Both the position numbers and the translations under genes were made by a program. The notes under the pieces were generated by a model. The model worked only from the letters and a program-made list of their open reading frames with translations. It was not told the DNA's origin and did not search any database. Positions 1 to 64,000 of a stretch of 64,000 nucleotides of DNA are shown piece by piece. The stretch comes from Magnetococcales bacterium. GTDB taxonomy: Bacteria > Pseudomonadota > Magnetococcia > Magnetococcales > JADFZT01. The stretch is from the NCBI GenBank assembly GCA_015232395.1, contig JADFZT010000001.1, forward strand, positions 25,744-89,743, written 5' to 3'. Within the stretch, counting starts at the first letter, position 1, and the number at the start of each line of letters is the position of its first letter.

Positions 1-332
1 GCATGTTCAGCAATCCGCCTGGCACGCCGTTCATCAATCAAGACAAATCGGGCGTTGCATTGAAAAGCCAGTGCTATAACCGCCGACTCTCCTGGACCCA
101 ACTCCTGGATCAATAACGGCTCAGGAGGCAGAGTCAAAGAGAGACACTGCAACCATTCGAGAGTTTCAACCTCCAAAGCCCCCGGACGACCATCCCCGGC
201 TTCAACCACTTCCTTGAAAACTTCTTCTGGAACAATGATGTTTCCGTACAAACCATAGAGCAGATCGAGTTTGCCAATGGAGGCCAATGCAATGAGAGGG
301 CCGGAGTTACAGATAACCGGATTTTCAGTCAT
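1..332 (-). CDS. DUF3368 PIN-like toxin, partial at left edge
   Basis: Reading from the ATG at 332 leftwards gives 110 residues without a stop; the 3' end lies outside the window. The start carries the family pattern CNSGPLIALASIGKLDLL (the first acidic residue of PIN domains is an Asn here, which is common in DUF3368). Later parts are GPGESAVIALA and DERRARRIAEH, matching the conserved Glu and Asp positions. DUF3368 proteins are PIN-like putative ribonuclease toxins paired with UPF0175 antitoxins. The ATG overlaps the stop of the upstream UPF0175 gene, which indicates translational coupling. Family and pairing are clear; the RNase activity is inferred. Confidence 0.8.
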   Translation of the reverse strand, partial: MTENPVICNSGPLIALASIGKLDLLYGLYGNIIVPEEVFKEVVEAGDGRPGALEVETLEWLQCLSLTLPPEPLLIQELGPGESAVIALAFQCNARFVLIDERRARRIAEH

Positions 333-606
333 CCGAAAATTCCCGAACCATTTCCTCCTCATCCAGATCAGCTACCACCACCCCCATTTCACTGGCACGA
401 AACAAAAAACCAATCCGGGACATATCGCACATTTGGGCCGCAACACCAGAGGAGATACGCTCCAATTCAAACATTTTCAGTGCCAACAAAAAGCGGGCTT
501 CCTTGATAAAAAGTTCCCGGGATTGACCCGTTGCCAGAAGAATGCTCTCTGGCAACTCAATTTGAATGCCTCCCAATCCCCCTTTTACATCCGGAGCATT
601 TTCCAT
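325..606 (-). CDS. UPF0175 family antitoxin
   Basis: A 93-residue protein with the UPF0175 layout: an acidic N-terminus with the strand-like IQIELPESIL, a helix rich in Phe/Leu (FIKEARFLLALKMFE), a helix-turn-helix-like ISSGVAAQMCDMSRIGFL and the closing GVVVADLDEEEM. These proteins are taken to be DNA-binding antitoxins of DUF3368 toxins. An AAGGA ribosome site precedes the ATG, and the stop overlaps the ATG of the DUF3368 gene. The two genes form a compact type II toxin-antitoxin operon next to a polysaccharide locus, a common place for such modules. Confidence 0.82.
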   Translation of the reverse strand: MENAPDVKGGLGGIQIELPESILLATGQSRELFIKEARFLLALKMFELERISSGVAAQMCDMSRIGFLFRASEMGVVVADLDEEEMVREFSDD

Positions 607-661
607 GATCCAATTCCTTTCCAGATGAAAGAATATTGGATGGTGGCTGTTTCCTCTTCAA

Positions 662-1531
662 TCAGCTGCCATCCGACGGTTGGTTTTCATTTTCACCCGG
701 CTTACGGGCCACCACATAGATCTGCGGGGCGATGGCTGGGAAGAGCCCCAGGAGCCCGAAGCCGATCCGCCGCAGCATCTCAAAAAGGGACCAGGGGCGG
801 GGATAGCAGACCACGCTGCCGCTCTCTTCCACCTGAAACCCCCACTCTTTGAGAAACCGCTCCAAAGCCGCCGGGGTATAGTGGAAAACATGCTCCCAGG
901 GATCACAGGAGAGAGGCTTGCCCAAGAGCTTGTAGAGGCTTTTTTTCCAGGGCAGCGCCCCACCGCTGGGCACCGCAATAAAAAGCAATCCCCCGGGGGC
1001 CATCACCTCGCGGATTTCATCCAGAAAAGGCCTGGGGGCGCGGATATGTTCCAGCACATCCCAGAGGGTCACCACATCGAAGCGGGGTTTTTCGGGGTGC
1101 AGTTGTTGCAGATAATCGGTGCAAATCGTCGCACTGCGGACGTTGGGGAGGTTTTTTCGGGCGTGTTGTGCCTGGGCCGAGGAGGCATCGAAACCATACG
1201 CCTGCCACCCCAGTTGATCCGCAAAGCGCAAAAACCCCCCCGTGCCACACCCCACATCCAACAGGCGGCCCGGGGAGTCACCGTGCCATTTTTGAATGAT
1301 CTTCTGCCACTGCACAAAGGCCGGGTGCTTGTGGGCGGATTGGCACCAGATGCGCCCGGCATCCACCTGCTCCGAGGGCAGCTCGATATAGTCCGGAGAG
1401 ACCGCATCGTGGTGCTCCAGGGTTTGAATCACCCCGCAATCCGGGCAACGGATAATGGTGTAGGCAAGCCCCTGATGCGCTTCCCGGGAGAAGAGGGAGG
1501 TCGCGGTTGCGTCGCAAAGATGGCACTGCAC
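662..1531 (-). CDS. class I SAM-dependent methyltransferase with N-terminal zinc ribbon
   Basis: 289 residues. The N-terminus has two Cys pairs (CHLCD near residue 3 and CPDCG near residue 30) that can form a zinc ribbon, as in the Methyltransf_23-type enzymes of polysaccharide loci. The Rossmann fold follows, with the SAM motif LLDVGCGTGGFL near residue 90 and the post-motif VVTLWDVLEHI. The C-terminal part is the variable substrate region. It is the last gene of the minus-strand sugar cluster and probably O- or N-methylates a sugar of the surface glycan. The exact acceptor cannot be read from the sequence. Confidence 0.8.
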   Translation of the reverse strand: MQCHLCDATATSLFSREAHQGLAYTIIRCPDCGVIQTLEHHDAVSPDYIELPSEQVDAGRIWCQSAHKHPAFVQWQKIIQKWHGDSPGRLLDVGCGTGGFLRFADQLGWQAYGFDASSAQAQHARKNLPNVRSATICTDYLQQLHPEKPRFDVVTLWDVLEHIRAPRPFLDEIREVMAPGGLLFIAVPSGGALPWKKSLYKLLGKPLSCDPWEHVFHYTPAALERFLKEWGFQVEESGSVVCYPRPWSLFEMLRRIGFGLLGLFPAIAPQIYVVARKPGENENQPSDGS

Positions 1532-1580
1532 GTGGGCTCCCCCTTTCTAAAAAAATATCACAAAAAAGCTTATTGTAAAA

Positions 1581-2714
1581 TCAGTTACACCACTGTTCCA
1601 CTTCTTTCAGCCACTGTTTGAGCCGGGAGTGGATGTCGTGCCCCTGGGCCAAAACCCGCTCGCGCCCCTTTTCAGCAATACGCAGGCGTTGGCTATCATT
1701 CTGCAAATAATAGCCTATTTTATCCACAAATTCTTCCGGGGAGGAAAAATAGGCCGCTTCCTCCCCTTCCCGAAACATCTCCTGCATCGCCTCGGTGCGC
1801 TCCGAAAGCAAAAACGTCCCCATCGCCGGAATCTCAAAAGAGCGGCGGGTGTATTGGTCCCGATTCCACTTGGAAAAAAAACAGGTGGCGATTTTGGCTC
1901 CAGAGATCGCCAGCCGATAATCGGCCACCCCCAGCAAGGTCGCAGGCCCCACCTTGGCATACACATCCCCAGGCAACCCCCGACGCCAAAATCGCTCCCC
2001 CCCATACACCTTCATGTCAATGCCACGCTGCACAGCCCGGGTGATACACGCCCCCCGATGATCAGGCTCCAGGTGTCCGGCAAACACCACATCACAGCCA
2101 AAGCGCTGACTTTGCTGAAGCGTAAGATGGCGGGGATAATCGAGCCAGGGAATAAAATAGGGCAGTAACAACCCGACGCGATCCAAACCATGGGCTTGGG
2201 CTTCGGCGATGTTTTCCCGTCGATAGACGTGATAGCCCTGATAGTGGGGGAGTGCCGGGAGCAGATGGCGATAACGCAGGAGGTGGCTGCGATCACCGAA
2301 GGGGTCGTCGTTGTGGCAGCCGGTGACAAAGGTGTGCTGTTTCAGGGTTTCAATCGTTGCGGCGGGATAATAGTGCCCTTGATAGAGGAGGGTGACATCG
2401 GGGCGCGTCCGGCGAACCAGGTCGATCAGCCCCCGGTTGGCCCGCACCATCCCCGGCCCCCATAAAAAGCGCCGCTCCACCCGCCCCAAAATACCCGGCA
2501 AGGTGCAGGCATGGCCATCAAACAGCTGAACTTCGACCCCCAATTCCCCCAGGGCGCGCACCCAGGCCGGCTCATAAATCTCCCCCAAAGCCCCCCGGGC
2601 AATCAAAACGGATTGGATGCGCCTCGGGGAAGGGGGGGAAGAAGGGGAGGGAGGCGAGGCGCTTTTATCCGCTGGATTTGAATGTTGATCCGCCCCCATG
2701 GAGGGATCCGTCAT
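1581..2714 (-). CDS. CgeB-like GT-B glycosyltransferase
   Basis: 377 residues. After a low-complexity Pro/Ser N-terminus comes a GT-B fold of the CgeB / Glyco_trans_1_2 type. The C-terminal half has RSFEIPAMGTFLLSERT and EEAAYFSSPEEFVDKI, the nucleotide-sugar site typical of this group. There is no signal peptide or membrane segment. The start overlaps the stop of the upstream glycosyltransferase by 4 nt (ATGA). It should add a sugar to the repeat unit or to a glycoprotein; donor and acceptor are unknown. Confidence 0.78.
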   Translation of the reverse strand: MTDPSMGADQHSNPADKSASPPSPSSPPSPRRIQSVLIARGALGEIYEPAWVRALGELGVEVQLFDGHACTLPGILGRVERRFLWGPGMVRANRGLIDLVRRTRPDVTLLYQGHYYPAATIETLKQHTFVTGCHNDDPFGDRSHLLRYRHLLPALPHYQGYHVYRRENIAEAQAHGLDRVGLLLPYFIPWLDYPRHLTLQQSQRFGCDVVFAGHLEPDHRGACITRAVQRGIDMKVYGGERFWRRGLPGDVYAKVGPATLLGVADYRLAISGAKIATCFFSKWNRDQYTRRSFEIPAMGTFLLSERTEAMQEMFREGEEAAYFSSPEEFVDKIGYYLQNDSQRLRIAEKGRERVLAQGHDIHSRLKQWLKEVEQWCN

Positions 2715-3946
2715 CCCGCAACCACCCGGGCCACCGCTTCCACATACCCCAAAGCCTCCTTGTGGGGATCGCTGAACTCAAGGCACCGTTCTCTGGCGCG
2801 CGTACCCATCTTTAATCGCCGATCACCATCCATCAGCTTTTCCATGGCCGCCACCAGAGGCGCCACCTCCCCAGGAGGCACCACATACCCCGTCTCCCCT
2901 TCCAGCACGATACTCCCCGCTGCTCCACACGCCTCAGTGGTGATCAGCGGCAACCCCGCCAGCGCCCCCTCCACCAACACCTTGCCCCAGGTATCCTTCT
3001 GGGTAGGCAATATACAAACATCCGCCCCCAGATAGGCCTCAGCCAGAGATTCCAGGGAGGCCGGTCCCGGAAAGATAATCCGATGGATCACCCCCATCTC
3101 CTGGGCCTGTTGGCGATATTCCACCAGAGTCGGCTCCCCCGCCTGGGCAGGCTCCGGTCCAATGCAGACGATGGTAAAGGCATCCCCATGGCGCTCTTTG
3201 AGCTGCTGGGCCGCAGCCATCAGGATAGGGATCCCCTTGAATCGCAACAGCGCCCCCACGAACAGAAAAATACATTCATCCGAAAACCAGCCATAAGAGT
3301 GGCGGATCTCATGACGCGTGCGATCCACCTTTTCGATCAACTGGCCAAAATGGCGGGCTCCCCCTTCGAAAGGGGCTTGGACATGTAGAGCCGGATCGAT
3401 CTGATACACCTGCTGCAACGCCTCTCCCGAGACCGGGGTCTGGACAATATGAATACGGCAACGATTGAGGATCCACCCCTTCAACAGCCGAATCCACCAG
3501 CGGCGCTTGCCTTCCCAGAGGGGGGGGAGGGTCTGGTTGACGGAGATGAGGGGGCGTCTTAAAAGGGTCGCCAGAAGCGTCGCCACCAGTGCCGAGCCCC
3601 CCTGGATGCCGAAGAGCACCACAATATCGCTCTGCCACACCAGATCCCAAGCCGCCCGCCAATTGATGGAAGAAGTGAACCCTTCCTGGGTGGAGCCCGG
3701 CTTGCGCACGGAAAAAAACCGGCCTGAAAGGTGAGAAGGACGATAGGGAAAGGGAATGGGTTCATCGGGAATCCGGCCAAAAACCGGATAGGCCTTTAAA
3801 CTTTCCGGCAGTCGCTCGGCAATGCGCGCCAGGCAATCGACAGTGAAGGGTTGCAGATCGTAGGTGAGAAATCCCACCTGCCGATGGCCGGAATTCCCTT
3901 CGGGTCTGCTTTGAACCTCCCCCTGGCTGGCTGGATCGGGGCTCAT
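2711..3946 (-). CDS. family 4 glycosyltransferase
   Basis: 411 residues with a two-domain GT-B fold. The C-terminal nucleotide-sugar domain begins around residue 210 (ECIFLFVGALLRFKGI). It includes GTWGKVLVEGALAGLPLITT, which carries the GT4 E-x7-E-like acidic positions, and then GETGYVVPPGEV. Long insertions in the N-terminal acceptor domain are usual in this family. The gene lies between a CgeB-like glycosyltransferase and a methyltransferase with overlapping or near-abutting ends, so it is probably co-translated. Sugar specificity is not readable. Confidence 0.82.
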   Translation of the reverse strand: MSPDPASQGEVQSRPEGNSGHRQVGFLTYDLQPFTVDCLARIAERLPESLKAYPVFGRIPDEPIPFPYRPSHLSGRFFSVRKPGSTQEGFTSSINWRAAWDLVWQSDIVVLFGIQGGSALVATLLATLLRRPLISVNQTLPPLWEGKRRWWIRLLKGWILNRCRIHIVQTPVSGEALQQVYQIDPALHVQAPFEGGARHFGQLIEKVDRTRHEIRHSYGWFSDECIFLFVGALLRFKGIPILMAAAQQLKERHGDAFTIVCIGPEPAQAGEPTLVEYRQQAQEMGVIHRIIFPGPASLESLAEAYLGADVCILPTQKDTWGKVLVEGALAGLPLITTEACGAAGSIVLEGETGYVVPPGEVAPLVAAMEKLMDGDRRLKMGTRARERCLEFSDPHKEALGYVEAVARVVAG

Positions 3947-3948
3947 GG

Positions 3949-4935
3949 CTACTGGGCTCCCCGATAGGTTTGGGGCAGGTTGCGATCGATCACAAAACGG
4001 GTTCCCTTGCGGCCCAAAAAATAGAAGGCGGAAGCGCCATCCAGGCCTGCGGGGGTGTTGGCCAGAAAAAGATCAAAATATTTCAGCCACCAGAGGCTCC
4101 AATCCAGCACCCAGTCGGAAAAAACCCGCCAGAGCCGAAAAGGAAAGAGCGCCCGGAAAAACTGCTGAAAGGAGTGAGCCAAGGCCATGCCCGGTCCACA
4201 ACAAGCCCCGGCATCAATCTCATCAAAGCGCCGCCAAAAACGTCGATGGCCCACCTGGGTAAAGCGGATAAAATCGTACGCCCCACCGTGGTTGGGCTGC
4301 ATGAAGGGCAGCTCGCAATAGATCAATCCCCGGTTTTTCAGCACCCGATAGATTTGCCGTTCTACCTGGTAGGGGTCAAAAATGTGTTCCAACACCCCCT
4401 GCACCACCACCCCGTCAAAGACCCGATCCTTGAAGGGCAGGCTCATGCCGTCACCGATCACAGAGGTTTTTTCGGTCATGCGCACATCCAGGCCGGTGAT
4501 GCTGATCCGGCTGTTCCCCTTCAGCTGATCCATCCCCGCCCCCCCCTCTCCACACCCCAGCACCAGCAGGCGGGGCTCGGGGGCGCTCTCAAGGAGTTCC
4601 TGAAGATGGCGATAGTTTTCGTTGGCGGCGATGTTGCGGCTCAAACCAGGCCGAAAATGCCAGATCCGGGATAAAAGCTGTCGCCAGAGGGGGCGCTTAG
4701 GGGTTTGGGGGCCTGATTCAAAATCAGCAATGCGAAAGATGGAGCGGTTTTGATCGATCAAGATCGGTATTCCATTTACCACGGGCCAGGGGTCAGCGGT
4801 GCCGCCGCAGAGGGGTTTGGCACAGCTGAGACCTTTGGCTTCCAGCTGCAGGGGGCCGTGGCAGGCGGGACAGGCGAGAATATCCAGAAGGGATTGAGCA
4901 AGATCGTGTTCGCTGGCAAGGGATGCGTTATCCAT
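3949..4935 (-). CDS. SAM methyltransferase with Trm112-like N-terminal domain
   Basis: 328 residues. The first ~60 residues look like a Trm112-type zinc domain: ILACPACHGPLQ, then a second Cys pair (CAKPLC), then PVVNGIPILI. A SAM-binding domain follows, with LLVLGCGEGGAGMDQL near residue 125 and VVVQGVLEHIFDPYQVERQI near residue 190. This fusion is frequent in lipopolysaccharide or capsule loci, where it methylates sugars or carries out chain-terminal modification. It overlaps the upstream glycosyltransferase by 8 nt. Confidence 0.8.
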   Translation of the reverse strand: MDNASLASEHDLAQSLLDILACPACHGPLQLEAKGLSCAKPLCGGTADPWPVVNGIPILIDQNRSIFRIADFESGPQTPKRPLWRQLLSRIWHFRPGLSRNIAANENYRHLQELLESAPEPRLLVLGCGEGGAGMDQLKGNSRISITGLDVRMTEKTSVIGDGMSLPFKDRVFDGVVVQGVLEHIFDPYQVERQIYRVLKNRGLIYCELPFMQPNHGGAYDFIRFTQVGHRRFWRRFDEIDAGACCGPGMALAHSFQQFFRALFPFRLWRVFSDWVLDWSLWWLKYFDLFLANTPAGLDGASAFYFLGRKGTRFVIDRNLPQTYRGAQ

Positions 4936-6175
4936 TCAAGGACTCCCGGTAAAGTTCCAGATGGCGTTGGGCCACCTGGGGCAGACCATATTGACTCACG
5001 GTGGCCGCTCCCCCGGAGATGATCCTATTCAGCAACTCTGGCCGCTCCTGAAGCTTGCGGGTGGCTGCCACCACGGCTTGGGGGTCATCCAGAGGGACAA
5101 GCAGACCATTGACCCCCTCTTGGATCAGCTCTCGGGTACCAGGAACATCGGTGGCGATCAGAGGCACCCCCGAAGCCATCGCTTCGAGGGCCGCCATGGG
5201 CATCCCCTCCCGTTCGCTCAAAAGCCAGGCCACCCCGGCTTTGGCCATCTGCTCCGGTACATCCCGACGCACGCCGAGAAACGTTACTCGATCCGATACG
5301 CCTTGGGCCCGGGCCAGACTTTCCAGATTGTCCCGTTCGGAGCCATCCCCCACGACAATCAGCCGCAAGGGCTCCTCTTCCGACCAGGCGGCCACCGCTC
5401 GAATCCCCACATCCACCCGCTTCAGGGGATAGAGGGTTCCCACCATGATGGCTTGATGGGGAGGGGCAGAGGGGGTGGCCCGAATGCCCGGCCATCGCTC
5501 CAGATCGATGGGATTGGGTTGGATTGTGACGGTTTTGGCGGGAATTTCAAGTCCCTTGGCCAGATGCAAAGCGACGTTGGCTGAAACGGCCAGCAAGCGA
5601 CAACGGGATTGCTGCACCCCCCGAATAAATCCTCGCCGCCGCCAACGTGCTCGCCAGTGGGTGCTTGCCAACATGGGGTCCATGCCGTGGGCGGTATAGA
5701 AGATCCGCGCTCCCCCAGCCAAAGCCGCCTCTCCCCCCCACTGGAGCCCGTGGGCCAGGTGAAAATGGACGATGTCAGACTGAAGGCTCCCCAAAAAAGC
5801 CCCCAGCTTCCGGCGAATCCGCCGATGGATATCCCAACGATAAAAGCGTACGGGGCCTTGATAGAGATCGAGAAAATGGCAGTGGACGCCGCTACCAGCC
5901 AACTCCTCGGCATAATCAAACCGGTGCCCCACCACCACCAGGTGCACCTCCACTCCCCCTTCTCCCCCCCCCAACGCCGCCAACCCCCGACACAAAGCCG
6001 CCACCACCGACTCCGCCCCCGCCCGGCGCATGGTGGGGAGAATCTGGGCTATTCGCAGGGGGGAGGTTTTTTTCGGGGAAACGCTGGAATCCCTCCCTGC
6101 TGGCTGGCGGGAGGGGGAAATGGTGGGAGCATCCCCGGGATCAGGGCGGGAAACAGAGAGCGCATCGCTACCCAT
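4928..6175 (-). CDS. family 4 glycosyltransferase
   Basis: 415 residues. The GT-B fold opens with RIAQILPTMRRAGAESVVAA near residue 40, a nucleotide-binding Gly-rich loop variant. The C-terminal domain has AIMVGTLYPLKRVDVGI, FLGVRRDVPEQM and SEREGMPMAALEAMASGVPL, which contains the E-x7-E motif of GT4 enzymes. The preceding ~35 residues are Ser/Pro-rich and probably disordered. It belongs to the minus-strand polysaccharide operon, just downstream of the polymerase gene. Donor sugar is unknown. Confidence 0.83.
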   Translation of the reverse strand: MGSDALSVSRPDPGDAPTISPSRQPAGRDSSVSPKKTSPLRIAQILPTMRRAGAESVVAALCRGLAALGGGEGGVEVHLVVVGHRFDYAEELAGSGVHCHFLDLYQGPVRFYRWDIHRRIRRKLGAFLGSLQSDIVHFHLAHGLQWGGEAALAGGARIFYTAHGMDPMLASTHWRARWRRRGFIRGVQQSRCRLLAVSANVALHLAKGLEIPAKTVTIQPNPIDLERWPGIRATPSAPPHQAIMVGTLYPLKRVDVGIRAVAAWSEEEPLRLIVVGDGSERDNLESLARAQGVSDRVTFLGVRRDVPEQMAKAGVAWLLSEREGMPMAALEAMASGVPLIATDVPGTRELIQEGVNGLLVPLDDPQAVVAATRKLQERPELLNRIISGGAATVSQYGLPQVAQRHLELYRESLNG

Positions 6176-6184
6176 GGCGCACCC

Positions 6185-7525
6185 TTACCCCACCTGGACC
6201 AGCTTGCGATCTACCTTGAGGTACCAGGTGGCAAGCCCAATGGCCACCACGATGGAGAGGAGCTGGATCATGCCGCCCAGGGCGAAGAGGCCCACCGTCA
6301 TGGAGGAGATCAGGGCCAAAGAGAGGGTGCCATATTCCATTTGGGTGGTGGGGTCGCCAAAATCCCGCATCTTCCACGCCCGCAGCATGCCCAACCCCAC
6401 CAGAGATAAAAAGGGCAGGAGGGTTTGCAGGCCGTTTTCCACCCATAGAATGAGGTAAATATTATGGGGCCGCGCCGTCGAACCGGAACGCTCCATGGAC
6501 CAGGTGGCAAACTGCCGCAGCTCCTCAATACTCCCCATGCCATAGCCCCAGGGGGTGGTCATGGCCAGCTCCAGATAGGCCTTCCAGATCCAGGTTCGGG
6601 AGTCCGCCTGGTTTTCCAAAACCAGCGACGTTCGGGCAGAGTTTTGGCTGATGGCCGCTGCCAAAAAATCGTCCGGTGCGGCAATCTGCAAAAAAACCAC
6701 CAGCGCCACAAAGATAAATCCAATCCGTATAAAATGGCCCCGCAACCCCGCCAGCACCAAAATACCCGCCGCCGTGCCCGCCCAGGTGGTACGGGAAAAC
6801 GATAGAATAATGGAGAGAAACAGCAGTGCAGTGATGCTCAAGGAGAGCCACCCCGACTCCTTACGCTTGCGCAGCACCTCGTTCAGGCTGATCAAAAAAG
6901 CGGGCATCACAAACAGCCCAAAATAGGTCGGGTCCGACTGGATGCCGTTCATCCGGAAGGCGATGAGATCCCGGCCCATGGGAAAGCCCATGCCAAACAG
7001 CTTGAAACCCACCACAGAAAGCCCCGGAATCATAAAGAGCAGGCCATAAATGGCGTCGATCACCCCGGCCCAGACAAACACCCGCAGAAAAAAATGGAGA
7101 TCGGTCACCGTGCGAATGGTCATCACCAGCACCGCCCCCAACCCCACCGAACGAAACAGCTGGGTCACCCCCTCTGCCAACCCGGGCGGGCGGGGGCCGT
7201 AGACGCTGCTGATGACGAAAAAAAAGGCGAAGATAAAAAAGAGCTGGGCCGCCAGGCGAATGCGCTTCATGGCGACCCCACGCAGCACCGCAAGCCCCAT
7301 CATGCCCATACCCACCAGCAGGGGAAAACGCAGGATGGCCCCGCCGCCGGGATATTTGTAGACCACAAAAGGCCAGATGACGAAAATCAGAAAAAAATAG
7401 AACCCGGCCAACTTGACCGGCAGGCTCACACCCCTCAGGCCGGTCCCACTGCTCCGCTTCCGGCTCTGGCGGCCCGTGTTGACCCAAGGCGGATTGGCTC
7501 TGGTGCCTGCTGCCCTCTGATACAT
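6185..7525 (-). CDS. O-antigen ligase / Wzy-type polymerase family membrane protein
   Basis: 446 residues, about ten to eleven hydrophobic segments starting at VKLAGFYFFLIFVIWPFVVY. The large periplasmic loop (roughly residues 270-350) has the Wzy_C-like stretch with DSRTWIWKAYLELAMTTPWG followed by RPHNIYLILWVENG, whose His-Asn pair is typical of the family. Members either polymerise undecaprenyl-linked repeat units (Wzy) or attach chains to lipid A core (WaaL); sequence alone does not separate these. A flippase gene in the same operon favours a Wzx/Wzy pathway. Confidence 0.8.
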   Translation of the reverse strand: MYQRAAGTRANPPWVNTGRQSRKRSSGTGLRGVSLPVKLAGFYFFLIFVIWPFVVYKYPGGGAILRFPLLVGMGMMGLAVLRGVAMKRIRLAAQLFFIFAFFFVISSVYGPRPPGLAEGVTQLFRSVGLGAVLVMTIRTVTDLHFFLRVFVWAGVIDAIYGLLFMIPGLSVVGFKLFGMGFPMGRDLIAFRMNGIQSDPTYFGLFVMPAFLISLNEVLRKRKESGWLSLSITALLFLSIILSFSRTTWAGTAAGILVLAGLRGHFIRIGFIFVALVVFLQIAAPDDFLAAAISQNSARTSLVLENQADSRTWIWKAYLELAMTTPWGYGMGSIEELRQFATWSMERSGSTARPHNIYLILWVENGLQTLLPFLSLVGLGMLRAWKMRDFGDPTTQMEYGTLSLALISSMTVGLFALGGMIQLLSIVVAIGLATWYLKVDRKLVQVG

Positions 7526-7537
7526 GATCCTAGCGCC

Positions 7538-8200
7538 TCATTTGTGCAACACCGCCCAGATGGTCGCCGGACCCCAGGCCCAATAGGTGCGGCCCATGAG
7601 CCCCCGCAAAATCCACTGCACCAGAGGCGGGTGGGCGATGGCCAGATCCTGATACACCAGCTTGGCGCCGTTTTTTTCCGCCCGGTTGCGCAAAAAAAGC
7701 ATCCCCTCCAAGGTGTTGAAATACCACCGGTGGCGATCCGGGGGAGCCTCCTGGGGAAGGCCATAATATTTACCCGACAGGGGCGAACCATACGGCAAAA
7801 TCCCCCGCCAGTTGCCGTGCCAGCAGTTGGGCAGCGTCACCAGCACATGGCTGCGGCTCACCCGCAACAGCTCGTCAAACACCCGGTGGATGCCGTCGAG
7901 ATGCTCCAACACATCCACACACACCACCGTTTCGAAAGCGTTATCCTCATAGGGCAGGGGGCCGGATTCCAAGTCAAACTGCACATCCGGCTCCCCCATG
8001 GCATCCAGCCCCACATAGGGAACCCCCTCGGGCAGATGGCGGCCCAAATCCCGGCGAAAGCAGCCCACATCCAGCACCGGGCCGCTCCAGAGGTGCCCGA
8101 ACTGCTCGGCGACAAACTGGGATCTCTCCTCCCGGCTGGTATAAAGCGTGCCGTAGGGAAGCAGAGGAATGCGTGGGTGTTCGATCACATATTGAGACAT
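7538..8200 (-). CDS. class I SAM-dependent methyltransferase
   Basis: 220 residues with a Methyltransf_11-like core: PVLDVGCFRRDLGRHLPEGV as motif I, VPYVGLDAMGEPDVQFDLE as the acidic second strand, and ETVVCVDVLEHLDGIHRV as the post-motif. The C-terminal ~80 residues are hydrophobic and may contact a lipid-linked acceptor. It sits between the polymerase gene (12 nt away) and the double glycosyltransferase gene (3 nt away). One of four methyltransferases in this cluster; its acceptor sugar is unknown. Confidence 0.77.
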   Translation of the reverse strand: MSQYVIEHPRIPLLPYGTLYTSREERSQFVAEQFGHLWSGPVLDVGCFRRDLGRHLPEGVPYVGLDAMGEPDVQFDLESGPLPYEDNAFETVVCVDVLEHLDGIHRVFDELLRVSRSHVLVTLPNCWHGNWRGILPYGSPLSGKYYGLPQEAPPDRHRWYFNTLEGMLFLRNRAEKNGAKLVYQDLAIAHPPLVQWILRGLMGRTYWAWGPATIWAVLHK

Positions 8201-8203
8201 CTA

Positions 8204-10483
8204 TCAACCTTCTTCCTGGGGCACGCCAGGCTTGAGTAGCTTTTGGTAAAGCGCCCCGTAAGCCGCGATGGCGGCGTCGAATGAATAGTGCTTTTCGATG
8301 GTTCGGCGGGCTGCCCGCCCCATTTTTTGCCGTAGTTCAGGCTCTACAATCAACCGCTCCACCGCCTCGGCAAAGGCGCCCACATCCCCCGGTGGGGTGA
8401 GAAAGCCGTTGATGCCATCCTCTACCAACTCCGAAACCTGATCCACATCCGTCGCCACCACCGGCTTGCCACAGGCCATGGGTTCGATGAGGGAGTTGGG
8501 GATGCCTTCGTTAAAAGGGTCGCTGGCGCACAGCCCGATATCAAACCCTTTGGCCAGTGCCAGGGGTTGCTCGGAGCGGCCGGTAAAGTGCACTCCCTCT
8601 CCCAAAGGCGCTGCCTGCTGACGAAGGAGCCCCTCCACCCCCACCGCCCCAGCCAGCTGGGAATCCTCCCCCGCCAAAATCAACCGCAGGGGATAACCCC
8701 TCTGTAAAAGGGTATCGGCTACTTCGATCAAAAGATCCAGTCGTTTACCGTGACCAAAACGGGAACAGCGCCCCATGACGATCTTTTCTGCCGGTGCCAG
8801 GCGTTGGGCGACAACGCGATCCACCTCCCCCAAGTCCACCGCATTATGGACCACCTGGATGGGTACCTTGGGCCAAAATTGGCGGATGTAGGGGGCTGTT
8901 CCGGCGGCGGAAACAATCACCTGATCGAAATCATGCTTGGAGACCGAGCAGCAACTGCGAGTACCATCCGTGCGCTCGATGATGCGGGGCACCCCAGCGG
9001 CCTTGGCGGCATCCACAGGCCAGCGATTGTTGGCCACCTGGATGAGATCGATCCGATGTCGACGCAGATAGCGCACCAGAGAGCCAAATGTGGGGGTATA
9101 CGCGAAGCGGCCCAGCTCATCGCACTGGGGGGCGTGGGCTTGAAGGTGTGTGGCGATAAAGTGAAATTCATATTGGGGCAGCGCCCGGGCCAGGCGAAAC
9201 ATCCAGGAGGCGATCCCCCCCAGATTCCAATCCCAGAGGGTCAGGGCGATGCGGCGGCGGGGGGTGGAAGCGGGACTGGGGCTGAGAGTGGCATCAAGCC
9301 CCCCCCGAGTGTTGCCCGGCTCTTCAGCGGTGATCCTTCTTCGGGTCAGGGGGTGCAAAAGCTTTCCCGTCAGTCGCACCGCGCCATATTTCCAGCCCCG
9401 CTCCGGACCAAAGGGGGGGAGCCCCAAAGCTTGGAGATATTTCGGAGCCAGCTGATCCATGCTGCAGACCTGCTCGGCACGAGCCCGGGCCTTTTGGCGA
9501 AAGCGGGTTAAATCCCCCAAAACTTCCGTCACCCCCGCCGCCATCCCGGCGCGCAGCGCTTCCCCATAGATCCCCCCCGGATCATCCACCGCCACGCCGC
9601 CAGCCCTGGCATCAGCGCCGATGCCAGCTCCCACCAGCTCCGCCGAGCCGCCTTCCAAAGGACACACCACCGGCACCCCACAAGCGAGGGCTTCCACCAC
9701 CACATTGGGGCAGGAGTCCGCAGCAACGGTGTGGAGCAATAGGTCCATCTGCTGATAGTGGCTCACCAGCTCCGAGGGGGGTACGGAAGGGACGTGGCGG
9801 ATCAGCCCCTGCCAGGAGGGATCCGCTGAGGCCTCATCCAGCACCTTTTGGCAAAAATGATCCAGGGAGCCGACGATCAGCAAACGGGGACGCACGGGCA
9901 GGCGTCTGGCCACATCAAAAAAAACTTCCAGTCGGGGGCGATAGCGCATGGAGCCGACGGTGCCCAGTACGGGGGGGTCGTTGGTGGATCGATGATTTTG
10001 AGGAGCGGGCTTGAACAGGCGCAGGGGGGTGGCGTTGGGGATGATCTCCCAGGTGCCGGGGGGACGCTGATGGAGAGAGTCCAGATGCGCCTTGGAAAAG
10101 CGGCTCTGATAGATGACAAAGTCGGCCCGCTCCAGGGCGTTACGGATGCGTTCGTTGGCGGCGGCAAAGGCGGGGAGAAATTCGCGATCGCCAAAAACTT
10201 CTGCCAGGCGATTGAAGTGCCCTTCCAAAAACATCCCCGCCACCCGATAGACCACCTGCCGGGGGGCATCGAACAGGCGCTCCTGTTGGGGGTGGTAGAT
10301 GTTGAGGAGGCAGGGTTGGTGGTTGGCAAGGAGGGGCAGGGGCCGGGCCTGGTAGCGCCGTTCCCGGGCGTTATCGATGAACCGCCGCACCATCACTTGG
10401 GGGCCACCCCGGGTGCGGGGCCAGGGGGCGACGGCAAAGGCGGGAGCCAGGGGGCGATCAGAGGTAAAGGTATCGTCAGGCAT
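8204..10483 (-). CDS. bifunctional glycosyltransferase, two GT-B modules fused
   Basis: 759 residues, about twice the usual glycosyltransferase length. Module 1 covers about residues 15-355; its donor site is near SCPNVVVEALACGVPVVCPL (residues 257-276). Module 2 begins near residue 410 (RRIALTLWDWNLGGIASWMF) and has a canonical GT4 site, EGIPNSLIEPMACGKPVVAT. The two are joined by a Ser/Pro-rich linker around residues 385-410. Fusions of this kind add two successive sugars or act processively. Module 1 lacks an obvious N-terminal Gly-rich loop and has a degenerate acceptor half, so it may be less active or have a structural role. Confidence 0.82.
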   Translation of the reverse strand: MPDDTFTSDRPLAPAFAVAPWPRTRGGPQVMVRRFIDNARERRYQARPLPLLANHQPCLLNIYHPQQERLFDAPRQVVYRVAGMFLEGHFNRLAEVFGDREFLPAFAAANERIRNALERADFVIYQSRFSKAHLDSLHQRPPGTWEIIPNATPLRLFKPAPQNHRSTNDPPVLGTVGSMRYRPRLEVFFDVARRLPVRPRLLIVGSLDHFCQKVLDEASADPSWQGLIRHVPSVPPSELVSHYQQMDLLLHTVAADSCPNVVVEALACGVPVVCPLEGGSAELVGAGIGADARAGGVAVDDPGGIYGEALRAGMAAGVTEVLGDLTRFRQKARARAEQVCSMDQLAPKYLQALGLPPFGPERGWKYGAVRLTGKLLHPLTRRRITAEEPGNTRGGLDATLSPSPASTPRRRIALTLWDWNLGGIASWMFRLARALPQYEFHFIATHLQAHAPQCDELGRFAYTPTFGSLVRYLRRHRIDLIQVANNRWPVDAAKAAGVPRIIERTDGTRSCCSVSKHDFDQVIVSAAGTAPYIRQFWPKVPIQVVHNAVDLGEVDRVVAQRLAPAEKIVMGRCSRFGHGKRLDLLIEVADTLLQRGYPLRLILAGEDSQLAGAVGVEGLLRQQAAPLGEGVHFTGRSEQPLALAKGFDIGLCASDPFNEGIPNSLIEPMACGKPVVATDVDQVSELVEDGINGFLTPPGDVGAFAEAVERLIVEPELRQKMGRAARRTIEKHYSFDAAIAAYGALYQKLLKPGVPQEEG

Positions 10484-11789
10484 GATCGGCCTCGGGTTTG
10501 GCTGGGGAGACGGGCTTCGGGTCAGGCTCGGGCTTGGCTGTAGGAGGGGGCTTGGGCTCAGCTTCCTCGGTCACGGCCAGCAACACCCCCAGCACCGCCA
10601 AAAAGGTAAGCCCCTCCACCCCCACCCAGGCCCAGGCGACGCCCATCATGCCAAATCCCCAGGCCCCGGCAGAAATAAACCCCACCCGAGCGACGATTAT
10701 CCCCCAAACAATGCGGTGATGCCAGCGATGGTTTTCCTGATGAGCGAGGAGCCAGCTCATGCCCGGTTTCGCCCCCCAGGCAAAGGGGGCTTGCAGCAGT
10801 AAAATTTCGATCAGGGGCACCGCATCGCCATAGTGGGGGAGAATCCAGGGCACCAGCACCCGCACCACCGCTACCATCAGCACATAAGCGGGCAAGCCAA
10901 CACCAAAGAGCAGCCCCATCCCCAAAAGCACTTGCCGGCGTTCCAATTGGCCTTTGGAGCGGGCCAGGCGGCTGATCAAAATACGATCCACCAAGCGACC
11001 AAAGGAGACCGGAAATTGCGCGGTCATGGCAAGATTGTAGGCGGCCAGCTCCTTAAACCCCACAAAAGCCGAAAGCAGTGGCCGCTCCATGGAACGGCTC
11101 AAAGTGGCGCCAATGGATTGCAGGGAAAACTGTTTGATCATGCCCTTGAAGTTATCGGGCATCTCCCGGTTGCGGCGCAGCTTCAGGAGGGAAAGAAAAA
11201 GCCCGCCGCTCACCACCACCCCGCCGCCGTAGAGAATTCCCCCACACACCACCACCGAGCCCGTCATCGCCGCCCCCAGCCAGAGGGCCACCACCATGAA
11301 TCCCTGGGCGGCCAGCCGTCGAAAGAAAAGCGCACGAAAGTTGCCAAGCCCGGTCAAAAAGGCGTCCACCCCATCAAAAGCCTGCTGAGCGGGAAGAAAA
11401 AGGGCTGCAAAAAAGAGCAACCAGGCGGCATCGATGCGCCCGGAATGGTAGTGCGCCGCTGCCAACACCAAAAGCGTCAGGGAGGTCAACACCCCAAATT
11501 TAAGCCGCAACCGAACCCCGGCCACCAGCACCCCATCCTGGCCGTGAGCCGCCCCATAGGTGATCACATGACTCACCCCCGGCAGGGTAAAGATGGTCGC
11601 CATCCCGGCAAAGGCCGCCGAATAACCCCACACCCCATAGGCATCCCTGGGCAGATGGGTCGCCAGCACCCACACCTGCAACAGACCGATGGTGATTTGA
11701 CTGAGCTGCTGCAACCCCACATAAAGGCCGCTCTGGCGCAGATATTGGGAGCGGACCAGGCGCTTGATGAGGGGGAGGGGAGAGGGCAT
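10476..11789 (-). CDS. Wzx-like polysaccharide flippase
   Basis: 437 residues with about 12 hydrophobic segments. The N-terminus (SQYLRQSGLYVGLQQLSQIT) and Gly-rich first helices are typical of the MATE/PST oligosaccharide flippase superfamily. The last ~30 residues are a charged Pro/Lys/Glu-rich tail after the final helix, unusual but likely cytoplasmic and disordered. The protein should move the lipid-linked repeat unit across the inner membrane for the polymerase encoded four genes downstream. The stop overlaps the start of the double glycosyltransferase by 8 nt. Confidence 0.82.
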   Translation of the reverse strand: MPSPLPLIKRLVRSQYLRQSGLYVGLQQLSQITIGLLQVWVLATHLPRDAYGVWGYSAAFAGMATIFTLPGVSHVITYGAAHGQDGVLVAGVRLRLKFGVLTSLTLLVLAAAHYHSGRIDAAWLLFFAALFLPAQQAFDGVDAFLTGLGNFRALFFRRLAAQGFMVVALWLGAAMTGSVVVCGGILYGGGVVVSGGLFLSLLKLRRNREMPDNFKGMIKQFSLQSIGATLSRSMERPLLSAFVGFKELAAYNLAMTAQFPVSFGRLVDRILISRLARSKGQLERRQVLLGMGLLFGVGLPAYVLMVAVVRVLVPWILPHYGDAVPLIEILLLQAPFAWGAKPGMSWLLAHQENHRWHHRIVWGIIVARVGFISAGAWGFGMMGVAWAWVGVEGLTFLAVLGVLLAVTEEAEPKPPPTAKPEPDPKPVSPAKPEADHA

Positions 11790-11797
11790 GGTGGGGG

Positions 11798-12526
11798 TCA
11801 GGTGGACTCTTTAAAACCGGTCGCTACCTGGAGATGATGGTAGCGGTCGAGAGCGGTGATGCCTTCCACCAGATTGATGCCGGTGAGAATCTCCAGCAGA
11901 TTGCAAAACCAGGTCACCACCGGACGCCTCAGAAAAAACCAGGGGCGCCAATAGTAGAGCATGAGACCGGCGATGGGGATCTCCAGGGAAAGCTCCACCC
12001 GGACGAACTGTTGCTCCATAAGCTCAAGAAATTCCGACGGAAAAAATTCTGTCACATGATGGGGATCCAAGGGGGTTTCCGTCAGGCGTACCGGCGTGGT
12101 GATCACCACCATCCCGCCAGGCTTCACCACCCGCCGAATATCAGCGAGCAACCCCAAAGGATCGGGAACGTGCTCAATCACATCGGAGCAGACCGCCACA
12201 TCAAAGGCGTTCGGGGGCAGGTCGGCCAGGTTGCTGATAAAGGTGCCACCAAGCCCCCGCTTGGCAAATTCCCCTTGGGCCAAAGCTCTGCCGTCATCTT
12301 CCGGCTCCACCCCCGTCACCCGGGCGCCCTCCTTCACCAGCCAACCGGAGAGCGCGCCATCCCCACACCCCACATCCACCACCCGCCGCCCTTGCCAGTC
12401 GGGAAGCGCATTCAGAACCGCCTTATAGCGGGCTGTGGTGGGGCAGTGGTGACGGAAGGGGTGGTTGGAGACAAACCCCCAATGGTAGGCCCCCCGTTGT
12501 TCATATTTGTGAAAGTTTTCCCCCAT
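11798..12526 (-). CDS. class I SAM-dependent methyltransferase
   Basis: 242 residues. Motif I is RRVVDVGCGDGALSGWLV, followed by ARVTGVEPEDDG, and VAVCSDVIEHVPDPLGLL as the post-motif; PGGMVVITTPVRLTETP is motif III. The start is preceded by a GGAGG-containing leader. The C-terminal part has a hydrophobic patch (IAGLMLYYWRPWFFL) that could associate with the membrane. It lies 8 nt upstream of the flippase gene and is probably the first or second gene of the operon. Likely a sugar or lipid-linked intermediate methyltransferase. Confidence 0.78.
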   Translation of the reverse strand: MGENFHKYEQRGAYHWGFVSNHPFRHHCPTTARYKAVLNALPDWQGRRVVDVGCGDGALSGWLVKEGARVTGVEPEDDGRALAQGEFAKRGLGGTFISNLADLPPNAFDVAVCSDVIEHVPDPLGLLADIRRVVKPGGMVVITTPVRLTETPLDPHHVTEFFPSEFLELMEQQFVRVELSLEIPIAGLMLYYWRPWFFLRRPVVTWFCNLLEILTGINLVEGITALDRYHHLQVATGFKEST

Positions 12527-12572
12527 GCCCCCTCCAGGTTTGGTTGCGGTGCGACTGGTTGGTGTTGCCCCT

Positions 12573-13499
12573 TCAGTGGTTCTTTTCGGCCCGTTGAATC
12601 AATTCCAGCACCGATTTCAGGTAACGTTGGGGATTTTTCCTGCGGGCCTCACCGTGTCGGGCCCTTTTAAAGGGGACCCTCCGGGCCTGCTCTGAGACCG
12701 GTTTGATGAGGCGGGTGATATCTTCCCGGGTGACGCGCTGGTCTAACTCTCCCTCCAAAAAAAGGATCGGGATCTCGGGAGGCAGCTGCCGGATGGAGTT
12801 CACCGGGGCGATTTTGGGCCAATGGGGCAGCATCCAGGGTGCGACCCCTCGAATACCCCATCCGGCCAGCTGATCCAACCCTGCTGGCAAATAGATCTCC
12901 AGGCGGTGATCAAGAGCAGTCCCGATATCGGGATAGGGGGATTCCAGCACATAGCCTTGAACTGCATAATCCCAACCAGCCAGGCGGGCCTCCTCCCCGG
13001 CAAAGAGGGCGGCAGCGGCTCCCAGAGAAAATCCCACCACCACGATGGGGCGCTTTGGATTGTGCTGCTTTATATAATCCAGCGCCGCCAACACATCCCA
13101 GCGGCCACCATAGCCCAGGTCGTTGAAACCGCCAGCGGAATCCCCATGCCCCCGAAAGGTGATCCCCATCACCCCGATCCCTTGCTGGTGGAGTTGATGG
13201 GCAAACCCCAGCCAATCAGAGCGGCGCCCCCCATTGCCGTGGAGGAGAAGCACCAACGCCCGGTGGTTTTTTCCAGGGGCAAACCAGCCGCCGATATCGA
13301 GACCATCCCGGGTGGTCAAACGCACCTCTTCCAACCAGCCGTGCGCATCCAGGGGCAGGGGTTCCCCAGAGGGGGGGCTTAATCGATGGGTGAGGGTGTA
13401 CACCACCCCGGCAGAAAGGCCCAACCAGAGAAAAATCCCCGCCAGGAGCAGACCCGGCAGGCGCAACCAAAACCGACGGGGAGAGCGGGAGGGGGGCAC
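12573..13499 (-). CDS. alpha/beta hydrolase, membrane-anchored
   Basis: 308 residues. One N-terminal hydrophobic segment (residues ~10-35, LPGLLLAGIFLWLGLSAGVV) suggests an anchor with the catalytic domain in the periplasm. The fold shows the oxyanion region LVLLLHGNGG, nucleophile elbow VVGFSLGAAAA (Ser), an acidic residue in EGELDQRV and a His in RARHGEARR. It resembles the FrsA/YfhR-like serine hydrolases. It lies between a glycosyltransferase and a methyltransferase in the sugar operon, so deacylation of a surface glycan or lipid is plausible but unproven. Confidence 0.75.
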   Translation of the reverse strand: MPPSRSPRRFWLRLPGLLLAGIFLWLGLSAGVVYTLTHRLSPPSGEPLPLDAHGWLEEVRLTTRDGLDIGGWFAPGKNHRALVLLLHGNGGRRSDWLGFAHQLHQQGIGVMGITFRGHGDSAGGFNDLGYGGRWDVLAALDYIKQHNPKRPIVVVGFSLGAAAALFAGEEARLAGWDYAVQGYVLESPYPDIGTALDHRLEIYLPAGLDQLAGWGIRGVAPWMLPHWPKIAPVNSIRQLPPEIPILFLEGELDQRVTREDITRLIKPVSEQARRVPFKRARHGEARRKNPQRYLKSVLELIQRAEKNH

Positions 13500-13504
13500 G
13501 GGGG

Positions 13505-14734
13505 TCAGGGGTGGCGGGTTTCCTGGATGAGGCGGTGCCAGGCATCCAGGGCTTGGGGGCGGTCGAAACGGGCATCGAAAAGGGCTCGGGCGGCTTGGCC
13601 CATCCGTACGCGCTCTCCTTGGTCATCTGCCAGTTTTATAATTTCATCCGCCAGGGCCTGGGCCGCACCAATAGAGACCGTGCGACCACAATCAGCCCCC
13701 TCGATCAATCGGGCAATCTCTCCCTGATGATCCCCCACAAAAAGCACCGGGCGGCCTGCGGCGGCGATACCATAAAATTTGCTCGGTACAATCAAGCCTT
13801 CCATATCGGGCAAAAGGGAAATCCAATGGGCATCCGCCACCCCCAGGCTCAACGGCAGCCGCTCCCGGGGTTGGTAGGGCTGAAAGCGAACCCCCGACAG
13901 CTTTTTCCGTGCCACTTCCCCCTGCAACCGGGCAATCCCCGCCCCCCCGCCGATAAAAAGGAAGAGAATATCCCCACGCTCCCGCAAAATTTCCGCTGCC
14001 CCCAGCAGGGTATCGAACTCGTGGACCCGGCCCAGATTGCCCGAATAGCCCACCACAAAACGCTCCCGAAATCCCCACTCTTTCCGGAGGGGATTGGCAG
14101 CAGCTGGAATGGGGGTGATGGAACGCCCATCGGACCAGTTGTGGATGATGCGGATCCGCTCTTTGGCGACCCCCTCCCCTTGCAGCCGTTCGGCCATGCG
14201 CTCTCCCAATGCGACATTCAGGCGTGCCGTTTTGAGGGAAAGATTGCGTTTGAGTTTCATCAGGAAGGCAAGGGGCCCCCGGATGCCTTTCACCTTGAGG
14301 GCCACCGCCACCTCGGGAAAGAGATCCTGAACCCAGTTGATCAGCCGGAGTCGCTTCAGCCAGACCACCGGCAGGGCGGTGACGGAGATCAACGGCGGGT
14401 CGGTCTTGGCCACCACCACATCCCCCTGGCAGCTGATGCGAAAGAGCAGCCAGAGTGCCCCCAGATGGAAGGTGAGATAGTCGATGGCCCGCCCCGGCAG
14501 AAAGTGGCGGCCAAAGCGGCTGGTGGTAACCCGGTGGACCTCGACCCCCTGAAGGCTCTCCCGGGGGAGGAGTTTGGCTTCCGGGTCGTCATAGCGGAGG
14601 CGGCTGGTGATGACCGCCACCGGGATCCCCCGCTGCACCAGATCGAAAGCCAGGTCGCTCAAAAGTTGGCTCGTCGCCGAATGGTCGGGATAAAAAAAGC
14701 GGTTGAGAAAAATCACCTTCCCGGAAAAATCCAT
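13505..14734 (-). CDS. WcaI/WbuB-like family 4 glycosyltransferase, candidate fucosyltransferase
   Basis: The reading frame is open up to 14923, but the ATG at 14734 gives a natural N-terminus (KVIFLNRFFYPDHSATSQLL) and a 409-residue protein, the usual size. Hallmarks of the WbuB/WcaI group are INWVQDLFPEVAVALKVKGI, FVVGYSGNLGRVHEFDTLL and GLIVPSKFYGIAAAGRPVLF. WcaI uses GDP-fucose in colanic acid synthesis. GDP-fucose enzymes gmd and fcl lie 2.5 kb away, so a fucosyl transfer role is a reasonable inference. It is the first gene of the minus-strand sugar operon. No strong ribosome site is visible before the ATG. Confidence 0.8.
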   Translation of the reverse strand: MDFSGKVIFLNRFFYPDHSATSQLLSDLAFDLVQRGIPVAVITSRLRYDDPEAKLLPRESLQGVEVHRVTTSRFGRHFLPGRAIDYLTFHLGALWLLFRISCQGDVVVAKTDPPLISVTALPVVWLKRLRLINWVQDLFPEVAVALKVKGIRGPLAFLMKLKRNLSLKTARLNVALGERMAERLQGEGVAKERIRIIHNWSDGRSITPIPAAANPLRKEWGFRERFVVGYSGNLGRVHEFDTLLGAAEILRERGDILFLFIGGGAGIARLQGEVARKKLSGVRFQPYQPRERLPLSLGVADAHWISLLPDMEGLIVPSKFYGIAAAGRPVLFVGDHQGEIARLIEGADCGRTVSIGAAQALADEIIKLADDQGERVRMGQAARALFDARFDRPQALDAWHRLIQETRHP

Positions 14735-15317
14735 GGCGATCCAAAGGGATAAAGGTGGAATGAACCCGGAATGACACCGGAAAAACGGAAGATCAGTCGA
14801 GAGTAACCATCTGCCCCCCAAAAGGCAATCAAAGGGGCGTGGCAAAAGGATTTTTCGTCGAATGCCCAGGTCTGAACGGGAGGAGATTACAGGGAAAAAA
14901 CAACCAAAACATTCTTCTGGCAAATAGCATCTATTTTATCAGAAAATCCTGATGGACACCGTCACGGCCTGATTTTGTTGAATTTTATTCCAACAATGCC
15001 ACCAAAAAAAAATAACAATGAATCTTGCGAATGGTTGCTATTCGTACGATGATGATTTTTTAATGATATTTTTGACTGCTTGGATCCTCTTCTGCTTGGG
15101 CGAAACGATCTGGAATTCATAATGTAACATAAAAGTTCATAAGATTAACAGACTGTAACGCCACCCCCTAATTTTGCAAATTCTGCGATAAAACCTTTTC
15201 ATCCTTGAGTGGTTTTTTCATCATACTCCCATTGCTTAACAGGCAGGGGGGCTTGAATGGACAGGGTAAAACAGGACCAAGAATCAATCACAGTAACGAC
15301 TTAGCCAAAACCGGCCC
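14735..15317. other. AT-rich intergenic region between divergent transcription units
   Basis: About 580 bases without a convincing gene. It is clearly richer in A/T than its surroundings between 14920 and 15250. It should hold the promoter of the polysaccharide operon (leftward) and that of the cytochrome gene (rightward). An imperfect inverted repeat is visible around 14977-14999 (TTGTTG...CAACAA). At 15144-15158 TTAACAGACTGTAAC resembles the TTAACA-N3-TGTTAA palindrome found upstream of the TonB-dependent receptor at 34022. I cannot place -35/-10 boxes with confidence. Confidence 0.5.
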
Positions 15318-16826
15318 ATGGACACCCCCTTGACCAGCGATCCCTACAACTCTGCCAGCCCCGTATCCGCGTTTGTGGATGACATGGAGCATGGTAAGCA
15401 GGCGGGTCAAAAAGCGGATGCTGGCATTGTCCTGGCCCTGGAAAACCATCTTAAAAAACAGGGAAAAAACTTCAAGACCGCCAGCCGGGAGGATCTCCAC
15501 GGCTTCATGGTGCTGTTGGCCACCAGGCTACCAAAAGAAGGGGTTCTCAAGCACACAGTCGTTCTCATCGATTTTTTCTTCGCCCTGCAAGAACACGGCA
15601 TGCTCTCCTCCTCCTCCAACCTCATGGCAGATCTCTATGCCATCGTGGTGGCGGGAGGGACTATTCCCGACCTGAAATCCACCGATGCCCTGGGAGAAAC
15701 CCTCTCGGAATTCGATGAAGAGGCCCACGCCCGCCGGGAAGGTGAACAGCCGGACCCCAACGGCCAAGGCTCTTCCCAGACCCAGGCTAACGGCTACCCC
15801 CAAGAGACCGCCCCCCCACGAGCAGGAGAATCCTCCAGCCGGAATGAACCAGACCTTCACGGGCTGGGGGAGAGGGGCGGGGAGGCCGAATCAGCTGGCA
15901 ACGGTGATCCCAGAAGAGAGCCTGAATTCGTTCATGTGGAAGAGGAACGACGCAATCAGGAGCGGCGGCACAACGATCGCCGAGGGGGTTATCGCCGCAA
16001 CATCGATACCGCACCGATTCTGGACAAATCAGCCCACATGGCAGGCTTCGACAAGCGGGGGCAGATGTCGGGCATGGGACGGATGGGCCATGGCAGCAAC
16101 GGCGTATTGGCGGGCAACCCCGATGGGATGTCCATTCTTCCTCCCGGGGCAGCCCCACCCCACATGAGCAAAGGCCGCACACCCCACGCCGTCCACACGC
16201 CCCATGGCGGTCCAGGTCACGCCCCACCCCCCAACAAAGGCTACTCCACTTTTCAACCGGCCCCACCCCTGGAAAAAAAATCCGGCAAATTCAACCCCTA
16301 TTGGCTTTTTGGCCTGGCCCTCATCGGGATTGTTTTTTACTGGTTCAGCTCCGGCCCCACCAACGGCACTGCCAAGGAAGGGGGGCTGGATCGGCTGAAA
16401 AATGTTTTTATGGCCGATGAAACCGCTCTGCCGGGAGATGAAGGCATGTCGGTGCGCAAGGCTTATTTCAGCAAACATGTCCTCACCGAAAAATCCAACG
16501 CCCGGGGGGGACAGCTCCCTGTACTCTCCAACCCCGTCGCCCGCAGCTGGGACAACATTCACGACGGTCGCACCGTTTACGACAAATATTGCGGTGAGTG
16601 CCACGGTACCCAGGGGCTTGGTGGTGGCGCCCTGGCCGCAAGCCTCAACACCCGCCCCCCCAGCCTTAAATTTGCCGGGGACGGCCTGCTGCACAAGGCG
16701 GAATATCTCTTCTGGACCATCAGCGAGGGAGGTGAAAAGTTCAGCACCGACATGCCCTCTTTCCAGGGGGTGCTCACCGAACAGGAAATCTGGAAAGTGA
16801 TTCTTTTCCTGGGCACTGTCGGCTGA
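15318..16826 (+). CDS. membrane cytochrome c with long cytoplasmic N-terminal region
   Basis: 502 residues with a rare order of parts. Residues 1-120 form a helical soluble domain without signal peptide. Residues ~130-325 are low complexity, rich in Pro, Gly, His and charged residues, including an Arg-rich RRNQERRHNDRRGGYRR. One membrane helix lies at ~327-345 (YWLFGLALIGIVFYWFSS). The periplasmic C-terminus is a class I cytochrome c with CGECH at 425-429 and a Met ligand in TDMPSFQG near 479. The N-terminal ~120 residues match no family I recognise. By topology the protein could link cytoplasmic partners to periplasmic electron transfer. The start has no strong ribosome site. Confidence 0.72.
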   Translation: MDTPLTSDPYNSASPVSAFVDDMEHGKQAGQKADAGIVLALENHLKKQGKNFKTASREDLHGFMVLLATRLPKEGVLKHTVVLIDFFFALQEHGMLSSSSNLMADLYAIVVAGGTIPDLKSTDALGETLSEFDEEAHARREGEQPDPNGQGSSQTQANGYPQETAPPRAGESSSRNEPDLHGLGERGGEAESAGNGDPRREPEFVHVEEERRNQERRHNDRRGGYRRNIDTAPILDKSAHMAGFDKRGQMSGMGRMGHGSNGVLAGNPDGMSILPPGAAPPHMSKGRTPHAVHTPHGGPGHAPPPNKGYSTFQPAPPLEKKSGKFNPYWLFGLALIGIVFYWFSSGPTNGTAKEGGLDRLKNVFMADETALPGDEGMSVRKAYFSKHVLTEKSNARGGQLPVLSNPVARSWDNIHDGRTVYDKYCGECHGTQGLGGGALAASLNTRPPSLKFAGDGLLHKAEYLFWTISEGGEKFSTDMPSFQGVLTEQEIWKVILFLGTVG

Positions 16827-16912
16827 TCACAGCTTTTATCCCCCTTTCAGCTTTACGCGGCTTTTTATTCCCCCGGCTCATTTCTTTCCCACCGCTTGCC
16901 CTTGCACCACCA

Positions 16913-16932
16913 CCAACCGAAGCTTTGGTTGG
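16913..16932. other. near-perfect 20-bp palindrome
   Basis: CCAACCGAAGCTTTGGTTGG pairs with itself at 18 of 20 positions. It lies directly before the first MITE-like copy and ~90 bases after the cytochrome stop. There is no T-run after it on either strand, so it is not a classical terminator; it may be a weak transcript end or part of an older repeat. Confidence 0.4.
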
Positions 16933-16934
16933 GT

Positions 16935-17176
16935 TATAGCCATTCGAATCAAGAATTGGACATATGCCGTTGCACTTTTGCCGTCACTCCCGCGAATGCG
17001 GGAATCCAGGGGGGCTGGCACGGACCTTTCCAAATCTTGTTTCACTTTCAGCAAAATGCCGGCCTCTCTGAAGATTTGGCTTTTCCTTGAGGGCCATGAT
17101 TATCTCCCTGGATCCCCGCCTTCGCGGGGATGACGAATCAGGGAGGAGTGTCCAATTCTTAGGTAAGCCTGCTATA
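16935..17176. repeat. MITE-like element, copy A (242 bp)
   Basis: The element begins TATAGCCATTCGAATCAAG and ends with GCTATA. Read in reverse complement, the right end (TATAGCAGGCTTACCTAAG, then AATTGGACAC) matches the left end as an imperfect terminal inverted repeat of ~30 bp. Inside are two dRS3-like palindromes, TCCCGCGAATGCGGGA and ATCCCCGCCTTCGCGGGGAT. It encodes no protein. Near-identical copies lie at 40627-40869 and 53639-53880. The TATA ends suggest TA target duplication, as in Correia-like elements and Tc1/IS630-type MITEs (inference). Confidence 0.85.
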
Positions 17177-17282
17177 ACTACATTATTCATGCCCCCGTTT
17201 CAGCTTGCAGTGGCGCCAAATTTTCGGGACACTCCCCCATCGCTCCATCTCGTGAATCGTCTTTTTTTGAGGGGAAACCACA

Positions 17283-18374
17283 TTGCCAAAGAAAGCCTTG
17301 ATCACCGGCATCACCGGTCAGGATGGGGCCTATCTTGCGGAATTTTTGATTGGCAAGGGGTATGAGGTCCACGGGGTCAAACGGCGGGTGTCATCCTTCA
17401 ACACCGCCCGGCTCAACCACCTCTACCAGGATCCCCACATTGAGGCGCGCAATTTTATCCTCCACTATGGGGATCTCACCGACGCCACCAATCTGATTCG
17501 CATCATCCAAAACGTCCAACCCGACGAAATCTATAATCTGGCGGCCCAAAGCCACGTGGCGGTCTCCTTCGATACCCCGGAATTTACCGCCGATACCAAC
17601 GCCCTGGGCTCCTTGCGGATATTGGAAGCCATTCGGATTCTCGGTCTGGAAAAAAAGACCCGCTTTTATCAAGCCTCCACCTCGGAGCTTTTCGGCAAGG
17701 TGGTGGAGACCCCCCAGCGGGAGACCACCCCCTTCTATCCCCGCTCCCCCTATGGGGTGGCCAAGCTCTATGCCTACTGGATCACCGTCAACTATCGGGA
17801 AGCCTATGGCATGTATGCCTGCAACGGGATTTTGTTCAACCATGAATCCCCGGTGCGGGGTGAAACGTTCGTCACCCGCAAGGTGACCCGAGCCCTGGCC
17901 CGCATCAAAACCGGGCTTCAGGAGTGCCTCTATCTCGGCAACATGGACGCCAAGCGGGATTGGGGTCACGCCCGGGATTATGTGGAGATGCAGTGGTTGA
18001 TGTTGCAGCAGGAGGAGCCGGACGATTTTGTGATCGCCACCGGGGTGCAACATTCGGTACGGGAGTTTGTCGAAATCGCTGCTCAAAAGCTCGACATGGC
18101 CATCACCTGGCAAGGGGAGGGGGTTGAGGAAGAGGGCATCGATACCGCTACGGGGCGAAAAATCGTCGCGGTGGATCCCCGCTATTTTCGCCCCACCGAG
18201 GTAGAAACCCTGCTGGGGGATCCCACCAAGGCCCGGGAAAAACTGGGCTGGGTTCCCAAAATCACCTTTGCCCGGATGGTGGAGGAAATGGCGCAAGCGG
18301 ATCTACAGGATGCCGAGCGGGATGCTTTGGTGATGCGCCGGGGTTACAAGGTCAACGAAGTCCACCATGAGTGA
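17283..18374 (+). CDS. gmd: GDP-mannose 4,6-dehydratase
   Basis: 363 residues, the family length. It converts GDP-D-mannose to GDP-4-keto-6-deoxymannose in the cytoplasm. The extended SDR fold shows [18 protein letters not shown] (NAD(P) site), [26 protein letters not shown] and the catalytic [17 protein letters not shown] with Tyr-xxx-Lys. The start is a TTG: an in-frame TGA lies 15 bases upstream, overlapping a GAGGGGAAA ribosome site, and the protein begins [14 protein letters not shown] as in the family. It is followed by fcl, giving the two-step GDP-L-fucose pathway. Confidence 0.95.
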
Positions 18375-18433
18375 TTGGCTACAGAGCAAAGACCCTTCAA
18401 CTCCACCAGCCATGACCGACCAGGATTCTCAAG

Positions 18434-19384
18434 ATGAGCGTGAAGGATCAAAACGCCAAAATATTCATCGCCGGCCATCGGGGCCTGGTGGGATCTGCCA
18501 TTGTCCGGCGGTTGCGGCAGGCGGGTTGTGACAACCTTCTGCTAAAAAGTCGGAAGGAACTCGATCTCACCAGCCAGAGTGCGGTGGATCGGTTTTTTGA
18601 AACTGAACGCCCTGATCAACTCTATCTGGCAGCGGCCAAGGTGGGGGGAATTCACGCCAACTCCACCTATCCTGCGGATTTTATCCGGGACAATCTCCTC
18701 ATCCAGACCCTCCTGATCGATGGTGCCCGGCGTTTCGGGGTTGGCAAGCTGCTCTTTTTGGGCTCCTCCTGCATCTATCCCCGCAACGCCCCCCAGCCCA
18801 TGCCCGAATCGGCCCTGCTCACCGGCGCTTTCGAGCCGACCAACGAATGGTATGCCATCGCCAAAATAGCCGGGATCAAGCTCTGTCAAAGCTATCGAAG
18901 GCAGTATGGCTTTGATGCCATCTCCCTGATGCCCACCAATCTGTATGGTCCCGGGGATCATTTTCATCTGGAAAATGCCCATGTGCTGCCCGCCTTGATG
19001 CGCCGCTTCCACGAGGCCAAACAACAAGGCCTGCCTGAAGTGTCGGTCTGGGGCAGCGGCACCCCCCGGCGGGAATTTTTGCATGTGGATGATCTGGCGG
19101 ATGCGGCGGTTTATCTCATGGAAAACTACAGCGACGAGGGAATCGTCAATGTCGGCACCGGTGAGGAGGTGACCATCCGCCAGCTGGCTGAAAGCGTTCG
19201 GGAGGTGGTGGGCTATGAAGGCCGCCTCACCTTCGACAGCAGCAAACCCGACGGCATGCCCCGCAAGCTGTTGGATGTAAGCCGCTTGACCGAACTGGGC
19301 TGGCAGGCCAAAACCCCGTTACACGCTGGCTTGGCGTCTACCTACGCCTGGTTTCTCGACCACCAGGAGGCGTTTCGGACATAA
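18434..19384 (+). CDS. fcl: GDP-L-fucose synthase
   Basis: 316 residues. The epimerase-reductase turns the Gmd product into GDP-L-fucose with NADPH. Seen: [19 protein letters not shown] (cofactor loop), [40 protein letters not shown], and catalytic [15 protein letters not shown] with Tyr and Lys. It begins 60 bases after gmd and is probably co-transcribed. GDP-fucose made here most likely feeds the WcaI-like glycosyltransferase at 13505-14734, although that locus is read from the opposite strand. Also known as wcaG. Confidence 0.94.
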
Positions 19385-19411
19385 TCCCTCTGCCCGGCTA
19401 AGGCAACCCCC

Positions 19412-20191
19412 ATGATCGATACCCATTGTCACCTCGATCTCACTGCTTTCGATTCCGACCGTCCCGCTGTGCTGGCGCGCAGTCGTCAGGCTGGGGTCAA
19501 CCGCTGGGTGGTCCCGGGTATTGAGATCGAAGGGTTCGAAGGAATCCTCTCCCTGACGCGCTCCAACCCCGCCATTCACCCAGCCCTGGGTTTGCATCCT
19601 CTCTACCTTCCAACGAACCCGCCTGCCGCTCTGGATCACCTGGCTGGCTTGCTGGATCACCACCGCTGGGACCCTTCCCCCATCATCGCCATCGGTGAGA
19701 TCGGCCTGGATTATACCGCCCCCCAGGAGAGCCATGGGGCACAGCAGGCTCTTTTCGATGCCCAGTTACAGCTGGCCCAAGATCGAAAGCTGCCGGTGCT
19801 GCTCCACGTTCGCAAGGCCCACGATCAGGTGATCGGCCTGTTAAAAAAGAGGCCCCTTGCCAGAGGAGGCATCGTCCACGCCTTCAACGGCAGCATCACC
19901 CAGGCCCGGCGCTATATCGACCTGGGGTTTGCCCTGGGCTGCGGTGGGGTGGTGACCCGGGAGCGGGCGCTGAAAATCCGCCGGGTGGCGGCCAGCCTGC
20001 CCGAGACCTCCCTGGTGCTGGAGAGCGACGCCCCGGATATGGCCCCCCAGGGGTATCAGGATACCCGTAACGAGCCGTGCCACCTGCCCTTGATCGCTCA
20101 AGCCCTCGCCCACTTGCACAAAGTGCCGGTGGAGCGGATCATGGCGGTGACTGAAACCAACACCCGACGGGTTTTGGCCATAGGAGAATAG
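19412..20191 (+). CDS. TatD family metal-dependent hydrolase
   Basis: 259 residues, the usual length. The TIM-barrel amidohydrolase signature is complete: MIDTHCHLDLTAF (first His pair), IAIGEIGLDYT (Glu), LPVLLHVRKA, GGIVHAFNGS and VLESDAPDMAP (final Asp). TatD-type enzymes are 3'-5' DNases/RNases; members also act on D-aminoacyl groups, so the substrate is uncertain. It lies 28 bases after fcl and 10 bases before tcdA and is probably part of one long transcript. The call does not separate TatD from YcfH/YjjV-type paralogues. Confidence 0.88.
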   Translation: MIDTHCHLDLTAFDSDRPAVLARSRQAGVNRWVVPGIEIEGFEGILSLTRSNPAIHPALGLHPLYLPTNPPAALDHLAGLLDHHRWDPSPIIAIGEIGLDYTAPQESHGAQQALFDAQLQLAQDRKLPVLLHVRKAHDQVIGLLKKRPLARGGIVHAFNGSITQARRYIDLGFALGCGGVVTRERALKIRRVAASLPETSLVLESDAPDMAPQGYQDTRNEPCHLPLIAQALAHLHKVPVERIMAVTETNTRRVLAIGE

Positions 20192-20200
20192 AGCCTTAAG

Positions 20201-20977
20201 ATGAGCACGGCAGGAATTTTTGAACGCACGGAAGTTTTGGTGGGGGAGGCAGGCATCAAGCAGCTTCGCCAGGCCCGGGTGCTGTTGTGCGGTCTGGGCG
20301 GGGTGGGGAGCTTTGCCGGGGAAGCGTTGAGCCGGGCGGGAATCGGCCACCTCACTCTGATCGACAGCGACCGGGTCTCCCCCTCCAATATCAATCGTCA
20401 GCTCCCGGCCCTGGGCTCCACCGTGGGGGAAAAAAAAGTCCAGGTGATGGCGGAACGATTGAGGGAGATCAATCCCGACTGCCAGCTGCAAGCCAGGGAT
20501 CTTTTTCTCGACCCCGACAACATCCCGGAGCTACTGGAGGAGCTCCAACCCCACTGGGTGATCGATGCCATCGACTCCTTGAACTGCAAGGTCAACCTCA
20601 TCATCGAAGCCCAAGCGCGCAAGATCCCCGTCGCCAGCTCCATGGGGGCTGGTGGACGCCTGGACCCTACCCGGCTTGTGACGGGGGATCTGATGGATTC
20701 AGAAGGGTGTCCCCTGGCCCGGGTGGTGCGCCGCCGGGTGCGCAGGCGGGGAGGGGAGAGGGGGGTGGTTGCGGTGTGGTCCAAAGAGCCTGCCAAGCCC
20801 CACCTGCCACCGGAACCCATGGAGAGAGGCCGAGCCCGGGCGGTCAACGGCACCATCAGCTACATGCCCGCCCTTTTTGGCCTCACCCTGGCGGGCTTGG
20901 TGATTCAAGATATCCTGGCCCGTGAAAGCACCCCTTCGCCCACCGACGATCCGCCTCCCCCCCAGGGCTCCACATGA
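20201..20977 (+). CDS. tcdA: tRNA threonylcarbamoyladenosine dehydratase (TcdA/CsdL type)
   Basis: 258 residues of the ThiF/E1-like family. It catalyses ATP-dependent cyclisation of t6A37 to ct6A in tRNA. Seen: an N-terminal FERTEVLVGEAGIKQL, nucleotide loop LLCGLGGVGSFAGEALSRAG, LIDSDRVSPSNINRQLPAL (family-specific Asn-Arg-Gln), DAIDSLNCKVNLI and ASSMGAGGRLDPT. The C-terminus is the expected hydrophobic helix. It lies 10 bases after tatD; modA starts 10 bases after it, so modABC is probably co-transcribed. Confidence 0.9.
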   Translation: MSTAGIFERTEVLVGEAGIKQLRQARVLLCGLGGVGSFAGEALSRAGIGHLTLIDSDRVSPSNINRQLPALGSTVGEKKVQVMAERLREINPDCQLQARDLFLDPDNIPELLEELQPHWVIDAIDSLNCKVNLIIEAQARKIPVASSMGAGGRLDPTRLVTGDLMDSEGCPLARVVRRRVRRRGGERGVVAVWSKEPAKPHLPPEPMERGRARAVNGTISYMPALFGLTLAGLVIQDILARESTPSPTDDPPPPQGST

Positions 20978-20987
20978 GCAATTCCCT

Positions 20988-21782
20988 ATGAACAGGATGC
21001 CCCGGCTGTTTCAGCCAAACCTTTCGGGCATCACGGCTGGCTGGGCTGTCGCCCTGGTGGTGGTGATGGGCCTGCTGTGGCGGCCACACCCAGCCTGGGG
21101 AGAGAGCCTCCGGGTGGCGGTGGCGAGCAACTTCAACCACGCCATGACCGCCCTGGTTGAAGCCTTCGAAAAACAGAGTGATCATCAAGTGATCCCGGTA
21201 TATGGTTCCACCGGCAAACACTTCGCCCAGATCCACCACGGCGCCCCCTTCGAGCTTTTTCTGGCAGCTGACATCAAACGCCCCCGCCTGCTGGAAAAAT
21301 CGGGAGAGGGCATCTCCCAAAGCCGCTTCACCTATGCCATCGGCAGACTCGCACTTTGGAGCCCCGAGGCCCACACGGTAACATCTGGGGGAGGGGTGCT
21401 TGAAACCGGACATTTTCGTTATCTCGCCCTGGCCAACCCCAAACTCGCCCCCTACGGCCTGGCAGCCAGGGAGGTACTGGAGCAGCGGGGGATCTGGTCA
21501 TCCCTTCGGGGGCGCTTGGTGCGGGGAGAAAACATCGGCCAGGCGTTCCAATTCGTTAAAAGCGGCAACGCCCAGCTGGGGTTTGTCGCCCTGGCCCAGA
21601 TCCAACACCCCGGCCAACCCCTGAGCGGCTCCCACTGGCTGGTTCCCGCCTCTCTCCACACCCCCCTGGAGCAGCAGGGCATTCTCCTGAAGGAGAGCCC
21701 GGGGGGCAGGGCCTTGATTGACTTTATCCAGGGTGAAAAGGGGCGCGCCATCATCCAAGCCCACGGCTATGGGGTGCCATGA
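20988..21782 (+). CDS. modA: molybdate ABC transporter, periplasmic binding protein
   Basis: An upstream in-frame start at 20922 would run through the end of tcdA; the ATG at 20988 gives 264 residues beginning with a proper signal peptide (hydrophobic GWAVALVVVMGLLW, cleavage near AWGES). The mature protein starts LRVAVASNFNHAMTALVEAF, the ModA hallmark, followed by YGSTGKHFAQI and FELFLAADIKRPRLL with the Ser/Thr residues that hold the oxyanion. It binds molybdate or tungstate for ModBC. It overlaps modB by 4 nt. Confidence 0.9.
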   Translation: MNRMPRLFQPNLSGITAGWAVALVVVMGLLWRPHPAWGESLRVAVASNFNHAMTALVEAFEKQSDHQVIPVYGSTGKHFAQIHHGAPFELFLAADIKRPRLLEKSGEGISQSRFTYAIGRLALWSPEAHTVTSGGGVLETGHFRYLALANPKLAPYGLAAREVLEQRGIWSSLRGRLVRGENIGQAFQFVKSGNAQLGFVALAQIQHPGQPLSGSHWLVPASLHTPLEQQGILLKESPGGRALIDFIQGEKGRAIIQAHGYGVP

Positions 21783-22462
21783 CCATCTCCCCGGAGGATC
21801 TTACCGCTCTGGCGGTCACCCTGAAGCTGGCCGGGGTGGCGACGGGCATATTGCTTTTGATCGGCACCCCCCTGGCCTGGTGGTTGGCCAAAAGCCGCTG
21901 GCGCTTTAAATTTTTATTGGAAGCGGTGGTGGCGTTGCCGTTGGTGCTGCCTCCTACGGTGCTGGGATTTTATCTCCTGGTGATGCTGGGGCCCCACGGG
22001 CCGGTGGGGGGGATGATTCAGACTTTGGGGGGGGAACCCCTGGCCTTTTCCTTTGGGGGATTGGTGGTGGGATCGGTATTCTACTCCCTGCCCTTTGTGG
22101 TGCAGCCCCTGCAAAACGCCTTTACCCAGATAGGCCACGCTCCCCTGGAAGCCGCTGCCACCCTGGGGGCATCCCCTCTGGATCGATTTTTTACCGTGGC
22201 GGTTCCCCTGGCCCGCCCGGGATTTCTCACCGCAGGGGTTTTGGGGTTTGCCCATACGGTGGGAGAATTTGGCGTGGTGCTGATGATCGGTGGCAACATT
22301 CCCGGTGAGACCCAGGTGCTCTCCATCGCCATCTATGACCACGTCGAGGCTTTGGAGTATGGCCAGGCCCACCTGCTCTCGGGGGGATTGCTGCTCCTCT
22401 CCTTTTTGCTGCTGCTGACGGTCTACGCCTTGAACCGGCGTTTTTCCATGGTACAACCATGA
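21779..22462 (+). CDS. modB: molybdate ABC transporter permease
   Basis: 227 residues, five to six membrane helices, family length. The EAA loop contacting ModC is seen as APLEAAATLGASPLDRFFTV, and VVALPLVLPPTVLGFYLLVM near residue 55 is a ModB signature. The helix-rich C-terminus follows AHTVGEFGVVLMIGG, including the conserved Gly-Glu-Phe-Gly. ATG overlaps the stop of modA, and the stop overlaps the start of modC, so the three are translationally coupled. Confidence 0.93.
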   Translation: MTISPEDLTALAVTLKLAGVATGILLLIGTPLAWWLAKSRWRFKFLLEAVVALPLVLPPTVLGFYLLVMLGPHGPVGGMIQTLGGEPLAFSFGGLVVGSVFYSLPFVVQPLQNAFTQIGHAPLEAAATLGASPLDRFFTVAVPLARPGFLTAGVLGFAHTVGEFGVVLMIGGNIPGETQVLSIAIYDHVEALEYGQAHLLSGGLLLLSFLLLLTVYALNRRFSMVQP

Positions 22463-23529
22463 CCATCGAGGCCCAATTTCGATTGCAGCGGGGGGGGTTT
22501 AAGCTGGATGTGGACCTCACCTTTCCAGCCCGTGGGGTCACCGCCCTCTTCGGCCCTTCGGGATGTGGCAAGACAACCCTTCTCAGAGCCATCGCCGGTC
22601 TGGAGCGGGAGAGCCAGGGGAGCTGTCGGGTCAAAGGGGAGGTGTGGCAATCCTCTACGCACTTTTTGCCGACCCACCAGAGGCCCATCGGCTTTGTGTT
22701 TCAGGAGGCGACGCTCTTTCCCCATCTCACGGTACGGGGCAATCTGGAATATGGCTTGAAGCGTACCCCCCCTGGCAGGCGCCGGGTCCAGCTGGAGGAA
22801 GCGGCAGCGCTATTGGGGGTGGATAATTTTCTCCATCGCAAACCCCAAAAACTTTCCGGGGGGGAGCGGCAACGGGTGGCCATCGCCCGGGCGCTCCTCA
22901 CCAGCCCCCGATTGCTGCTGATGGATGAACCCCTGGCTGCCCTCGATCAAGCCAGCAAACGGGAAATCCTCCCCTATCTGGAGCGGCTTCACGACGAGCT
23001 TGAAATGCCGGTGCTCTATGTCAGCCACGCAGCGGAAGAGGTGGCCAGGCTGGCGGATTATCTGGTGGTGATGGCCGAAGGCAAGGTACTCGCCACCGGC
23101 CCCCTCACCGAAACCCTGGCCCGTCTTGATCTGCCCATCCATCAAGGGGAAAATACCGGAGTGGTGGTGAAAGGGATCATTCGGGAGCGCAATCCCCGGT
23201 GGCATCTGGCGCGAGCGGCATTTCAGGGGGGGGATTTTTGGATTCCCGATACCGGTTTTGCCCTGGGGAAGGAGATCCGCTTACGGATTTTGGCCCGGGA
23301 TGTGAGCCTCTCCCTGGAAAAGCACACCGGAACCAGCATCCTCAACATCATCCCCGCCACCGTGGTGGAGATCGCCGAAGCCAGGCATCCGGGGGTGCGA
23401 CGGGTCAAGCTCATGATGGATCAAACGCCGCTGGTCGCGCGTTTGACGGTGCGCTCCACCGAGACCCTCCAGCTGAAACCAGGCAAGCAGCTGTGGGCCC
23501 AGATCAAATCGGTCGCGGTGTTGGAATAG
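22459..23529 (+). CDS. modC: molybdate ABC transporter ATPase
   Basis: 356 residues. Walker A is FGPSGCGKTTLLRAIAG, the signature LSGGERQRVAIARALL and Walker B RLLLMDEPLAALD, with the switch His in YVSHAAEE. After residue ~290 comes a TOBE/Mop domain (TGTSILNIIPATVVEI), which binds molybdate and gives feedback inhibition in some homologues. It closes the tatD-tcdA-modABC transcript. I see no ModE gene and no clear ModE box upstream of modA. Confidence 0.93.
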   Translation: MTIEAQFRLQRGGFKLDVDLTFPARGVTALFGPSGCGKTTLLRAIAGLERESQGSCRVKGEVWQSSTHFLPTHQRPIGFVFQEATLFPHLTVRGNLEYGLKRTPPGRRRVQLEEAAALLGVDNFLHRKPQKLSGGERQRVAIARALLTSPRLLLMDEPLAALDQASKREILPYLERLHDELEMPVLYVSHAAEEVARLADYLVVMAEGKVLATGPLTETLARLDLPIHQGENTGVVVKGIIRERNPRWHLARAAFQGGDFWIPDTGFALGKEIRLRILARDVSLSLEKHTGTSILNIIPATVVEIAEARHPGVRRVKLMMDQTPLVARLTVRSTETLQLKPGKQLWAQIKSVAVLE

Positions 23530-23541
23530 CCCGGGGAGCCC

Positions 23542-24342
23542 TCACCTCTGGAAAAAACGGCTGAGGCTCAAACTGGTGAGAAAGAGCAGCAGCGCCGCCA
23601 CCACGATGGATGGACCCGACGGGGTGTCCCAGGTAAAACTCGCCCACAAACCGCCACTCACCGCCAGCACGCCGATGAGAATGGACCAAGCCGCCATGGA
23701 TTCAGGGGAGCGGGCCAGGTTGCGCGCCCCGGCGGGGGGGATGATCAAGAGGGAGGTGATGAGCAAAATGCCGACGATCTTCATGGAAAGAGCAATCACC
23801 AGGGCAATCAGCAGCATGAAAATCAAACGAATCCGCTCAACCGGAACCCCCTCCGCCCGGGCCAGATCCTCATGCACCGTCATCGCCAGCAGCGGTTGCC
23901 AGATTTTTCGCAACACCACCAAAACCAACCCCCCACCCAGATAAATCCACACCACATCGGTAAGCGTAACCGCCAGGATATCCCCAAAAAGATAGCCCAT
24001 CAGGTCGATACGGACCCCATTTAAAAAGCTGATCCCCACCAATCCCAATGAGAGGGCGCTGTGGGAAAGAATGCCCAAAATCGTATCCCCTGCCAGCCAA
24101 GAGCGGCGTTGCAACAGCATCAAAGCCAGGGCAATCCCCACGCACACCACCACCACCCCCAAAATCAGATCGATCTCCGCCAAAAATCCCAGGGCCACTC
24201 CCAGCAGTGCGCCATGGGCCATGGTGTCGCCAAAATAGGCCATCCGCCGCCACACCACAAAACAGCCCAACGGCCCTCCCACCGCCGCCACCCCCACCCC
24301 GGCGATCCAGGCGAGGAACAAAAAATCGAGAAAAAAATCCAT
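23542..24342 (-). CDS. znuB: zinc ABC transporter permease
   Basis: 266 residues with seven to eight hydrophobic segments, ABC-3 family. Typical pieces are GGPLGCFVVWRRMAYFGDTM at the start, AHGALLGVALGFL, and the coupling region ARAEGVPVERIRLIFML. ABC-3 permeases carry Zn, Mn or Fe; the linked Zur, ZnuC and His-rich ZnuA identify this one as zinc. It is the last gene of the zur-znuC-znuB operon and starts 1 nt after znuC ends. It converges tail to tail with modC (12 bases between stops). Confidence 0.92.
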   Translation of the reverse strand: MDFFLDFLFLAWIAGVGVAAVGGPLGCFVVWRRMAYFGDTMAHGALLGVALGFLAEIDLILGVVVVCVGIALALMLLQRRSWLAGDTILGILSHSALSLGLVGISFLNGVRIDLMGYLFGDILAVTLTDVVWIYLGGGLVLVVLRKIWQPLLAMTVHEDLARAEGVPVERIRLIFMLLIALVIALSMKIVGILLITSLLIIPPAGARNLARSPESMAAWSILIGVLAVSGGLWASFTWDTPSGPSIVVAALLLFLTSLSLSRFFQR

Positions 24343-24343
24343 C

Positions 24344-25126
24344 TCAGGTTTTTCCCCTTCTACCGCGTTTCAAGGCGACATCGGGGTGATGGTGGCCGGT
24401 TTCATCGTTGCACTGATGGTGGTGCTGATAGAGGGCGATATTTTCTACCGCGTGCTTTCCAAACAGGCGGCTGAATTCCGGATGGTTGCCCACCAGATCG
24501 GGATCCCCGGTGCAGCAGACGTGGTGGTTCAAGCAAATCACCCGATCCGTCGCCCCCATCACGATGTGCAGATCGTGGGAGACCAGCAGCACCCCCCAGC
24601 CATAGCGATCCTTCAGGGAGGCGATCAGGCGGTAGAGTTCGATCTCCCCGGCATAGTCGACCCCCTGCACCGGTTCGTCCAATACCAGCAGTTGGGGATT
24701 TCCCAACATGGCCCGGGCGAGCAAAACCCGTTGAAACTCCCCACCGCTCAACCCCTGCACCGGAGCATCCAGAAACGCCGCCACCCCGGTTTCCGCCAGG
24801 ATGGCCGTCATGGATTGGAGAGAAGCGTGGGGGTTGCAGAGGCCGAGCAGCCGGGAGACCCTCAGGGGCAGGATGGGATCGATGGGGACTCTTTGGGGAA
24901 GATAGCCGATTTTCAGGTCGGGTTTGCGAATCACCTCGCCGGAGTCGGGTTGGAGTATCCCCAGGAGGATTTTCAGCAGGGTGGTTTTACCCGCACCGTT
25001 GGGGCCGATCAGGGTGACGATCTCCCCGGAATTGACATGCAGATCCACCCCATCGAGAATCATCGAGCCATGGTGTTGCCACCCCACCCCCCGAACTTGA
25101 ATCAAGGTGGTGTCGGTCACGGTCAT
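24344..25126 (-). CDS. znuC: zinc ABC transporter ATPase
   Basis: The frame opens at 25153, but the ATG at 25126 overlaps the stop of zur (ATGA) and gives 260 residues of the usual length. Walker A is LIGPNGAGKTTLLKILLG, signature LSGGEFQRVLLARAML, Walker B LLVLDEPVQGVD, switch LVSHDLHIV. The C-terminus has a His/Cys-rich stretch (NHHVCCTG and later QHHHQCNDETGHHH), a common zinc-binding feature of ZnuC. It provides energy for zinc import through ZnuB. Confidence 0.92.
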   Translation of the reverse strand: MTVTDTTLIQVRGVGWQHHGSMILDGVDLHVNSGEIVTLIGPNGAGKTTLLKILLGILQPDSGEVIRKPDLKIGYLPQRVPIDPILPLRVSRLLGLCNPHASLQSMTAILAETGVAAFLDAPVQGLSGGEFQRVLLARAMLGNPQLLVLDEPVQGVDYAGEIELYRLIASLKDRYGWGVLLVSHDLHIVMGATDRVICLNHHVCCTGDPDLVGNHPEFSRLFGKHAVENIALYQHHHQCNDETGHHHPDVALKRGRRGKT

Positions 25127-25617
25127 GCCGGGCTCTCCTGGTACACTTGGCACTCCGGGCAGGTGCCTTCGATCTCCAGATGAACCTGGGCCAACTTGAA
25201 GCCCATGTTTTCAGCCAGGCTGGGCAAGGTGTTGGCGATCTCCTGGGATTCAGTCTCCCCCACCACCCCACAATCCTGGCAGATCCAAAACTGGGTCTGG
25301 TTGCCCAACTCAGGACGCATACAGGCAAAAAAGGCGTTGCGGCTGCCCAGGCGATGGACCAGGCCCATCTCCATGAGAAATTCCAACGACCGATAGACCG
25401 CTGAGGGGGCCGGGCGTCGGGAGCTGTTGGTTTCAAATCGCTCCAAAATATCGTAAGCCCCCAGGGAGCGGTGGCTATTGGAAAGAATGGCCAACACCTC
25501 CCGGCGGTTGGGGGTCAACCTCCCGCCCTTTTCCCGACAGACGGTATCGGCCCGTTGCAGGATGGTTTTCCGGCAATGCTCGTGATCGTGGCTGGAGTTG
25601 GGAAAGGGGGTTTTCAT
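25123..25617 (-). CDS. zur: zinc uptake regulator, Fur family
   Basis: 164 residues from the ATG at 25617, which has AAGG about 11 bases upstream; the frame stays open to 25674. Winged-helix part: LTPNRREVLAILSNSHRSLG and APSAVYRSLEFLMEMGLVHR. Zinc part: FWICQDCG and GTCPECQ give the structural Cys-x2-Cys sites. Zur represses zinc import when zinc is plentiful. First gene of zur-znuC-znuB, divergent from znuA, with a matching Zur box between. Autoregulation is therefore likely. Confidence 0.9.
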   Translation of the reverse strand: MKTPFPNSSHDHEHCRKTILQRADTVCREKGGRLTPNRREVLAILSNSHRSLGAYDILERFETNSSRRPAPSAVYRSLEFLMEMGLVHRLGSRNAFFACMRPELGNQTQFWICQDCGVVGETESQEIANTLPSLAENMGFKLAQVHLEIEGTCPECQVYQESPA

Positions 25618-25702
25618 GGTTGATTGGCCTTGAATAATTGATTCCATGCAACAGGGAAAAGCGCTTGACTTCAATCCGGGAAAACATAACCATATCCCCG
25701 CG

Positions 25703-25725
25703 ATAATGCAATATTATATCATTTC
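25703..25725. promoter_or_regulatory. Zur box between zur and znuA
   Basis: ATAATGCAATATTATATCATTTC is a 23-base imperfect palindrome. Read on the minus strand it is GAAATGATATAATATTGCAT plus TAT, close to the proteobacterial Zur consensus GAAATGTTATA-N-TATAACATTTC (about 18 of 23 match). It lies 24 bases before the znuA ATG and ~85 bases before the zur ATG, placed to repress both directions. Confidence 0.78.
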
Positions 25726-25748
25726 ATTTGGTGACGGAGAGGGAGCAC

Positions 25749-26693
25749 ATGGCAAGAAGGAGCGCGTTGGCTTGGCTGGGGATCTGTCTGGCCGGGTGGG
25801 TGATGATGGAAAGCGCTTGGGCGGGGGTTCCCCGGGTGGTGGCTTCCATCAAGCCGATTCATTCGTTGCTGGCAGGGGTGATGGCGGGGGTGGCGGAGCC
25901 GGGATTGCTGCTGACAGGATCAGGTTCGCCCCACGCCTATGCCTTGCGCCCCTCCCAGGCCCAGTTGCTGAGAAAGGCGGATGTGGTGTTTTGGGTGGGG
26001 GAGGAGCTGGAAACCTTTCTGATCAAACCTTTGCAAAGCCTGGGCAGTCACGCCAAAAAAATCCCGCTTCACCAAGTGGATGGCATACAGCTTCTTCAGA
26101 GCCGGGAGGGGGGGCTTTTTGCCTCGAATGATGATCACTCGGACCACGAAGCCCATCCAGGCCACCCCCACGCCAACCAAAACATGCATATCTGGCTGGA
26201 TCCCCAAAACGCCCGGGCGATGATCGCAGCCATGGCCGGGGTGCTGGGGGAGTTGGATCCCCAAAACGCCTCCCGCTATCACCAAAATGCCGCAGCAGGC
26301 ATCACCCAGCTACAGATGCTGGAGCAGGATCTTGGCAACCAGCTGGCCCCGATCCAAAAAAAGCCCTATCTGCTTTTTCACGACGCCTATGCCTATTTTG
26401 AGCATCGGTTTGGGCTCCACCCGGTGGGGGCGCTCTCCATCCATCCCGAGCAAAAACCCAGCGCCAAGCGGATTTATGACATTCGCCAGGGGATTGCCGC
26501 GAGTGGGGCGGAGTGTATTTTTTCCGAACCCCAGTTTGAGCCCGCTCTGGTGGCGACGTTGATCCGGGGAACCGAGGTCAAAAAAGCCACTCTCGATCCC
26601 CTAGGTGCCCAGCTCACTCCGGGCAAAGAGGCCTACACCCAGCTCCTGACCCATCTGGCCAAAAGCCTCACCGACTGTTTGCTGCCCCCCTGA
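25749..26693 (+). CDS. znuA: zinc ABC transporter, periplasmic binding protein
   Basis: The ATG at 25749 has a GGAGAGGGA ribosome site; an upstream TTG at 25728 is less likely. 314 residues with a signal peptide ending near SAWAG. The cluster A-1 pattern is present: VASIKPIHSLLAGVMAG, SGSPHAYALRPSQAQLL (first His ligand), a His/Asp-rich loop (DDHSDHEAHPGHPHA) and NMHIWLDPQNA (second His), and LLFHDAYAYFEHRFGL (third). The His-rich loop is typical for zinc rather than manganese proteins. Expressed from the Zur-box promoter. Confidence 0.93.
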   Translation: MARRSALAWLGICLAGWVMMESAWAGVPRVVASIKPIHSLLAGVMAGVAEPGLLLTGSGSPHAYALRPSQAQLLRKADVVFWVGEELETFLIKPLQSLGSHAKKIPLHQVDGIQLLQSREGGLFASNDDHSDHEAHPGHPHANQNMHIWLDPQNARAMIAAMAGVLGELDPQNASRYHQNAAAGITQLQMLEQDLGNQLAPIQKKPYLLFHDAYAYFEHRFGLHPVGALSIHPEQKPSAKRIYDIRQGIAASGAECIFSEPQFEPALVATLIRGTEVKKATLDPLGAQLTPGKEAYTQLLTHLAKSLTDCLLPP

Positions 26694-26701
26694 CCCCGGC
26701 C

Positions 26702-26955
26702 TATAGTCATTCCAGTTAAAAATGGCCCCATATTTTCTCTGACACGCCATTTCCGGGACAACGACTTTTGCCACAGAGGGCACAGAGAACACAGAGAAAT
26801 CAAAACATTTGAAAAACAGACTGTGCCCCTTTTCAAGTGAGGGTTTCCTGTTGCTTTTCCTCTGTGTTCTCTGTGCCCTCTGTGGCAAACCGTCCTTTTT
26901 TTAATGAGATGACTCTCTTCCGCTAAAACCTTTCAAAAGGTGCCATTCTTAAGTG
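26702..26955. repeat. dispersed repeat with perfect 30-bp inverted arms
   Basis: Starts TATAGTCATTCCAGTTAAAAATGG just after znuA. Perfect inverted arms of 30 bases lie at 26767-26796 and 26860-26889 (TTTGCCACAGAGGGCACAGA and its complement); each arm itself contains three CACAGAG units. A weaker outer pair is at 26712-26728 (CAGTTAAAAATGGCCCC) and 26939-26955. No protein is encoded. The left tip resembles that of the TATAGCC MITE. It may also end znuA and RND transcripts, which converge here. Confidence 0.7.
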
Positions 26956-27003
26956 GCGTGACAAGACAAAACCCGGCTCGATCCATAAAAACCACCGAAG
27001 CCG

Positions 27004-30000
27004 CTACTCCTCGCTGTGCAACGGACCCAAAAGATTGAAATCATCCAAAATACAGTAGACAGCCGGAACCAGAAAAAGAGCGGCCAGGGTGGCGGTCATC
27101 AGGCCGAAGGCCAGGCTCGCCGCCATGGGGATGAGGATCTGGGCTTGCAGGCTTTTTTCCAGGAGCAAAGGGGTCAAACCCGCCACGGTGGTGATGGAGG
27201 TGAGCAAAATGGGGCGGAAGCGGGCGCGACCGGCCTGCTTGGCGGCGATGGGCACCGGCACCCCTTTGGCGCGAGCCTCCCGGATGAAAACCACCAATAA
27301 AATGGAGTCGTTGACCACCACCCCGAAGAGAGAGGCCATACCGACAATGCTGGGCATGGTCAGACTCAAGCCCAGGGCCAGATGCCCGAAAACCATACCG
27401 ATAAGAGCCGTAGGGATCACCAGCATCACGGTCATGGGGGCGACATACCCCCGAAACTGCAGGGCCAGCAAAAGATAGACCCCGATCAATCCCAAAAGCA
27501 CATTGCGAACGATGGCCTGCCCGGTTTTGGCGGACTCCTTGCCTTCCCCTTGCAGATCAAAATGGACTTCCGGATAGCGTTGCAGCAGACCGGGGATAAA
27601 TTCGGCCTGGGCCACCCCCAGCAGTGCCTGGGCGTTGGTGACGGCCCGCTCCACATCCCCCTGGATGGTGACCGCCCGCTGGCCATCCACCCGATGGATG
27701 CGCGCCCACCCCCGCACCTCTTCGATTTCCGCCACCACCGACAGGGGAATCAAGGTGCCCTGGGGGCCGATGATGGTGAGCTGGTCCAGATTTTGTGGAC
27801 CGATTCGATCTTGGGCTTTAAGCCGCAGATTGACCTCATAGCTCTCCGGACCCACCTGGAATTCATCCACCCGAACCCCTTGAAACGCCCCACGCACCTG
27901 ATCCGCCACCTCTTTGGCATCCAGGCCCAGCACCCCGGCTCCGGGTTTGAGGTGGAGACGATATTCCCGCTTGCTGGGACGCAGGTCATCATCCAGATCC
28001 AACACCCCCGCATAGCCGTTCAGCCAGAGTTGCAGCTCATTGGAGGCGGCTTTGAGGCGCTCCAGATCATATCCCATCAGCCGCAGATCAATGGCGCGCC
28101 CCCCCGGACCCAGTGTGGGTTTGGCAAATTTGATGGAGATCACATCCGCCAAAGCCCCGGTCTCCTCCCGCCAAGCTTGACGAAACTGCTCCAAGGGCGT
28201 ACCCCGCACCTCGGCACTGAGCAGATCCACCATCACCCGTGCTACGTGGGGGCCATTCTCATAAGCGTCCGGGTTTTGACCGTAGACCACCATTAAATTG
28301 GTCACCAGATCCTGGCCATCCGGTTGCTGGGGTTTCAGCCGCTGGTTGATCTCCCGGGCGGCTTGGGTGAGTTTTGCCACCACCGCCTCGGTGCGCGCCA
28401 GTGGCGTGCCTTGGGGCAGTAAAATCCGCGCCTCCAGCTGATCGCCGTCCAGCTCCGGAAAGCCGACAAATTTGATCCACCCCCCGGCAGGCACGGCGAT
28501 GGCGAACATCATCAACATGAAGATGATCCCCAAGGTGAAATAGCGATGGTGCACAGCCCGATCCAGCCAGGGTCCGAAACCATTTTCCCGCAGGCGATCA
28601 AAGAGCGCTTCGAAGGTGCGCCGGAAGCGGGAAGGGGTGGTGTCGTTATCCGAAAGAGCGTGACCCAAATGGTTGGGCAGGACCAAAAAGGCCTCCAGCA
28701 GGCTCACCGAAATCACCACAATCAGCACGATGGGCATAATGCGCAGCACCTGCCCCATCTGCCCGGTAATGAAAGCCAGGGAGCCAAAAACCAGCAGGGT
28801 GGTGGCAAAAGAGGAGAGAATCCCCGGCAAAACCTGTTTGACCCCGTCGATGGCGGCTTGCATGGGGCGCAGGCCCGCATCCAGCTTGGCGGCGACATTT
28901 TCTGCGATGACAATGGCATCGTCCATCAGCAGGCCAATGCCGATCAGCAACCCCACCATCGAAATCATGTTGATGGTGACCCCAATCAAAGGCAACACGA
29001 ACAAAGCGCCCAGAAAGGAGACCGGCAAGCCCATGCTGACCCAAAAGCTGTAGCGAAAATTAAAAAAGAGCCAGAGCATGCCAAAGACCAAGATCAACCC
29101 CTGGCCGCCGTTGCGCATCAACATATCCAGACGACTCTGCACCACCGAGGCTCTATCCTGGGTGAGGGTGAGCTGGATCCCCTTGGGGGCGCGGAGGCGT
29201 TCAGCCTCGACAAAATTTTGCACGCTCGCCAAAACATTCAAAATATCCTGGGAGCGGGTTTTGGCGATTTCCAACAGGGCGGCCCGTTGACCGTTAAACA
29301 CAATTTTTTCTTCGTCCCGGTCAAAACGGTCGGATATTTCCGCAATTTCGCCCAGGGGAATGGCCGCACCCCGCTCCCCGGAGATCACCAGCAGATCCTG
29401 AAAGCGCTCGACGCTCTTGCGCTGGTCATCAAAACGCAGCAGGGCATCCTCCGCCCCCCCCTCCAGGCGTCCGGCGGGGCTGCCGACGCTGTGGCGGCCT
29501 ACGGCGTTGGCGATATCGGTGGTGGAGAGTCCATATTGGCGAAGCCGCCAGGCAGGCACCTCAATGCGTATGTGATGATCGGAAAAGCCGCTCACCGTCA
29601 CCTTGGCGACATCCTTGAGGGCAACGAGCTGGTCTTTGAGATGTTCCGCATAGATTTTCAGGGCCACTGGATCCCCGGGACCGGTCACTGCCACCGAAAT
29701 CACCGGCTCCGTACGGCCCAACTCAGTCACCACCGGGGGTTCGACCAGGTCGGGAAAATCATCGATGGCGTCCACCTCTGATTTGACATCATCGAGAAAG
29801 CGCATCATATCCGCCCCTTCCTCCATGATGGCCGTGGCAGTAGCCACCCCTTCCCGGGCGTCACAGCGCATTTCATCCAGGTTGGTGATCCCTTCCAGGG
29901 CTTCTTCCAGACGGCGACAAACGGCATCCTCCACCTCTTCCGCCGTGGCCCCCTTATAGAGAAGGCGCACCTCCACCTTGTCGTTTTGAATCTCAGGGAA

Positions 30001-30102
30001 CGTCTCCCGCTGAAGACCCGGCAGGGCGACCAGGCCCAGGATCATGATGGCCGCCATGAGCAGATTGGCGGCGGTTTGATGGCGAGCGCACCAGGCGATC
30101 AT
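27004..30102 (-). CDS. RND efflux transporter, inner-membrane pump
   Basis: 1032 residues, AcrB/MexB superfamily, with the twelve-helix duplicated layout. Helix 1 is LLMAAIMILGLVALPG; the proton-relay helix 4 has both acidic residues in GIGLLMDDAIVIAENV; helix 10 has GVVVNDSILLVVF, where the AcrB Lys is replaced. Large periplasmic porter domains lie at ~35-330 and ~560-860. It should expel drugs or other hydrophobic compounds together with its adaptor, encoded immediately upstream (4-nt overlap). No outer-membrane TolC partner is in the window. Substrate unknown. Confidence 0.9.
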   Translation of the reverse strand: MIAWCARHQTAANLLMAAIMILGLVALPGLQRETFPEIQNDKVEVRLLYKGATAEEVEDAVCRRLEEALEGITNLDEMRCDAREGVATATAIMEEGADMMRFLDDVKSEVDAIDDFPDLVEPPVVTELGRTEPVISVAVTGPGDPVALKIYAEHLKDQLVALKDVAKVTVSGFSDHHIRIEVPAWRLRQYGLSTTDIANAVGRHSVGSPAGRLEGGAEDALLRFDDQRKSVERFQDLLVISGERGAAIPLGEIAEISDRFDRDEEKIVFNGQRAALLEIAKTRSQDILNVLASVQNFVEAERLRAPKGIQLTLTQDRASVVQSRLDMLMRNGGQGLILVFGMLWLFFNFRYSFWVSMGLPVSFLGALFVLPLIGVTINMISMVGLLIGIGLLMDDAIVIAENVAAKLDAGLRPMQAAIDGVKQVLPGILSSFATTLLVFGSLAFITGQMGQVLRIMPIVLIVVISVSLLEAFLVLPNHLGHALSDNDTTPSRFRRTFEALFDRLRENGFGPWLDRAVHHRYFTLGIIFMLMMFAIAVPAGGWIKFVGFPELDGDQLEARILLPQGTPLARTEAVVAKLTQAAREINQRLKPQQPDGQDLVTNLMVVYGQNPDAYENGPHVARVMVDLLSAEVRGTPLEQFRQAWREETGALADVISIKFAKPTLGPGGRAIDLRLMGYDLERLKAASNELQLWLNGYAGVLDLDDDLRPSKREYRLHLKPGAGVLGLDAKEVADQVRGAFQGVRVDEFQVGPESYEVNLRLKAQDRIGPQNLDQLTIIGPQGTLIPLSVVAEIEEVRGWARIHRVDGQRAVTIQGDVERAVTNAQALLGVAQAEFIPGLLQRYPEVHFDLQGEGKESAKTGQAIVRNVLLGLIGVYLLLALQFRGYVAPMTVMLVIPTALIGMVFGHLALGLSLTMPSIVGMASLFGVVVNDSILLVVFIREARAKGVPVPIAAKQAGRARFRPILLTSITTVAGLTPLLLEKSLQAQILIPMAASLAFGLMTATLAALFLVPAVYCILDDFNLLGPLHSEE

Positions 30103-31424
30103 AATGCCCCTCCCGCAGCCGACAGCATCTGGGCGGTCAGTTCCAAATCCACTTGGGGCTGAAGCAGCATCCCCTCCACAGCCGGAACCAGATCGGAGAC
30201 CACCACCCGTTCACCCGGTTGCAGACCGTCATCGATCACACTGAGGGAGCCTTGGTTAAAAAGCACCGTTACCGGGCGTCGCCGCAACCGCTCTTCCCCA
30301 TCCACCACATGAAGCGCCCCACCACGCACCGTGCTCCGGGGAACCACCAGTCGTTGCGCCTGGACACGCCCCCTTAGCACCACCTGCACAAACATGCCCT
30401 TGGTCAGGGGTGGGCGATAGCCGGGTTTGATTTTGTCGAACGGTTTATCCACCGCCACCACCACCCCCATGGTGCGGGTCTGGGGATCCACATCATCGCT
30501 GAAGCGGATAAATTCGGCCTCCCATTGGGCCACATGCTCCCCCATATCCAAACGCACCAAGGGCTTGAATCCGGCCATTTGCGGCAGTTTTGCCGCCAGC
30601 TGGGTGACACCGACCTTGATATCGGGATGACCTATAAAAAGACGGCGCAGAGAAGACAGGGAAACCTGGGCCTTAATCTCCACCCGATCCACCGCATCCC
30701 CTTCAAAGAGGGTTTGGCCATTGGCGACGGACTGATCCATCTCAAAATTCATGTTGGCCACCCGCATGTTGAAGGGGGCCCGAATCACCGTATGGGCCAG
30801 ATCTCTCTCCACCCGATCGGATTGGGCCTGGAGCACCTGCCTTTGGGTGGGGATGAGGGCCAAGGTGTTTTTTAAATTTTGAATGGCGGTGCGGCTGCCC
30901 AGCATGGCCCGTTCAGCTTCATCGGCCTGCCTTTGGGAGGCGGTTCCCTGCTTGACCAACTTGCGTTTGCGCTGCAACTCCTTTTCAGAGAGGCTCAGGT
31001 TGCGGGCTTCGATGGCGAGGGAGGCTTTGGCATTTTTTTCCTGTACAGCCAGCGCCGTCAGCTCTGCTTTGGCCTGGGCCATGGCCAGTTCATAATCCAC
31101 TGGATCGATACGCACCAGCAGGGCCCCTTCCGGGATGATCTCCCCATCCCGCAGTTGGGGATGGATCTCCACCACCCGACCGGCTACCTGGGTCACCGCC
31201 GACCAAACCCGGGCGGGCTCCACCGGCCCATACCCTTCAGCCGTCGGCGTCAAATCCAGTTGCGGCACTTCAATCACCCGCACCACCCGGGTGGGCTCCC
31301 CCCGTTCTATTTTGGCTGGCGGTTGCTTATGGCTCACCGACCACATCAGCACCAAAGCCCCTATCATAAGGGGAGGCAATATCCAAAGAGCACGCCAACG
31401 GGAGGGTTTGTCAGGAGTGGTCAT
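30099..31424 (-). CDS. RND efflux adaptor (membrane fusion protein)
   Basis: 441 residues. An N-terminal hydrophobic segment (LWILPPLMIGALVLMWSVS) anchors it to the inner membrane. The lipoyl-like half motif (VVEIHPQLRDGEIIPEGALL) precedes a helical hairpin of ~90 residues (AKAELTALAVQEKNAKASLA onward), and then come the second lipoyl half and beta-barrel domain. It links the inner-membrane pump to an outer-membrane channel. ATG overlaps the stop of the TetR gene; its stop overlaps the start of the pump gene. Confidence 0.88.
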   Translation of the reverse strand: MTTPDKPSRWRALWILPPLMIGALVLMWSVSHKQPPAKIERGEPTRVVRVIEVPQLDLTPTAEGYGPVEPARVWSAVTQVAGRVVEIHPQLRDGEIIPEGALLVRIDPVDYELAMAQAKAELTALAVQEKNAKASLAIEARNLSLSEKELQRKRKLVKQGTASQRQADEAERAMLGSRTAIQNLKNTLALIPTQRQVLQAQSDRVERDLAHTVIRAPFNMRVANMNFEMDQSVANGQTLFEGDAVDRVEIKAQVSLSSLRRLFIGHPDIKVGVTQLAAKLPQMAGFKPLVRLDMGEHVAQWEAEFIRFSDDVDPQTRTMGVVVAVDKPFDKIKPGYRPPLTKGMFVQVVLRGRVQAQRLVVPRSTVRGGALHVVDGEERLRRRPVTVLFNQGSLSVIDDGLQPGERVVVSDLVPAVEGMLLQPQVDLELTAQMLSAAGGAL

Positions 31425-32167
31425 GGGGCCGCTTTCTTTTGAGGGGGTTGCTCCAGAGGGACTTGATCCAGATCGGGATAGTCCAGAGCATGGTTGGCCA
31501 GAGTGGCCACAAGCCGGGTGATCTCAGCGATATCCCGGGTGTTGTAGCTGCTTTGATTCAAACACCGCAGCAGGGTGGCCCGGGCGGAGCGAAAGGCAAT
31601 CACCTGCCCCAGCAGCGCATGGCTGACCAGATACGCCTCCCGGTGATGGCTGGTAGGGAGCCCCCGAATCAGCACCACCAGCTGGGTGAGGGTGGTGTGC
31701 ATGGGCTCAAGCAGCCGGGTGTAGAGAATATCGAAGGCTTGTGTGGGGTGGTTTTGCTCCCGAAAGATAAAGCCCGGGGCATCCTCTCCCAGTTCACTGG
31801 TCAGGATACTTTCGGCAAATCCCTGGAGCAGCTTTTGCAGCAGTTGGCGACAACGAACCGGATCAGCTGCTCCCGGGGCCATCTCTTTGATCTCGGCCTG
31901 AATCTGGGCCATGGGCTCCCGGTGAGAGGCGTGGAGTTTTTCCGCCAGATAGGCCGCAGTGGCCAGATAGAGCCCGTGTTTGCCGCCAAAATGATAGGAG
32001 ATGGCGGAAATATTGGCTCCGGCCCTCTCTACAATCTGCCGGGTGCTGACCCCATCATAATCCCGATGCCCAAAGGCTTTTAAGGCAGCCTGCAAGACTC
32101 TTTCCCGAGTCTTGGTGGAGGGGGCAGTCACCTTTTGGCTGGTCTGGGATGGCTCTTTTGGATGCAT
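31421..32167 (-). CDS. TetR family regulator (CecR/YbiH-like)
   Basis: 248 residues from the ATG at 32167; the frame is open to 32221. Helix-turn-helix: GVSTRQIVERAGANISAISY, with HFGGKHGLYLA following. The long C-terminus matches the CecR/DUF1956 type ligand domain (AEKLHASHREPMAQIQAEI, HPTQAFDILYTRLLEPMHTT). CecR of E. coli controls export genes, and here the gene is first in an operon with adaptor and RND pump, all joined by 4-nt overlaps. It most likely represses its own operon through the palindrome at 32237. Confidence 0.85.
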   Translation of the reverse strand: MHPKEPSQTSQKVTAPSTKTRERVLQAALKAFGHRDYDGVSTRQIVERAGANISAISYHFGGKHGLYLATAAYLAEKLHASHREPMAQIQAEIKEMAPGAADPVRCRQLLQKLLQGFAESILTSELGEDAPGFIFREQNHPTQAFDILYTRLLEPMHTTLTQLVVLIRGLPTSHHREAYLVSHALLGQVIAFRSARATLLRCLNQSSYNTRDIAEITRLVATLANHALDYPDLDQVPLEQPPQKKAAP

Positions 32168-32236
32168 GGATTGGTCTGGGCCCGAGGCTCTCCAGTGAAT
32201 GTTGAGGGGGGAAAGTATCACATCGTCGGGATTAGT

Positions 32237-32248
32237 TCAAACGTTTGA
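32237..32248. promoter_or_regulatory. candidate TetR-family operator
   Basis: TCAAACGTTTGA is a perfect 12-base palindrome about 70 bases upstream of the TetR-gene ATG, in an AT-rich stretch (TTAGTTCAAACGTTTGATTT). TetR proteins bind such short symmetric sites near their own promoter. Assignment rests on position and symmetry only. Confidence 0.5.
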
Positions 32249-32639
32249 TTTAATTCTGATGGTCCGAGATCAAGTCATTACCTCTGAAAACAGCTCACAC
32301 CCTCTCACTCCTGGGACGACAGCAATCCAAATCTCGAATCAAGGCGTTGCTCTCAACCCCTTTCAACCCCTGATCCGTGATCCCACCCGGCAACCTCATC
32401 GCTCTTTTTTGGAGCGGAGGCCAGGTCGAATATGGCAACGGGCTTCAACAAATAGTCCCGGCAACCCATTTCAGCAGCTATTTCTTCTGTTATCTTTAAA
32501 TTGAAGCCCCCACCAAATGATTGGACCCCGAAGGGGTGCCAAATCACCCCAGAGTAGCCATCCAAACGATCAAGGCTCACCACGAAGCCGCTTTGGGCAG
32601 AGCAAGACCTTTCAGCAGGATGCTTGGATAATTTAAAAT
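32249..32639. other. gene-free region between TetR operon and MFS gene
   Basis: About 390 bases. The only open frame (minus strand, 32353-32655) has no ribosome site and overlaps the start of the MFS gene. Its one recognisable stretch is a possible receiver-domain remnant at 32395-32496, listed separately. A short hairpin, ACCCCGAAGGGGT, lies at 32526-32538. Promoters for the flanking genes should lie here but I cannot place them. Confidence 0.5.
32395..32496 (-). pseudogene. possible remnant of a response-regulator receiver domain
   Basis: Translation of this stretch reads TEEIAAEMGCRDYLLKPVAI followed by FDLASAPKKSDE. It resembles the end of a receiver domain, where a DYLLKP element carries the conserved Lys-Pro pair. 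Upstream residues do not continue the domain. Only ~34 residues are similar, so this is either a decayed fragment or chance. Confidence 0.25.
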
Positions 32640-33830
32640 ATGACTGAAAATTCAATACTTGGCGGCCTGAAAAGCCGGGAGGGTCTGCTGATCCTCATGA
32701 CCACGGCCTTTTACGTGGCCTTTCAGACCTGGATGACGCTGCTCAATAATTTTGCCGTTGAGGGGGCCGCTTTTTCCGGTAAGGAGATCGGCATACTCCA
32801 GAGCCTGCGGGAGATTCCCGGATTTTTGGCTTTTGGTGTGGTGTTTCTGCTGATCTTTGTCAAAGAGCAGTCCCTGGCTTTCATCTCCCTGATTCTCCTG
32901 GGGCTGGGAACCGCCCTGACCGGATTTTTTCCGTCAAAGATGGGACTCTATCTGACCACCCTCCTCATGTCAGTGGGGTTTCACTATTTTGAGACCGTGC
33001 GCCAATCCCTGGCCCTGCAATGGATCCACAAGGACCGGACTCCCCAGGTGTTGGGAAAGATCATCGCTGTGGGCTCCAGAACCGCTCTGCTGGCCCTGGG
33101 AGCGATCTATCTGGCCGTGGATATCGGAGGCCTGGAGCTGAAATGGATCTATCTTCTGGGGGGGGGCTTTACCGTGCTCACGGGTATAGTGGCCGCCTTC
33201 CTCTATCCCACCTATCCCGAGGGGGTCTCTCAGCACAAGCATCTGGTCTTCAGGGGGCGCTACTGGCTCTATTACGCTCTCACCTTCATGTCTGGAGCCC
33301 GACGACAAATTTTTGTGGTGTTCGCAGGCTTTTTGATGGTGGAAAAATTTCACTATTCGGTAGCGGATATCGCCCTTTTATTTATCGCCAATCAGGCCAT
33401 CAACATGCTCCTGGCTCACCGTATCGGCCAGTTGATCGGTCGGTGGGGGGAACGACGCTCCATGATACTGGAATATCTGGGGCTGATCGGCATTTTTCTC
33501 TCCTATGCCGTGGTGGAAACCGCCTGGATCGCAGCGGCGCTTTTTATCGTCGATCACCTGTTTTTTGCCATGGCCATCGCCCACAAAACCTATTTTCAAA
33601 AGATTGCCGACCCGGCAGACATCGCCTCCACCGCCGGAGTGGCCTTTTCCATCAACCATGTGGCCGCAGTATTCATCCCGGTGGTGTTCGGTCTGCTGTG
33701 GTTGATGGCGCCTGCCCTGGTCTTTTTGGCCGGGGCTGGGCTGGCGACGCTTTCCCTGGGATTGGCCTTTTTGGTTCCCTCTGATCCAGCCCCGGGACGG
33801 GAGCACCTCGCCCTCTTCTCCCCGCGATAA
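32640..33830 (+). CDS. MFS transporter
   Basis: 396 residues with about 12 hydrophobic segments: GLLILMTTAFYVAFQTWMTL first, and a central basic loop (YPEGVSQHKHLVFRGRYW) separating the halves. No sugar-porter or drug-porter signature is obvious, so the substrate is open. No good ribosome site is seen; AGGATG lies 19 bases upstream of the ATG. Next to the RND operon but on the opposite strand, and upstream of the TonB cluster with a ~300-base gap, so it is probably transcribed alone. Confidence 0.78.
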   Translation: MTENSILGGLKSREGLLILMTTAFYVAFQTWMTLLNNFAVEGAAFSGKEIGILQSLREIPGFLAFGVVFLLIFVKEQSLAFISLILLGLGTALTGFFPSKMGLYLTTLLMSVGFHYFETVRQSLALQWIHKDRTPQVLGKIIAVGSRTALLALGAIYLAVDIGGLELKWIYLLGGGFTVLTGIVAAFLYPTYPEGVSQHKHLVFRGRYWLYYALTFMSGARRQIFVVFAGFLMVEKFHYSVADIALLFIANQAINMLLAHRIGQLIGRWGERRSMILEYLGLIGIFLSYAVVETAWIAAALFIVDHLFFAMAIAHKTYFQKIADPADIASTAGVAFSINHVAAVFIPVVFGLLWLMAPALVFLAGAGLATLSLGLAFLVPSDPAPGREHLALFSPR

Positions 33831-34136
33831 AATCCAACAAACCACGCCAATCCACCCCTTGATGCCATCACCATAAACCGATCCCGTTTGGCTCCCAACC
33901 AGGAAACGTTTGGGGTTTGATCCGGCTCAATGGGATCCTCCCAACCCCTTTTTGCTGCATATCACCCAATCGGGTAGGGCAAATCCCCCGATTTACCCCC
34001 TCTTCGTCTTGCTGAATAAACTTAACATTCTGTTAATCAAGATATTTTATGAATGGCCCAACGGTTGCTGTTTAGAGCCTCCATGGTCACGGGGTGCCCC
34101 AAATTGGGCCTGCGCCTCCCATCAAGGAGACAATCG
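33831..34136. other. leader region upstream of the TonB-dependent receptor
   Basis: About 300 bases. An earlier ATG at 34053 is in frame with the receptor but would add an uncharged, Arg-rich leader before the signal peptide, so I read it as untranslated. The region contains an AT-rich part at 34010-34050 with a perfect inverted repeat (next entry), likely the promoter. No riboswitch motif is recognised. Confidence 0.5.
34022..34036. promoter_or_regulatory. palindromic operator candidate, TTAACA-N3-TGTTAA
   Basis: TTAACATTCTGTTAA is a perfect 6-3-6 inverted repeat ~100 bases before the chosen start of the TonB-dependent receptor. A related site (TTAACAGACTGTAAC) lies at 15144-15158 upstream of the cytochrome gene. 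It does not fit the Fur 19-mer. The bound regulator is unknown. Confidence 0.4.
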
Positions 34137-36344
34137 TTGGAATTAATTATAAATAACCGTACAAAAACAATCTCTTTACTCTCCATGACGCTTCTTTTCA
34201 TGTCAGCCTGGGGGAGCGAGGCATTGGCGGAAGAGCCCGCTGTTGAAAAAAAAGAGGGCCAAGTGGATGAAGCCAGCCAAAAAGAGGCCGAGGCCCCTGA
34301 CCTGTTGGAAAGCATCAGCGTCACCGCCACCCGGGTAGAGCGTCCCACCCAAGCGGTGCCGGAGGCCATTTCGGTGGTGAGCCGGGAGCGGATCGAAAAG
34401 GCCCGGATGCAGAACATCAAAGAGGTGTTGAGCGGCACGCCGGGGGTTTTGATCGACTCCAAAAATGGTGGCTATGATGCCCGCCTGGTGATTCGGGGGG
34501 CAGGTCAAAAAGCCCCCTATGGGGTGCGGGAAATCACCATCCTCCGGGATGGGGTGCCCATGACCGACCCCGACAGCTTCAGCCGCCTGGATTTTATCGA
34601 CACCCAGGATATCGAACGCATCGAGATCACCAAGGGGCCAGGTTCCATTTATAGTACCGGTTCCGCTGGTGGCACGATCCAGATTCTTTCCAAATCGGTT
34701 TTTGATACCGATGCCAGCAACCTCAAAGTGGCCGGTGGCACCGAAGGGGCGCAATCCTACCATCTGCGTTATGGGGGGTGGGTGAATGAGTCCCACGCCC
34801 TCACCCTGACCGCCTCCCGAAGGGTGTTGGACAACGACTGGCGGCGCTGGAATGAGTTTGACACCAACCAGGTGGGGGTCAAACACGGGGTGATGCTGGG
34901 GGAGGATGGCAGCTGGGAGACGGAGCTGAGCTATTCCGAGGCGGATCTGCAACTCCCCAACTCCATGAGCGAAGAGCAGTTTGACGAATATCGGCGCACC
35001 GGCAGCCAGGAGGAGACCCAGGACGCCTGGAAACACTCCGGGCGCTATTCCAAAATTTGGTTTTTCAACACCCGCTATGAAAAGCAAATGGGGGATGTCA
35101 CCTTCAAGCCCCGCTTCTATTTCAACCACTGGTCCCACTACCACCCGGTCACCGGCGCCATCAACGACAGCCCCGACAACATGGTCTACGGCACCGACCT
35201 GGAGCTGAGCTATAACCACCATCTTTTAGGTAATGACAGCCTGGTAGCCGGGCTCACCGTGCGCCAGGATCTCTCCCTGGATGCCCAAAAATATGAATAC
35301 AAAGATGTGGAAACGGGCTTCGGCGGGCGTATCTCCGCCACCCTCTCCGATGAGGCCGGGGATCTCCTGGAAACCGAGGATGCCAATACCATCATCTACG
35401 GGCTGTTCATGCAGGAATCCCTCAACCCCAGTGACCGGCTGACCATCGATCTGGGCTTTCGTCTGGATCAGTCCCGGTTTGCCATCGATACCGTTGAAAC
35501 CTCCAAATATGACTACAGCTCAGGGGTCTATGTGGCGGGAGACGGGGATATCCGCACCCGGGCCTCCTTTACCCTCTTTTCGCCCAAAGCAGGCTTGAGT
35601 TACGCCCTCACCCCGGCCTTCAACCTCTACGGCTCCATCTCCCAAGGCGATCAGGTTCCCTCCAACAGCGAGGTGCAATCCAATCCTGAAATCGACGCCG
35701 CCACCTCCCGCAACTATGAAATCGGCGTGAAGGGGCGGGGCCGTCAGTGGAGCGCAGATCTCGCCCTCTACTACAACCCGGTGGAGGATGAAATCGTCTC
35801 CTCTCTGGATGATAACGGCGAGACGGTTTATCAAAATGCCGGACGCACCGACAAACAGGGGGTCGAATTATCCCTGAGCTATCTCCTGGATATGGGGCTG
35901 GGATTCGGGGGCTCCTACGCCTACAGCGACTACACCTTTGAGCAGTTTCAGGAGGTGGTCAACGGCTCCGAGATCGACCGTTCCGGCAACCGGATCCCCT
36001 TTGTGCCCGAACATCAGGCTTCCCTCTTTTTGGATTACAACCATCCCTCCGGCTTCAAGGCGCGGCTCCAGTCCGATTTTTGGGGGGAGTATGAGATGGA
36101 TAACGCCAACACCGAGCAGTATGGGGGCTATGATTTTCTCACCAGCCTCATGGTGGGCTATGAACACGGCCCCCACAGCCTGATGTTCAATGCCGACAAT
36201 ATTTTCGATAAACGCTATGCCACCGAGGTGAAGAAGGATACCCGGGGCAAAAAGTCCTACTATGCCGGCGCTCCCCAATCCTTCATGCTGACCTACAGCT
36301 ATCGCTTTGGTGATACCAGCTCCTGGCTGGGAGAGGGGTCATGA
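34137..36344 (+). CDS. TonB-dependent outer-membrane receptor
   Basis: I choose the TTG at 34137: AAGGAG lies 7 bases before it, and the resulting 735-residue protein starts with a clear signal peptide (KTISLLSMTLLFMSAWG, cleavage near ALAEE). A TonB box-like ESISVTATRVERP lies near residues 57-69, followed by the plug domain (AISVVSRERIEKARMQNIKE, YGVREITILRDGVPMTDPDS, IEITKGPGSIYSTGSAGGTI). The rest is a 22-strand-type barrel ending with an aromatic residue near the C-terminus (YSYRFGD...). Substrate is probably a metal or metal chelate, judging by the next genes. Overlaps the following gene by 4 nt. Confidence 0.9.
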   Translation: MELIINNRTKTISLLSMTLLFMSAWGSEALAEEPAVEKKEGQVDEASQKEAEAPDLLESISVTATRVERPTQAVPEAISVVSRERIEKARMQNIKEVLSGTPGVLIDSKNGGYDARLVIRGAGQKAPYGVREITILRDGVPMTDPDSFSRLDFIDTQDIERIEITKGPGSIYSTGSAGGTIQILSKSVFDTDASNLKVAGGTEGAQSYHLRYGGWVNESHALTLTASRRVLDNDWRRWNEFDTNQVGVKHGVMLGEDGSWETELSYSEADLQLPNSMSEEQFDEYRRTGSQEETQDAWKHSGRYSKIWFFNTRYEKQMGDVTFKPRFYFNHWSHYHPVTGAINDSPDNMVYGTDLELSYNHHLLGNDSLVAGLTVRQDLSLDAQKYEYKDVETGFGGRISATLSDEAGDLLETEDANTIIYGLFMQESLNPSDRLTIDLGFRLDQSRFAIDTVETSKYDYSSGVYVAGDGDIRTRASFTLFSPKAGLSYALTPAFNLYGSISQGDQVPSNSEVQSNPEIDAATSRNYEIGVKGRGRQWSADLALYYNPVEDEIVSSLDDNGETVYQNAGRTDKQGVELSLSYLLDMGLGFGGSYAYSDYTFEQFQEVVNGSEIDRSGNRIPFVPEHQASLFLDYNHPSGFKARLQSDFWGEYEMDNANTEQYGGYDFLTSLMVGYEHGPHSLMFNADNIFDKRYATEVKKDTRGKKSYYAGAPQSFMLTYSYRFGDTSSWLGEGS

Positions 36345-37291
36345 ATATCGGATCGATAGCGGTCATGGTCATGGCCATCGCCCTGGCCGCTCCAGCATCA
36401 GCCAGGGTAAACCCGACACCCAACAATCCAGCTCCAAGCCCAAGCGCAAACCAGGGGCAGCATCACCCGGGCCAGGGACAGCATCACGCAGGCCACAGCG
36501 CACCCCACACACCCGGCCCAAGCTGGACCCAATTTCCCCTGCTCGTCTCTTCTGGGGGAGGGCGCATGCAGCGGTGGATTCAGCCCAGGCAGATCACCTC
36601 GACCACCCTCGATCTATTCTCTTCCCTCCATGGCCGGGAGGATGGGGATCAAAACCAAGCCTATCGTCAGCTATCCATGGAGCCAAAGGGATTTTTGGTG
36701 ACTCCAGAAAAGGGGGTGGGGGGATACCACTGGGTGCAGACCACCCAACAGGAGGCGGGGGTGATTCGAAGCGCCTCCAGCATGGTCTATTTTTCCATGC
36801 CGTCCCCCTCTCCCAAGGTGATGCTGGCGCAAAAAAAACAGCGCCTGGAAATCATCCCAGACCCCATGCCCAGGGAGCACGGCCACTATCGGGCGGGTGA
36901 GAGCTGGCCTTTCCAAATCCGTTTTGCCGGTCAACCCCTGCCCCAAGCCGAGTTGGTTTTGGAAACGGAACAGGGAGAGCGCCTAACCTTTCAAAGCGAT
37001 GCCGATGGTATGGCCATGGTCACTTTTCCGGCCCAGTTCAAAGAAAAACCCAAGGAAGAGGCGGGAGCAGGTCAATCCCACCGCCATGGCCGACGCCCCC
37101 AAGCAGAATTTGTCCTGGCGGTGAGCCATCAGGAGGGGGATCAACGCTATCTGACCGCCTTCAATCATCACTATCGCCCCGGACCCTTTTTCCAAAAAAG
37201 CCTCCTCACCGGCTTGGGCTTTTTTGTCTTCGGCATGGCTCTGGCCACCCCTCTGCTTTCCCGTAAAACCAAGAAAGGGGGTGGGGCATGA
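36341..37291 (+). CDS. periplasmic His-rich protein, DUF4198-like, C-terminal membrane anchor
   Basis: 316 residues. A signal peptide (residues 1-22) precedes a His-rich, Pro-rich stretch (QGQHHPGQGQHHAGHSAPH at ~38-56). A second His patch (SHRHGRR) lies near residue 246. Residues ~178-280 resemble DUF4198 / carboxypeptidase-regulatory-like domains (YRAGESWPFQIRFAGQPLPQ, LTFQSDADGMAMVTFPAQF). One C-terminal helix (GLGFFVFGMALATPL) anchors it. DUF4198 proteins often accompany TonB-dependent nickel, cobalt or copper systems. A role in binding metal after import fits, but the match is weak. Overlaps both neighbours by 4 nt. Confidence 0.65.
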   Translation: MNIGSIAVMVMAIALAAPASARVNPTPNNPAPSPSANQGQHHPGQGQHHAGHSAPHTPGPSWTQFPLLVSSGGGRMQRWIQPRQITSTTLDLFSSLHGREDGDQNQAYRQLSMEPKGFLVTPEKGVGGYHWVQTTQQEAGVIRSASSMVYFSMPSPSPKVMLAQKKQRLEIIPDPMPREHGHYRAGESWPFQIRFAGQPLPQAELVLETEQGERLTFQSDADGMAMVTFPAQFKEKPKEEAGAGQSHRHGRRPQAEFVLAVSHQEGDQRYLTAFNHHYRPGPFFQKSLLTGLGFFVFGMALATPLLSRKTKKGGGA

Positions 37292-38349
37292 GTTCTCCCT
37301 CTGTTGAGACCCGTTTTTGGAATTTGAGCCGGTTGCGGCTGATGGTTCAGCTGGTTCTGTTTGGTGTCACCGTCTATGGCGGTTTGCTGGTGGGGCCTTA
37401 TCTCTCCGACAAAATTTCCGACGCCTTGCCCGCCCTCTCCTGTGCCTTTGACCAGAGCAATGGGGCCTATTGCGTGTTAATCCCCCTGCAGCACCAGATG
37501 CATCACCGGGTGGGGGAGGCGATTGTGCGGCTGGGGGGGGTGAGCCTGGATATGTTTGTTCCGCTCTTCTTCACCCTGGTGACCTTTTTTGTTTTTTTCG
37601 TCTTTCTCAACAAGGGGTTTTGCGGCTGGGTGTGCCCCTTGGGAACCGCCCAGGAGCTGCTCTATCGCCTGGGGCGGTGGTTTAAACTGGGGATCCACCG
37701 TTTGACTGGTGGCGGGCTCAAGCGGGTGCGACCGGTCAAGTGGCTGATTTTGCTGTTACTGGTCTTCACACTCCCCCTGCTGGCGGGATTGGGGGTGGCG
37801 CCCCACGCCGCCGGGGATGCCTATTGTCAAATCTGCCCCTCCCGAATCCTCACCACCCTGCTCACCGCCAATATGGAGCAGATGGCGGTGAGTGAGGCGG
37901 GTTGGCTGGATTTTACCTTGAGTGCCCTGCGCAATCTGCTGTTCGGCTTTATGCTGGTGGCGGCCCTCACGGTTCGGCAGCCCTTCTGTCGGATCTGCCC
38001 AATGCTTGCCTTCCATGCCCTGGCGCGCCGGTTTTCTTTTTTGCAGCTGGATAAGCAAGCCCATGATCGCTGCCAAAAGTGTGAAATGTGTGTCCAGGCC
38101 TGCCCCATGGATATTCCGGAAATTTCCAACCAGCACGGCCCCAAGGCGTTTCATGAAGATTGCACCCTGTGTGGCCGCTGTGCGGAATTTTGCCCGGATG
38201 ACGATGTGATCCGGATCCGTTTTCTCCGCTGGCCCCTGTTTCGTTCGGCGGCGGCCTATTTTCGTTCTCGTACCCGGCTGGAAAAACCCGACGGCACTCC
38301 CCGACCTTTGACCAAAAAAACCCACAAGAAGGGGACGGCCCATGGTTGA
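37288..38349 (+). CDS. NapH/CcoG-like membrane polyferredoxin
   Basis: 353 residues with about five membrane helices and many Cys. Three Cys-x3-Cys-Pro or similar pairs occur at helix ends: FCGWVCPLGTAQELLYRLGR, YCQICPSRIL and FCRICPMLAF. Two full 4Fe-4S motifs follow in the soluble tail (CQKCEMCVQACP and CTLCGRCAEFCP). NapH, MauN and NosR-type proteins with this layout move electrons across or at the membrane. In this cluster it could deliver electrons for reducing a metal or a thiol in the periplasm. Not CcoG itself, as the C-terminal Ig-like domain is missing. Confidence 0.85.
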   Translation: MSSPSVETRFWNLSRLRLMVQLVLFGVTVYGGLLVGPYLSDKISDALPALSCAFDQSNGAYCVLIPLQHQMHHRVGEAIVRLGGVSLDMFVPLFFTLVTFFVFFVFLNKGFCGWVCPLGTAQELLYRLGRWFKLGIHRLTGGGLKRVRPVKWLILLLLVFTLPLLAGLGVAPHAAGDAYCQICPSRILTTLLTANMEQMAVSEAGWLDFTLSALRNLLFGFMLVAALTVRQPFCRICPMLAFHALARRFSFLQLDKQAHDRCQKCEMCVQACPMDIPEISNQHGPKAFHEDCTLCGRCAEFCPDDDVIRIRFLRWPLFRSAAAYFRSRTRLEKPDGTPRPLTKKTHKKGTAHG

Positions 38350-39001
38350 GGTGGCCACTGCTGGGGTAGCTACTGCCGCGCCTTCGCTGCTCTCCATCTG
38401 GCTGCTGGGGATCTCGGTGGGATTGACCGCCTGTGCCGCCACCTGCCTGCCTTTTTTGGGCACCTGGAGCCTGGGGCGGGGTGGGGGGGCGCGGGGGGCG
38501 TTGCTGGATACCTCCTTTTTCCTGTCAGGCAAGGTGGTGGCTTATGGAGTGCTGGGGGCGTTGGCCGGGGCGTTGGGGGAGTGGTTATCCCGGAGTCTGG
38601 AGAGCACGCTCGGCTTGTGGGCGGTGGGTCTCGCCGGAGTGGCTGCGGGGGTGTGGTTGCTGCTGCCTGTTCCGGAAAAATCGGCTTGTGGGGTTTCAGT
38701 CAAAAAAGTCGCGGCACCCCCTTTTATTCTGGGCTTTGCCATGAGCCTGATTCCCTGCGCTCCCCTGGCTTCCCTGCTGGCCCTGGCCGCCATGGGCAGT
38801 GATCCGCTGTTGGGGATGGGTTATGGGGTGGTGTTTGGACTGGGCGCTTCCCTGACCCCGCTGCTGGTGGTGATGCCGATGGTGGGCTCTTTGGGAAAGT
38901 TGCTGGTGACGGACCGGCCTTGGCTCTCGGTGTGGCTGCGGCGGGGGGCGGGCCTGGTGCTGCTGGCTCTGGGGCTGGGCCGACTGATTCGGGCGTGGTG
39001 A
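38342..39001 (+). CDS. CcdA/TauE-SafE-like membrane protein
   Basis: 219 residues with about six hydrophobic helices. The first helix has CAATCLPF and the fourth has IPCAPLASLLALA. These paired helix-embedded Cys resemble the redox pair of CcdA/DsbD, which passes reducing power from cytoplasmic thioredoxin to the periplasm. Databases usually label such proteins 'sulfite exporter TauE/SafE'; the Cys pattern argues for thiol redox instead. Overlaps the polyferredoxin gene by 8 nt, which suggests a joint function. Moderate certainty. Confidence 0.68.
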   Translation: MVEVATAGVATAAPSLLSIWLLGISVGLTACAATCLPFLGTWSLGRGGGARGALLDTSFFLSGKVVAYGVLGALAGALGEWLSRSLESTLGLWAVGLAGVAAGVWLLLPVPEKSACGVSVKKVAAPPFILGFAMSLIPCAPLASLLALAAMGSDPLLGMGYGVVFGLGASLTPLLVVMPMVGSLGKLLVTDRPWLSVWLRRGAGLVLLALGLGRLIRAW

Positions 39002-39017
39002 ATAGAATGGTGAAAAA

Positions 39018-39944
39018 ATGATCGTTGCCAAGAGTGCTGTTCCGCTGTTTGGAAATCCCGGTTTGATGGAGGCCAACCCTTCGGCTTATGGCTGGAAGGG
39101 AGTCGCCATGTTGTTGGCCCTGAGCCTGCATCTGGCGGTGACCTTCACCCTGTGGCAATCCAACCTCTCCCAGCCCACCCTGCCAGCGCCCCTGACTTCT
39201 TTTGAGTTTGTGGTTCTACCCGAAGCCACGCCGGAGCCCACCCCACCCCCCCCAACCACCGAGATCACCGAAGCACCTCCCCCAAAGCCCCTCCCGGCTG
39301 AAATCATCCCGCCTCCGCCACCCCCGGAACCCCTCGAAGCGGAGCTCACCCCACCCCCGGAGGTTATCCCCGTGCAGCCGCCGGAACCGGTGGTGCCAGT
39401 GATCAAACAGCCTGAACCCGTAGCCATGCTCCATCCACCAAGCCCCCAATCCAAACCCCGGGTCAAACCCAGGCCGCCAGCAGAGGTGGTGAAGGTGGCG
39501 AAAAAGGTTGAACCCCTCCCGACGCCGCCAATCACACCCACGACGCTGACAAACAATCCCCCCGTCAAACAGGTCGCCGTGGCCCCCACCCGTCACGATG
39601 CCGCCCCACCTGCCGTCATGGAAAAACCGGTTTCAGCCGTCAAACCAGCGGAGACCTACACCCCTCCCAGCAGTCGGGCGGGCTATCTGAACAATCCCAA
39701 GCCGCTCTATCCCAAATTGGCCCGACGCCGGGGAATGGAGGGGCAGGTTTTGCTGACCGTGGAGGTGGATGAGCGGGGTGAGCCGTTACAGGTAAAGGTC
39801 AAACAGGGCTCTGGACATGCCATTTTGGATCGCAGCGCTTTGAAGGCGGTCAAAAAGTGGCGTTTTGTTCCCGCGCGGCGGGGACAGATGGCGATCCGCG
39901 CCTCGGTGGAAATCCCCATTCGCTTTAGCTTGCTGAACAGTTGA
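39018..39944 (+). CDS. tonB: TonB energy transducer
   Basis: 308 residues. One N-terminal helix (GVAMLLALSLHLAVTFTLW, with the Ser-His pair typical of TonB) is followed by a long Pro/Glu/Lys-rich spacer across the periplasm (~65-215). The C-terminal TonB domain reads RAGYLNNPKPLYPKLARRRG, MEGQVLLTVEVDERGEPLQV and LKAVKKWRFVPARRG. It couples the proton-motive force from ExbBD to the receptor at 34137. Start at 39018 is used; 39066 is possible but neither has a strong ribosome site. Confidence 0.93.
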   Translation: MIVAKSAVPLFGNPGLMEANPSAYGWKGVAMLLALSLHLAVTFTLWQSNLSQPTLPAPLTSFEFVVLPEATPEPTPPPPTTEITEAPPPKPLPAEIIPPPPPPEPLEAELTPPPEVIPVQPPEPVVPVIKQPEPVAMLHPPSPQSKPRVKPRPPAEVVKVAKKVEPLPTPPITPTTLTNNPPVKQVAVAPTRHDAAPPAVMEKPVSAVKPAETYTPPSSRAGYLNNPKPLYPKLARRRGMEGQVLLTVEVDERGEPLQVKVKQGSGHAILDRSALKAVKKWRFVPARRGQMAIRASVEIPIRFSLLNS

Positions 39945-39977
39945 ACAGTTGAACAGTCAAACAAGGATATTCAAACG

Positions 39978-40631
39978 ATGATGACATGGGGTGCGTGGTG
40001 GCACGAATCCGATCTGGTGGTGCAGGGGGTGTTGGTGGTTTTGGTGCTGGCCTCTCTCTCCAGCTGGTCGGTAATCCTCTATAAATGGTGGCAGCTGGCC
40101 AAAGCCCATGGGCTTGAAAAACGGCTCAACCAAGCTTTGAGCAAGCCGGAAACCGACCTTTCCCCGAGCCTTCTGGAGGGCCATTTTCTCTCCCTGACCC
40201 TCCACCCAAGCCGCTCCCCGCAAACCAATACCCGTCAAGCCCTGGAGGCAGACCTGGCCCAGGGGTTCATGGAGCGGCGGATCCATCTGGAAAATGGCCT
40301 GACCTGGCTCGCCACCATCGGCAGCTCCGCCCCCTTCATCGGCCTGTTCGGCACGGTTTGGGGCATCATGCACGCCCTTCAGGGGTTGGGTGGCGAAGCA
40401 GCAATCTCCATGGATCTGGTGGCGGGTCCGGTCTCTGAGGCGTTGGTGGCGACAGCGGTGGGGCTCTTTGCGGCGATTCCGGCGGTGATGGGCTATAACG
40501 CCCTGATTCGCCGCCTGCGCCGGGTGACAACCACCATGCAGGGCAATATTTTGCATGTGATCAATCGCTTGACCATGACCCAACCCAGGCCTCAACCCGC
40601 GTCGACTCCCCTGGAATCCACCCGGATATAG
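39978..40631 (+). CDS. exbB: ExbB proton channel subunit (MotA/TolQ/ExbB)
   Basis: 217 residues with three membrane helices: LVVLVLASLSSWSVILYKWW, TWLATIGSSAPFIGLFGTVW (family signature with GLFGTVWGIM) and LVATAVGLFAAIPAVMGYNA. Works with ExbD and TonB. The final codons are Arg-Ile-stop where the TAG is formed by the TATAGCC end of the MITE at 40627. The original C-terminus was therefore possibly longer, though the core fold is complete. Confidence 0.93.
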   Translation: MMTWGAWWHESDLVVQGVLVVLVLASLSSWSVILYKWWQLAKAHGLEKRLNQALSKPETDLSPSLLEGHFLSLTLHPSRSPQTNTRQALEADLAQGFMERRIHLENGLTWLATIGSSAPFIGLFGTVWGIMHALQGLGGEAAISMDLVAGPVSEALVATAVGLFAAIPAVMGYNALIRRLRRVTTTMQGNILHVINRLTMTQPRPQPASTPLESTRI

Positions 40632-40869
40632 CCATTCGAATCAAAAATTGGACATATGCCGTTGCACTTTTTTCGGTCATTCCCGCGAATGCGGGAATCC
40701 AGGGGGGCTGGCACGAAACCTTCCAAACCTTGCTTCACTTTCAACAAAATACCGACCTTGCTGAAGATTTGGTTTTTCCTTGAGGGTTATGATTATCTCT
40801 CTGGATCCCCGCCTTCGCGGGGATGACGAGTCAGAGAAGAGTGTCTAATTCTGAGGTAGGCCTACTATA
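40627..40869. repeat. MITE-like element, copy B (243 bp), between exbB and exbD
   Basis: Same element as at 16935: starts TATAGCCATTCGAATCAA, carries the two internal dRS3-like palindromes (TTCCCGCGAATGCGGGAA and ATCCCCGCCTTCGCGGGGAT), ends GGCCTACTATA. The exbB stop codon TAG (40629-40631) is inside its left tip, and the exbD ribosome site AGGAG lies just past its right end. The element splits what is usually a tight gene pair. Confidence 0.85.
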
Positions 40870-40886
40870 TCAACAGGAGAAACCTG

Positions 40887-41303
40887 ATGGCTGGAAATTT
40901 ATTTGACGGGGGGGATGGGGATCAACCTCTGGCTGAGATCAATGTGACCCCCTTCGTGGATGTCATGCTGGTGCTGCTGGTAATTTTCATCATCGCCGCC
41001 CCCCTGATGGCCCAGGCGCTGAAAGTGGACCTGCCCCAGGTGAGCGCCCCCACCGATGGGGAGCCGTTGGTGGTTAATCTGGCCCTGTTTGCCGATGGTC
41101 GGCTGGAACTGGATGGCGAGTCCATCCCAGAGGCAGAGATTCGCCAGCGGCTGATCCAGCGGTTTACCCGGGAACCGGAAGCGGTCCTGCGTCTGGGAGG
41201 CAGTGCCCAAACCCCCTATCAGGAGATTGCCCGACTGCTCTCCACCGCTCAGCAGGTCGGTATCACCCGCATCGCCTTCGCCACCACCCCGCCCCGAGAG
41301 TAA
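40887..41303 (+). CDS. exbD: ExbD/TolR family proton channel subunit
   Basis: 138 residues. Starts with an acidic cytoplasmic tail, then EINVTPFVDVMLVLLVIFII with the conserved channel Asp, and a periplasmic domain ending in YQEIARLLSTAQQVGITRIA. The ATG has AGGAG at a proper distance. Completes the TonB-ExbB-ExbD motor. Separated from exbB by the 243-bp repeat, so the usual coupling is lost, though co-transcription through the repeat is possible. Confidence 0.93.
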   Translation: MAGNLFDGGDGDQPLAEINVTPFVDVMLVLLVIFIIAAPLMAQALKVDLPQVSAPTDGEPLVVNLALFADGRLELDGESIPEAEIRQRLIQRFTREPEAVLRLGGSAQTPYQEIARLLSTAQQVGITRIAFATTPPRE

Positions 41304-41384
41304 GCCAGGGGGGCTCCCCCACCTTGGGGATTTTGCCGGATTTTGGTTTGGTTATGGATAAAATGCCGCTGTGAGTGATCCAAG

Positions 41385-41708
41385 TCAGGCCGGTGGCTGC
41401 AAGGTTTGCAAAATATAGCCGATCTGCTGGGCAATACCGGGCACTTTTTCCACCACAACCCCCTCAAAATCCTTCTTGAAAGGCAAGAGCCTCACGTTGG
41501 GGCCGTTGTCACACCCTTCGCCAAAGCAATCGACCCGCACCACAGGGACGGTGATGGACCTGCGAAACAGCTCTTTTTCCAACGCCCTGGCAATGGCGCG
41601 CCCCCCTCGGGTACCACAGGAGGCGTTGTCATCCTCACTGTTTTTCAGAGTGGGACGCCGCTTGGTGCAGACCCAGACCAAAACCTGGCTTGAAATCATG
41701 GAGGTCAT
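41385..41708 (-). CDS. (2Fe-2S) ferredoxin domain protein, thioredoxin-like
   Basis: 107 residues. Four Cys are placed as in thioredoxin-like 2Fe-2S ferredoxins: VWVCTKRRPTLKNS, then ASCGTRGG, then RVDCFGEGCDNGPNV. Members are small electron carriers, often near cobalamin or Mo-enzyme genes. It is convergent with exbD and ~100 bases downstream of purH. Partner unknown; a link to the redox cluster next door is possible only by proximity. Confidence 0.75.
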   Translation of the reverse strand: MTSMISSQVLVWVCTKRRPTLKNSEDDNASCGTRGGRAIARALEKELFRRSITVPVVRVDCFGEGCDNGPNVRLLPFKKDFEGVVVEKVPGIAQQIGYILQTLQPPA

Positions 41709-41815
41709 TTTTTAAATGAACCCAACCCATCTGTGGGAAACTGGCATATCACAGGCCAAAGAGCTGCACTGGAGATGGCCCGATAGCAAAACCGGACCAT
41801 CCCCGAAAAAACCGA

Positions 41816-43414
41816 TCAATGCTTAAAGTGGCGCATTCCGGTAAAGACCATGGCGAGACCATGTTCGTTAGCCGCCGCGATCACCTCTTCGTCCCGGATG
41901 GAGCCCCCAGGTTGAATCACCGCCTTGGCCCCGGCTTCCGCAGCAGCATCCACCCCGTCCCGGAAGGGGAAGAAGGCGTCGGATGCCAGCACGGTACCCT
42001 GGATGGGATCACCCGCCTTTTGCAGCTCTCTGGCGGTCTCCCGGGCTTTCCAAACGGCAATACGAGAGGAATCCACCCGGCTCATCTGCCCAGCCCCCAC
42101 CCCCACCGTGACCAGATCCTTGGCAAAAACGATGGCGTTGGATTTAACATGCTTTACTACCTTCCAGGCAAAGAGCAGATCCTTCAGCTCCTCATCAGTG
42201 GGGGCACGCTCGGTGACCACCTTCAAATCGGCCTGGCTCACCTGGGCCAAATCCCGCCCCTGGAGCAGCATTCCCCCGATCACCCGCTTCATGTCCCAGC
42301 CGGATGGGGAGGCTCCCTGGCCGCCATCGGGAGTGGTCAGGGTGAGCAGGCGAAGATTTTTTTTGGCGGCAAAAGCCTCCCGGGCCCCCTCATCAAAGCT
42401 GGGGGCGATGACCGCTTCCACAAAGGTTTTGGTAATCTCCCGGGCCAGAGCCGCGTCGACGGGGCGGTTGCAGGCGATGATGCCACCAAAAGCCGAAACA
42501 GGATCGGCATCCCGGGCCTTTTGGTAAGCGGCGGTGAGATTGTCGTCAATCGCCGCCCCACAGGGGTTGGTATGCTTGACCACCACCACAGCCGGATCGG
42601 AAAACTCCTTCACCAGCTCGAAAGCGCCGTTGGCGTCGTGGATGTTGTTGAAGGAGAGCGCTTTACCTTGCAGCTGTTTGGTATTGGCAACACCGGGCTC
42701 AGAAGCACCCGCTTCCACATAAAAGGCCGCCTTTTGATGGGGGTTTTCCCCGTAACGCATCTCCTGGCGTTTGTGATATTGGGCGGTGAAGGTGCCGGGA
42801 AAATCCTCGGGCTCCCCCGCGTCATCCCGAGCGGAGAGCCAGTTGGAGATGGCGCCATCATAAGCCGCCGTGCGGGCGAAGGTTTTGCGCGCAAGAAGGG
42901 CGTTGGTCTTCAGGGTCACCCCACCGCCATTTTCCTGCATCTCAGCGAGCACCTTGGGATAGTCCTCAGGGTCCGTAATCACCGTCACCGAGCGATGATT
43001 TTTAGCGGCGGAGCGGAGCATGGAGGGGCCACCGATATCGATATTTTCGATGGCTTCTTCCAAGGTGACCCCCTCTTTGGCGACCGTGGCTTCGAAGGGA
43101 TAGAGATTCACCACCACCAGATCGATGGGGGTGATATCGTGCTCGGCCATCTGGGCTTGATGATCGGCACTCTCCCGCAGCCCCAGCAAGCCGCCGTGAA
43201 TCTTGGGATGGAGGGTTTTCACCCGGCCATCAAGCATTTCGGGAAAACCGGTGTGGGAGGAGACGTCGGTCACGGCGAGGCCCGCCTGGGCCAATTTTCG
43301 CGCTGTGCCCCCGGTGGAGAGGATCTGAACGTTGAATTTGGCCAGTCCTTGGGCAAACTCAACGAGGCCACTCTTGTCGGAGACGCTGATCAGGGCGCGC
43401 TTGATGGGGGTCAT
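41816..43414 (-). CDS. purH: bifunctional AICAR formyltransferase / IMP cyclohydrolase
   Basis: 532 residues from the ATG at 43414, preceded by AGGAG; the frame extends to 43471. Catalyses the last two steps of IMP synthesis. The MGS-like cyclohydrolase domain is residues ~1-150 ([40 protein letters not shown]); the formyltransferase part has [27 protein letters not shown] and [19 protein letters not shown], and the end is FTGMRHFKH as in the family. Located next to rsmB, an order familiar from alphaproteobacteria. Confidence 0.96.
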
Positions 43415-43433
43415 GTTGCCAATTCTCCTGAAA

Positions 43434-44768
43434 TCACAATCGGTTGAAGACTGCCACAAAAAAACCATCACTCCCTGAGCGATGGGGTAGCAAATTCAAG
43501 TAAGGCTCAGAGGATGATAACCCCTGAATCCCCTCTGCGGCCAGGATTCGGGAGGCATCCAGCAAACGAAACTGGGGATGCTCCTTCAAAAAGGCCGCCG
43601 CCACCTGGTCATTTTCCCGGGAGAGCAGGGAGCAGGTAGCATAGACCAGACGGCCACCCGGGCGAACCAGGGCCGCACCCGCCCCCAACAGCGCACACTG
43701 CCGGGCGTGAAAGGCTTCCACCTGATCAGGGGTCAGCCGCCATTTGATCTCGGGGTGACGCCGCAGGGTGCCGGTTCCGGAACAAGGCGCATCCACCAGC
43801 ACCCGATGGGCTTTCAAGGTGTAGGGGCGCAAGCAGGGATCCCGTTCGTGGCGCAAGGGCTGGGTGCGAATGATCCGAATGCCGGAGCGCTTCAAGCGGG
43901 GTTTCAAAGCTTTGAGACGGCGGGAGTCCCGGTCACAGGCCAAAATCCGCCCCTTCCCCTGCATCAGACTCGCCAGGTGCAGGCTCTTGCCACCCCCCCC
44001 GGCACAGAGATCCACAATCGTCTCCCCCGGCTGGGGATCCACCAAAAAACCCACCAGCTGACTCCCCTCATCCTGCACCTCCACCCCGCCACTCTGATAG
44101 ACCGACAATCCTCCCAGGGGATAACGGGAGGCCAGGCGAATCCCTTCAGGGGAATGGGGGGTGGGGAGGGGGGCGAGCCCGGCTGCTTCCAGCTCACCCA
44201 ACACCTGATCCCGGGAGATTTTCAGCAGATTGACCCGCAGATCCACCGGTGCTGGCTGGTTCAGGGAGGCGGCCAACCCCATCGCCTCTGCCTCCCCCAG
44301 CTGCGCGACAAACCCCTGCCACAACCAATCGGGCAGGGAATAACGCAGCCAGGGTTTGAGAGAGGAGAAATCGGAATCAGCAACAGAGAGGGGAGGGGCT
44401 TGGGAAGCGACAACAGAATCGGAACCAGGGGGAATATCGGCGCTGGCGTCGGCATCAAAAACGGCTGGAGTCGCCACAGCCGGGGTAGGGGAGGGGTGGG
44501 GATCATCCAGAGCGGAGACCGATACCAGCGCCCCCCCCTGAACCGCTGCCGCCAGATCCACCAAGGTCTCACTCTGAGCGAGATGTTCCAGAAGGCGTTT
44601 ATGGCGCAGCACCCCGAAAACCAGATCCCCCACCTGGTTGCGATCCCGTTTGCCCAGCTGGGGGTGCTCCCGAAAAAAACGGCTCAAAACCCGATCAGCC
44701 GGTTGCTCGTTATGAAGGATGGCTGCCAGCAGCTTGCCAGCCCAGGCCAACGCGTCTGCTGAGGTCAT
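43434..44768 (-). CDS. rsmB: 16S rRNA (cytosine-967-C5)-methyltransferase
   Basis: 444 residues. NusB-like RNA-binding N-terminus ([20 protein letters not shown]) and Rossmann methyltransferase with [15 protein letters not shown] (SAM), [19 protein letters not shown] (first Cys) and [14 protein letters not shown] (catalytic Cys). Between the two, residues ~75-130, is a low-complexity Pro/Ala/Asp-rich insertion not usual in RsmB. Located upstream of purH and overlapped by the start of the permease gene's stop (ATGA). Confidence 0.93.
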
Positions 44769-45991
44769 GAGGCGTGGTCGGAAACGTCGTCCACCGGTTG
44801 TCGGGAGAGGGCTTCGAAGATCGACTTCACCAGCACCGCCAGGGGCACCGCAAAAAAGACCCCCAGCACCCCCCAGAGAGAGCCGAAAAAAAGCACCGCC
44901 AGGATGATCGTGGTGGGATGAACCTTGACCGTTTCACCCAAAATCAGGGGAGCCAGGACGTTGCCGTCGATAATCTGCAAGATCCCATAAGCGGCCAGGG
45001 GATGGAGTGCCTCCAGGGTGATCCCCCACTGCACCACCCCCAACACCGCCACAGGCACCGTCACCACCGCCACACCCAGGAAGGGAATCAGCACCGACAG
45101 ACCGGTTAAAATGCCCAGCAAAAAGGCGTAGTCAAACTGCATGTAGATAAAGACCGTATAGCTCACCACCCCCAGGATCAGCATTTCCCAAAACTTGCCC
45201 CGGATATAGCCACCCACCCCCAACTCGGCATCCCGCAGCACGCTGGTGAGCAGTCCACGTTCCCGGGGAAGCAGGCGACGGAGATAAGCCATGAAGAGCT
45301 GCTTGTCCTTCATAAAGAAGAAAACCAAAAACGGCACCAGCACCAGATAGATCAACACCGAAAAGAGCCCCGGCAGCCCCTGGAGAATGTAGGTGATGGT
45401 CTCGCCGATAAAATCCTGGGATCCCTCCACCATGCGCACCAGCAGGTTTTCCACCATGGCCGGATCGATAAATCCGGATTCGGCAGCGGTATCGGTGGCC
45501 TTGTGCATCAGCTCCTTGAGGGTATCGGCAATCCGGGGAATCTCTCCCAAAAGTTTGGTGAGTTGCTTGGCCAGGTTGGGCAAAAGCACAAAAAGAAAGA
45601 GGTTCATCACAAAAATAAAGAGACTGAATACAATCAGAATGGCCAGCAGCCTGGGAAAATGGAGCTTGCGCAAGGGAGTAACCATCCCCTCCAGGAGATA
45701 GGCCACCACGATGGCGGTAAAGTAGGGGGCCAGGGCGCTGCCAAAAAAACCGATCAAAAGCCCCACCGCCGTCAGCACCAAAATCAGGGTGATGGATTGG
45801 GGATCCTTGAAGTGCCGGAGCAGCACCACCAAAAAATTGGGCTTTTGGGGGATGGGCGAAAATTCACCATCAGATGGATTGTCAGGGGGGGCCGCCTTGG
45901 GCTGAGCTGCCTGGGTCTGGGCCGTCTTGGGCTGGGAGTGATTCACAGCCTTGCTGTCTGCTTGGAGTGTGTCCGTATGATCGGCGGTCAT
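44765..45991 (-). CDS. AI-2E family transporter / PerM-like permease
   Basis: 408 residues. A disordered Gln/Ala/Pro-rich N-tail (~60 residues) precedes about eight hydrophobic segments. Family traits: SALAPYFTAIVVAYLLEGMV, the central amphipathic segment with ELGVGGYIRGKFWEMLILG, and LAAYGILQIIDGNVLAPLIL. Members export small molecules or act as Na+/H+ antiporters; the name 'AI-2E' reflects one member (TqsA) and should not be read as function. Stop overlaps the rsmB start by 4 nt. Confidence 0.85.
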   Translation of the reverse strand: MTADHTDTLQADSKAVNHSQPKTAQTQAAQPKAAPPDNPSDGEFSPIPQKPNFLVVLLRHFKDPQSITLILVLTAVGLLIGFFGSALAPYFTAIVVAYLLEGMVTPLRKLHFPRLLAILIVFSLFIFVMNLFLFVLLPNLAKQLTKLLGEIPRIADTLKELMHKATDTAAESGFIDPAMVENLLVRMVEGSQDFIGETITYILQGLPGLFSVLIYLVLVPFLVFFFMKDKQLFMAYLRRLLPRERGLLTSVLRDAELGVGGYIRGKFWEMLILGVVSYTVFIYMQFDYAFLLGILTGLSVLIPFLGVAVVTVPVAVLGVVQWGITLEALHPLAAYGILQIIDGNVLAPLILGETVKVHPTTIILAVLFFGSLWGVLGVFFAVPLAVLVKSIFEALSRQPVDDVSDHAS

Positions 45992-45993
45992 GG

Positions 45994-46575
45994 TCAGGCC
46001 ACCTTGTTGGAAGGCAAAATCAATAGAGGGGTTCCGACATCAATCAATTCATACAGAGCCAAAACCCCCCGGTTATCCATGCGAATGCAGCCAGCGGAGT
46101 GGGGCTCCCCCAGAAGATGGCCATGGGGTGTACCGTGAATGTAGATGTAGCGCTCAAAGCTGTCCACCCCCGGCCCCTGGTTGATACCCGGTTCCAGACC
46201 GGTCAGCCGCAAGATGCGGGTGGTGATGAGATCCTCTCCCGGATCGACCCCATCGGCGACAATTTCTCCGGTAGCGACACGCCCCTTGAAAACCATCCCC
46301 AGAGGCTCGCCGTCACCGATTTTATGGCTGACTTGATGCAACCCGGTGGGGGTTTTATAGCTGTTTTCGGTGTTGCCGAATCCCTTTTTACCGGTAGAGA
46401 TCGGCCACTCTTCCACCACCCCTGTCTCTGAAAGAAGCAGGAGGCGTTGTTCCTCTCCCAACGCCAGGAGGGCTGGGCTTTGCAGATCCCAGCCCCCCTG
46501 AATCAGTCGGTCACGAACGTGGTTCCAGGCTTCTCCCGGGAAAAAACCACTCCCGGAGTTTGCCTGGAAGGTCAA
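45994..46575 (-). CDS. L,D-transpeptidase family protein (YkuD)
   Basis: 193 residues from a TTG start at 46575. The ribosome site GGAGG is inside the last codons of the upstream gene, so the two are translationally coupled. The YkuD domain shows YIYIHGTPHGHLLGEPHSAG, then CIRM: the catalytic Cys is in SAGCIRM, where most members have SHGCIRM or STGCIRM. No signal peptide is visible in the first residues. If exported it would cross-link peptidoglycan or attach lipoprotein; without export it would resemble ErfK-like cytoplasmic variants. Export is uncertain. Confidence 0.83.
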   Translation of the reverse strand: MTFQANSGSGFFPGEAWNHVRDRLIQGGWDLQSPALLALGEEQRLLLLSETGVVEEWPISTGKKGFGNTENSYKTPTGLHQVSHKIGDGEPLGMVFKGRVATGEIVADGVDPGEDLITTRILRLTGLEPGINQGPGVDSFERYIYIHGTPHGHLLGEPHSAGCIRMDNRGVLALYELIDVGTPLLILPSNKVA

Positions 46576-46576
46576 A

Positions 46577-47269
46577 CTATTCCTCCCCCATCACGCCCAG
46601 AAGTCTGAGCAGGCTCAGGAAAAGATTGATGATGTTGAGATACATGGACAAAGCCGCCACCGAAGGGGCTACCGCCCAGGGATTGTTCTTAAGCATCTGG
46701 GTTTCATACAGAATAAACCCGGAAAAGATCAGCGCCCCTGCGGCGGATGTGGCAAAGAGCAGGGCGGATGATTGCATGAACATGTTGATCAGGGAGCCGA
46801 CGATCAAAACGATCAGCCCCGCCATCAACATCCCCCCCATCATGGAGAGATCCCGTTTGGTGGTGAGGGAGTAGAAGGTGGTGCCGATGAAAACTGCTGC
46901 CGTCATAAAGACCGCCTGGCCGATGATTCCGGAAAGTCCGGCCCCCACATAGACCGCAATGACGGGTCCAATGGAGAGTCCCGATAGACCGGTAAAAAGA
47001 AACAGGGTGGCGGTGTTTTGAAACTTGAAGGCGATGAAGAGGGCTGCAAACTGAAGCACGATGAGCAGGATGGGATGCTCATAGGCGAAGGGCAGACGCA
47101 TGCCTACATAGCCGGCAGCGGTTGCGACGATGAGGCTGGCTGAAAGCAGGGCATAGACCTGCTTCAGGTAGGCGACGGCGTTGCTGTCTACCTGGGTTCC
47201 AGAGCGATTTTGCTCCCAAGTGGTCTCCCGGGCATTTTGTTGGGTACTGAACCTACGGGGATCGTTCAC
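46577..47269 (-). CDS. Bax inhibitor-1 / YbhL family membrane protein
   Basis: 230 residues from a GTG at 47269 with AAGGAG seven bases before; the frame is open to 47359. Seven hydrophobic segments with the family pattern GPVIAVYVGAGLSGIIGQAV and TTKRDLSMMGGMLMAGLIVL. The C-terminal NIINLFLSLLRLLGVMG is near universal for the family. Proteins of this group (YccA, YbhL) are linked to membrane protein quality control and stress; an exact reaction is not known. Confidence 0.92.
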   Translation of the reverse strand: MNDPRRFSTQQNARETTWEQNRSGTQVDSNAVAYLKQVYALLSASLIVATAAGYVGMRLPFAYEHPILLIVLQFAALFIAFKFQNTATLFLFTGLSGLSIGPVIAVYVGAGLSGIIGQAVFMTAAVFIGTTFYSLTTKRDLSMMGGMLMAGLIVLIVGSLINMFMQSSALLFATSAAGALIFSGFILYETQMLKNNPWAVAPSVAALSMYLNIINLFLSLLRLLGVMGEE

Positions 47270-47457
47270 GATTGGACTCCTTCGTTGCTTAAATAGGGTT
47301 CGGCATAAACCGGCCAGAGGCTCTCCGGCCGGGATTTCCTGTCTTTTTTTGATCAGCACTTTATCTTAGAGGATAACTGAAATCACTTCAATGCCGATCT
47401 GCCGGAAAGAGGTAGAATGTTATTGAAAAATGTAGTCCGCTGGATTACTGTTTCACC

Positions 47458-47829
47458 ATGTCCAACTGGCCCATGACAGTGGTGGAAACCCATGAATTTC
47501 AGGCCCAGGCCAAAAAGCTCCTGGGGCAGGAAGAAGTTTTGGCGCTTATCAATCATCTATCCAGAAACCCAACGGATGGCGATCTGATCGAAGGAACCGG
47601 TGGTGTACGAAAACTGCGCTGGAGGCGACCGGGAACCGGGAAAAGAGGTGGATACCGGATCATCCATTTTTTTCATGATCATGCGACACCACTGTTTCTT
47701 TTTACTATTTATCAAAAAAACGCTCAGGATAATCTGAGTGGTGCGCAACGAATCCAATTGCGCAAAATGACCAAAAAGATCGTCGCAGCCTACCATTCAG
47801 GAGTGAAAAGCCATGTCCGAAATAGCTGA
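47458..47829 (+). CDS. RelE/HigB-type toxin
   Basis: 123 residues. The fold-family pattern is visible: VVETHEFQAQAKKLLGQEEV, a linker, GVRKLRWRRPGTGKRGGYRI, IHFFHDHATPLFLFTIYQKN, DNLSGAQRIQLRKMTKKIVA. These ribosome-dependent mRNA interferases degrade mRNA when free of antitoxin. The 3' end overlaps the antitoxin gene by 17 nt, a toxin-first order as in higBA. Very close to RelE-type toxins paired with NadS antitoxins. Confidence 0.85.
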   Translation: MSNWPMTVVETHEFQAQAKKLLGQEEVLALINHLSRNPTDGDLIEGTGGVRKLRWRRPGTGKRGGYRIIHFFHDHATPLFLFTIYQKNAQDNLSGAQRIQLRKMTKKIVAAYHSGVKSHVRNS

Positions 47830-48136
47830 CTCCATCCTACGGGGAGCGGAAGATGCCTTGGCCTATGCACAGGGGAATGACAATCGGGGGCAAGCCCATG
47901 TCCCCCAGGAAGTGGATGTCAAAGCCATCCGACTCCACCTGAAAATGTCGCAGCGAATATTTGCCAAAACCTTTGGTTTTTCAGTCCATACGCTACGCCA
48001 CTGGGAACACGGCATCCGCAAACCCAAAGGGGCGGCTCGCGCCTTCCTTACTGTGATCCAAAGGGACCCCAATGCAGTGGTCCGCGCCTTGATAGGGTCA
48101 ACCCATTTTCCAGGTTCAGACGCTGTTACGGATTGA
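47813..48136 (+). CDS. HigA/NadS-like antitoxin with HTH
   Basis: 107 residues. Central helix-turn-helix: KAIRLHLKMSQRIFAKTFGF and SVHTLRHWEHGIRKPKGAAR, the same pattern as NadS/HigA antitoxins, which neutralise the toxin and repress the operon. The C-terminus (LTVIQRDPNAVVRALI) is typical. Start overlaps the toxin coding sequence. Confidence 0.87.
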   Translation: MSEIADSILRGAEDALAYAQGNDNRGQAHVPQEVDVKAIRLHLKMSQRIFAKTFGFSVHTLRHWEHGIRKPKGAARAFLTVIQRDPNAVVRALIGSTHFPGSDAVTD

Positions 48137-48303
48137 AAACGAGCCGCTGCTTTCCACTATTGAATAATCTGACAACCTCACCCTGCCTGACATATAATGT
48201 GATCCAGATCATCCCACCCGCAGACGATCTGCCTGACGCCTGCTTCAGGCCAGGGCAATGGAACAAAATGCAGAAAAATCGCAAAACCCGGAGATTGATG
48301 ATA

Positions 48304-50430
48304 ATGAAAACACTTCGATTGCTGCTGTGGACGATTTTAGGCTGCTCCCTGGCCACACCCGCCTGGAGTGTCGAGCCGGTGCCCCTTTTTCTGTCCGTTC
48401 CCGTTTGGCAGAAAGGCTCAACCACCCAGGCTGCCCAGCCCCCTCTCCCTGGAGCGGTGGCGGTCACCTTGAACACCCGCACCCTGAAGTCCGATCTGGG
48501 GGAGGGGTTGGTGATGGCGATACCCGATGGGGAGAGCTATGACCTCATCGTTGAGCAGCGCCAGGCCCATGGCAATGGCGATCTCACCCTGGTGGGACGC
48601 GTTGCCGGGTCCGAAGCCGGGGGGCGTTTTGTCATCACCGTGGGGGAGGGGAGTGCTTTTGGTCGAATCCATACCCCCGATGGCCTCTTCCGGCTCACTT
48701 CCAATCCCCAGGGGTGCTGGCTGATCAACCAGACCGACTCCCCCCTCTCCCCGGCCCCCCACCCGGAGCCCGATTTCCAGGTGATTGAAGAAGGAGAGAG
48801 ACCCCGAAGCAAAACCGCGCCCGAACCCGCCACCCCCCGGGCGGATGGAGATGTCGAGATTGATCTGATGATTCTCTACACCCCGGCCATGGCCGCACGC
48901 TATCCCGGGGATGCGCTGGAGACCCGTCTCAACTATCTCATTTCCCTCTCCAATCAGGCCTATACCGACAGCGAAATCAACATCACCCTGCGCCTGGTTC
49001 ATTTTGCCGAGGTGGATTATTCCGAGAGCACCTATATCACCACCGCCCACTCCGACCTGATGGCGGGTACCGATGCCGCCTTTTCCGACATGGCCTCCTT
49101 GCGCACCACCTATGGCGCGGATCTGATCTCCCTGATGCGACCCTACCGCTATGCGGATCACGTCAGCTGCGGTTATGCCGGCTATTCCTATTCGTGGATC
49201 GGCTCTCCGGACAACTACACCTTCAGCGCCGATTCAGGATATTCGGTGGTGAGTGATGGGGACGATATCCTGGGAAGCCTCTATTATTGTGGCGAATATA
49301 CCCTGCCCCACGAGCTTGGCCATAATCTGGGCTCCACCCACGATGTGGCCAACACCAGCAGCAGCGGCTTTTTCGACTATTCCTACGGCTACGGCATTTC
49401 CGGCACTTTCGGCACCGTCATGAGCTACCTCAGCCCCGTTGAAGGCAAATATTCCAATCCCGATATCCTCTGTGCCGATGGCGCCTACGCCTGTGGGGTG
49501 GAAGATAGCGCCGACAACGCCCGCTCCATGAACAACCTGGCGGGCCAAATCGCCGCCTTCATGCCCACCGTCGTCACCGCCAACACTGCCCCCGCAGCCA
49601 GCGACGGCACCCTCACCACCGATGAAGACACCGCCGCCACCGGCACCCTCATCGCGAGTGACGCCGACAGCGACAGCCTGACCTACAGCATCGTCAGCCA
49701 AGGCAACCTGGGCACCGCCGCCATCACCGACGATAGCAGCGGGGCTTTCACCTACACCCCCAACACCGACGCCAGCGGCAGCGACAGCTTTACCTTCAAG
49801 GTCAACGACGGCACCGAGGATTCCAACACCGCCACCGTTACCGTCACCATTACCCCCCTCACCTTTGATGATGTCGCCAGCGATCACTGGGCGGGGAGTT
49901 ACATCACCACCCTTGCAAGCAACGCCATCACCAGCGGCTGTACCTCTGATACGTATTGTCCCGACAACACCCTGCAACGAGCGGAAATGGCGATCTTTCT
50001 GCTGCGAAGCCAGTATGGATCGAGCTACTCCCCCACGGCTGCGACAGGGACTGCTTTTGATGACATTTCTTCCAGCTATTGGGCGGGCAATTTTGTCGAA
50101 AATCTGGCGGAATTGGGCATCACCAATGGGTGTGATGACAGCAACTTTTGCCCCAACCGGGAGATCACCCGTTCCGAGATGGCGATCTTTCTGCTGAGAA
50201 CCAAATATGGTTCCGATTATCAGCCCCCCACCGCCACCGGCAGCGCCTTTGGGGATATCTCGTCCGACTATTGGGCTGCTGGATTTATCGAGCAGTTGAA
50301 CAGCGAAGGATTTTCCGACGACACCATCGATCCATCCAAGAGCTGCGACAGCGGAAACTATTGCCCCAGTCTCACCATCAACCGGGCGGAAATGGCGGTC
50401 TTTCTGGTCAAGACCTTCGGCATGGAATAG
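48304..50430 (+). CDS. secreted metzincin protease with cadherin-like and SLH domains
   Basis: The ATG at 48304 begins a signal peptide (KTLRLLLWTILGCSLATPAW); earlier in-frame starts overlap the antitoxin stop. 708 residues. The zinc site is HELGHNLGSTHD at 336-347 with the Met-turn GTVMSYLSP soon after, that is a reprolysin-like (M12) metzincin. Residues ~425-515 form a cadherin/VCBS-like beta domain (DEDTAATGTLIASDADSDSL). From 519 on are three ~60-residue SLH modules (DDVASDHWAGSYITTLASNA type), each with a Cys pair. SLH normally binds pyruvylated cell-wall polymers; in a Gram-negative its ligand is unclear. Confidence 0.88.
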   Translation: MKTLRLLLWTILGCSLATPAWSVEPVPLFLSVPVWQKGSTTQAAQPPLPGAVAVTLNTRTLKSDLGEGLVMAIPDGESYDLIVEQRQAHGNGDLTLVGRVAGSEAGGRFVITVGEGSAFGRIHTPDGLFRLTSNPQGCWLINQTDSPLSPAPHPEPDFQVIEEGERPRSKTAPEPATPRADGDVEIDLMILYTPAMAARYPGDALETRLNYLISLSNQAYTDSEINITLRLVHFAEVDYSESTYITTAHSDLMAGTDAAFSDMASLRTTYGADLISLMRPYRYADHVSCGYAGYSYSWIGSPDNYTFSADSGYSVVSDGDDILGSLYYCGEYTLPHELGHNLGSTHDVANTSSSGFFDYSYGYGISGTFGTVMSYLSPVEGKYSNPDILCADGAYACGVEDSADNARSMNNLAGQIAAFMPTVVTANTAPAASDGTLTTDEDTAATGTLIASDADSDSLTYSIVSQGNLGTAAITDDSSGAFTYTPNTDASGSDSFTFKVNDGTEDSNTATVTVTITPLTFDDVASDHWAGSYITTLASNAITSGCTSDTYCPDNTLQRAEMAIFLLRSQYGSSYSPTAATGTAFDDISSSYWAGNFVENLAELGITNGCDDSNFCPNREITRSEMAIFLLRTKYGSDYQPPTATGSAFGDISSDYWAAGFIEQLNSEGFSDDTIDPSKSCDSGNYCPSLTINRAEMAVFLVKTFGME

Positions 50431-50460
50431 ATGGCCATCAGCCGTTTTTCCGCTCTGAAA

Positions 50461-50515
50461 AAGCCCCCCCTTGGAAAGGATCAACTGATCGAGGGTTTTT
50501 TCCACCAGGGGGCTT
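50461..50515 (+). terminator. long hairpin after the metalloprotease gene
   Basis: AAGCCCCC pairs with GGGGGCTT, then after a 3x3 internal loop TGGAAA pairs with TTTCCA. A GATC-AACT-GATC pair lies in the loop. There is no T-run downstream, so it is a weak or factor-assisted terminator at best. Confidence 0.45.
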
Positions 50516-50635
50516 GTCCTGGGGGACTCTTTGGGTTAGGGTGACTCTCTCTCTGAAACATCGGTTTAAGGTCGAACCACCCCTTGATAAATCATCCATT
50601 TTTCCGGTTTTCCTCCCTATATTCGAGGTTACGCC

Positions 50636-51523
50636 ATGTTTGAAGGCGTCATTTCAGCATTGGTCACCCCCTTTCGGGACGATCAGGTAGACAGTGAAGC
50701 CCTCACCCGTCTGATCGAATACCAGATTCGGGGCGGGGTGAACGGTATCGTTCCCTGCGGCACCACTGGTGAATCCGCCACCTTGACCCACGATGAACAC
50801 CGGCAAGTGATTCAGCTGGTGGTGGAGCAAGTGGCCGGTCGGGTTCCCGTCATTGCCGGGACCGGCTCCAACTCCACCAAAGAGTCCATTGAGCTGACCC
50901 GCTTTGCCCAAAAAATCGGTGCGACCGGCGCGCTGCTCATCACCCCCTATTACAACAAACCCACCCAGGAAGGGCTCTACCTCCACTATCGGAGTGTGGC
51001 CGAAGCGGTGGAGCTGCCCATCGTCCTCTACAACGTCCCGGGACGCACGGCGGTAGACATGAAGGCGGAAACCGTCGCCCGACTGGCCAAGGTGAAAAAT
51101 ATCACTGCCATCAAGGAAGCCACCGGGGATATGGAGCGGGCCTCCCGTATTCGCCTGCTCACCGGCGATGGCATCACCCTGATTTCCGGTGACGACAGCA
51201 CCTTTCTGCCCTTCCTGGCTGTTGGGGGACGCGGGGCGATCTCGGTGACTGCCAACATCGCCCCGGAGCGCATGAGCGCCCTCTGGCGGGCCTGGGAGCG
51301 TGGGGATCCAAAAACAGCCCGACAGGAACACGAATCCCTGCTGGAACTCAACCGCCTGCTCTTTTGCGAAACCAACCCCATCCCCATCAAGGCCGCCGTC
51401 AACTGGATGGGCATGTGCGGACCGGAAATACGCCCTCCACTGACCCCCCTTGCCCACCCGGAAGGGGAAGCGTTGCGCCAGGCGATGGTCGATTTACAGC
51501 TCCTTTCCGGTGCTGGCGACTGA
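50636..51523 (+). CDS. dapA: 4-hydroxy-tetrahydrodipicolinate synthase
   Basis: 295 residues, usual length. Condenses pyruvate and aspartate semialdehyde in lysine/DAP synthesis. Seen: ISALVTPFRDDQVDSEALTR, GTTGESATLTHDEH, PYYNKPTQEGLYLHYR, YNVPGRTAVDMK, the Schiff-base Lys in ITAIKEATGDMERAS and LISGDDSTFLPFLAVGGRGA. In many alphaproteobacteria dapA is followed directly by smpB; here two cytochrome genes stand between. Confidence 0.96.
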   Translation: MFEGVISALVTPFRDDQVDSEALTRLIEYQIRGGVNGIVPCGTTGESATLTHDEHRQVIQLVVEQVAGRVPVIAGTGSNSTKESIELTRFAQKIGATGALLITPYYNKPTQEGLYLHYRSVAEAVELPIVLYNVPGRTAVDMKAETVARLAKVKNITAIKEATGDMERASRIRLLTGDGITLISGDDSTFLPFLAVGGRGAISVTANIAPERMSALWRAWERGDPKTARQEHESLLELNRLLFCETNPIPIKAAVNWMGMCGPEIRPPLTPLAHPEGEALRQAMVDLQLLSGAGD

Positions 51524-51656
51524 TCCCGAATTTTTTTTATCCAGATAAAGGAAATTTTGATTGAAAACCAACCTGCCGATAAGCGATAGTTGCGGGCTTG
51601 TGGGGAGGACACTTGAGGTGTTTTTCGACCTTTTTTTTAAACGAGGAGATACACGG

Positions 51657-52052
51657 ATGAAGAAATCCAGGTTGCTAGTCTTTGCGGGCCTTCTGGCACT
51701 ACCCCTTGCCGCGAGCCCCGCCTTTGCCGGTGATGCCGCCAAAGGAGAAGCGCTGGCCAATAAAAAATGCACCACCTGCCACGCCTTTCCCACCTTCAAG
51801 AAAAAAGGCAAAATCGGTCCTCCCATCGGCGCCGGTATTGTGGGTTCCAAAGCGGGTCAGGATGCCAATTTCAAATATTCCAAGGCCCTCAAAAAAGCCG
51901 CCGATGGTGGTCTGGTCTGGGATGAGGCGAATCTGGACAAGTTCCTGGAAAGCCCCAAAAAGATGATCAAAGGCACCAAGATGATGGCTTTCCCCGGCTT
52001 CAAAAAAGAGGCTGATCGGAAAAATGTCATCGCCTTTTTGAAGACTCTGTAA
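51657..52052 (+). CDS. periplasmic monohaem cytochrome c, class I
   Basis: 131 residues from the ATG at 51657, which has GAGGAG 10 bases upstream. Signal peptide 1-24 (LLVFAGLLALPLAASPAFAG). Haem site CTTCH at 38-42. Cytochrome c2-like core: GKIGPPIGAGIVGSKAGQDA, FKYSKALKKAADGGLVWDEA, LDKFLESPKKMIKGTKMMAF with a Met ligand. Soluble electron carrier. Its core resembles both haem domains of the next gene, so the pair may come from duplication. A terminator follows. Confidence 0.9.
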   Translation: MKKSRLLVFAGLLALPLAASPAFAGDAAKGEALANKKCTTCHAFPTFKKKGKIGPPIGAGIVGSKAGQDANFKYSKALKKAADGGLVWDEANLDKFLESPKKMIKGTKMMAFPGFKKEADRKNVIAFLKTL

Positions 52053-52081
52053 GCGATCAAGTCACGTTGGCAACACGGCTC

Positions 52082-52115
52082 GAAGGGCGGCCTCCGGTCG
52101 CCCTTCAGCTTTTTC
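52082..52115 (+). terminator. rho-independent terminator after the monohaem cytochrome gene
   Basis: Stem GAAGGGCG / CGCCCTTC with a 9-base loop, then AGCTTTTT. A good eight-pair GC-rich stem with a T-run; it ends transcription before the dihaem gene, which begins 14 bases later. Confidence 0.75.
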
Positions 52116-52128
52116 CGGTCCCCGTAGA

Positions 52129-52980
52129 ATGCGCAATTATAAGGACATCTTAACGGTCATCCCCGGGGTAGCCGTGCTGGTTGGTCTGGTCTTCCTGTTT
52201 CAACATTTCGAAGAAGATATTACCAAACCCGCCCACATGACCCCCTCCCAGGGAAGAGCCAACCTGGTTCATCAGGGCAAACGAGCGGTGCGTAAATGCA
52301 TCGCCTGCCACGATATGACCAGTGCCCGCCGGAGCAATCGGGTGGGTCCACCCCTATGGGGCATCTTCAACAAACCCGCAGCAGGCACTGAAAACTACAA
52401 ATATTCCAAAGCCCACACCGCACGGGCCAAGGCAGGACTCATCTGGAACCATCAAACCCTGGACGCCTACCTGAAAAATCCCAAGGCGTTTATTCCCGGC
52501 AACCGAATGGCCTTTGCCGGCATTCGGGTGGATGAGGAACGGCGGCAGCTGATCGCCTATATGGAAACATTGCGGGATAGCGACGAAGAGTCCTCTCCCC
52601 CCTTGATCGCTCCCCCCCAGTCCAAGCTGGTCACCCCGGTGGATCCCCCGAAAAAAAGCCAGGAGGAAGTCCTCAAGCAGGGTCGCCTGGAAGCTGAAAA
52701 GTGTGGGGCCTGTCACGATCTTGGCCCCCGCAAAAAAACCATCGTCGGCCCACCCCTTTGGGGGATCACCGGCGAAGTGGCAGGTCAGGCCAAAAATTTC
52801 CCCTATTCACCGGAATTTTTGGCCCGGGTGGAAAAGGGGCTCACCTGGAATGAGGCCAATATGGATGCCTGGTTGAAGGATCCGAAAGCGTTTCTCCCTG
52901 GCACCCGCATGCTCTTTGGCGGCATTCCCCGACGGGAACGACGTGAAGAGCTCATCACCTACCTCAAAACCCTGCGTTAG
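52129..52980 (+). CDS. membrane-anchored dihaem cytochrome c
   Basis: 283 residues. N-terminal uncleaved helix (DILTVIPGVAVLVGLVFLFQ). Two class I modules, each with haem site (CIACH at 57-61, CGACH at 192-196) and the pattern VGPPLWGI, YSxA/E, LxWNxxxLDAWLKDPKxFxPGxRMxFxGI. The modules are ~40% similar to each other by eye. It probably passes electrons between a quinol oxidase complex and terminal acceptors. The start has no clear ribosome site and lies just after a terminator, so a separate promoter or another start is possible. Confidence 0.86.
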   Translation: MRNYKDILTVIPGVAVLVGLVFLFQHFEEDITKPAHMTPSQGRANLVHQGKRAVRKCIACHDMTSARRSNRVGPPLWGIFNKPAAGTENYKYSKAHTARAKAGLIWNHQTLDAYLKNPKAFIPGNRMAFAGIRVDEERRQLIAYMETLRDSDEESSPPLIAPPQSKLVTPVDPPKKSQEEVLKQGRLEAEKCGACHDLGPRKKTIVGPPLWGITGEVAGQAKNFPYSPEFLARVEKGLTWNEANMDAWLKDPKAFLPGTRMLFGGIPRRERREELITYLKTLR

Positions 52981-52991
52981 GCGGATCGATC

Positions 52992-53447
52992 ATGTCCTCT
53001 TCCCGGCACATTTCCGATAACCGCAAAGCCCGCTTCAACTATGAAATTTCAGATAAGTTTGAAGCAGGAATTGTGCTCACCGGAACCGAGGTCAAAGCCC
53101 TGCGCCAAGGTCGGCTCAATATGGGAGAGTCTTACGCCTACATCCGCCGGGATGAACTCTTCTGGGCCAACGCCAACATTCCCCACTACTCCCACGGCAA
53201 CGTCAACAACCACGATCCCGTGCGGGTCCGAAAACTATTGGTCCACAGACAGGAAATCCGCCGTTTGATCGGCGTCACCAAAGAAAAAGGGATGTCGCTG
53301 ATTCCCCTCAAAGCCTACTGGAAGGGGGGAAAGGTGAAGCTGGAGGTGGGAATTGCCAAGGGTAAAAAGCTCTACGATAAACGCAAAACCCAGCAGGAAC
53401 GGGATTGGAAGCGGGATAAGGAACGGCTCCTCAAGGCGGGAGATTGA
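52992..53447 (+). CDS. smpB: SsrA-binding protein
   Basis: 151 residues, standard length. Binds tmRNA for trans-translation of stalled ribosomes. Seen: ISDNRKARFNYEISDKFEAG, VLTGTEVKALRQGRLNMGES, NIPHYSHGNVNNHDPVRVRK and the Lys-rich tail GIAKGKKLYDKRKTQQERDW. It begins 11 bases after the dihaem cytochrome. I looked for ssrA downstream and see none in the window. Confidence 0.96.
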   Translation: MSSSRHISDNRKARFNYEISDKFEAGIVLTGTEVKALRQGRLNMGESYAYIRRDELFWANANIPHYSHGNVNNHDPVRVRKLLVHRQEIRRLIGVTKEKGMSLIPLKAYWKGGKVKLEVGIAKGKKLYDKRKTQQERDWKRDKERLLKAGD

Positions 53448-53540
53448 CTGGTCTTGCTACTTGGGAATTGGCACTGGGACATCGCGGTCGCTTTGATGAA
53501 ATAGAGTCAAGACCTTGGAGCTACTGGGAATGGAAGGCAG

Positions 53541-53590
53541 CCCGCATAAACCCGTGTAAACCCGCATAAACCCGCGCAAACCCGCGTAGA
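53541..53590. repeat. 10-bp tandem repeat, five units
   Basis: Consecutive units CCCGCATAAA, CCCGTGTAAA, CCCGCATAAA, CCCGCGCAAA, CCCGCGTAGA. Period exactly ten bases; units differ at two to four positions. Confidence 0.85.
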
Positions 53591-53638
53591 ATGCGGTGAG
53601 CCACGCGAACCGCATCAATCAAGACGGATGTGCCATTT

Positions 53639-53880
53639 TATAACCATTCGAATCAAGAATTGGACACATGCCGTTGCACTTTTTTCGTCATTCCCGCGAA
53701 TGCGGGAATCCAGGGTGTCTGGCACAAACCTTTCCAAATCTTGTTTCACTTTCAGCAAAACAGCAGCCTTGCTGAAGATTTTGTTTTTCCTTGAGAGCCA
53801 TGATTATCTCTCTGGACCCCCGCCTTCGCGGGGATGACGAGTCAGAGAAGAGTGTCCAATTCTGAAGTAGACCTGCTATA
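53639..53880. repeat. MITE-like element, copy C (242 bp)
   Basis: Same length and layout as copy A; left tip TATAACCATTCGAATCAAG and right tip AGACCTGCTATA. It interrupts the ~38-base direct repeat noted in this region. Internal palindromes TTCCCGCGAATGCGGGAA and CCCCCGCCTTCGCGGGGA are intact. Confidence 0.85.
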
Positions 53881-53976
53881 GATCTGGAACGACTATACAT
53901 CGCGGTCTCTTTGACAAAAAAATCAAGACCTTGGGGCTGCGCCCCAAACCCGCTGGGGATGAAAAACAAAATCAAA

Positions 53977-54033
53977 AGATTAAGATCAACAGATTAAGAT
54001 CAACAGATTAAGATCAAAAGATTTAAGATCAAA
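53977..54033. repeat. 14-bp tandem repeat, about four units
   Basis: Units AGATTAAGATCAAC, AGATTAAGATCAAC, AGATTAAGATCAAA and AGATTTAAGATCAAA. Flanked by the hairpins GGGGCTGCGCCCC and GTGGGCTCTGCCCAC. Confidence 0.85.
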
Positions 54034-54114
54034 AGACAAACCGTGGGCTCTGCCCACACCCGGAAGGGAGATAATCCCCCTTCACCCCTAATAGTAAAAT
54101 CAAAGGAAAAACCA

Positions 54115-55008
54115 TTACTCCAAACGCATCTTTTCCTGGTGTTTTTTGTAAAGCGCATGAATCAAACCGTCCGCCAAACCAATCTGAGGGACGTGAATAT
54201 CCTTAATCCCCCCCCAATCCATAATCGCAGAAAAAATACGACCCGCCGGTAAAATCACATCAGCCCGATCCGGTCGAAGCCCAAGCTTGATCATCCGCTC
54301 CTCATAAGTCAGCCGCTCCAACATCGCCAACACCTTTTCCAAACGCTTCCGGGAAAGAGCCTTGTCCTGACGCCGCAGAGAAAGCTTGAAAATCTTATTG
54401 ATATTGCCCCCAAAACCAATTGCCCGGAGCTTTTCCATCCCCCGGCTGTTTTTTTTCACCCAAGCCCCCATCTTCGACCAACGGGCACTGCTCACCAACG
54501 CCTCCTTCAAACGAATGGTGCCTATCTTGAACGACTCCGCCGCCACCAGCGCACCGCTATTATAAAGAATCAATTCAGTCGAGCCGCCACCCACATCGAT
54601 GAAGAGATAGTTGCCATCAAGAAAACGCCCATCCAGCCGATTCAAGGCGATATATTCCGCCTCCTTGGCCCCTGTGATCAATTCCAGGTCGATATGGGCC
54701 TCCTTGTGAACCCGTCTCGCAATCTCCTCACCATTGTCCGCAGAGCGCAGGGCTGAGGTGGCACAGGCCAGATAATCCTCCACCCGGCAAACATCCATCA
54801 GATGACGGAAGCTGATCATGGTCTTGATCAGATCCTCTGTCCGCTGGGGAGAGATGGCATTTTTCAGAAAAGCATCTTCTCCCAAACGCACCGGCACCCG
54901 ATAAAGATTGGCTTTTCGGACCAGAGGGGTCCAATCACCCACCTCGTAAACATTGGAAACCAGCAGACGAACAGCATTGGAGCCAATATCAATTGCAGCC
55001 AGTATCAT
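54115..55008 (-). CDS. Ppx/GppA family phosphatase
   Basis: 297 residues from the ATG at 55008 (GGAG six bases upstream); the frame opens at 55050. Only the ASKHA-type catalytic domain is present, with phosphate loops ILAAIDIGSNAVRLLVSN and LFIDVGGGSTELILY, and the catalytic Glu region ITGAKEAEYIALN. Full-length Ppx/GppA have a further HD-like domain that is missing. It may hydrolyse polyphosphate or pppGpp. Short variants of this kind are widespread. Confidence 0.85.
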   Translation of the reverse strand: MILAAIDIGSNAVRLLVSNVYEVGDWTPLVRKANLYRVPVRLGEDAFLKNAISPQRTEDLIKTMISFRHLMDVCRVEDYLACATSALRSADNGEEIARRVHKEAHIDLELITGAKEAEYIALNRLDGRFLDGNYLFIDVGGGSTELILYNSGALVAAESFKIGTIRLKEALVSSARWSKMGAWVKKNSRGMEKLRAIGFGGNINKIFKLSLRRQDKALSRKRLEKVLAMLERLTYEERMIKLGLRPDRADVILPAGRIFSAIMDWGGIKDIHVPQIGLADGLIHALYKKHQEKMRLE

Positions 55009-55112
55009 CTTTTCTCCATCTTTGATTGTGCGGCTCATGCTGCTCTCCAATCCGCTTTGACAGCCAAACCCATATACAAACTATCCCGATTCAATCGCTC
55101 TTATGAAACACC

Positions 55113-58100
55113 TCAGGAAACCGAACGCCCCAAGATGCGTTTCCGCAACCCCATCACCAGGGAAAAGAGGGTGGGAATCAAAGCCAGGGTGAGAAAAGTG
55201 GCCAGCAACAAGCCACCGATCACCACACTCCCCAACCCCCGATAAAGCTCCGAACCCGCCCCCGGAAAAAGCACCAAAGGCAACAAACCACACACCGAGG
55301 TAAAGGTGGACATAAAGATGGGTCGCACCCGAATGCGTACCGACTCCGCCACCGCTTCGTTGGGGTCCATCCCCTCTTCCCGGATAAAATTCAGCGCCTG
55401 ATGCACGATGAGAATGGCGTTGTTGACCACGACACCGATCAAAATCACAAAGCCCAACATGGTGAGCACATCCAGAGGTTGATGGTGGAAAAGGTTCAAC
55501 ACCTCAAGCCCCAACACCCCGCCAGCAGCAGCCAGGGGCACCGTGGCAATGATCACCAACGGATAGAGAAAAGATTCGAACAGAGCCGCCATCAACAAAA
55601 AGGTGATGGTCAAGGCGAGCAAAAACTGCCCCTTCATCGCCTCCTTGGCCAGGTTCAATTGATCCGCCCCTTCGGTCAGGCGCAACTGAGTCAACCTGGG
55701 CAACCCTTCGGCCTCCATGGGGGCGATCAATTTTTCCCGTACCGCCTGGATGGTCTCTTCCATGGTGGTCTCCCGGGGGGGATTGATCCGTAGAGAGACC
55801 GAACGCTCCCGCTCCAGATGGTCGATCTGCACCGGTCCCGACGCCATCACCAGATCGGCTACCGTCGCTACGGGAATGATCTCGCCGTTTCGGGTCACCA
55901 ACGGAAACTGCCCCACCTCCTGAGTGCGCCGCACTTTCGGCACCACCCCCCGAATCACCAGATCCATCTCCTTGCCTTCGATGAGAATTTCATCCACCCG
56001 CAGGCCATCCCCGGCAAATGCGGCTACACTCTGCCCCACCTCCCTGGCTGAAAGGCCGTTTTCCCGGGAACGCAGGCGATTGGGGATCAGCTGAATCTCC
56101 GGATTGGCCAGCTCCAGCCCCGGTATGGGACGAATTTGGGAGCCGGGGAGGGCTTCCTGGGCCATACCGAAGAGACGCCCCGCCAGATCCATCACCGTGG
56201 GGAGTTCCGGCCCGGTAATCGCCAGATCCAACGAACGGCCCTGACCGATACCCCGGCCAAAGATGGACCGCTGGTTGACGATGCCGATGGTGCCGGGAAT
56301 GTTACCGATGGGCTTTTTCATCAGATCCACCAGATCCCGAACCCGCTCCGGATCCTTGGCGGCTGCCCCCATGAAAGCCACGGCGCCGCGCGCCACAAAG
56401 AAAAAGTGGCGGATGGCAGGCTCTCGCAATGGTTCTCCTTCTGCCGCCTCCCAGTGGGGTTTCAGGGTCTCTTCCACCCCATGGGCCAAGCGGGTCATCT
56501 CCGCCAGGTTGTAGCCCGGGGGAGGGATCAACATGGCAAAAATCAGATTGCGGTTACCGCTGGGGAGATATTCCGCTGAGGGCACCAGATGGATGGTGGT
56601 GGTAATGGTGGCGGCAATGAGCACGCCCGCCACCAGCAGTCGGGTAAAAATGCGCCGGTTGACCCAACGGATCCCCCCCGCCAACGCCCCGGCGACACCC
56701 ACCCCCTTGGCCCCTTCCCGCCCCCCATTTGTCGCTCCATCCTGTCTACCAACAGCCCCACGGCCCCCATCCCCATTGGTGATGACCGGATTTTCCCCGC
56801 TCCCCTCGACTGAATCGATATGGGAGCCATTGCCGGAAGAACGGTTGTCAGAACCGTTGCCTCTCCCTCTGCGTTGGCTCAAGCGCCCAATCAGGCGGCT
56901 GCCCAGGGTGGGAATCACCGTGGTGGAGACCACCAGGGAAAAAAGCACCGCGGCACACAATGCCACGGCGATATCACCAAAAAGCTGGGCGGCTTCGATC
57001 TTGAGGGTCAAAATCGGCAAAAAGACCGCTACCGTCGTCGCCGTGGAGATAAAAATCGCCCCCCACACCTGGGAGGTGCCCTTCACCGCCGCTTCCCGGC
57101 CAGCCATGCCGGCCCGTCGCAGGCGGACGATATTTTCCAGCACCACGATGGCCGGATCCACCACCATCCCCACCGCAAAGGCCAGGCCCGCCAGGGAGAT
57201 CACATTCACCGAACGCCCCACCCCGGCCATGGCCAAAAAGGCCCCGATCACCGAGATGGGAATGGCGAGGGCGATGATGCCGGTGGCAGAGACCGAGCGC
57301 AAAAAGAGGATCAACACCCCCATGGCGAGCACCCCGCCGATGAGGAGATTTTTTTTCACCAGATCGATGGCATCGACGATATAGTCGGTCTGGTCAAAAA
57401 CGATGGTGAGACGCATCCCCCGATCTTGCAGGACCCCCTCATTCAGATAGGTGAGCGCCTCTTTCACCTCGGCCATGATATCGAGCACGTTGGCGCCCTG
57501 CTCCCGGATGGCGTTGATAGCCAACATGGAGCGGCCATTGCCCCGGACATGGACGCTGGCATCCTTATAATCAAAAGCCACCGTGGCCACATCCCCCACG
57601 GTGACCGGTCCTGCCTCGTCGGAGCGGATCACCACCTGAGAGACCTGCTCCGGGGTTAAAAAACGCCCCACGGTACGCACCAGATAGCTGCGCTTACCCT
57701 CATCAAGCTTACCCGCAGAAATATCGCTGTTGGCCCCCCGCAACACTTCCGCGAGATCCGTAACGGTCATTTTTCGGGCGGCGAGTCTCGCGGGATCCAC
57801 CGTGATCCGCAACTCCCGCTCCCGGCCACCATAGATATTGATGGTAGCCACCCCGGGTATGCGCTCAAGCTCCGGTTTGATCACATCCTCGGCAAAGTCA
57901 AACGCCGTGGCCATATCCCGCATATCCCCGGGATCCAGGCGGTCCAGGCGAATCCAGGTGATGGGGGCATCATCGGAGTCAGCGGTTTTGAGGGTGGGCC
58001 GCTGGGCATCCTCGGGATAGTTGCGCACCCGTTGCAGGCGATTGGCCACCAGCACCAGGGCGGCATCCATATCGGTGCCGTTGCGAAATTCGAGTTTGAT

Positions 58101-58370
58101 CTTGGAGCGGCCAAAATAGGAGGAGGATTTCAGGCTTTGCAGCCCTGGGACCGCTTTGAGCACCTCTTCCTGGGGAATGGTAATCTCCCCTTCCACCTCC
58201 GTGGGGGAGGCCCCGGACCAGGTGGTGGAGACCGATATGGTGGGTTTGCGCACATCGGGGATAAGCTGCACCGGGATGCGAAAAAGCGCCAGCACCCCAA
58301 AGAGGATCACCAGCAGCACCCCGACAGCGACGGCCACCGGGCGCTCAGCAGAAATGCGGACCAGATTCAT
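55113..58370 (-). CDS. RND efflux transporter with altered proton-relay motif
   Basis: 1085 residues, AcrB superfamily. Helix 1: PVAVAVGVLLVILFGVLALF. In helix 4 the usual Asp-Asp pair is Asp-Pro: LAFAVGMVVDPAIVVLENIV. Helix 10 has GVVVNNAILIVHQAL. Between the halves (about residues 500-570) is a long Gly/Asn/Arg-rich cytoplasmic insertion (GNGSDNRSSGNGSHID and GDGGRGAVGRQDG). The adaptor gene upstream overlaps by 4 nt. Closer to the HAE group than to heavy-metal pumps. The missing second Asp could change proton coupling. Confidence 0.9.
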   Translation of the reverse strand: MNLVRISAERPVAVAVGVLLVILFGVLALFRIPVQLIPDVRKPTISVSTTWSGASPTEVEGEITIPQEEVLKAVPGLQSLKSSSYFGRSKIKLEFRNGTDMDAALVLVANRLQRVRNYPEDAQRPTLKTADSDDAPITWIRLDRLDPGDMRDMATAFDFAEDVIKPELERIPGVATINIYGGRERELRITVDPARLAARKMTVTDLAEVLRGANSDISAGKLDEGKRSYLVRTVGRFLTPEQVSQVVIRSDEAGPVTVGDVATVAFDYKDASVHVRGNGRSMLAINAIREQGANVLDIMAEVKEALTYLNEGVLQDRGMRLTIVFDQTDYIVDAIDLVKKNLLIGGVLAMGVLILFLRSVSATGIIALAIPISVIGAFLAMAGVGRSVNVISLAGLAFAVGMVVDPAIVVLENIVRLRRAGMAGREAAVKGTSQVWGAIFISTATTVAVFLPILTLKIEAAQLFGDIAVALCAAVLFSLVVSTTVIPTLGSRLIGRLSQRRGRGNGSDNRSSGNGSHIDSVEGSGENPVITNGDGGRGAVGRQDGATNGGREGAKGVGVAGALAGGIRWVNRRIFTRLLVAGVLIAATITTTIHLVPSAEYLPSGNRNLIFAMLIPPPGYNLAEMTRLAHGVEETLKPHWEAAEGEPLREPAIRHFFFVARGAVAFMGAAAKDPERVRDLVDLMKKPIGNIPGTIGIVNQRSIFGRGIGQGRSLDLAITGPELPTVMDLAGRLFGMAQEALPGSQIRPIPGLELANPEIQLIPNRLRSRENGLSAREVGQSVAAFAGDGLRVDEILIEGKEMDLVIRGVVPKVRRTQEVGQFPLVTRNGEIIPVATVADLVMASGPVQIDHLERERSVSLRINPPRETTMEETIQAVREKLIAPMEAEGLPRLTQLRLTEGADQLNLAKEAMKGQFLLALTITFLLMAALFESFLYPLVIIATVPLAAAGGVLGLEVLNLFHHQPLDVLTMLGFVILIGVVVNNAILIVHQALNFIREEGMDPNEAVAESVRIRVRPIFMSTFTSVCGLLPLVLFPGAGSELYRGLGSVVIGGLLLATFLTLALIPTLFSLVMGLRKRILGRSVS

Positions 58371-59464
58371 GGAGAAGGCTCATCCGCAAGAACCCGGACG
58401 GTTTGCCCGGGGCGAAGCCGTTCATTGCCTCGCACCACCACTTGTGCCCCCACCTCCACCCCGTCAAGCACCTGAAAACGATCTGCCACCGCCTCTCCCA
58501 GGGTGACGTTATGGGGTTGGACGCTCTCCCCCGTGAGGACATAGACAAACACCCGATCCCGGTCCCGAACCACCGCATCCTTGGGGAGCAGGGGAAAGGT
58601 TTTTGGGGGACCGCTGGCGATTTGCAGCTGCACTTCATCCCCCGCCACCACCCCGGGGAGGGCGTCCCGCTGCCAAAAAGTGGGGCGGTTGCGGCTGATG
58701 GGGTCGTTGCGGGGTACGGTGGCCCGCAGGGTCACAAAAGAGACTGATTCATCGGCAGGTGCGCCCACATCCCTGGCCAAAAAAGCCTCGGCTTGGGCAC
58801 CAGGTACCAGATGAACCGCCAGATGGCCGGGAATCATGGCGCGAATTTCCAGATGGTCGGGGTCCATCAGGGAAGCCACCGGATCCCCCCGGTCGATCCA
58901 CTGCCCGGTCTGGGCTGAACGGGTGCTCACCACCCCATCGAAGGGCGCGGTAATCCGGTGCCAGGCCAGGCGATCCCGAGCCAGCCCCAACTCTGCTTTG
59001 GCGCGGGCCAGGATGGGCGTGCGAATCGCCACCTCTGCTTCCGAATCAGCCAGCCGCCGTTTGGAAATCAGATCGGTGCCGCTCAACTTGCGATCCCGGC
59101 TGAGATCCTTGCGGGCCTTTTCCAGACGGGCCAGCGCTTCAGCCACAGCAGCTTCCTTGGCAGCCACCTCCCGCTGGGCCTCCTGGGGATCCAGGGTGAC
59201 GAGCTTGGCGCCGCGCTTGACCCGGTCTCCCGGCTCCACCCAGATACGGGAAACACTCCCCGCCACCCGGGCCGCCACCACGGTTTCCAGCAGCGGAATC
59301 ACCGTACCACTCACCCGACTCATGGGGGCGACCGACCGCTGGGTCACTTGGGCAATCGCCACCGCTGGGGGAGGGCGGCCTTTTTTTTCTTTGGCCGCCA
59401 GAGTCAGGGGCCATAAAAAAAAGCTCGCCGCCAGCAGGAAGAGGAGAGGGGAAGGTCTCAACAT
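58367..59464 (-). CDS. RND efflux adaptor (membrane fusion protein)
   Basis: The frame is open to 59497 but the ATG at 59464 gives a signal-like start (RPSPLLFLLAASFFLWPLTL). 365 residues: lipoyl half (RVAGSVSRIWVEPGDRVKRG), coiled hairpin (EAAVAEALARLEKARKDLSR), second half (ITAPFDGVVSTRSAQTGQWI) and beta-barrel. Pairs with the RND pump it overlaps. No outer-membrane channel gene is in sight and no regulator is adjacent. Confidence 0.87.
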   Translation of the reverse strand: MLRPSPLLFLLAASFFLWPLTLAAKEKKGRPPPAVAIAQVTQRSVAPMSRVSGTVIPLLETVVAARVAGSVSRIWVEPGDRVKRGAKLVTLDPQEAQREVAAKEAAVAEALARLEKARKDLSRDRKLSGTDLISKRRLADSEAEVAIRTPILARAKAELGLARDRLAWHRITAPFDGVVSTRSAQTGQWIDRGDPVASLMDPDHLEIRAMIPGHLAVHLVPGAQAEAFLARDVGAPADESVSFVTLRATVPRNDPISRNRPTFWQRDALPGVVAGDEVQLQIASGPPKTFPLLPKDAVVRDRDRVFVYVLTGESVQPHNVTLGEAVADRFQVLDGVEVGAQVVVRGNERLRPGQTVRVLADEPSP

Positions 59465-59649
59465 ACAATCGGATCCCGGTTTAACCTTGAATTTCAAGAA
59501 AATGGAGAAAAATTATTCAGCGTTTCAAAACGCTTGGACCCGATTGGAGCACAAAAGGTTCTCGCAATCAAAGATCCAACACCATCCATCTCGATTTCAG
59601 GGGATCAAACCCCCCTCTCACAGCCTGGCAGGATAACAATGATATGGGT

Positions 59650-60243
59650 TCAACGGTGGGAAACAATGGCCCTGAGACGCTTGGTTGCCTTCTGGTCAAG
59701 AGTCATATCCACCGGCTCCGGCCCAAAGCGAGCGGCGAGTTCAGAGAGGGTACACCCCTCCAGGGGATGGATCATCTCCCCGGCCAGCTCCGCCAGGGGC
59801 AAAGCGAGAAAGGGACGGGAGGGGATATCCGGATCGGGCAAAATCAACTTTTCCGCCCGGAGCACCTGCCGACCCATGAGGGCGATATCCAGATCCAGGG
59901 TTCGGGGGGCGTAGCGGTCGGGGCGGCGCTGCCGATGGCAGGCGGCTTCGATCTCTCGCAGCAGCTGGCGAAGGGGGAGGGGAGGGAGATCCGAACGGCA
60001 CAGAAGCGCGCCATTCAAAAAATCGGCAGGCCCCCTCTCCGAAAGGCTGTTGTCACCCTCTGAGACAGGGTCAAGCGCCGGGGGAGCGCCCTGGGGATTG
60101 GGATTGGGCAGGGGAGGGGTGCGCCACACCGAGGAGAGCGCTTCTATGGGGATCCGCTCATGGAGCTGTTTCAAGCCCCTTTCCAGATTTTCCAGGGGAT
60201 CGATATTGGATCCAAAGGCGATTAAAACCGGAGGACGCATCAC
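59650..60243 (-). CDS. folK: 6-hydroxymethyl-7,8-dihydropterin pyrophosphokinase
   Basis: 197 residues. Transfers pyrophosphate from ATP to the pterin in folate synthesis. Motifs: VLIAFGSNIDPLENLERGLK, SSVWRTPPL, FLNGALLCRSDLPPLPLRQL, RRPDRYAPRTLDLDIALMGR (catalytic Asp pair) and DIPSRPFLALPLAELAGEMI. An extra ~25 residues (NPNPQGAPPALDPVSEGDNS) form a loop insertion compared with E. coli FolK. Overlaps folB by 4 nt (ATGA). Confidence 0.93.
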   Translation of the reverse strand: MMRPPVLIAFGSNIDPLENLERGLKQLHERIPIEALSSVWRTPPLPNPNPQGAPPALDPVSEGDNSLSERGPADFLNGALLCRSDLPPLPLRQLLREIEAACHRQRRPDRYAPRTLDLDIALMGRQVLRAEKLILPDPDIPSRPFLALPLAELAGEMIHPLEGCTLSELAARFGPEPVDMTLDQKATKRLRAIVSHR

Positions 60244-60629
60244 CCACGGCCACGTTCGATCTCAACCCCCACCGAACGGGCAAAACGCAGGGCACCGGGC
60301 TTTTCCACCCCGATGCGCACCCGTTCCACCCCCGGCTCCTCCAGACACATCTCAGCCAGCTTTTCAGCCAAAGCCTCCACCAGATAAAAGGAGGACGCTT
60401 CGGTAAAGGCGATCATCCGCTTGGCGAGGGTCTTATAGTTGACGGTATCCTCAATGCGGTCGCTCCGGCCTGCTGTGGTGATATCGGCAAACAGGGTGAC
60501 ATTCACCACCACATCCTGGCGGGTATTGCGCTCCCAATCCTGGATGCCGATGACACAGCGCAAGAGCAGATCCCGGATGACGATGCGATCCAGGGGCTTT
60601 GCGACCGATGATTGCTCTTCCCTGCCCAT
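60240..60629 (-). CDS. folB: dihydroneopterin aldolase
   Basis: 129 residues. Acts one step before FolK. Seen: IRDLLLRCVIGIQDWERNTR (with Glu of the active site), DTVNYKTLAKRMIAFTEASS and YLVEALAEKLAEMCLEEPGV. First of the folB-folK pair. The SDR gene at 60693 lies 63 bases upstream on the same strand, so the three may form one pterin operon. Confidence 0.92.
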   Translation of the reverse strand: MGREEQSSVAKPLDRIVIRDLLLRCVIGIQDWERNTRQDVVVNVTLFADITTAGRSDRIEDTVNYKTLAKRMIAFTEASSFYLVEALAEKLAEMCLEEPGVERVRIGVEKPGALRFARSVGVEIERGRG

Positions 60630-60692
60630 GGGTTTGGTTTCCTTCCTGAATTATCCATCACAATGAATCATTTGCAGGCGCATGCCAGCTAT

Positions 60693-61469
60693 TTATAGAT
60701 GCTCTCCCCCATCCACCGCCAGCATCTCACCGGTAATAAAATCGTGTTCCAGAAGAAAAATCAATGCCGAAGCGATCTCTTCCGGGGATCCCGGGCGCCT
60801 GGCGGGGGTTGCCTGGGCCACCCGTTCCAGATGGGCCATCCCCTCCCCGGGTGGGGGCAGGATGGGGCCGGGGCCGATGGCATTGACCTGAATATGGGGA
60901 GCCAGCTCTTTGGCGGCCAGCTGGGTCAGGCTCCATAAAGCGCTCTTGGCGGTGGTATAGGCGATATAGCCCGCTCCGGGACGCCGCACCCGACGGTCGA
61001 TGATATTGATCACCTTGCCCAGGGGTAGATTTAATCCTGAACGCGCTTCCCCTGCCGTATCAAGAGCCCCATTCATCAGCTCCGGCTGTCGGGCAAAGGC
61101 CTGAAGCAGGAGAAAGGGGGCGGTGGCATTGATCTGGTGGTGGCGTTGCCAGTTGGCGAGGGAGGTATCCCGGATAGAGCCCGGCTCGAAGATGGCGGCA
61201 TTGTTGACCAGGATGGAGAGGGGCCCCAGCAGGGAGCGACTCCGGTCCACCAAGGCCATGACTTGTTCAGGATGGGAAAGATCCCCTTGAACGGCTTCGG
61301 CCACCCCCCCTTGCTGACGAATCCCGTCGCAGGTGAGCTGAGCAGCTTGTTGGGAGCCGTTGTAGTGCACCACCACCCGCACCCCGGCCTTGGCCAGGGC
61401 GTAGGCGATGACCGAACCGATCCGTTGCGCTCCCCCGGTTACCAGGGCGGTTGCACCTTCGAGTTTCAT
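60693..61469 (-). CDS. SDR oxidoreductase, pteridine-reductase-like (FolM type)
   Basis: 258 residues. Cofactor motif TALVTGGAQRIGSVIAYALA contains Thr-Gly-x3-Arg-x-Gly, the pteridine reductase variant of the SDR glycine motif. NNAAIFEPG and the catalytic YIAYTTAKSALWSLTQLAAK with Tyr-xxx-Lys follow. Next to folB and folK, so reduction of dihydropterin or dihydrofolate is likely; FolM-type enzymes can replace FolA. Other SDR substrates cannot be excluded. Confidence 0.82.
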   Translation of the reverse strand: MKLEGATALVTGGAQRIGSVIAYALAKAGVRVVVHYNGSQQAAQLTCDGIRQQGGVAEAVQGDLSHPEQVMALVDRSRSLLGPLSILVNNAAIFEPGSIRDTSLANWQRHHQINATAPFLLLQAFARQPELMNGALDTAGEARSGLNLPLGKVINIIDRRVRRPGAGYIAYTTAKSALWSLTQLAAKELAPHIQVNAIGPGPILPPPGEGMAHLERVAQATPARRPGSPEEIASALIFLLEHDFITGEMLAVDGGEHL

Positions 61470-61541
61470 AGAGATCGCACGTTATCGATTTTGGCAGGAG
61501 CACCCACTCTTTGCACCTCAGGCTCTTAACTTTGGATGAGC

Positions 61542-61571
61542 GATCCCTTCGGAATTCAAACCGAGGGGATC
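61542..61571. other. 11-bp stem hairpin between rnd and the SDR gene
   Basis: GATCCCTTCGG pairs with CCGAGGGGATC (one G-T pair), loop AATTCAAA. No T-run on either strand; may be a processing or pause site in a transcript running from rnd to the fol genes. Confidence 0.45.
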
Positions 61572-61635
61572 AAACCTGAAAACAAAAAAATGGGCACCTG
61601 AACCGTTGCCTGAAAAAACCGACTCCAGGAAGGCT

Positions 61636-62271
61636 CTAACGATGGGAAAAAATATCCTCATCCTGCCAGCCAGCCAGATCCAGATCGGCCCGAGAGGGGA
61701 GGAAGGCCATGCATTTTTGGGCCAAATCCAGGCGATTTTCCCGTTTCAGCATCGCTGTCAGCCGCTCCCGGATAGCGACCAGATGGAGCACATCGGAGGT
61801 GGCATAGGCGATCTGCTGATCGGTCAGGATTTCGGCGGCCCAATCGGAAGATTGCTGCTGCTTGTCGAGTTCAATCCCGGTGATCTCCCGCACCACATCC
61901 TTCAGGCCGTGACTGCCGGTATAGGTGCGGGCCAGCTTGGAGGCGACTTTGGTGCAAAAGACCGGATTGACCTCAATCCCCAGCCAATGTTTGAGGGCGG
62001 CCAGATCGAAGCGGGCAAAGTGAAAGATTTTTTCCACCTGGGGGGCCTCCAACACCTCCTGGAGGCGGGGTGCGGTGCGCTCCCCGGGACGAACCAGGGT
62101 CACCAGCCCCTCTTCGTTGCACATCTGCACCACGCAGAGGCGGTCTCTGGGAACCTGCAAGCCCAGGGTTTCGGTATCCACAGCCAAAAACCGGCTGGCC
62201 AGATAGCGCTGTTGTCTCTCCTCGTCCAGATCATTTTCCAGAACGAGGGGTTTTTGGTTTGCGGTGCTCAT
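61636..62271 (-). CDS. rnd: ribonuclease D, short form
   Basis: 211 residues: only the 3'-5' exonuclease domain, without the HRDC domains of E. coli RNase D. DEDD residues are in FLAVDTETLGLQVPRDRLCV, IFHFARFDLAALKHWLG and QQIAYATSDVLHLVAIRERL (DEDDy Tyr/Asp). Trims 3' ends of tRNA and other stable RNAs. This short form is typical of alphaproteobacteria. Confidence 0.9.
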   Translation of the reverse strand: MSTANQKPLVLENDLDEERQQRYLASRFLAVDTETLGLQVPRDRLCVVQMCNEEGLVTLVRPGERTAPRLQEVLEAPQVEKIFHFARFDLAALKHWLGIEVNPVFCTKVASKLARTYTGSHGLKDVVREITGIELDKQQQSSDWAAEILTDQQIAYATSDVLHLVAIRERLTAMLKRENRLDLAQKCMAFLPSRADLDLAGWQDEDIFSHR

Positions 62272-62649
62272 TAATTTTTCCCTCTGAATCCCTGTAAGCC
62301 CTCTGTAAGATCCCCCAGGTTGACTGTCGGTTTCTGACTTTTTTAGCCATCAATCAGTCCAATAATCAACTCACTCCACCCCCTCAAAGATCGATGTTAT
62401 CTCTACCGTAGCCAACGCCAGAGTCAGCCATCGCTCATGGTCATCGATGATTGTTTGACACACTGTTGCACTTCACCATGGTCGAAGCCCTCCGGGTTAT
62501 GGCATACTGGGTGGTGATTTGGTTCCCCCGACTGTAACAAATCGCTTTTTTTATTCCGGTTTTGGGTATAAATAACATATCCATCCGGATATTGTAAGAA
62601 CGCAATCCACCCGCTTCAACCACGCTAAAGTCAGTGACAGGATTTCACC
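62272..62649. other. intergenic leader between rnd and the repeat protein
   Basis: About 380 bases, no gene. An extended -10-like TGGGTATAAAT lies at 62564-62574, ~75 bases before the next ATG, preceded by AT-rich sequence. TTGACA occurs at 62455 but without a good -10 at the right distance. A CAGGA ribosome site lies before the ATG at 62650. Confidence 0.45.
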
Positions 62650-63864
62650 ATGAGTGAACGTGACATCTACTCCTCGGATCAACTCAAAAAAATCCGGGAG
62701 ACCCTGCAAAGCTCTCTGGGAACAGGATCCGATTCAGCCCTTAGCACCCTTGATTCCCGTTTTGTAGCCAGCGAAAAGAGCGCCGCCCAAGCTGCGGAAG
62801 AAGACAAGAAAGCCGCTCCAGCCGCCCCCGAAGTGGATGTACCGGCCCTCATCCAGGAAGGCAATATTGATGCCATGTTGGAGGCCATGGGGGAGCTGAA
62901 AGACAACCCCGGTGGACTTCGACAGCTGACCGGGGCGCTGTTGCAACACAACAAGTCCAAAGCCTTCCACATGGTGGATGCCATGAGCAAGGTGACCGGC
63001 GACAAGGATCTGATCGAGGCTCTGGCCAACGGCGTCGTTGCCAAAAAAGGGATCAACCCCCTGATCGACGCCCTGCGTCACGCCGTCATCAGTCCGGTCG
63101 CCATGAAGGTTCTGGCCGGGGCCATCGCCGAGCAGGGTTCGGTCAACCACATCATCCGCTCTATCGCCACCGCCCCCACCGGCCAGGAAGAGGCGGAAAT
63201 CATCTGGGCCATGGAGCTGATCGGCAAAGCCGGGATCGATTCCATGCTGGAGGCGATCAATCTTCTGGAAAAGGACTCTCCCGGAGTGGTCATCCTCGCC
63301 ACCGGCCTGGTCAACCGCAAGGAGATCACCGCCCAACCCCTCTCCAAAGCCCTGATCCAGTGCATGGATCACCCCAAGCCCGCCATGATTCTGGCAGTGG
63401 AGTTGACGCGCCTGGCCGACCTTCCCTCGTTGGTGATGCTGATGGAAAAAGGGTTGACTGATAAGAGTGAGGCCGCTGAGGTGATCATCGCCAAGATGGT
63501 TTGGCGCTCACTCAACGAAGATACCAAGGTCAAAATGCTCTCCCGGGCTGCCAAGTCGATCAAAAACGACTCCATGGCCGGTAAAATTCTCGCCTGGGGA
63601 TTGGTTCAGCAGGGGGATCCCAAGGAGATGGAGAAGGCCTATCGTCGCCTGCGCGCCAACCCTGATGCCAAAAATATCGTCGGCGTGGGGCTGGTTTCAA
63701 AACTGGGCAAATTCGCTGCGTTGCGGACGTTGGGCAAGGAGGTTTTGGCGTTGGGCAAGGTCCAGGGTGCGGCTGATGCCGCCAGCAGAGAGGCCAAAAA
63801 CCGCTACAACACCATCACCACCCAGATGTTGAGCTTGAGTAACACGACAAAGCCGAAAAAATGA
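62650..63864 (+). CDS. helical-repeat protein of unknown function
   Basis: 404 residues, soluble, no signal peptide or membrane segment. After a linker of Ala/Lys/Glu (AAQAAEEDKKAAPAAPEVDV, ~residues 43-70) come about eight or nine units of ~33-37 residues of two helices each, for example GNIDAMLEAMGELKDNPGGL and GIDSMLEAINLLEKDSPGVV. Gly or Pro at turns and many Leu/Ile/Ala suggest a HEAT/ARM-like solenoid, a protein-protein scaffold. No catalytic motif. I do not recognise the family. It is followed by a strong terminator and is probably monocistronic. Confidence 0.72.
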   Translation: MSERDIYSSDQLKKIRETLQSSLGTGSDSALSTLDSRFVASEKSAAQAAEEDKKAAPAAPEVDVPALIQEGNIDAMLEAMGELKDNPGGLRQLTGALLQHNKSKAFHMVDAMSKVTGDKDLIEALANGVVAKKGINPLIDALRHAVISPVAMKVLAGAIAEQGSVNHIIRSIATAPTGQEEAEIIWAMELIGKAGIDSMLEAINLLEKDSPGVVILATGLVNRKEITAQPLSKALIQCMDHPKPAMILAVELTRLADLPSLVMLMEKGLTDKSEAAEVIIAKMVWRSLNEDTKVKMLSRAAKSIKNDSMAGKILAWGLVQQGDPKEMEKAYRRLRANPDAKNIVGVGLVSKLGKFAALRTLGKEVLALGKVQGAADAASREAKNRYNTITTQMLSLSNTTKPKK

Positions 63865-63923
63865 GCCGGAAGAGGCCCCCAACAAAAAGAAAAAAATAAG
63901 CACAACCGGCCTTCTGCAGAATC

Positions 63924-63966
63924 AAAAAAGCCCCCGCTTTCATTTAAGAGAGCGGGGGCTTTTTAT
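63924..63966 (+). terminator. strong rho-independent terminator
   Basis: AAAAAGCCCCCGCTTT, loop CATTTAAG, then AGAGCGGGGGCTTTTTAT. A stem of 13 or more pairs with A-tract and T-tract, able to work in both directions. Ends the helical-repeat gene. Confidence 0.93.
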
Positions 63967-63989
63967 TTAACCGGATGCAACCCCGTGTA

Positions 63990-64000
63990 TATAGTCATTC
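63990..64000. repeat. left tip of a further TATAG-CATTC element cut by the window edge
   Basis: TATAGTCATTC equals the tip of the repeat at 26702 and differs by one base from the MITE tip TATAGCCATTC. Only 11 bases are visible, so identity is tentative. Confidence 0.4.

Follow-up and report, generated by a model that had tools for sequence, protein, structure and literature searches.

A family of membrane cytochromes c in Magnetococcales with exchangeable cytoplasmic modules, one of them predicted to be a recombinase core-binding domain

We report that a 64,000-nucleotide stretch of a Magnetococcales genome (hereafter the window) encodes a tailed cytochrome c that belongs to a family of membrane cytochromes with an exchangeable cytoplasmic module, an architecture that we regard as near certain. 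Residues ~30-111 of the window protein are predicted, from profile comparisons and structural models, to be the core-binding domain of tyrosine recombinases, and within the family the type of module follows the genomic context. The explanation that we favour, which is plausible but still somewhat short of probable, is that the module serves as an adaptor for docking or dimerisation and would couple the redox state or the electrons of the cytochrome to a specific partner, here the polysaccharide machinery. Features of the window are listed in Table 1.

Table 1. The tailed cytochrome c gene, its predicted domains and motifs, and its neighbours (positions in the window)
Feature	Residues	Positions	Strand	Basis
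Double glycosyltransferase (group 1)		8204-10483	-	search
Glycosyltransferase (family 4 / group 1), divergent neighbour		13505-14923	-	search
Intergenic region, 394 bp, AT-rich (39% GC), cytochrome gene to divergent glycosyltransferase gene		14924-15317		composition
Tailed cytochrome c gene	502 aa	15318-16826	+	ORF, coding-like composition
Predicted tyrosine-recombinase core-binding (SAM-like) domain, without catalytic domain	~30-111	15405-15650	+	profiles, model, Foldseek
Asp85 codon, acidic in all aligned members, mostly Arg in XerC/D	85	15570-15572	+	alignment
Low-complexity Pro/Gly/Arg/His linker	143-326	15744-16295	+	composition
ERR-ERR-DRR run, family-recurring motif	210-222	15945-15983	+	motif count
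Single membrane helix	~328-345	16299-16352	+	strongest hydrophobic stretch
Periplasmic cytochrome c domain	413-501	16554-16820	+	PF13442/PF00034
Haem attachment motif CGECH	425-429	16590-16604	+	sequence
Met479, invariant, presumed distal haem ligand	479	16752-16754	+	family comparison
Probable GDP-mannose 4,6-dehydratase		17283-18374	+	named by eye
Probable GDP-fucose synthase		18434-19384	+	named by eye

The first ATG of the frame was taken as the putative start codon. Third-position GC is 0.62-0.73 along the ORF compared with 0.68-0.73 in the neighbouring genes, and since the two agree the entire frame looks coding; a scan for promoters and terminators gave nothing above chance. The sole Pfam match on the 502-residue protein was PF13442 (residues 413-498, 47.6 bits with a cut-off of 27), such that both the ORF and the haem domain with its CGECH motif agree with the initial annotation. 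The protein has the CXXCH motif, a domain above the curated cut-off and the distal Met of a class I cytochrome c, and haem attachment is predicted; the ligand role of Met479 we take from general knowledge of this class. CcoP, subunit III of the cbb3 oxidase, was rejected as an assignment (TIGR00782 gave 12.1 bits against a cut-off of 179.95, and there is one CXXCH where two are expected), and a gas sensor was dropped given that the Met ligand position is invariant.

The membrane helix of the window protein is weaker than those of its relatives (19-residue mean of 1.45 vs 1.8-2.7). Lys and Arg immediately preceding the helix outnumber those following it in 13 of the 14 family sequences aligned; in the window protein the count is equal at 3:3. 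The N-terminus is nevertheless predicted to be inside, and this is well supported because REC and hemerythrin domains, which are known cytoplasmic domains, sit in the tail position in relatives. Hydrophobicity, the Lys/Arg bias in relatives and the REC and hemerythrin tails therefore bear out the earlier claim that the haem domain lies beyond the only membrane helix and that a large tail is cytoplasmic. The accompanying view that a large cytoplasmic part is abnormal for such cytochromes holds outside the Magnetococcales, but within this order there is a tailed family.

Using the haem domain as query, 48 Magnetococcales genomes were searched, with genes in the other genomes called as simple ORFs. 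We found 24 clear members, of which 16 carry a core-binding tail, three a REC domain, one a bacteriohemerythrin domain (G043, L142:2617-3702, minus strand, joined via the membrane helix to the family cytochrome c) and one a degenerate tail, while three are untailed. The fusion seen in the window hence recurs in relatives, with 21 tailed members, 16 of them of the core-binding type. The tailed form was absent from about 350 other genomes of the phylum, and in the scan of 399 genomes of the phylum open frames of >300 aa were limited to Magnetococcales, the four matches outside having frames of 202-283 aa. Short PF13442 cytochromes c of other bacteria with the motif YLFWTIxEGG have a haem domain homologous to that of the window protein, but their frames are about 144-283 aa and include no large cytoplasmic domain; some are located beside heavy-metal genes (judged by eye). 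All three REC domains retain, as judged by eye, the acidic pair, the phospho-acceptor Asp, the Thr/Ser and the Lys. In the haem-domain tree the hemerythrin form falls inside a core-binding clade, a placement that is strongly supported, and at least three changes of the core-binding label are required on supported branches; support for the positions of the REC forms is weak. A Cys pair located ~36 and 28 residues N-terminal to the haem motif is present in 19 of the 21 tailed members and missing in the three untailed members, the window protein and its likely sister, G013:C85. The missing Cys pair marks the window protein, which has a long linker, as a divergent family member; it sits on a long branch (1.15), and the sister (support 81/76), which is from another family, shares the same departures. 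A search of the open-access literature for REC-cytochrome, hemerythrin-cytochrome or membrane core-binding fusions returned nothing relevant.

The window gene is placed between glycosyltransferase genes and nucleotide-sugar genes (the latter, like some other neighbours, named by eye), and ~20 kb upstream on the same contig, outside the window, are genes for an outer-membrane barrel, an SLBB export protein, a Wzc-type tyrosine autokinase, a VpsP-like protein and an O-antigen ligase/polymerase. In four other genomes (G026, G040, G041 and G042) the cytochrome gene ends, or is within a few genes of, a homologous polysaccharide cluster, and there it runs in the same direction as the polysaccharide genes instead of diverging from them. 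When all query proteins were taken from the present genome, polysaccharide genes were found within 10 kb of 9/15 loci of the core-binding, hemerythrin or degenerate type vs 1/20 control regions (Fisher p 6e-4, which is optimistic because the loci are partly related). The count was 7/15 once the nucleotide-sugar enzymes were dropped together with another glycosyltransferase query, and 10/15 vs 3/20 when two queries from a tested locus were included; among the core-binding loci no polysaccharide gene was detected near those of G013 and G036, both G028 loci and one G039 locus. Two of the three REC forms, each in a different genome, are encoded beside a hybrid histidine kinase and a stand-alone receiver.

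Other observations concern the surroundings of these genes. On contig C2 of the present genome a BLUF gene (L136:7631-8056, plus strand) is upstream of, and on the same strand as, a REC-type paralogue (8914-10075, plus strand), the stretch between them being partly masked, and on contig C30 (L135) an untailed paralogue lies upstream of what by eye is an apparent periplasmic nitrate reductase (nap) operon. In two genomes the gene for a secreted-looking Ala-rich repeat protein of about 280-320 aa and no clear family (L133:4179-5018, L154:8744-9586 and L138:901-1866) adjoins that of the cytochrome; in the present genome it adjoins the polysaccharide cluster. The window also has three copies of a repeat of 154 bp overall (16982-17135, 40675-40828 and 53686-53839), the ends of which, CCCGCxTTCGCGGGxATGACG, are in opposite orientation at constant spacing (six matches vs 0.04 expected); it resembles a small dispersed MITE-like element, and one copy is just downstream of the cytochrome gene.

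These data bear on whether the module does more than hold the protein in place. The invariant Met suggests an ordinary electron carrier, for which signalling is not required, and a plain periplasmic carrier with a core-binding domain that just clusters or positions it, with no coupling to the cytoplasm, would also fit a His/Met-type cytochrome with PF13442 above cut-off, the existence of untailed members (one of them, on C30, by the nap-like genes) and the short, tailless relatives outside the order. It is, however, hard to see REC and hemerythrin, which are signalling and sensing domains in the same position, as inert anchors, and the module type tracks genomic context; we consider such a carrier somewhat doubtful, and a coupling adaptor the better account of the family.

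The N-terminal domain escaped detection with the window protein alone: a single-sequence search with residues 1-142 gave no Pfam or NCBIfam match, showing that such searches miss the core-binding domain, and scanning the named genomes with peptides from this protein alone turned up no relative. The tails of relatives in the same order gave weak but repeated matches to phage-integrase SAM-like domains (best E 5e-4, under the curated cut-off). An hhalign comparison of an eight-tail alignment with one of XerC/D core-binding domains gave a probability of 96.9%, compared with at most 1.3% for the controls (20 column-shuffled alignments, one reversed alignment and the cytochrome alignment); we rely on these controls since the alignments are shallow and pairwise hhalign E-values lack database calibration. 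Across the 48 genomes the tail profile also picked up genuine Xer-type recombinases at lower scores, and a profile search of PDB sequences gave Cre at an E of about 1.2, which is not significant alone. The AlphaFold2 model of the window tail has a mean pLDDT of 73 with a core of about 85 (residues 30-110), and that of one relative's tail 83. Using Foldseek against the PDB, the leading matches were Cre, XerA, lambda Int and Tn1549 Int with modest best E-values (0.05 and 0.17); the first 29 matches of the window tail were recombinases or integrases except for match 27, the phage DNA-binding protein SroF, and for the relative's tail all 50 among the matches listed were of these classes. The helical N-terminal domain proposed from the initial reading is thus real in the model, and rather than belonging to no known family it is predicted by hhalign and Foldseek to be a core-binding domain.

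Both in fold and in sequence profile the tail is like the core-binding domain of Cre, XerC/D and lambda Int (PF02899/PF13495), but the window protein differs from tyrosine recombinases in having no catalytic domain, in having lost the basic third helix and in being a membrane protein with a cytochrome. No Phage_integrase match to the catalytic domain (Arg-Lys-His-Arg-His/Trp-Tyr) was found, and the core-binding domain is followed by linker, helix and cytochrome. The core-binding helices of Cre and Xer recombinases grip DNA, and the third is presumably among them. Its mean net charge in the aligned core is +5.1 in XerC/D (ARKxSAxRRFF) and -0.5 in the cytochrome tails, and an Arg position of XerC/D is Asp in 8/8 tails; summed over the entire domain, net charge fails to tell tails from XerC/D, and only the third helix distinguishes them. 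The profile further finds the domain, often doubled, in Magnetococcales membrane proteins that begin with a zinc ribbon and end in MORN or ankyrin repeats (hhalign 98.9% against the cytochrome tails), in which the third-helix charge is -0.7 and the same position is Asp/Glu in 9/9. Examples of these proteins (L180:8069-9904, minus strand; L184:5197-7317, plus strand; and L091) have a zinc ribbon, two core-binding-like domains, a probable membrane helix, a low-complexity stretch and MORN or ankyrin repeats, and their neighbourhoods do not have the look of polysaccharide clusters.

With no catalytic domain and no charge on the basic third helix, DNA binding is probably not kept: binding of DNA by the tail appears unlikely and protein docking more likely, so that the domain is a known one whose standard function has probably been lost. 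A charge-neutral helix is by itself no proof of a protein interface.

The linker, with 16 Arg, 10 His, 23 Pro and 28 Gly among 184 residues, was fairly described as Arg/His/Pro-rich, but the His residues are not conserved in relatives; metal binding via His runs is unsupported, and a His-rich metal site was dropped as a candidate. The Arg-rich runs are real: three (D/E)RR within 60 residues occur in five family members vs 0/317 other proteins called around the loci, namely in the linkers of the window protein and G013:C85 and at the N-termini in L007, L009 and the L151 gene.

A membrane-bound one-component regulator, in which the haem redox state would set binding of the core-binding domain to DNA near the polysaccharide genes, could draw on a DNA-binding fold, an Arg-rich linker and a gene that diverges from a glycosyltransferase gene across an AT-rich gap. 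There is also precedent for reuse of the recombinase fold without recombination in MrpR, the repressor of phage SPbeta, which still binds DNA (PMC10516654). However, MrpR keeps both domains and DNA binding, whereas the window protein has the core-binding domain alone, with the basic helix lost and no catalytic-domain half to close the clamp on DNA; in the four other genomes the gene shares the orientation of the polysaccharide genes, and we regard such a regulator as improbable. As to ToxR/CadC-type regulators, no Pfam winged-helix match was obtained, the module having the core-binding fold. It is more improbable still that the gene is a decaying, degenerate copy whose tail is a relic and whose function is gone, as might be read from the long branch, the missing Cys pair, the weak membrane helix, an insertion close to the Asn-Pro conserved in the core-binding domain and a truncated module in the G040 relative, because the 502-codon frame is intact and coding-like, the haem motif and Met are retained and the sister from another family has the same departures.

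Returning to the adaptor, DcrA, GSU0582 and GSU0935 combine periplasmic c-type haem, a membrane helix and a cytoplasmic signalling part (PMC8396549), and are a precedent for periplasmic c-haem signalling across the membrane. They have the haem in a PAS-like fold with a chemotaxis transducer inside, whereas the present family has a cytochrome c fold (PF13442/PF00034, with no PAS-like periplasmic domain) and a core-binding, REC or hemerythrin module. A cytoplasmic signalling domain across one helix is present in the REC and hemerythrin relatives; for the core-binding module signalling is a proposal. In the Geobacter xap locus, extracellular multihaem cytochromes are reportedly held by polysaccharide; the genetic link between cytochrome and exopolysaccharide is shared, but the window protein differs in being a single-haem protein of the inner membrane.

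In the computed layout of the family the haem domain is periplasmic, followed inward by one membrane helix and the exchangeable module. According to the adaptor explanation, the lone core-binding domain would hold the cytochrome at a cytoplasmic or inner-membrane partner, for the window protein presumably the envelope or exopolysaccharide machinery encoded around the gene, and that machinery would be coupled to changes in the redox state of the haem or to the electrons that the haem supplies. With a phosphorelay as partner the module would be a receiver, and in one relative it is the oxygen-binding hemerythrin. The phospho-signalling and oxygen-binding modules of the relatives suggest a family that links redox events outside to machinery inside, and tethering and redox sensing, both raised in the initial annotation, remain sensible ideas. 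The more extended proposal, in which one periplasmic cytochrome is plugged by module swap into different systems and the core-binding plug, turned from holding DNA to docking onto protein, gives redox control of envelope-polysaccharide assembly, is offered as speculation that we hold to be rather unlikely as a whole.

If true, this would put the recombinase core-binding domain to a new use, away from DNA and at the membrane, common to the zinc-ribbon/MORN and ankyrin proteins. It would likewise be a new way of arranging a protein that senses or uses periplasmic electrons, one cytochrome carrying interchangeable core-binding, REC or hemerythrin modules. Through its association with polysaccharide genes the family offers a link between respiration and construction of the envelope in Magnetococcales that can be tested.

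Follow-up and report, generated by a model that had tools for sequence, protein, structure and literature searches.

A probable TA-inserting MITE with paired CGTC-1 REPs in a Magnetococcales genome, and CRISPR-like expansions of its REPs

A 242-bp repeat of a Magnetococcales bacterium is very likely a TA-inserting MITE with a pair of CGTC-1 REPs inside, and these REPs have, we conclude, served as ectopic CRISPR repeats for integration of the Cas1-Cas2 type; we hold this explanation, taken as a whole, with considerable confidence. The repeat is a non-autonomous element, mobile to judge from its sequence. An IS630/Tc1-type transposase that we infer, and that would act in trans on the TATAGC... 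ends, would move it by cut and paste into TA sites, and the REP pair rides along with it. We propose that a Cas1-Cas2 integrase occasionally targets a REP because the palindrome resembles the type I-E CRISPR repeat, and that it would insert a 33-bp prespacer and duplicate the 28-bp palindrome, giving a 61-bp repeat-spacer-repeat unit. Repeat-insert-repeat geometry is present in three genomes, and in one of these a chromosomal source was found for two inserts. We read the expansions in CRISPR terms because of their fixed size, the exact duplication, the unrelated inserts, the two exact sources that have their flank in common, and the type I-E system of the source genome, which we infer to have made the expansions found there.

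MITE copies and insertion into TA sites

The whole stretch of DNA analyzed here, 64,000 nucleotides long and called the window below, holds three copies of the element, A, B and C (Table 1), which are alike far above chance expectation. An earlier note on this sequence had placed the three copies correctly and had given them equal length within one base (242, 243 and 242 bp). Each has imperfect inverted ends of about 28 bp, a left palindrome, about 100 bp of spacer and then an inverted right palindrome, with the consensus sequences GTCATTCCCGCGAATGCGGGAATCCAG for the left palindrome and, on its own strand, GTCATCCCCGCGAAGGCGGGGATCCAG for the right one. The earlier note had assigned conserved cores to two inner palindromes; both palindromes are present, but their cores differ, being TCCCGCGAATGCGGGA on the left, identical in A, B and C, and TCCCCGCGAAGGCGGGGA on the right (own strand; the last base is G in copy C). 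A separate inverted repeat was observed in the window at 26767-26889, with arms of 33 nt that are 97% complementary and 57 nt between them.

Table 1. MITE copies, their parts and the genes beside copy B (window positions; G000 is the source genome of the window)
Feature	Position	Strand	Remarks
MITE copy A	16935..17176	+	242 bp; genome search and alignment
Copy A left terminal inverted repeat	16935..16962	+	TATAGCCATTCGAATCAAGAATTGGACA
Copy A left CGTC-1 REP	16982..17008	+	G000:C1:42725-42751
Copy A right CGTC-1 REP, inverted	17109..17135	-	G000:C1:42852-42878
Copy A right terminal inverted repeat	17149..17176	-	sequence and alignment
MITE copy B	40627..40869	+	243 bp; separates an exbB/tolQ-like from an exbD/tolR-like gene
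Copy B left CGTC-1 REP	40675..40701	+	first base G, not C; G000:C1:66418-66444
Copy B right CGTC-1 REP	40802..40828	-	G000:C1:66545-66571
MITE copy C	53639..53880	+	242 bp; genome search
Copy C left CGTC-1 REP	53686..53712	+	G000:C1:79429-79455
Copy C right CGTC-1 REP	53813..53839	-	one base off; G000:C1:79556-79582
MotA/TolQ/ExbB-family gene	39978..40631	+	stop codon TAG falls in copy B end
ExbD/TolR-family gene	40887..41303	+	parted from partner gene by copy B

The source genome is a draft assembly of 4.94 Mb in 170 contigs. A genome-wide search with the element, as the earlier note had suggested, gave at least 49 matches to copy A, of which at least 41 span 207 bp or more with an identity of 86-100%; scoring covered 40 of the 146 first-look candidates. 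With up to 2 mismatches allowed, the end motif TATAGCNNNTCNANNYNANAATTGGACA is present 153 times, compared with no occurrence in the reversed control. The expectation that three copies in 64 kb imply many in the genome holds, but copies are concentrated on the contig of the window (C1, 177 kb), which carries 13 of the 24 that were detected in 765 kb. On this contig copies are also biased in orientation, 11 of 12 well-scoring ones being the same way round. An alignment of 30 copies with their flanks displays sharp TATAGC...GCTATA boundaries with no evident common sequence outside, and copies reach 98% identity to one another. Some copies are truncated where a contig stops, and there are short or diverged derivatives, among them one of about 110 bp with both ends and one degenerate palindrome (G000:C80:9995). 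The copies at G000:C1:116808 and C2:18403 are changed internally, not by REP expansion; the changes include a 22-bp unit three times over in the spacer.

Copy B offers an inferred empty site. The exbB-like gene now terminates at a TAG within the MITE end; with copy B removed and one TA left, its frame is restored and ends in a TGA overlapping the exbD start codon ATG, whereas a removal that left TATA or no TA did not restore it. The two closest relatives likewise show a stop/start overlap (TAATG in L147 and TAGTG in L148, at 60 and 62% identity), and in several more distant relatives exbD starts a few bases after the exbB stop. In G009, a genome of another family in the same order, an element is nested in an element; when one TA is counted as a duplication, the outer element can be joined up in register with related copies, leaving a single substitution at the insertion site. 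Because the TA junctions are sharp, the empty site at copy B can be reconstructed and the nested G009 copy closes in this way, we read the element as a TA-inserting transposon that probably duplicates the TA, which agrees with the non-autonomous, TA-choosing transposon of the earlier note. Terminal inverted repeats and, at the inferred sites, TA insertion with duplication are both found, as for an IS630/Tc1-type MITE; the missing enzyme aside, we regard the MITE reading as firm.

No transposase had been seen in the window, and indeed no IS630-type (DDE_3) transposase was found on its whole contig. An IS630/Tc1-type transposase with matching ends, which the earlier note had proposed to look for, was searched for in the source genome and did not turn up: five DDE_3 matches are present, on C59, C37 (two), C42 and C95, and none is flanked on both sides by MITE-like ends, although a collapsed copy could escape a draft assembly. 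The C59 match was considered as partner, as it has a TATAG start and 17 of 28 end bases in common with the MITE, and was rejected when its right end was not found. At another locus of the source genome (L032) a DDE_3 fragment adjoins half a MITE, and this candidate was set aside with no IS end recognizable at the joint. DDE_3 genes are also listed in seven relatives.

CGTC-1 REPs inside the MITE

Both inner palindromes match the description of CGTC-1 REPs, with a CGTC tag, an 8-bp stem, a 4-nt loop and a CCA tail; the left REP of copy A follows this plan with one base off. Since the Neisseria members of this family are the dRS3 elements, according to passages of Di Nocera et al. (2013, PMC3733652), the dRS3-like cores of the earlier note are well named. 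The same passages report CGTC REPs without a dedicated transposase or an association to transposase genes. The GTAG type of REP or REPIN with its RAYT was considered and rejected: the tag here is CGTC, and the Y1 gene of the genome has no REP within the 3.3 kb examined around it.

In the 765,426 bp of the source genome searched, 44 of the 45 REPs recognized at up to 2 mismatches fall within MITE copies, and 36 of the 45 have the end motif (up to 6 mismatches) on their outer side within 75 bp, compared with 9 of 3000 random places. The latter count is the more reliable of the two because the REP itself helps to make the profile hits by which a copy is defined. Of eight other REPs, four are the inner REPs of expanded copies. 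Nine seemingly lone REPs were checked, and end-like sequence was found beside all nine with up to 5 mismatches, the weakest cases being suggestive only. All 18 inverted neighboring REPs within 200 bp of each other in the source genome have CGTC outside. The interior of the MITE is an inverted CGTC-1 REP pair, and the REPs therefore travel with it; in the source genome REPs move as part of the MITE, as their co-location shows. What mobilizes CGTC REPs was left open in the passages of Di Nocera et al. (PMC3733652); here a TA-inserting MITE carries them.

CRISPR-like expansions of the REPs

Four copies in the source genome, all outside the window, have a REP directly repeated around an unrelated insert of 33-34 bp. 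Their periods are 61, 61, 61 and 62; the 62-bp unit is doubled, with nearly the same insert in both, and was probably copied by slippage. All five direct REP pairs found there stand at period 61 or 62 (allowed range 44-74). Four independent events at 61-62, which are all the independent events of this genome, would have a probability of about 2e-5 if periods were uniform, a value computed after the events had been seen. The copy on C27 has a duplicated block of exactly 28 bp around an insert of 33 bp. As none of copies A, B and C has an expansion, these structures are invisible from the window.

A complete type I-E cas operon (cas3, cse1, cse2, cas7, cas5e, cas6e, cas1e and cas2e) lies beside a CRISPR array at G000:C13:53001-72864 (L179). 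The array has at least 23 repeats and runs into the contig end, and all 22 intervals are 61 bp, the period seen in the expanded REPs. The right REP matches the CRISPR repeat at 17 of 29 positions, which 36 of 20,000 shuffles equaled, and the left REP at 15 positions, equaled by 259 of 20,000 shuffles.

Of 398 genomes surveyed, 26 had at least one REP pair within the allowed range, inverted pairs included, and the six with direct pairs among the matches listed were followed. In G067, 21 of 52 rows were set aside before counting where the insert holds another palindrome head, as in simple tandem arrays; 28 of the 31 distinct inserts have period 61, and among 29 events whose duplication was measured, 15 have one of exactly 28 bp. 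Two G067 events are near-copies of the adjoining unit. G067 is a REP-rich genome of 1.5 Mb.

G036 gave 35 distinct inserts from 39 rows, with 15 periods at 61, one at 62, 16 in the range 64-66, and single ones at 54, 68 and 69. In the stretches examined, the duplicated left flank is 1 base in 10 of 13 events of the 61-62 class and 3 bases in 9 of 11 of the 64-66 class, and whole duplications are mostly 28-32 bp in the former as against 31-33 bp in the latter. Duplications of about 28 and about 32 bp are expected of I-E and I-C type integrases, respectively, and the two sizes suggest two different integrases in G036. The 68-bp event appears to be a nested MITE and was excluded from the spacer count. 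The 75 distinct inserts are largely unrelated, with a 12-mer in common in three pairs. The target repeat is thus found duplicated around an insert of fixed length, as in Cas1-Cas2 integration. Cas1 (PF01867) was not detected in G036 (96% complete) or G067 (100%), which is the weak point of the CRISPR reading, and their events would then be fossils or the work of an enzyme now lost; it is possible that Cas1 was lost from both after the events.

Direct REP pairs occur elsewhere at other periods: four in G009, G028 and G379 (46, 67, 53 and 55), and seven stretches in IMG/VR that represent three distinct sequences (58, 66 and 72). Five viral contigs of IMG/VR have an identical sequence, with a REP pair at 58 bp and a longer duplicated block than the 61-bp class.

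A search of 771,394 bp of G036 found exact 33-nt chromosomal copies of two of the 35 inserts, with mismatches at both bounds. Both inserts belong to the 61-bp class, and both sources fall within long open frames; within the stretch examined, the closest REP is 1.8 kb away from one source and 16 kb from the other. Each source is followed by ATCC; read on the other strand, each starts with G behind GGAT. This is an ATG-type motif, which E. coli I-E accepts, and 2 of the 35 distinct inserts are thus copies of DNA beside a PAM-like motif. The same search gave no source for any of the 16 inserts of the 64-66 class; for the insert of the 54-bp class it gave one 22-nt match with 3 mismatches, and two further places proved to be MITE sequence. 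One match also came up in its shuffled control. The five inserts of the source genome had no source in 765 kb, and the 31 inserts of G067 had none at an unrelated place in 339 kb, where one listed place is a neighboring near-copy.

All 5 inserts of the source genome and 34 of 35 of G036 end in C, but only the C27 copy and the two G036 matches are informative on this point because the usual flank base is also C. In G067 the last base is A in 13, C in 7, G in 7 and T in 1 (n=28), so that the terminal G/C which a PAM-derived base should leave is lacking. Four inserts of the source genome had no exact-pattern match in IMG/VR, two of these four had no BLAST match among plasmids or phages, and two inserts of G067 and one of G036 had none among phages. 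The spacers of the source genome's own CRISPR array had no match in the sequence examined.

Alternative explanations, known systems and relatives

An ordinary MITE with a REP pair, whose direct REP duplications arose by replication slippage or repeat recombination without Cas proteins, is one alternative. It fits the failure to detect Cas1 in G036 and G067, the simple tandem arrays of REPs, at about 31-38 bp, that G067 has besides its 61-bp units, one 61-bp event of G036 that resembles a tandem duplication of MITE sequence, and the doubled unit of the source genome. We nevertheless regard it as unlikely, since inserts so largely unrelated, periods clustered at 61 and 64-66 with two distinct duplicated flanks, and two inserts of exactly 33 nt from distant sites with the same flanking bases all speak against it. 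The Cas1-Cas2 reading has evidence against it as well, including the failure to detect Cas1 in the two genomes with most events, the lack of a phage, plasmid or IMG/VR match for the few inserts compared, the insert ends of G067, the inserts left without a source, the event of G036 that resembles a tandem duplication and the two near-copies of G067, the small number of independent events in the source genome, REPs of G067 that are not known to lie in MITEs, and the other periods in IMG/VR, G009, G028 and G379.

The remaining alternatives concern the element itself. The repeats could be old fixed regulatory hairpins acting as RNA rather than mobile DNA; copy B folds as RNA into one long hairpin at -85.3 kcal/mol compared with a shuffle mean of -64.6 (z -4.6), and the REP palindromes are the best conserved part of the element (mean column identity in 30 copies 0.956 and 0.990, compared with 0.929 and 0.833 for the ends and 0.876 for the rest). 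Copy A likewise forms one long hairpin as DNA (z -4.9). Such an origin is very improbable given that TA junctions, the inferred empty site and the nested insertion indicate transposition, that copies are so nearly identical, and that in 99 other genomes there was no match to copy A better than E 1.5e-9, those listed being short and mostly palindrome. We also disfavor, and find scarcely credible, a REP-associated tyrosine (Y1, RAYT-like) transposase that moves and multiplies the REPs while the MITE ends are incidental: the source genome does have one Y1 transposase gene with a MITE end about 1.5 kb beyond it (C30:50290), but no REP lies in the 3.3 kb examined around that gene, CGTC REPs are reported without a transposase gene association in Table 1 of PMC3733652, and REPs in the source genome are almost always between TATAGC ends.

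Correia/NEMIS and Nezha are non-coding IS630/Tc1-type elements with TATAG-type inverted ends and a TA target. The MITE described here is also non-coding, with TATAG-type inverted ends and a TA target; it differs in its end sequence and in the REP pair inside, and no cognate transposase was found for it. The Correia-like ends of the earlier note would be a resemblance in the TATAG start only. Both are named as MITEs in the passages of PMC3733652. The REPs share with the CGTC-1 family of that source the CGTC tag, 8-bp stem, 4-nt loop, CCA tail and inverted dimers. Some REP dimers described there sit within longer palindromes (TATAGGA... in A. variabilis, 41-bp in H. neapolitanus), whereas the enclosing palindrome here is a TA-inserting MITE that holds almost all REPs examined; the passages of PMC3733652 on these REPs contain no description of CRISPR-like expansions. 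QMITE2 of Coxiella burnetii (PMC5896051) is also a MITE with a REP inside, but the passages on it give a GTAG REP and direct repeats of 7-11 bp and mention no spacer-like inserts.

Mobile repeats, these findings suggest, can seed new CRISPR-like sites. Away from CRISPR arrays, Nivala et al. reportedly described spacer-like inserts flanked by a duplicated target, and the expansions reported here are alike in all three respects; they differ in that the targets are dispersed REPs, struck many times within a genome, and that two duplication sizes occur in one genome. Non-canonical, off-target integration by Cas1-Cas2 is known from passages of PMC9456107 and PMC11788318 that cite Nivala et al. (2018). 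Our literature search found no published link of REPs or MITEs to spacer integration, and such a link is absent from the CRISPR and REP passages of a 2025 REP survey (PMC12306157) and a 2024 MITE review (PMC10969869). For the origin of orphan or new CRISPR arrays, a mobile and widely shared palindrome looks like the seed, and REP expansions may record CRISPR systems since lost from a lineage. More tentatively, and less likely than not, MITEs with CRISPR-repeat-like REPs might scatter potential arrays across a chromosome, into which CRISPR systems write spacers, self included, some of the mini-arrays yielding, once transcribed and processed, working guide RNAs, which would make them a route to new and orphan arrays as well as a fossil record of lost systems.

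Some match to copy A is present in 34 of 100 genomes, the source genome included. G009 has the same plan of end, REP, spacer, REP and end with different ends. At least three further MITE types were recognized by eye in G036; their inverted ends differ from type to type (TATACTGC..., TTAAACCGCACC... and GGCCTTGATCATCG...), and all of them enclose pairs of CGTC REPs. The relative G018 has 47 end-motif matches, and the one locus checked has paired ends with no REP found inside. Among named genomes, a set that perhaps does not include the source genome, the end motif had one match, in the alphaproteobacterial MAG contig JAGRKA010000006.1, where about one is expected by chance (an estimate). Just inside the end motif of this match lies a REP-like palindrome, GTCATCCC...GGGATCC.
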